From an uncultured Oscillospiraceae bacterium (GTDB lineage Bacteria; Bacillota; Clostridia; Oscillospirales; Oscillospiraceae), in contig CAJOFI010000060.1 in NCBI GenBank assembly GCA_905233595.1, positions 1 to 12,564 on the forward strand: DNA of 12,564 bases, in the 5' to 3' direction. This document shows positions 1-12,564 of the stretch, piece after piece; the first letter of the stretch is position 1, and each line of letters starts with the position of its first letter. A program made the position numbers and the translations under genes. The notes beneath the pieces are model-generated. The model searched no databases, was not told the origin of the DNA, and saw nothing but the letters and a program-made list of their open reading frames with translations.

Positions 1-433
1 CTTCCACGCCGTTTTGCGCGAGAAAGGCCAGCGCCTGCGTTTTCACGAGCGCGAAGGCCTCCTCCGCCGTGCAGGGGAGCACCCAGCGCAGAACGGACTG
101 CGAAAGCCGCTCTCCGTCCAGCGTGCAGAGCGTGAGCCCCAGGCGGTCGGGCCACATCGTAATGCTCAGCGTGCGCCGGGTGCAGGCAAAGCGGTAGCAG
201 GTCGGCTTCTTGCCGCCGCGCTCGCCGCTCTTCCCGCGCCCGGACGGGGCGAGGATGCCCTTCTCGCAGAAAAACTGGATCGCCTTGAGCACGGTGAGCT
301 TGCCGATCCCCGTCCTCTCCGCGATCTCGGCGACCGTGTGCTCGCGCTGATCGCCAAACTGCCGCAGCACCGCCCGCCGGTTGTGCGCCTTCAGATCCGC
401 CGGGATCGAAGCTTCACGCGCCGTATGCTCCAT
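1..433 (-). CDS. ROK-type transcriptional regulator, N-terminal part (runs off the left edge)
   Basis: The reading frame is open from an ATG at 433 to the window edge, giving 144 codons of the N-terminal part. Residues about 15-62 look like the winged helix-turn-helix of ROK repressors: NRRAVLRQFGDQREHTVAEI, then a recognition-helix-like GIGKLTVLKAIQFF and a wing with KGILAPSGRGKSG. After a GGKKP segment come strands resembling the start of a ROK/sugar-kinase-like fold (about residues 88-120). The start is supported by a strong GGAGGGAGGG Shine-Dalgarno just upstream. It is divergent from the isomerase/epimerase pair, and ROK regulators commonly control adjacent sugar genes and themselves, so it probably responds to the sugar or sugar phosphate handled by those enzymes. 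The ROK signature and zinc site would lie outside the window. Another HTH family with a similar fold is possible. Confidence 0.75.
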   Translation of the reverse strand, partial: MEHTAREASIPADLKAHNRRAVLRQFGDQREHTVAEIAERTGIGKLTVLKAIQFFCEKGILAPSGRGKSGERGGKKPTCYRFACTRRTLSITMWPDRLGLTLCTLDGERLSQSVLRWVLPCTAEEAFALVKTQALAFLAQNGVE

Positions 434-486
434 AACGCCCTCCCTCCTCCCGGAAGCACCGGGAGCTTTTCGTTTCCGATGGGGAA

Positions 487-515
487 AGTATAACAGCCCG
501 CAGGGCGTTTGTAAA
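487..515 (-). promoter_or_regulatory. Extended -10 promoter of the ROK-type regulator gene
   Basis: On the minus strand a -35 hexamer TTTACA (515-510) is followed by a 17-base spacer and a -10 hexamer TATACT (492-487). A TGT triplet directly in front makes it an extended -10. Each hexamer differs from the sigma-A consensus at one position. The predicted start would lie near 480, leaving an untranslated leader of about 45 bases before the ATG at 433. Confidence 0.7.
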
Positions 516-534
516 GATAGAATATTTTATAAAC
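507..534. promoter_or_regulatory. Operator-like inverted repeat overlapping the regulator's -35 box
   Basis: The half-sites GTTTGTAAA (507-515) and TTTATAAAC (526-534) are inverted copies differing at one base, separated by 10 bases. A shorter outer pair, GTTTGT at 507-512 and ACAAAC at 533-538, also matches exactly. XylR-type ROK repressors are known to bind AT-rich dyads built from GTTTGTT-like half-sites, so this resembles the expected site. The left half-site covers the -35 of the regulator promoter, which would fit negative autoregulation. That it is the site for this particular regulator is inference. Confidence 0.5.
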
Positions 535-639
535 AAACCGATTTGCGCAACACGATGACACGCTTTGTACATCTTGCCGATATAGCTCCCGCACTTTTTG
601 GCGCTTTTTACAAAAATTCGTTTCCGCCCGCGTTTTTCC

Positions 640-668
640 TTGACAGGCGTCTTCACACTTGCTATAAG
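640..668 (+). promoter_or_regulatory. Consensus-like extended -10 promoter of the isomerase-galM transcript
   Basis: A perfect -35 TTGACA (640-645), a 17-base spacer and a -10 TATAAG (663-668), with TG one base upstream (660-661), make a very strong sigma-A promoter. Transcription should start near 675, leaving a leader of about 120 bases before the ATG at 794. Such a strong core promoter usually implies repression or catabolite control, but I do not see a clear cre-like dyad at it. Confidence 0.8.
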
Positions 669-793
669 TTATACTGAACAAAAGCATATGAATAGGAGAT
701 ACGTTATATCACAAACTATTCTAACCAGCGCAGGCGCTCGCCGCGCGCGGAAGCGCAGAGCCCGCTTGCGCCGTATTTTCAGGAGGTAAAAAA

Positions 794-2269
794 ATGCAGA
801 ACATCCCCGAAGTCAAGCTCGGCATCGTCGCCGTCTCCCGTGACTGCTTCCCCATCGGGCTCTCCATCGCCCGGCGCGAGGCCATCGTCAAGACCTGCGG
901 CGGCAACATCTACGAGTGTCCCGTCACGGTGGAAAACGAGAAGGACATGCTCAAGGCCGTCGCCGACGTGAAGGCCGCCGGCTGCAACGCCCTTGTCGTC
1001 TTCCTCGGCAACTTCGGCCCTGAGACGCCGGAGACGCTGATCGCGAAGAATTTTGACGGCCCCTGCATGTTCGTGGCCGCCGCCGAGGGGGACGGCGACC
1101 TCATCAACGGCCGCGGCGACGCCTACTGCGGCATGCTCAACTGCTCCTACAACCTCGGCATGCGCCACCTCAAGGGCTACATCCCCGAGTACCCCGTCGG
1201 CACCGCTGCGGACATCGGCAAAATGATCAAGGACTTCTACCCCATTGCCCGCGCAATCATCGGCGTGCAGAACCTCAAGATCATCACCTTCGGCCCCCGT
1301 CCGCAGGACTTCTTCGCCTGCAACGCCCCCATCAAGGGGCTCTACGAGCTGGGCGTGGAGATCGAGGAGAATTCGGAGCTCGACCTGCTGGTTTCCTACA
1401 AAGCCCACAAGGGCGACAAGCGCATCCCCGCTGTCTGCGCGGACATGGCCAAAGAGATGGGCGAGGGCAAGTATTTCCCCGACCTGCTCGAGCGCATGGC
1501 GCAGTTTGAGCTGACCCTGCTCGACTGGGCGGAGGAGCACAGGGGCGCGCGCAAGTACATCGCCTTTGCCGACAAGTGCTGGCCCGCCTTCCCGGAGCAG
1601 TTCGGCTTCGAGCCCTGCTTCGTCAACTCCCGTCTCGCCGCGCGCGGCATCCCCGTGAGCTGCGAGGTGGACATCTACGGCGCGCTCTCGGAGTACATCG
1701 GCGCCTGCGTCTCCGGCGACGCGGTGACCATTCTCGACATCAACAACTCCGTCCCCGCGCAGATGTGGGAGAACCAGATCAGGGGCAAGTACGATTACAG
1801 CCTCACCGACACCTTCATGGGCTTCCACTGCGGCAACACCCCGAGCTGCAAGATGTGCTCCGATCGCGCGGTCAAGTACCAGCTCATCCAGCACCGTCTC
1901 CTCGAGCCGGAAGGCTCTGAGCCCGACTTCACGCGCGGCACCCTCGAGGGCGACATCGCCCCCGGTGAGATCACCTTCTACCGCCTCCAGTGCGATTCCG
2001 AGGGCAAGCTGCGCTCCTACATCGCCGAGGGCGAGGTGCTGCCCGTCGCGACGACGAGCTTCGGCGGCATCGGCGTCTTTGCCATCCACGAGATGGGGCG
2101 CTTCTACCGCCATGTGCTGATCCAGAAGCGCTTTCCGCACCACGGCGCGGTGGCCTTCGGGCACCATGGCAAGGCGCTCTTCGAGGTCTTCAAGTTCCTC
2201 GGCGTGGAGGACATCGGCTATAACCAGCCCAAGAGCCTCCCGTACCCGACCGAGAACCCCTGGGCTTGA
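794..2269 (+). CDS. L-fucose/L-arabinose isomerase family protein (FucI-like sugar isomerase)
   Basis: This 491-residue protein resembles the FucI/AraA aldose-ketose isomerase superfamily (COG2407-like), which interconverts aldoses and ketoses in the cytoplasm using Mn2+. The start is an ATG with an AGGAGG Shine-Dalgarno and an A-rich spacer. The N-terminal half contains alternating strands and helices typical of the substrate-binding domains. The family's metal ligands appear to be Glu291 in CEVDIYGALSEY, Asp315 in ILDINNS, and a C-terminal His in FPHHGAVAFGHHG (449-458), by analogy with the Glu/Asp/His triad of FucI. It is shorter than E. coli FucI (about 590) and near the length of AraA. 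It is rich in cysteine (about 17), including a CKMC pair at 352-355. Overlap with neighbours is nil, and the epimerase follows after 15 bases. The true sugar cannot be read from sequence: fucose, arabinose or another aldose are all possible. Confidence 0.85.
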   Translation: MQNIPEVKLGIVAVSRDCFPIGLSIARREAIVKTCGGNIYECPVTVENEKDMLKAVADVKAAGCNALVVFLGNFGPETPETLIAKNFDGPCMFVAAAEGDGDLINGRGDAYCGMLNCSYNLGMRHLKGYIPEYPVGTAADIGKMIKDFYPIARAIIGVQNLKIITFGPRPQDFFACNAPIKGLYELGVEIEENSELDLLVSYKAHKGDKRIPAVCADMAKEMGEGKYFPDLLERMAQFELTLLDWAEEHRGARKYIAFADKCWPAFPEQFGFEPCFVNSRLAARGIPVSCEVDIYGALSEYIGACVSGDAVTILDINNSVPAQMWENQIRGKYDYSLTDTFMGFHCGNTPSCKMCSDRAVKYQLIQHRLLEPEGSEPDFTRGTLEGDIAPGEITFYRLQCDSEGKLRSYIAEGEVLPVATTSFGGIGVFAIHEMGRFYRHVLIQKRFPHHGAVAFGHHGKALFEVFKFLGVEDIGYNQPKSLPYPTENPWA

Positions 2270-2284
2270 GTGGGGGGCGAAGGC

Positions 2285-3307
2285 ATGAACGCGGAAAAAG
2301 TTTTCTTCGGCGCCCTCTCGGACGGGACGGAGGTTCACGCCCTGCGCCTCACGAACGCCTCCGGCGCCTCCGTCACGGTGCTCGACTACGGCGCGACGGT
2401 GCAGTCGCTCCTCGTGCCGGACAGGGACGGGAAGCTCGTTGACGTGGTGCTGGGCTACGACAGCGCGGCGGATTACGAGCGCAATGACGTGTTCCTCGGC
2501 GCGACCATCGGGCGCGTCGGCAACCGCATCGCGAACGCCGCCTTCTCCTTAAACGGCGTGACGTACAAGCTTGCCAGAAACGACGGCGCGAACCATCTGC
2601 ACGGCGGTCTGCGCGGCTTCGATAAGGTGCTGTGGGATATGCAGGCGGAGGGGAGCAGCATCATCTGCACCCGCCTCTCCCCCGACGGGGAGGAGGGCTA
2701 CCCCGGCAATCTGCGCGTCTCCGTCCGCTTCACGCTGACAGAGGACAACGCCCTGCGCATCGCCTACGACGCCGTGAGCGACCGGGACACGCTTGTGAAC
2801 CTCACGAATCACAGCTACTTTAACTTAAACGGCGGCGGCACGGTGCTCGATCACCGGCTCCGGGTCTTCGCCGAGCGCTTCTGCGAGGGGGACGCGGGCT
2901 GCCTGCCCACCGGGCGGCTGCTCCCCGTCGAGGGCACGCCCTTTGACTTCCGCGCGGAAAAGCGCATCGGGGACGATATCGGGGCGGAGCACGAGCAGCT
3001 TCTGCGCGCCGGGGGCTATGACCACAACTACTGCCTTGCCGGAGCGCGCGCGGCGCTTCTGAAAAGCGAGGAGACCGGCATCTCGATGAGCGTGGACACC
3101 GATCTGCCCGGGATGCAGCTGTATTCCGGCAACTTCCTCAAAACGCACCCCGGCAAGGGCGGCCGCGAGATCAAGAAGCGCGGCGCGCTCTGCCTCGAGA
3201 CGCAGCTCTACCCCAACGCGCTCAACTGCTGGGGCTTCCCCTCGCCCGTCCTGCGGGCAGGACAAAGCCTGCACAGCGAAACGGTGTACAGCTTCACGAC
3301 CTTCTGA
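2285..3307 (+). CDS. galM: Aldose 1-epimerase (mutarotase)
   Basis: This 340-residue GalM-family enzyme interconverts alpha and beta anomers of hexoses in the cytoplasm. The sequence has the family hallmarks: NHLHGG at 103-108 (His106), NHSYFNLNG at 175-183 (catalytic acid His176), GYDHNY at 244-249 (Asp246) and the general-base Glu305 in CLETQLYPNA. Length and the beta-sandwich-type repeated strand pattern match the family. The ATG at 2285 is preferred over an in-frame GTG at 2270, because a GGGGGGCGAAGG purine tract lies before it and residues from MNAEKVFFG onward align with the family start. It follows the isomerase by 15 bases and probably shares its transcript, so it would feed the isomerase the correct anomer. 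There is no kinase, aldolase or transporter beside it in the window. Confidence 0.93.
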   Translation: MNAEKVFFGALSDGTEVHALRLTNASGASVTVLDYGATVQSLLVPDRDGKLVDVVLGYDSAADYERNDVFLGATIGRVGNRIANAAFSLNGVTYKLARNDGANHLHGGLRGFDKVLWDMQAEGSSIICTRLSPDGEEGYPGNLRVSVRFTLTEDNALRIAYDAVSDRDTLVNLTNHSYFNLNGGGTVLDHRLRVFAERFCEGDAGCLPTGRLLPVEGTPFDFRAEKRIGDDIGAEHEQLLRAGGYDHNYCLAGARAALLKSEETGISMSVDTDLPGMQLYSGNFLKTHPGKGGREIKKRGALCLETQLYPNALNCWGFPSPVLRAGQSLHSETVYSFTTF

Positions 3308-3319
3308 CACGCCATGCAA

Positions 3320-3358
3320 AGCTTTTCGCCTCGTTTTCTCCCCTGAAAACGAAAAGCT
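3320..3358 (+). terminator. Imperfect hairpin after galM
   Basis: AGCTTTT (3320-3326) pairs with AAAAGCT (3352-3358), and CGTTTTC (3332-3338) with GAAAACG (3345-3351). This leaves a 5-base bulge on one arm and a 6-base loop. It sits 12 bases beyond the galM stop. No T-run follows on the plus strand, so it may slow or stabilise transcripts rather than terminate efficiently. The stronger terminator lies about 150 bases further on. Confidence 0.45.
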
Positions 3359-3359
3359 A

Positions 3360-3487
3360 AGGAACTGTTCCGAAATAACTTGTGCAATCTGACTTGCCTT
3401 TTTCACCTGTAGCTTCGTTGTCAAATCTTGAAATACACAAAGTATTCCTGCGATTATCTTTGCACAATTTATTTCTGCACAGTTCCT
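3360..3487. repeat. MITE-like 128-bp element with 28-bp terminal inverted repeats
   Basis: The outer 28 bases at 3360-3387 and the reverse complement of 3460-3487 agree at 25 of 28 positions; both begin AGGAACTGT and end TTGTGCAA. The interior has no gene. It contains a small nested hairpin, AATAC (3432-3436) with GTATT (3442-3446). Length, terminal inverted repeats and lack of coding content fit a miniature inverted-repeat transposable element or a related mobile hairpin. I see no obvious target-site duplication: the left flank ends in CTA and the right flank starts AAA. It sits between convergent operons, a tolerant site for insertion. Confidence 0.7.
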
Positions 3488-3502
3488 AAAAACTGAAAAC
3501 TG

Positions 3503-3545
3503 AAAAAATGGGATGTGAAAACTTTGTTTTCACATCCCATTTTTT
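3503..3545. terminator. Perfect bidirectional intrinsic terminator between the two operons
   Basis: A fully complementary 20-bp stem joins 3503-3522 to 3526-3545 around a TTT loop. Its GC-containing core is ATGGGATGTGAAAAC with GTTTTCACATCCCAT, and an A6/T6 pair forms the base. Read on the plus strand it ends in TTTTTT after the stem, and on the minus strand likewise. It therefore can terminate both galM transcription and the hydrogenase operon, whose last stop codon is at 3547-3549. The spacing of one base after that stop suggests it is the dedicated terminator of the hydrogenase operon. Confidence 0.9.
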
Positions 3546-3546
3546 C

Positions 3547-4197
3547 TTACATAATGATCGCTTTCTTCGGGCAGGCGGCGGCGCAGGTGCCGCAGGCGAC
3601 GCAGGCGTCCTCGTCGAGCGCCCAGGTCTTCGCCGCGCGATCCACCGTCAGCGCCCCGGCGGGGCACTTGCGCGCGCAGATCGTGCAGTAGATGCACGTT
3701 GCCGGGTTCTGTACCGGCTTGCCGTCGTCGCGGGGCTTGGGCGGCTCGGCAGCGGCGGGGGCGGCTTTGGGGGCCGCGGCCGCGGGAGCGGGCGCCGCAG
3801 CGGGCTTGGGGGGAGCGGCCTTCTTCACCGGCGGCTTCTTGATGAAGGTGCCGGAGACGATCAGATCCTCCTCCTTCGTCGCGATCATGTGGTAATCCTG
3901 CGTCAGCTCGATCGCGCCGTGGTTGCAGAAATCCATGCAGTGCGCGCAGAAGGTGCAGCAGCCGAGGTTGAAGCTGCGGGTGATCTTGTCGCCCTCCTCG
4001 GTCTTCTCCACGGTATGGGTGATCGCGCCGCCGCAGCAGACGCGCTCGCACATCATGCAGTTGATGCACTTGGAGGGGTCAAAGGCGATGCGCCCGCGAT
4101 AGCGCGGCGCGGCGACGCTCTCCACCGCCGGGTACATGGCGCAGCTCGGCTTGGAGAAGAGCTGGGCGATAGCCTCCTTCACAAAGGGAAAATCCAT
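3547..4197 (-). CDS. mbhN: Hydrogenase iron-sulfur subunit (MbhN/NuoI-like) with extra C-terminal 2[4Fe-4S] ferredoxin domain
   Basis: This 216-residue protein carries four CxxCxxCxxxC motifs. The core pair is Cys44/47/50/54 and Cys81/84/87/91, in the position expected for the NuoI/MbhN/EchF subunit that passes electrons to the NuoB-like subunit. Unusually, neither motif has the usual Pro after its last Cys. Residues about 120-163 form a linker almost wholly of Ala, Pro and Lys. A second ferredoxin unit follows, Cys168/171/174/178-Pro and Cys199/202/205/209-Pro. NuoI-type subunits normally have only the first pair, so the tail looks like an added tethered ferredoxin that could accept electrons from a soluble donor. 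The ATG at 4197 shares a base with the stop of mbhJ (TAATG), after an AAGGAGGG site, which implies translational coupling. It is the last gene before the terminator. Confidence 0.88.
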   Translation of the reverse strand: MDFPFVKEAIAQLFSKPSCAMYPAVESVAAPRYRGRIAFDPSKCINCMMCERVCCGGAITHTVEKTEEGDKITRSFNLGCCTFCAHCMDFCNHGAIELTQDYHMIATKEEDLIVSGTFIKKPPVKKAAPPKPAAAPAPAAAAPKAAPAAAEPPKPRDDGKPVQNPATCIYCTICARKCPAGALTVDRAAKTWALDEDACVACGTCAAACPKKAIIM

Positions 4198-4640
4198 TAC
4201 TTCTTCGCCCTCCTTTTCTCCTGCAGGAGCTTCGTCGCGAGCGCGAGCCCGTCGATGACGGCCTCGGGCTTCGGGGTGCAGCCGGCCACGTCCACGTCCA
4301 CATGCACGTACTTCGACAGCGGGCCGCAGATCGAATAGCTTCCGCGAAAGACGTTGCCCGACTGCGGGCAGGAGCCCATCGTCACGATGCACCTCGGCTC
4401 CGGCACCTGCTCGATGGAGCGCAGCACGCGCGGCAGGGACTGGGCGGTGATGGGGCCGGTGACGACCACGATGTCGGCGTGGCGGGGGCTGCCCGCGAGC
4501 TTGAAGCCCAGGCGCTCCGCGTCATAGCGCGGGGTGAGCACGCTCACAAGCTCGATATCGCAGCCGTTGCAGGAGCCGGCGTTGATGTGGAAGAGCCACG
4601 GGGATTTGCCGGTGCTCTCCTCGATCAGTTTTTGAAACAT
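4197..4640 (-). CDS. mbhJ: Group 4 [NiFe] hydrogenase small subunit (MbhJ/NuoB-like)
   Basis: This 147-residue protein belongs to the NuoB/hydrogenase small subunit family, which carries the proximal [4Fe-4S] cluster next to the nickel site. The four ligands are visible: Cys24 and Cys27 in GSCNGCDIE, Cys91 in MGSCPQSG and Cys121 in VAGCTPKPEAV. It has no Tat signal, no membrane anchor and no medial or distal clusters, consistent with a cytoplasm-facing subunit of an energy-converting hydrogenase. An AAGGAGG site precedes the ATG, 12 bases after the mbhM stop. Electron flow would be MbhN to MbhJ to the catalytic centre of MbhL. On its own it could be mistaken for complex I NuoB; the linked catalytic large subunit with both CxxC motifs decides for hydrogenase. 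Confidence 0.92.
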   Translation of the reverse strand: MFQKLIEESTGKSPWLFHINAGSCNGCDIELVSVLTPRYDAERLGFKLAGSPRHADIVVVTGPITAQSLPRVLRSIEQVPEPRCIVTMGSCPQSGNVFRGSYSICGPLSKYVHVDVDVAGCTPKPEAVIDGLALATKLLQEKRRAKK

Positions 4641-4652
4641 CAGGGCACCTCC

Positions 4653-5672
4653 TTACAGACCGTACCAGGCCAGCACCAGGCTCACAAGCGCCAGGGCGGA
4701 GACCACGGTCCAGTAGAACTTGAAGATCTGCTCGATCTTGAGGCGGGCGGTGACCGCGTGCACGAAGGAGATGGACACCGCCGTTACGGCCACGCACAGC
4801 GCGAAGAGCAGCAGCACGCCGAGCAGCGTGATCGCCGCCCCGGCAAGCCCGCCGCTGAGCCCCAGCGCCGCGACCAGCGCCTCGATCCGGCCGCCGAGCC
4901 CGCCGAAGAAGAGCATCACGAAAAGGCTCGTCATCGTCAGCAGCTTGACGGCGTGGTTGAGCTTGAAGACGCCGAGGGGCGCGCCGCTGTACTCGGCCAG
5001 CATGCCCTCGCAGATCTCCGTCTCGGCCTCGGCCGCGTCAAAGGGGTGGCTGCCCGTCTCGCCGGGGATGACCATGAGGAAGGCCACCGCCGCCGGGAGC
5101 ATGCTCAGGCGCAGCACGAGACTGCCGTTTGCCATCTGGTAGCGCACGATCTCGGTCAGCGAGAAGCAGATGCCGCTGCCCGTGGCGGCGCCGACCTTCT
5201 TGCCGACCGCGAGCAGCACCAGCACCAGCGGCAGCTCGCAGGAGAGCACGGTCACCATCTCGCGGCTGAGACCCACGCCCGCGTAGGGCGAGCCGGTGGA
5301 CGCGCCGCCCACCATGATGGAGAGCGCCGGGATGAGCAGCAGATAGAGGATCACGATCACGTCCGCGACGTTGGAGAAGGCGGTGAAGCCGAAGACCGGG
5401 ATGAAAAGCTGCAGCACCACGAGCGCCGCGAGCCCCACCAGCGGGGCGAGCAGGAAGACCGTGCGGTTCGCCGCGTCCGGGACGATGGTCTCCTTGCCGC
5501 AGAGCTTGAAGAAGTCGTAGAAGGGCTGCAAAATCGGAGGGCCGACGCGCTTTTGCATCCGCGCCACGAGCTTGCGGTCAATGCCGCAGAGCAGCATGCC
5601 CGTCAGAAAGCAGAAGAGAAAGCCCGGGAAAATGAGGACGTAGGAGAGATATTTCAAAGCGTCTAAAATCAT
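4653..5672 (-). CDS. mbhM: Membrane anchor subunit (MbhM/NuoH-like)
   Basis: This 339-residue, highly hydrophobic protein of the NuoH/EchB/HycD family anchors the hydrogenase arm to the membrane arm and forms part of the ion path under the quinone-site-like cavity. Conserved loops are visible: the first cytoplasmic loop IDRKLVARMQKRVGPP (31-46), and the acidic loop PFDAAEAETEICEGMLAEYS (210-229), whose glutamates link redox chemistry to ion transfer in this family. Several transmembrane segments are evident, for instance 9-29, 71-95, 102-121, 138-156 and near the C terminus. The ATG at 5672 has a GGAGGTG site and lies 12 bases from the mbhH stop. In archaeal mbh operons this gene follows the large subunit, whereas here it follows the antiporter-like subunits. 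Confidence 0.93.
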   Translation of the reverse strand: MILDALKYLSYVLIFPGFLFCFLTGMLLCGIDRKLVARMQKRVGPPILQPFYDFFKLCGKETIVPDAANRTVFLLAPLVGLAALVVLQLFIPVFGFTAFSNVADVIVILYLLLIPALSIMVGGASTGSPYAGVGLSREMVTVLSCELPLVLVLLAVGKKVGAATGSGICFSLTEIVRYQMANGSLVLRLSMLPAAVAFLMVIPGETGSHPFDAAEAETEICEGMLAEYSGAPLGVFKLNHAVKLLTMTSLFVMLFFGGLGGRIEALVAALGLSGGLAGAAITLLGVLLLFALCVAVTAVSISFVHAVTARLKIEQIFKFYWTVVSALALVSLVLAWYGL

Positions 5673-5684
5673 GTTCCCACCTCC

Positions 5685-7533
5685 TTACAGAACAATCAGG
5701 GCGTAGACGATGGCAAGCGCCAGCGCCACCACCGCCCAGAGGGCGTAATCGTTGACGACGCCGCTGTGCAATTCGTGCATGAAGCCGAAGTAGTGACGCC
5801 AGTTGTGCTTGAAGCCCCAGAACAGATCGTCGCCGCCCACCTGGGAGAAGACGGTCTCCTCGCCGCCGTAGAACAGCTCGTACTTGCCGCCGCGGCTCTC
5901 GGGGGACTTCACGCTCACGCGGTCATATTTGCCGGCGATGGCGACGACGGTTACCGCGAGCAGGGCGATCATCAGCAGGCACAGCCAGGATACCGGGCTC
6001 CACACGCCGACGGTGGCAAAGCCCACGCGCTCAGCCGGGATCGCGGCATAGCCCTCGCCCATCATGGCGTTGACGTAAGCGCCGACGGAGAACACCGCGC
6101 GGGCGGCGGGCTCGGTCAGATAGCGGGTGACGAGGTTCGGGAAGAGGCCCGTCACCACGCAGAGGGTCGCGAAGATGCCCATCGCGAAGCGCATCCCGAA
6201 GGGAACTTCCTTCACGTCCTCGTACTCCTTCGGCAGCTGGCCGAAGAAGACGGACTGCGTGACCTTCACGAAGGAGGCGAGCGTCAGCGTCGAGGTGACG
6301 AGCGCGCAGACCGTGACGAGCAAAAAGCCGATGTTGCCGGTCTCCACGGCCTTCTGGTAGGTGGCCTGGTAGATCATCCACTTGGAGGCAAAGCCGTTGA
6401 AGGGCGGGATGCCGCTGATGGAGAAGGCGCCGATCAGGAAAAGCACGGTCGTGTGCGGCATCTTCTTCGACAGGCCGCCGAGCTTTCCGAGATCGGTGGT
6501 GCCCGTCTCATGCAGCACAGCGCCCGCCGCGAGGAACAAAAGCCCCTTGAAGAGCGTGTGGTTCATCGCGTGGTAGAGCCCGGCGGAGACGCCGAAGGCG
6601 GTGCAGAGCCCGACGGAGGCGAGAACGTAGCCGATCTGGGAGATGGAGTGGAAAGCGAGCAGACGCTTGAAGTCATGCTGCGCCAGCGCCATCGTGACGC
6701 ACACGAACATCGAAACGCTCCCGAGGAAGACGAGCCAGAACTGCATCGAGCCGAGCGCCATCGTGCGGAAGAGGAAGTAGCACAGACGGATGAGGCCGTA
6801 GATGCCGCTCTTGGTCAGCACGCCGGAGATGAGCACCGAGATGGAGGCCGGCGCCGCGCCGTGGGCGTCCGCCGCCAGCGGATGGAAGGGCACGAGGAAG
6901 GCCTTGGTGCAAAAGCCGATGAACAGCAGCGCGAAAGCGACCTTGGTCGCGGCGCTGAGATCGCCGGGGATCAGCGCGGCGAGCTGCGCGAGGTTTAAGG
7001 TGTGGTGCTGGGCGTAGAGCATGATCGTCCCCGCGAGGATGCAGGTCGAGCCGATGCAGCCGACGACCAGGTACTTGAACGCCGCCTCCAGCGCGCCGTT
7101 TGCGGTGTTGCGGAAGGCCGTGAGCGCGACGGCGGCGAAGGTCAGGATCTCCACCATGATGAACATGTTGAAGAGGTCGCCCGAGAGCACGAGACCCATC
7201 ACGCCGCCCGCGAGCATCAGAAACAGCGTGTAATACTGGGGCACGTTGTCGTCGTGGCTCATGTACTGGATGGAGTAGATGCAGGCGACGAAGACGACGC
7301 AGCTCACGAGAAGCCCGAAGAACAGGCTCAGCGCGTCCACCTCCAGCGCGATGCCGATGGCATAGCCGCCGGAGATGCCGCGATTGCCCATCCAGTAGGC
7401 GATGATCTCGCCCTTGCCCATCACGCGGGGCACCAGGGAGATCAGCAGGCCCGAAGACCACGATCAGAAAGGCGCCGAGGAAGAGCACCATGATCGAATA
7501 GATCGGGAAATGCTGAAGACTAAGCCAATTCAT
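5685..7533 (-). CDS. mbhH: Antiporter-like subunit MbhH (MrpD/NuoL-like), probably fused to an MbhI-like tail; one-base frameshift near the 5' end
   Basis: This is a proton-conducting, NuoL/M/N-like membrane subunit. The natural start is the ATG at 7533, which overlaps the mbhG stop (ATGA) and has an AAGGAGG site. This frame reads MNWLSLQHFPIYSIMVLFLG and on to VVFG, then runs out of register. The bulk continues in another frame from about 7448 (LLISLVPRVMGKGE) to the stop at 5685. One extra base in CTTCGGGCCTGC (7446-7456) explains this; removing it gives 615 residues. Key residues in that numbering include Glu128 in VEILTFAAVALT, Lys210 in GFCTKAF, His224 in DAHGAAP and Lys241 in LTKSG, matching the ion-path charges of the family. 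The last 80 or so residues (534-615) add a soluble stretch, then WGFKHNWRHY, HSGVVNDYALW and a final membrane helix, as in NuoL-type C-termini or separate MbhI. A downstream start near 7433 would lack the first helix. Confidence 0.85.
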
Positions 7534-7880
7534 CCTCTCAGCCTCCTTATCTCACGGGTGTCGATGGTGCCGTAGCTCTCCTCAAGCTTGATGACGAGGG
7601 CAAGGCTCATCGCGGTCACGCAGGCGCCGATGACGATGCTGGTGAGGGTGAGCGCCTGGGGGATGGGATCGACGAAGAAGCTTGCGGGGTTCAGCTCACC
7701 CGGGGTGAAGATCGGGGCGGTGCCGCCGGGGTTGAAGCCGATCGTGATGATGAGCAGGTTTACGCCGTAGTCCATGATGGACAGCCCGATCACGGTCTTG
7801 ATGAGGTTGTACTTCACCACGATGCAGTACAGCCCCAGCGCGATCAGGAAGAAGGCGGCGATGTAGTTTACTGTAATCAT
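7530..7880 (-). CDS. mbhG: Antiporter subunit MbhG (MrpC/MnhC, NuoK-like)
   Basis: This 116-residue membrane protein has three hydrophobic helices in the NuoK/MrpC pattern. The conserved segment KYNLIKTVIGLSIMDYGVNL (23-42), followed by LLIITIG, and the later PIPQALTLTSIVIGACVTAM are typical of MrpC, where the loop and Thr/Ser-rich third helix contribute to the ion path. A GAGGAGGGCAGC site precedes the ATG, 12 bases after the mbhF stop, and its stop overlaps the mbhH start by 4 bases. It works in the Mrp-like module with MbhH, in the same membrane position as NuoK in complex I. Confidence 0.93.
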   Translation of the reverse strand: MITVNYIAAFFLIALGLYCIVVKYNLIKTVIGLSIMDYGVNLLIITIGFNPGGTAPIFTPGELNPASFFVDPIPQALTLTSIVIGACVTAMSLALVIKLEESYGTIDTREIRRLRG

Positions 7881-7892
7881 GTGCTGCCCTCC

Positions 7893-8354
7893 TCAATCCG
7901 TGGTGTCGATGTCCCTGCCGGCGAGCAGGCTGATCATCAGAAGCGAGATCGAGCCGATGCCGGTAATGACCTTCACGCCGACGGCGAGATTCATCCAGAA
8001 AATGGTGCCGCTGCTGTACAGCTCGCCCACCGCGCCGTGGGTGTAGAGCACGTTCTGACAGAACTGCGCGCCCGCCGCGACGCCCATCAGCGCCAGCGCC
8101 ACGTACACGATGGAGGCCGCGCCCTCGCTCTTGTGCAGGGTGTGGTAGCTCAGCGCGTCCACCGTCGCCTCAAAGCCGTGGCCGAGGTAGAGCAGGATGA
8201 CGACGCCCGCCATCAGCACGCCGCCCTGGAAGCCGCCGCCGGGGGAGAGGTGGCCGTGCAGGATGATGTAGAGCACGTAGACGAGCGCAAAGGGGAGGAT
8301 CGCGTCACAGCCGCAGCGTTGGATGACGCGCTTGATGACCGGCTTGTTATTCAT
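7893..8354 (-). CDS. mbhF: Antiporter subunit MbhF (MrpB/MnhB-like)
   Basis: This 153-residue membrane protein carries the MrpB hallmark HGHLSPGGGFQGGVLMAG (about residues 33-50) between hydrophobic helices and ends in a short charged tail, RDIDTTD. The ATG at 8354 is chosen over further upstream starts because it has an AAGGAGGAG site and begins MNNKPVIKRVIQR as in the family; the longer frame upstream encodes Arg-rich non-homologous residues. The start lies 8 bases inside the end of mbhE, so translation is likely coupled. In Mrp antiporters and Mbh this subunit belongs to the small-subunit cluster implicated in Na+ handling. The His-Leu-Ser-Pro-Gly loop is the most conserved part. Confidence 0.92.
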   Translation of the reverse strand: MNNKPVIKRVIQRCGCDAILPFALVYVLYIILHGHLSPGGGFQGGVLMAGVVILLYLGHGFEATVDALSYHTLHKSEGAASIVYVALALMGVAAGAQFCQNVLYTHGAVGELYSSGTIFWMNLAVGVKVITGIGSISLLMISLLAGRDIDTTD

Positions 8355-8706
8355 CGCTTTTCTCCTCCTTCTTTTCCTTTTTGGTGTAGAGTATGACCAC
8401 CGCGCCCGCGACGGCGGTGATGAGGATAAAGGCCTCGCCCATCGTGTCGTAGCCACGGAAGTCAAAGACAATGGAGGTCACGTCGTTCTGGGCGTGGGTC
8501 TTCTCCAGGTTCTGCTGCACGATGGCAGCGGCCGCGCCGTCGGCCTGACTGTCGTCGTAAGCCGCGGGGTCCTGCTGCAGCGCATAGACGGAGACCGCGG
8601 CCTTCTGCCCCTCGTAGGTGCGGGGCATGTCCGCCATGTCGAGGCAGGCGTAGATGCCCGCGAAGAGGAACACGGCGAGGCAGAGATAAGTAAGGAATTT
8701 TTTCAT
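8347..8706 (-). CDS. mbhE: MbhE-like subunit (corresponds to the last part of MrpA)
   Basis: This 119-residue protein has an N-terminal helix (about 4-22), an extracytoplasmic loop of some 55 residues, then the conserved SIVFDFRGYDTMGEAFILIT (78-97) leading into a second helix, and a charged KKEKKEEKSDE tail facing the cytoplasm. The FDFRGYDTxGEA motif is characteristic of MbhE and of the corresponding C-terminal domain of MrpA. Its ATG overlaps the mbhD stop by 4 bases. The loop between the helices, rich in Gln, Ala and Asp, is the least conserved part. Splitting the MrpA C-terminal region into separate MbhD and MbhE genes, with no full-length MrpA, is the arrangement known from membrane-bound hydrogenases. 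Confidence 0.88.
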   Translation of the reverse strand: MKKFLTYLCLAVFLFAGIYACLDMADMPRTYEGQKAAVSVYALQQDPAAYDDSQADGAAAAIVQQNLEKTHAQNDVTSIVFDFRGYDTMGEAFILITAVAGAVVILYTKKEKKEEKSDE

Positions 8707-8957
8707 TTATCGTCCCCTCCTCTGAGCTTTTTCAGGGCGACGATGAAGATCAGCGGGCTGAGCGCCGCGCCGACGGCGGCCTCGGAGATCGCAACGTCCG
8801 GCGCGTGCAGCAGCAGGAACTCCGCCGCGGCGAAGATGCCCACCACGCCGAGCGCGATGACGGAGCTTAAAAGCTTCTCAAAGTGCACCGCGAGGATCGC
8901 GCTGGTCACAAGCCCCGCGATCACGAGGAAATTGAGCGCCACGATCAAATTACTCAT
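8703..8957 (-). CDS. mbhD: MbhD-like subunit (DUF4040, MrpA-domain protein)
   Basis: This 84-residue protein has three hydrophobic helices and the DUF4040 signature LLLHAPDVAISEAAVGAALS (50-69), which corresponds to the MbhD part of MrpA. The acidic residues in APDVAISEA are conserved in the family and are thought to lie near the ion path. The start at 8957 (MSNLIVALNF) is preferred over an upstream ATG-like start at 8981, because a GGAGGGA site lies just before it and it matches the family N terminus. It starts 8 bases inside the end of mbhC and its stop overlaps mbhE by 4 bases. Confidence 0.9.
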   Translation of the reverse strand: MSNLIVALNFLVIAGLVTSAILAVHFEKLLSSVIALGVVGIFAAAEFLLLHAPDVAISEAAVGAALSPLIFIVALKKLRGGDDK

Positions 8958-9294
8958 CGAAATCCCTCCTGAACTCGTCAACCTCCATGGGCTTGTCGGG
9001 GCGGATACCGTGTCTGTACGCGCCCTTTGCGATGCCGTGGGCGCCGACGGGGTTGGTCACGAAGACCAGCAGCGCGATCACGCAGACCTTGATCGCCGCC
9101 TGGGCGCTGCCCATGACGAAGATCGCGTACAGCAGCGCGCCCAGCATCACGCCCAGCATGCCGAGGGTGGTGATGCAGGTGCTGGCCTGCATGCGGCTGA
9201 AGGTATCGGGCATTTTGATGACGCCGATGGTGCCCGCCGTGGCGAAGATCGCCCCGATGAAGATCAGCAGGTCACTGAGAATCCGAATCAGCAT
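8950..9294 (-). CDS. mbhC: Antiporter subunit MbhC (MrpG/MnhG-like)
   Basis: This 114-residue membrane protein contains the MrpG hallmark GTIGVIKMPDTFSRMQAST (about 21-39) followed by TLGMLGVMLG, then two more hydrophobic stretches and a charged C-terminal tail rich in Asp, Glu and Arg. I chose the ATG at 9294 rather than a TTG at 9318, since AGGGAGGT lies at good distance upstream and the protein then begins MLIRILSDLL as in other MrpG proteins. It starts inside the last codons of mbhB and overlaps the start of mbhD, so it sits in a tightly packed set of Mrp-like genes. Confidence 0.91.
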   Translation of the reverse strand: MLIRILSDLLIFIGAIFATAGTIGVIKMPDTFSRMQASTCITTLGMLGVMLGALLYAIFVMGSAQAAIKVCVIALLVFVTNPVGAHGIAKGAYRHGIRPDKPMEVDEFRRDFDE

Positions 9295-9556
9295 CGTAAT
9301 GCCACCTCCCTCTGTCAAGATAACGGCCGACCAGCATCGTGTCGATGATGCCGAGCATGGCGCTGATGATCGCGATATCGAGGTACACCCCGCGCCCGGA
9401 GTAGAGCGAGAAGAGCACCAGCGCGCAGGTGATGAGGATATCCGCCGAGTCCCCGGCGACCTGGCGGTCAGCCGAGGTGGGGCCCTTCGCGAGGCGGTAG
9501 AGGTTCATGAGCGCGAGCACCGCGAAGAAGATCGAAAAAATCAGAAAGTCGCTCAT
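9272..9556 (-). CDS. mbhB: Antiporter subunit MbhB (MrpF/MnhF-like)
   Basis: This 94-residue membrane protein has three hydrophobic helices and the MrpF hallmark YRLAKGPTSADRQVAGDSA (20-38), followed by LYSGRGVYLDIAIISAMLG. The C-terminal tail is hydrophilic (DRGRWHYDADSDSQ). The ATG at 9556 overlaps the mbhA stop by 4 bases (ATGA), which indicates translational coupling and decides the start over longer in-frame versions that would run back through mbhA. It acts with MbhA and MbhC in the membrane arm. Confidence 0.91.
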   Translation of the reverse strand: MSDFLIFSIFFAVLALMNLYRLAKGPTSADRQVAGDSADILITCALVLFSLYSGRGVYLDIAIISAMLGIIDTMLVGRYLDRGRWHYDADSDSQ

Positions 9557-10071
9557 TCCCACACCCCCTTGAGTCCGTTTTCGAGCTTGCCCTTGATGAT
9601 GTCCCCGGCTTCCTTGCCGGTGGCGGTCACGTCGATCCAGTGAATATAATAGTAGGTCTGCCCCTCCTGCTCGGCGATGTCCAGGGTGATGGTGCCGGGG
9701 GTGAGGGTGATGGAGTTGGCCAGAGCCGCCTGGCCGTAGTCGGATTTGAGATCCACGGGCACCTTGACGATGCCGGGGTTGATGTCGGTGCAGCCGGTGA
9801 AGCAGCGGCGCGCCATGTCCACGTTGGCCTTCCACAGCTCCACGGGGAAGGTGAAGCACCAGTAGCCCAGCAGCTTCAGGAGACGGACGGGGTTAAAGAA
9901 CCAGCCGGCCTTCTCGTGGATGAAGAAACGCGCGGAGAAGAGCGCCACCGCAAGGCTCACCACGGCGCCCGCGATCAGCTCCTCCGGCTTGAAGCTGAAA
10001 TCCAGCAGCAGCCAGAACAGAAAGCAGACCGCGAAGGTGGCAAGCACCGCGGGAAAGGTTGTTTTGCGCAA
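9553..10071 (-). CDS. mbhA: Antiporter subunit MbhA (MrpE/MnhE-like), TTG start
   Basis: This 172-residue protein has two N-terminal membrane helices (about 7-24 and 32-48) and a cytoplasmic domain with the MrpE signature NSITLTPGTITLDI (about 118-131), then YYYIHWIDV. Start is TTG at 10071, with AAGGAG 10 bases upstream; no in-frame ATG is closer to the family N terminus. It opens the block of Mrp-like genes, which is separated from hypA by a 137-base gap full of repeats, so it may have its own promoter or depend on read-through. In archaeal mbh operons this gene comes first; here the catalytic subunits precede it. Confidence 0.88.
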   Translation of the reverse strand: MRKTTFPAVLATFAVCFLFWLLLDFSFKPEELIAGAVVSLAVALFSARFFIHEKAGWFFNPVRLLKLLGYWCFTFPVELWKANVDMARRCFTGCTDINPGIVKVPVDLKSDYGQAALANSITLTPGTITLDIAEQEGQTYYYIHWIDVTATGKEAGDIIKGKLENGLKGVWE

Positions 10072-10100
10072 GAGGCAACAGCTCCTTTTCGTTGAAATTG

Positions 10101-10206
10101 GTGGTCAGTGGCCGGTAATCAGTGGTCAGTGAAGCTGTCCCCTTCGGGGACGAAGGATAATAAGTCGCAAAGCGACACCATAACTTTTCACTTTTCTCTA
10201 TTCACT
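10101..10206 (-). repeat. Composite intergenic repeat, copy A, between hypA and mbhA
   Basis: The 137-base hypA-mbhA gap is mostly short repeats. Read on the minus strand, 10206-10174 matches copy B (12104-12136, plus strand) at 30 of 33 positions, including GTGAAAAGTTATGG. It is followed by two hairpins: GTCGC/GCGAC around AAA (10164-10176) and GTCCCC/GGGGAC around a 3-base loop (10137-10151). GTGGTCAGTG then occurs twice (10101-10110 and 10122-10131). Neither hairpin has a following T-run, so they are not clear terminators, but they could protect or separate parts of the operon message. Confidence 0.65.
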
Positions 10207-10208
10207 TT

Positions 10209-10550
10209 TCACTCGACCTTGAGGTTTTCCACAAAGAACTCCCGGCCGGCAATCATGCGGATGTGCTCGCCGCCGCAGCGCGGGCAGGCGGCGGCATGCC
10301 GGGGGAGGGGGCCTTCATAGCCGCAGTCGGGGCAGGAGAAGGCGGCGGGCACCGGCTCGAGCACGAGCCTTGCGCCCTCTGCCCTTGTACCTTTTGAGGC
10401 GATGGGGAAAAATTCGAGCAGGCATTCCGGAACCACGCCGGAGAATTCGCCCACCCGGAGCGAGATCTCCAGCACCCGGGTGAAGCCGTTTTTCTTCCCC
10501 TCCTGCTCCACGATGGCGATGATGCCCTCGGTCAGTGCAAGCTCGTGCAT
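10209..10550 (-). CDS. hypA: Hydrogenase nickel incorporation protein HypA
   Basis: This 113-residue protein is the HypA nickel chaperone, which with HypB delivers Ni2+ to the large subunit before it is closed. The N terminus MHELALTEGI carries the nickel-binding His2 and Glu3. The zinc site is Cys73, Cys76, Cys89 and Cys92 in CPDCG and CPRCGG. Length matches the family. The ATG shares one base with the stop of mbhL (TGATG), so its translation is tied to that of the subunit it matures. Such an internal hypA is unusual, since hyp genes normally form their own block; hypE lies upstream of mbhK in this window and other hyp genes may lie beyond it. Confidence 0.95.
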   Translation of the reverse strand: MHELALTEGIIAIVEQEGKKNGFTRVLEISLRVGEFSGVVPECLLEFFPIASKGTRAEGARLVLEPVPAAFSCPDCGYEGPLPRHAAACPRCGGEHIRMIAGREFFVENLKVE

Positions 10551-11632
10551 CAGCGGTCGAGACAGCTGAAGCAGGGGTCGATGCTCGCGATGATGAGCCC
10601 CGCGTCCGCGACGCTGTTGTTGCGGAGCATGAAGGGCACCGTGGGGGTGTTCTTGAAGCTCGGCACATGCACGGAGACGCGGTGGTTCGTGAGCGAGCCG
10701 TTGCCGACGACCATGTGGCTCAATTGACCGCGCGGCGCCTCGTGGCGGCAGACGGCCTGCCCCTCCTTGATCTTGGGGAGCTTGGTGCCGAGGTTGATGG
10801 GGCCTTCGGGCAGATTCTCCAGCGCCTGCTGGATGATCTTGATGCTCTCGTAGCACTCGAGGGCGCGCACGACCACGCGGGCGAACACGTCGCAGCTGTC
10901 CACCACGGGCACCTTGAACTCAAACTCGTCGTAGCAGCTGTACGGCGCGTCGCGTCTGACGTCGATATCCACGCCCGAGGCGCGGGCATGGGGGCCGACC
11001 GCGCCGAGACGGATGGCGTCCGCCGTCGGCAGCACGCCGACGCCCTTGGTGCGCATGGCGATGGTCTTGTCGGTCAGGGCGATCTCGGTGATGCGGTCGA
11101 GCGGCGCCTTGAGCTTCTGGCAGGCGTCGAGGATCTCGCGCCGCAGCTCGTCGTCGATGTCGCGCCGCGCGCCGCCGATGGTGACCATCGCGTAGTTGAC
11201 GCGGTTGCCGGTCATCTTCTCGAGAATGTCCATCACCAGCTCGCGCTCGTCCCAGATGTGCATGAACATGCTGTCATGCCCGATGATGTGGCAGGCGATG
11301 CCCAGCCACAGGAAATGGGAGTGCAGGCGCTCCAGCTCCGCCGTGATGACGCGGATATACTGCCCGCGCCTGGGCACCTCGGTGCCGTTGATGGCCTCCA
11401 CGCACATGGCGTAGGTGAAGGCGTGGGAGTGCGAGCAGATGCCGCACACGCGCTCGACCAGCACCAGGGTCTGGATGGCGTTGCGCTCGGTGGCGAGCTT
11501 TTCGATGCCGCGATGGTTGTAGCCGACGAAGCACTCCGCGTCCTTGATGATCTCACCCTCGGTGTAGAGCCTGGCGTGGATCGGCTCCTCCAGGGCGGGA
11601 TGGTAGGGCCCGATGGGTACGATATAGCTCAT
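10550..11632 (-). CDS. mbhL: Group 4 [NiFe] hydrogenase catalytic large subunit (MbhL/NuoD-like)
   Basis: This 360-residue protein is the catalytic subunit. Both nickel-binding motifs are intact: Cys63 and Cys66 in ERVCGICSHSH, and Cys354 and Cys357 in DPCFSC. This marks a true hydrogenase, unlike complex I NuoD or Mbx/Mbs-type relatives that have lost them. HEAPRG (297-302) and the preceding SHSH/ERLHSHFLW regions are typical of group 4 enzymes. The chain ends only three residues after the last Cys (LDR), so there is no C-terminal peptide to be cleaved off by an endopeptidase; CooH and EchE are reported to be similar. The ATG overlaps the mbhK stop by 4 bases with an AAAGGAGG site. Expected reaction: 2 H+ plus reduced ferredoxin to H2, on the cytoplasmic side of the membrane. 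Confidence 0.95.
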   Translation of the reverse strand: MSYIVPIGPYHPALEEPIHARLYTEGEIIKDAECFVGYNHRGIEKLATERNAIQTLVLVERVCGICSHSHAFTYAMCVEAINGTEVPRRGQYIRVITAELERLHSHFLWLGIACHIIGHDSMFMHIWDERELVMDILEKMTGNRVNYAMVTIGGARRDIDDELRREILDACQKLKAPLDRITEIALTDKTIAMRTKGVGVLPTADAIRLGAVGPHARASGVDIDVRRDAPYSCYDEFEFKVPVVDSCDVFARVVVRALECYESIKIIQQALENLPEGPINLGTKLPKIKEGQAVCRHEAPRGQLSHMVVGNGSLTNHRVSVHVPSFKNTPTVPFMLRNNSVADAGLIIASIDPCFSCLDR

Positions 11633-12027
11633 TGCGCGGCCTCCTTTTTGTTTTTCTCCACCAGCTCGCTCAGCGGCGTCACCATGATCTGGCCGCGCCC
11701 CTGCGTCTCAAGCAGATCCTCCGGCAGGAAGAGGCGCTGGCTCATGTCCAGCCCCTCGAACGTGAGGCCGAAGAGCTCGTTGAGCTCGCGCTCCGCCCAG
11801 GTGGCGGCGGTGTCGTAGATCTCGCCGATGGACGGCAGCACCGTCTCGCCCACCACATGGTAGGACTCGATGGCGGGGTCCACCGCGTAATCCCAGGACA
11901 CGTCCGGCTGCCCCTCCTTGTTCAGGAAGGCGTGGATCATCACGAGATACACGTTCTGCCTGCGCATACGCTCGGCGATGGGGACGATCTCGTCTTTGCT
12001 GATGTCGATGCGTTTGTACTCTTGCAA
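11629..12027 (-). CDS. mbhK: Hydrogenase subunit MbhK (NuoC-like), TTG start
   Basis: This 132-residue protein is related to the 30-kDa NuoC/EchD family, which packs against the large subunit. The conserved segment DTAATWAERELNELFGLTFE (72-91), followed by RLFLPEDLL, is the family signature. It is shorter than NuoC, about as expected for group 4 hydrogenases. The start is TTG at 12027, with GAGGTG upstream at workable distance; no ATG is available in frame at that end (the ATG within GTGATGTAA leads directly to a stop). It is the first gene of the catalytic block and is overlapped by mbhL by 4 bases. In front lies a 131-base gap with copy B of a short repeat. Confidence 0.88.
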   Translation of the reverse strand: MQEYKRIDISKDEIVPIAERMRRQNVYLVMIHAFLNKEGQPDVSWDYAVDPAIESYHVVGETVLPSIGEIYDTAATWAERELNELFGLTFEGLDMSQRLFLPEDLLETQGRGQIMVTPLSELVEKNKKEAAQ

Positions 12028-12100
12028 ATTACATCACCTCTCTAAAGTGCTTGCTTGGGGAAGGTCTGGGTCTATATCAAAATATTTGCGAACCATTTGT
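12028..12100 (-). promoter_or_regulatory. Leader of mbhK, possible weak promoter
   Basis: On the minus strand this AT-rich stretch leads into the TTG start of mbhK at 12027. TTACAA (12102-12097) with a 17-base spacer to TGATAT is the best promoter-like match I find, and it is poor. TATTTT and TATAGA nearby lack well-placed -35 boxes. Either the promoter is activator-dependent or transcription comes from the hyp genes upstream. Confidence 0.25.
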
Positions 12101-12156
12101 AACAGTGAATAGTGAATAGTGAAAAGTTATGGCGTCCCCTTTAACGATTCACTGTT
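12101..12156. repeat. Composite intergenic repeat, copy B, between hypE and mbhK
   Basis: A 10-base perfect inverted repeat, AACAGTGAAT (12101-12110) and ATTCACTGTT (12147-12156), brackets a 56-base unit. It begins with tandem AGTGAAT units and contains GTGAAAAGTTATGG, shared with copy A at 10174-10206 in opposite orientation. The stop codon of hypE (TAG, 12161-12159) lies immediately beyond its edge. It encodes nothing. It resembles the short palindromic repeats spread through intergenic DNA of many bacteria. Confidence 0.65.
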
Positions 12157-12158
12157 CA

Positions 12159-12564
12159 CTAACATATTCTCGGCAATTGCGCTCCCGCCAATTTCTGCAA
12201 AACTCTTCTCCCGCCGAGGGCGGTTTTGATGAGCAGCTTTCCGGGGGCGGCGGCGCTCACGACGCCGATCTGCGCGGCGTCTTCCCCCTCGGGCAGACTT
12301 CGCATGCTATCGAGCGCCCTCTCCGCGTCCTCGGGCGCGACGACGGCGAGGAGCTTGCCCTCGTTTGCGCAGTAGAGCGGCTCGAGCCCCAGCATGCCGC
12401 AGGCGGCCTTCACCGCCGGGCGCACCGGGATCGCGTCCTCGCGCAGCTCGATGCCAAGGGCGCTGCGCTCCACGAACTCGTTGAGCGTCGTCGCGACGCC
12501 GCCGCGCGTCGGGTCGCGCAGGACGCGCACCCGCGCCCCGCTCTCAAGCAGGGCGGCGCAGAGG
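12159..12564 (-). CDS. hypE: Hydrogenase maturation protein HypE, C-terminal part (5' end outside the window)
   Basis: The frame is open from the right edge to a TAG at 12159 and encodes 134 complete residues of the C-terminal half of HypE. HypE dehydrates the S-carbamoyl group made with HypF into thiocyanate, the source of the cyanide ligands of the active-site iron. Diagnostic features are LRDPTRGGVATTLNEFVE, the NEGKLLAVVAPEDAERAL segment, and above all the C-terminal LPRIC, whose last Cys carries the carbamoyl/cyano group. It is transcribed in the same direction as the hydrogenase genes and lies 131 bases upstream of mbhK, so the maturation genes probably continue beyond the window. A GTG at 12530 is not the real start, because homology continues to the edge. 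Confidence 0.95.
   Translation of the reverse strand, partial: LCAALLESGARVRVLRDPTRGGVATTLNEFVERSALGIELREDAIPVRPAVKAACGMLGLEPLYCANEGKLLAVVAPEDAERALDSMRSLPEGEDAAQIGVVSAAAPGKLLIKTALGGRRVLQKLAGAQLPRIC

Follow-up and report, generated by a model that had tools for sequence, protein, structure and literature searches.

The 12,564-nucleotide stretch of DNA analyzed here (hereafter the window) carries the same subunit types and the same Mrp-like block as the Mbh hydrogenase of P. furiosus and T. kodakarensis (HydDB group 4d), in a different gene order, and thereby raises the question of whether it encodes an archaeal-type Mbh with shuffled genes or an enzyme of another kind. The operon is real and encodes an Mrp-linked group-4 [NiFe] hydrogenase on the minus strand, in the order hypE-K-L-hypA-A..H-M-J-N. 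The most interesting part of the locus is not its gene order, but a ferredoxin arm at the end of MbhN.

Gene content and order of the operon

Reading from 12027 to 3547 on the minus strand, the genes are those for a K-like subunit of the NuoC/30 kDa family (11629..12027; PF00329, TTG start), the mbhL-like [NiFe] large subunit (10550..11632) and the nickel chaperone HypA (10209..10550; TIGR00100 above its cut-off). The Mrp-like block then comprises mbhA (MrpE-like, TTG start; 9553..10071), mbhB (MrpF-like; 9272..9556), mbhC (MrpG-like; 8950..9294, TIGR01300 above its cut-off), mbhD (the C-terminal part of MrpA, DUF4040; 8703..8957), mbhE (8347..8706; PF20501 MbhE above cut-off), mbhF (MrpB-like; 7893..8354), mbhG (MrpC-like; 7530..7880) and the antiporter-like mbhH (5685..7533), and is followed by mbhM (NuoH-like; 4653..5672), the small-subunit gene mbhJ (4197..4640) and mbhN (NuoI-like, 216 aa; 3547..4197). 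This order, and the separation of the small subunit J from L by about ten genes, had both been announced in the original prediction and are borne out by the gene map. Most adjacent genes overlap or lie less than 15 nt apart, larger gaps being found between hypE and K (131 nt), between hypA and A (137 nt) and between G and the still open part of H (96 nt). K, with which the operon had been thought to begin, is not its first gene: the 3′ part of hypE (12159..12564, AIRS_C domain) continues it up to the contig end, where it is cut, and in the relative L003, whose L protein is 97% identical, a full-length hypE is preceded by hypF, hypC and hypD. A search of the window against Rfam yielded no match at the gathering threshold.

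The same order was found in the 80 closest loci, as far as each contig extends; two sister genera place hypE-K after N. The canonical order of T. kodakarensis, A-I followed by J-N according to the account in PMC4549637, is absent from the window and was found in L133 and L135. The suggestion that the permuted order might be new had to be qualified, as PMC7886697 already describes an archaeon, Thermosphaera aggregans, that has every Mbh subunit encoded in a rearranged cluster; given this precedent and the 80 loci that share the order, we dropped the permutation as the discovery.

Subunits A, F, G, H, J, L, M and N were compared with solved structures. The best matches of L, H, J, M and F were to Pyrococcus Mbh (6cfw; chain 6cfw_J for MbhJ), and those of A and G to the sister complex Mbs (6u8y), in support of the Mbh-like subunit set originally proposed, while free Mrp antiporters, where matched at all, scored below Mbh and Mbs. 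The first domain of MbhN scored similarly against Mbs (58 bits) and Mbh (53 bits); over the whole chain, multi-cluster ferredoxin proteins outscored both.

The operon had been called complete. Subunits A-H and J-N are indeed all present, but the mbhH frame, which starts at 7533, is lost between ~7448 and ~7414, a stretch in which the window falls ~56 nt short of its relatives; the frame left open encodes 582 aa versus ~640 aa in relatives. This break could be an assembly error or a real lesion. The window also has no separate MbhI gene, as originally noted. MbhI need not be missing, however, as a fused counterpart probably makes up the C-terminal part of H (5697..6008): the only PDB match of this region is 6cfw_I, a weak one (E = 0.013), and the H profile picks up separate ORFs of 113 and 110 aa in L133 and L135.

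The large subunit and its position in the tree

MbhL (360 aa) holds four NiFe cysteines in both expected motifs, L1 (RVCGIC; 11435..11452, as counted from the translation) and L2 (DPCFSCLDR; 10553..10579), the latter forming the final residues of the protein. Termination at DR, with no C-terminal extension, is common to 80/80 relatives, in contrast to the pre-MbhL of T. kodakarensis, which is cleaved. Consistent with this absence, a search of 17 carrier genomes, of which 11 reach a completeness of 90% or more, yielded no HycI-family peptidase; the control of this search was positive in E. coli and in two archaea, three of the 14 genomes used for it. Thus, the maturation of MbhL is probably independent of a HycI-type peptidase.

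In the tree of large subunits, the window-type proteins form their own clade beside archaeal-type Mbh. P. furiosus MbhL groups with two bacterial large subunits from loci of canonical order (95/95), and the window falls outside this group. Forcing the window together with Mbh alone was marginally rejected (AU p = 0.0485, with three Mbh rows only, one of them long-branched). The AU test rejected neither a wider grouping of the window with Mbh and the three-antiporter enzymes (p = 0.293) nor a sister grouping with Ech (p = 0.231), whose large subunits make up a separate clade (100/100). On the tree, the missing L tail and the gene order, membership of Mbh proper was dropped. Compared to Mbh 4d, the enzyme differs in its separate L clade, in the apparent fusion of I to H and in the arm added to N.

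Other group-4 enzymes share some of these traits. Ech-type (4e) and CO-linked (4c) large subunits lack a C-terminal extension, like that of the window, both as described in PMC7294309 and in the sequences compared here, but these enzymes have no Mrp A-G block and form separate L clades, whereas the window has the Mrp block and not a six-subunit set. The closest large subunits outside the family in our sample, at 47-53% identity, belong to three-antiporter [NiFe] complexes of Bacillota (L114-L122 and L126-L129), which, unlike the window, have three antiporter-like subunits, no Mrp block and L tails of 28-47 aa. From published descriptions only, the window may also be likened to the Mrp-linked enzymes of HydDB group 4g (Thermosphaera aggregans, Cloacimonadota, Omnitrophota), which combine an Mrp-type module with a [NiFe] hydrogenase. 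Bacterial members of this group are on record (PMC8542988), and the group itself is characterized as loosely clustered (PMC5037454).

The ferredoxin arm of MbhN

MbhN terminates in an additional 2[4Fe-4S] ferredoxin module (3550..3732), joined to the core by an Ala/Pro/Lys linker and matching the clostridial-type ferredoxins 1clf and 1fca; the original prediction was silent on this second domain. An AlphaFold model of the subunit revealed two folded domains with a low-confidence linker between them (pLDDT ~90 in the arm, partly <50 in the linker), the five models spanning 73 to 50. For a three-module N, the prediction was of low quality (mean pLDDT 43).

The number of modules could be read cleanly in 63 of 69 relatives, yielding three proteins with none, 44 with one, nine with two and seven with three, and homologues carry up to four. 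On the tree of large subunits, no fewer than 10 changes in arm copy number were counted. Arms are missing from these three relatives and also from the genera g2, g319 and g366, and the enzyme can therefore do without one. The omega of the arm equals that of the core (0.099 vs 0.098; 33 pairs considered), indicating that purifying selection acts on both with equal strength. Short ferredoxin-like ORFs of 57-71 aa are present in several carriers, and the arm is thus no substitute for free ferredoxin there.

Arms are also found on the N subunits of Ech-type loci fetched from Oscillospiraceae (3/3). Another group-4 locus of this family, L198 on a contig fragment of G451, has an armless N, and loci elsewhere in the phylum yielded no arm (0/38). 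No recent donor of the module was found in the 12 of 17 carrier genomes searched outside MbhN; the best match by E-value, 52% identical, comes from G398, which itself has an armless N. The arm modules of the window clade are 77% alike, 49% like Ech arms and 31% like their own core, identities which fit a separate origin of these arms. A supported group (97) in a tree of 87 modules from 25 hand-picked proteins (56 columns, few supported forks) nonetheless brings together Ech arm modules and modules from MbhN-like proteins that have four, pointing to exchange or shared origin of the two, and the claim of an independent gain was dropped on this ground. We tentatively suggest that Mrp-linked and Ech-type hydrogenases of one family may have gained tandem arms on the subunit where electrons enter, by parallel gain or module exchange, as tethered wires or antennae linking the pump directly to ferredoxin-reducing enzymes, and that arm length may be tuned between species by duplication and loss.

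Proposed function and alternative readings

We favor, with reasonable though far from complete confidence, a reading of this Oscillospiraceae locus as an Mrp-linked group-4 [NiFe] hydrogenase driven by ferredoxin, in which the MbhN arm serves as a tethered relay and MbhL probably matures without a HycI-type peptidase. Genes, motifs, order, homology and conservation were read directly from the sequences; from homology, the enzyme likely couples ferredoxin-driven H2 evolution to ion pumping, evolution, direction and coupling ion all being predictions. Reduced ferredoxin would deliver electrons at MbhN, from where they would travel along its two [4Fe-4S] clusters and a third in MbhJ to reach the NiFe site of MbhL, the presumed site of proton reduction to H2, and the membrane parts (M/H and A-G) would convert the released energy into movement of H+ and/or Na+. 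The most likely role of the arm, whose one to several 2[4Fe-4S] modules are attached by flexible linkers, is that of a tethered relay that would speed the capture of electrons from oxidoreductases or free ferredoxin.

That the locus encodes a plain Mbh as in Thermococcales, its genes merely rearranged and the MbhN tail a passive leftover drifting in copy number, appears unlikely to us. The subunit set and the best structure matches agree with such an enzyme, and so do the repeated changes in arm number and the existence of armless relatives; a drifting leftover would sit poorly, however, with purifying selection equal to that on the core and with the arms of Ech enzymes in the same family, and a plain Mbh with the tail-less L, the failure to find HycI in the carriers and the position of L outside the Mbh clade, marginal as the test of the latter was. 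Somewhat less probable still is an enzyme running mainly in reverse, reducing ferredoxin with H2 at the expense of the membrane potential while the arm passes electrons to a ferredoxin-using partner. For Hfo, a related complex, reverse operation is put forward in PMC7886697, and Rnf/Nqr-type genes, present in 14/17 carriers, could provide the gradient, but direction does not show in the sequence and 12/17 carriers also have [FeFe] hydrogenase genes, as do many fermenters. That the locus encodes no hydrogenase but a relative like Mbs or complex I is highly improbable: although the top NCBIfam matches of L are NuoD-like, they fall under their cut-offs, and the complex I rows of the L tree lack the NiFe cysteines of which L keeps both pairs. 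A NuoD/complex I identity was rejected on these cysteines and on the hyp maturation genes inside the operon.

The proposed ferredoxin-driven, ion-pumping hydrogenase bears on H2 production and energy saving by gut fermenters, its Oscillospiraceae carriers being mostly gut bacteria. In the sheep rumen data of PMC6776011, group 4g hydrogenases are reported to rank near the top in RNA/DNA ratio and to be functionally unresolved. The natural series of zero, one, two, three and four modules on one subunit would allow the effect of tethered carriers on an ion pump to be measured. As a separate observation, made with the coupling ion in view, genome G000 encodes a V-type K-ring protein as well as an F-type c-subunit.

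Gene order and content of the operon

The operon is a real variant of Mrp-linked hydrogenase common to a lineage, of which the ferredoxin arm of MbhN is the part worth following, whereas the gene order is ordinary for the clade. The order K, L, hypA, A to H, M, J, N, which the original prediction had placed at 3547..12027, was seen on the minus strand of the window, preceded by the end of hypE. In the relative locus L003, whose L protein is 97% identical to that of the window, hypF, hypC, hypD and a full hypE lie upstream of K; hypF, hypD and hypE were named by NCBIfam, and the ORF starting with MCLAVP is presumably hypC. The window's own genome (1.73 Mb in 264 contigs, estimated to be 85% complete and 6% contaminated) carries hypB on another contig, C59. 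On the plus strand of the window, a fucose isomerase-like gene followed by an aldose 1-epimerase gene (794-3307) converges with the hydrogenase operon.

From the 148 matching stretches found, the best 80 were kept for the comparison of gene order, their records being titled Clostridia, Clostridiales, Eubacteriales, Ruminococcaceae, Oscillospiraceae, Ca. Limivicinus and, in one case, 'uncultured bacterium'. The genes present followed the order hypE-K-L-hypA-A-B-C-D-E-F-G-H-M-J-N in 80/80 loci, spanning hypE to N in 67, K to N in 2 and a shorter stretch in 11, whose ending at contig edges was read from locus lengths rather than locus by locus. The permuted order is real in the window and is common, as far as each contig reaches, to the best 80 of the 148 loci. 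In the wider family, two genera (g324 and g366) kept the window's order and two others (g319 and g2) had hypE-K after N, with hypB additionally following hypA in g2. The canonical order, A-I and then J-N in the excerpted account of T. kodakarensis (PMC4549637), was also seen in L133 and L135, two further loci from Bacillota that have an I-like ORF of its own; for Thermosphaera aggregans, a cluster with the full set of Mbh subunits in another order is already published (PMC7886697). The 137-nt gap between hypA and A (10072-10208) contains degenerate short repeats, and nearly no gap separates the two genes in the relative L158.

The operon, predicted to be complete, is not so in the window copy, in which mbhH is out of frame. 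Compared to L003, L004, L036 and a fourth relative, the window is ~56 nt shorter between ~7448 and ~7414, leaving an open remainder of 582 aa; among the best 120 of 6243 database matches, relatives of H are mostly 632-648 aa long and the closest is 93% identical. The break may be an assembly error or a true lesion. In the comparison with solved structures, the C-terminal part of H matched only MbhI, weakly (E = 0.013), and the H profile also picked up the separate ORFs of 113 and 110 aa located 3′ of H in L133 and L135.

Affiliation and maturation of the large subunit

The window L carries the motifs RVCGIC and DPCFSCLDR, and its best solved structure was P. furiosus Mbh (289 bits), followed by HycE (254) and Mbs (160). 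Mbh was also the best match of H, J, M and F; Mbs scored above it for A and G, and free Mrp antiporters scored below Mbh/Mbs wherever they matched any of these subunits. In a tree of 54 L rows, with a backbone that is not resolved and a program warning of long branches, the window clade (12 rows, 100/100) was separate from Mbh (95/95), Ech, Coo, Hyc and the three-antiporter group (92/74). The predicted assignment of L to Mbh was therefore not borne out by the phylogeny, the rejection of a window and Mbh grouping (AU p = 0.0485) being marginal because the Mbh group consisted of only three rows. AU p values for the window clade grouped in turn with the three-antiporter group, Coo and Ech were 0.17, 0.271 and 0.231; those for the three-antiporter group with Mbh, and for the window clade, Mbh and the three-antiporter group together, were 0.244 and 0.293. 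The three-antiporter group comprises Bacillota [NiFe] complexes (L114-L122, L126-L129) with three antiporter-like subunits; their large subunits share 47-53% identity with that of the window. Another locus, L145 of genome G371, is an Mrp-linked A-H cluster whose fused K+L matched neither of the NiFe motif patterns, and is possibly not a hydrogenase.

L ended at the DR of the second motif in 80/80 relatives and in 11 additional loci of the family, of which five come from genomes represented in the 80. A peptidase of the HycI family was detected in 0/17 genomes carrying the operon (completeness 90% or more in 11) and 0/20 relatives, in a search in which E. coli and two archaea scored among 14 control genomes. 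L tails of 28-47 aa were present in both loci of canonical order, in 13 of the three-antiporter group and in two of Hyc type, and absent from five Coo rows and 11/14 Ech rows, the other three Ech rows falling outside the motif pattern. Enzymes 4c, 4e and certain 4g naturally lack the extension, according to an excerpt of PMC7294309; the tail-less L is therefore a shared trait, not new in itself.

The ferredoxin arm of MbhN

In MbhN, the usual two-cluster domain (the core) is joined through a linker rich in Ala, Pro and Lys to another 2[4Fe-4S] domain, which resembles clostridial ferredoxin. Against solved structures, the whole chain scored highest with multi-cluster ferredoxin proteins, and its first domain about equally with Mbs (58 bits) and Mbh (53 bits). 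AlphaFold predicted two folded parts in the window N (~82 and ~90 pLDDT; linker 43-56; pTM 0.40), mean pLDDT ranging from 73 to 50 across five models; the model of a three-module homologue was poor (43).

Extra modules numbered none in 3, one in 44, two in 9 and three in 7 of the 63 clean N among 69 relatives, six truncated, broken or ambiguous ones having been left out. Copy number changed at least 10 times on a quick L tree of 76 rows, representing 71 distinct L with five genomes entered twice and one of the six set-aside relatives included. Among 179 distinct N homologues (best 120 of 827 plus best 120 of 324 matches), cluster motifs numbered 4 in 103, 6 in 37, 8 in 23, 10 in 6, 12 in 2 and 14 in 1, with odd numbers in 7. 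Among these listed matches, the six 10-motif proteins combine a window-type MbhN core with four modules, and the 12- and 14-motif proteins have cores nearer the Ech type (52% vs 28%). The database protein P0278 (667 aa) carries 14 cluster motifs and P0281 (588 aa) carries 12, both being Ech-like N subunits. Omega was 0.098 for the core and 0.099 for the arm over the 33 pairs of near relatives considered, modules of differing length being skipped.

Outside the family, 38 N-type ORFs adjoining group-4/complex-I large subunits had one motif (3) or two (35). Three Ech-type loci of the same family (genomes G561, G459 and G549) had 4, 8 and 8 motifs. The number was 2 both in an Ech-type locus belonging to the same taxonomic order and in G451, where the family has an incomplete group-4 locus that is not of Ech type. 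All these loci were typed by gene set and gene order, outside the L tree. When modules from 25 hand-picked proteins were compared, window-clade arms were 77% identical to one another, 49% to Ech arms and 31% to their own core, values that fit a separate origin of these arms. One supported group, in which Ech arm modules are intermixed with those of MbhN-like proteins bearing four modules, speaks instead for exchange or shared origin there, and modules of such short length cannot discriminate between these origins.

Predicted function and distribution

In Mbh, electrons pass from ferredoxin to MbhN, MbhJ and MbhL, M/H pump H+ and A-G exchange Na+/H+, as excerpts of PMC11228991 describe. Given its homology to Mbh, the window enzyme is expected to form H2 with electrons from ferredoxin and to energize the membrane, and the arm would most likely add tethered carriers at the electron entry. 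Judged by titles and abstract starts, none of the top matches in the open-licence literature describes ferredoxin arms on MbhN or EchF, or the operon in Oscillospiraceae; the nearest idea among these matches is the protein nanowire built by the subunits of a tungsten enzyme (PMC10413684). Rnf/Nqr-type and [FeFe] hydrogenase genes were found in 14/17 and 12/17 carriers, absence being weak where a genome is incomplete.

Some L homologue was present in 217/398 genomes sampled from the phylum, where the only close L besides that of the window's own genome was in G069 (71%), the next best being 53% identical. Within the family, the close form (at least 71%) occurred in 9/150 genomes, the window's own included, and 5/106 genera. 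In the window's own genome, a V-type K-ring protein is encoded as well as an F-type c-subunit (contigs C179 and C188).
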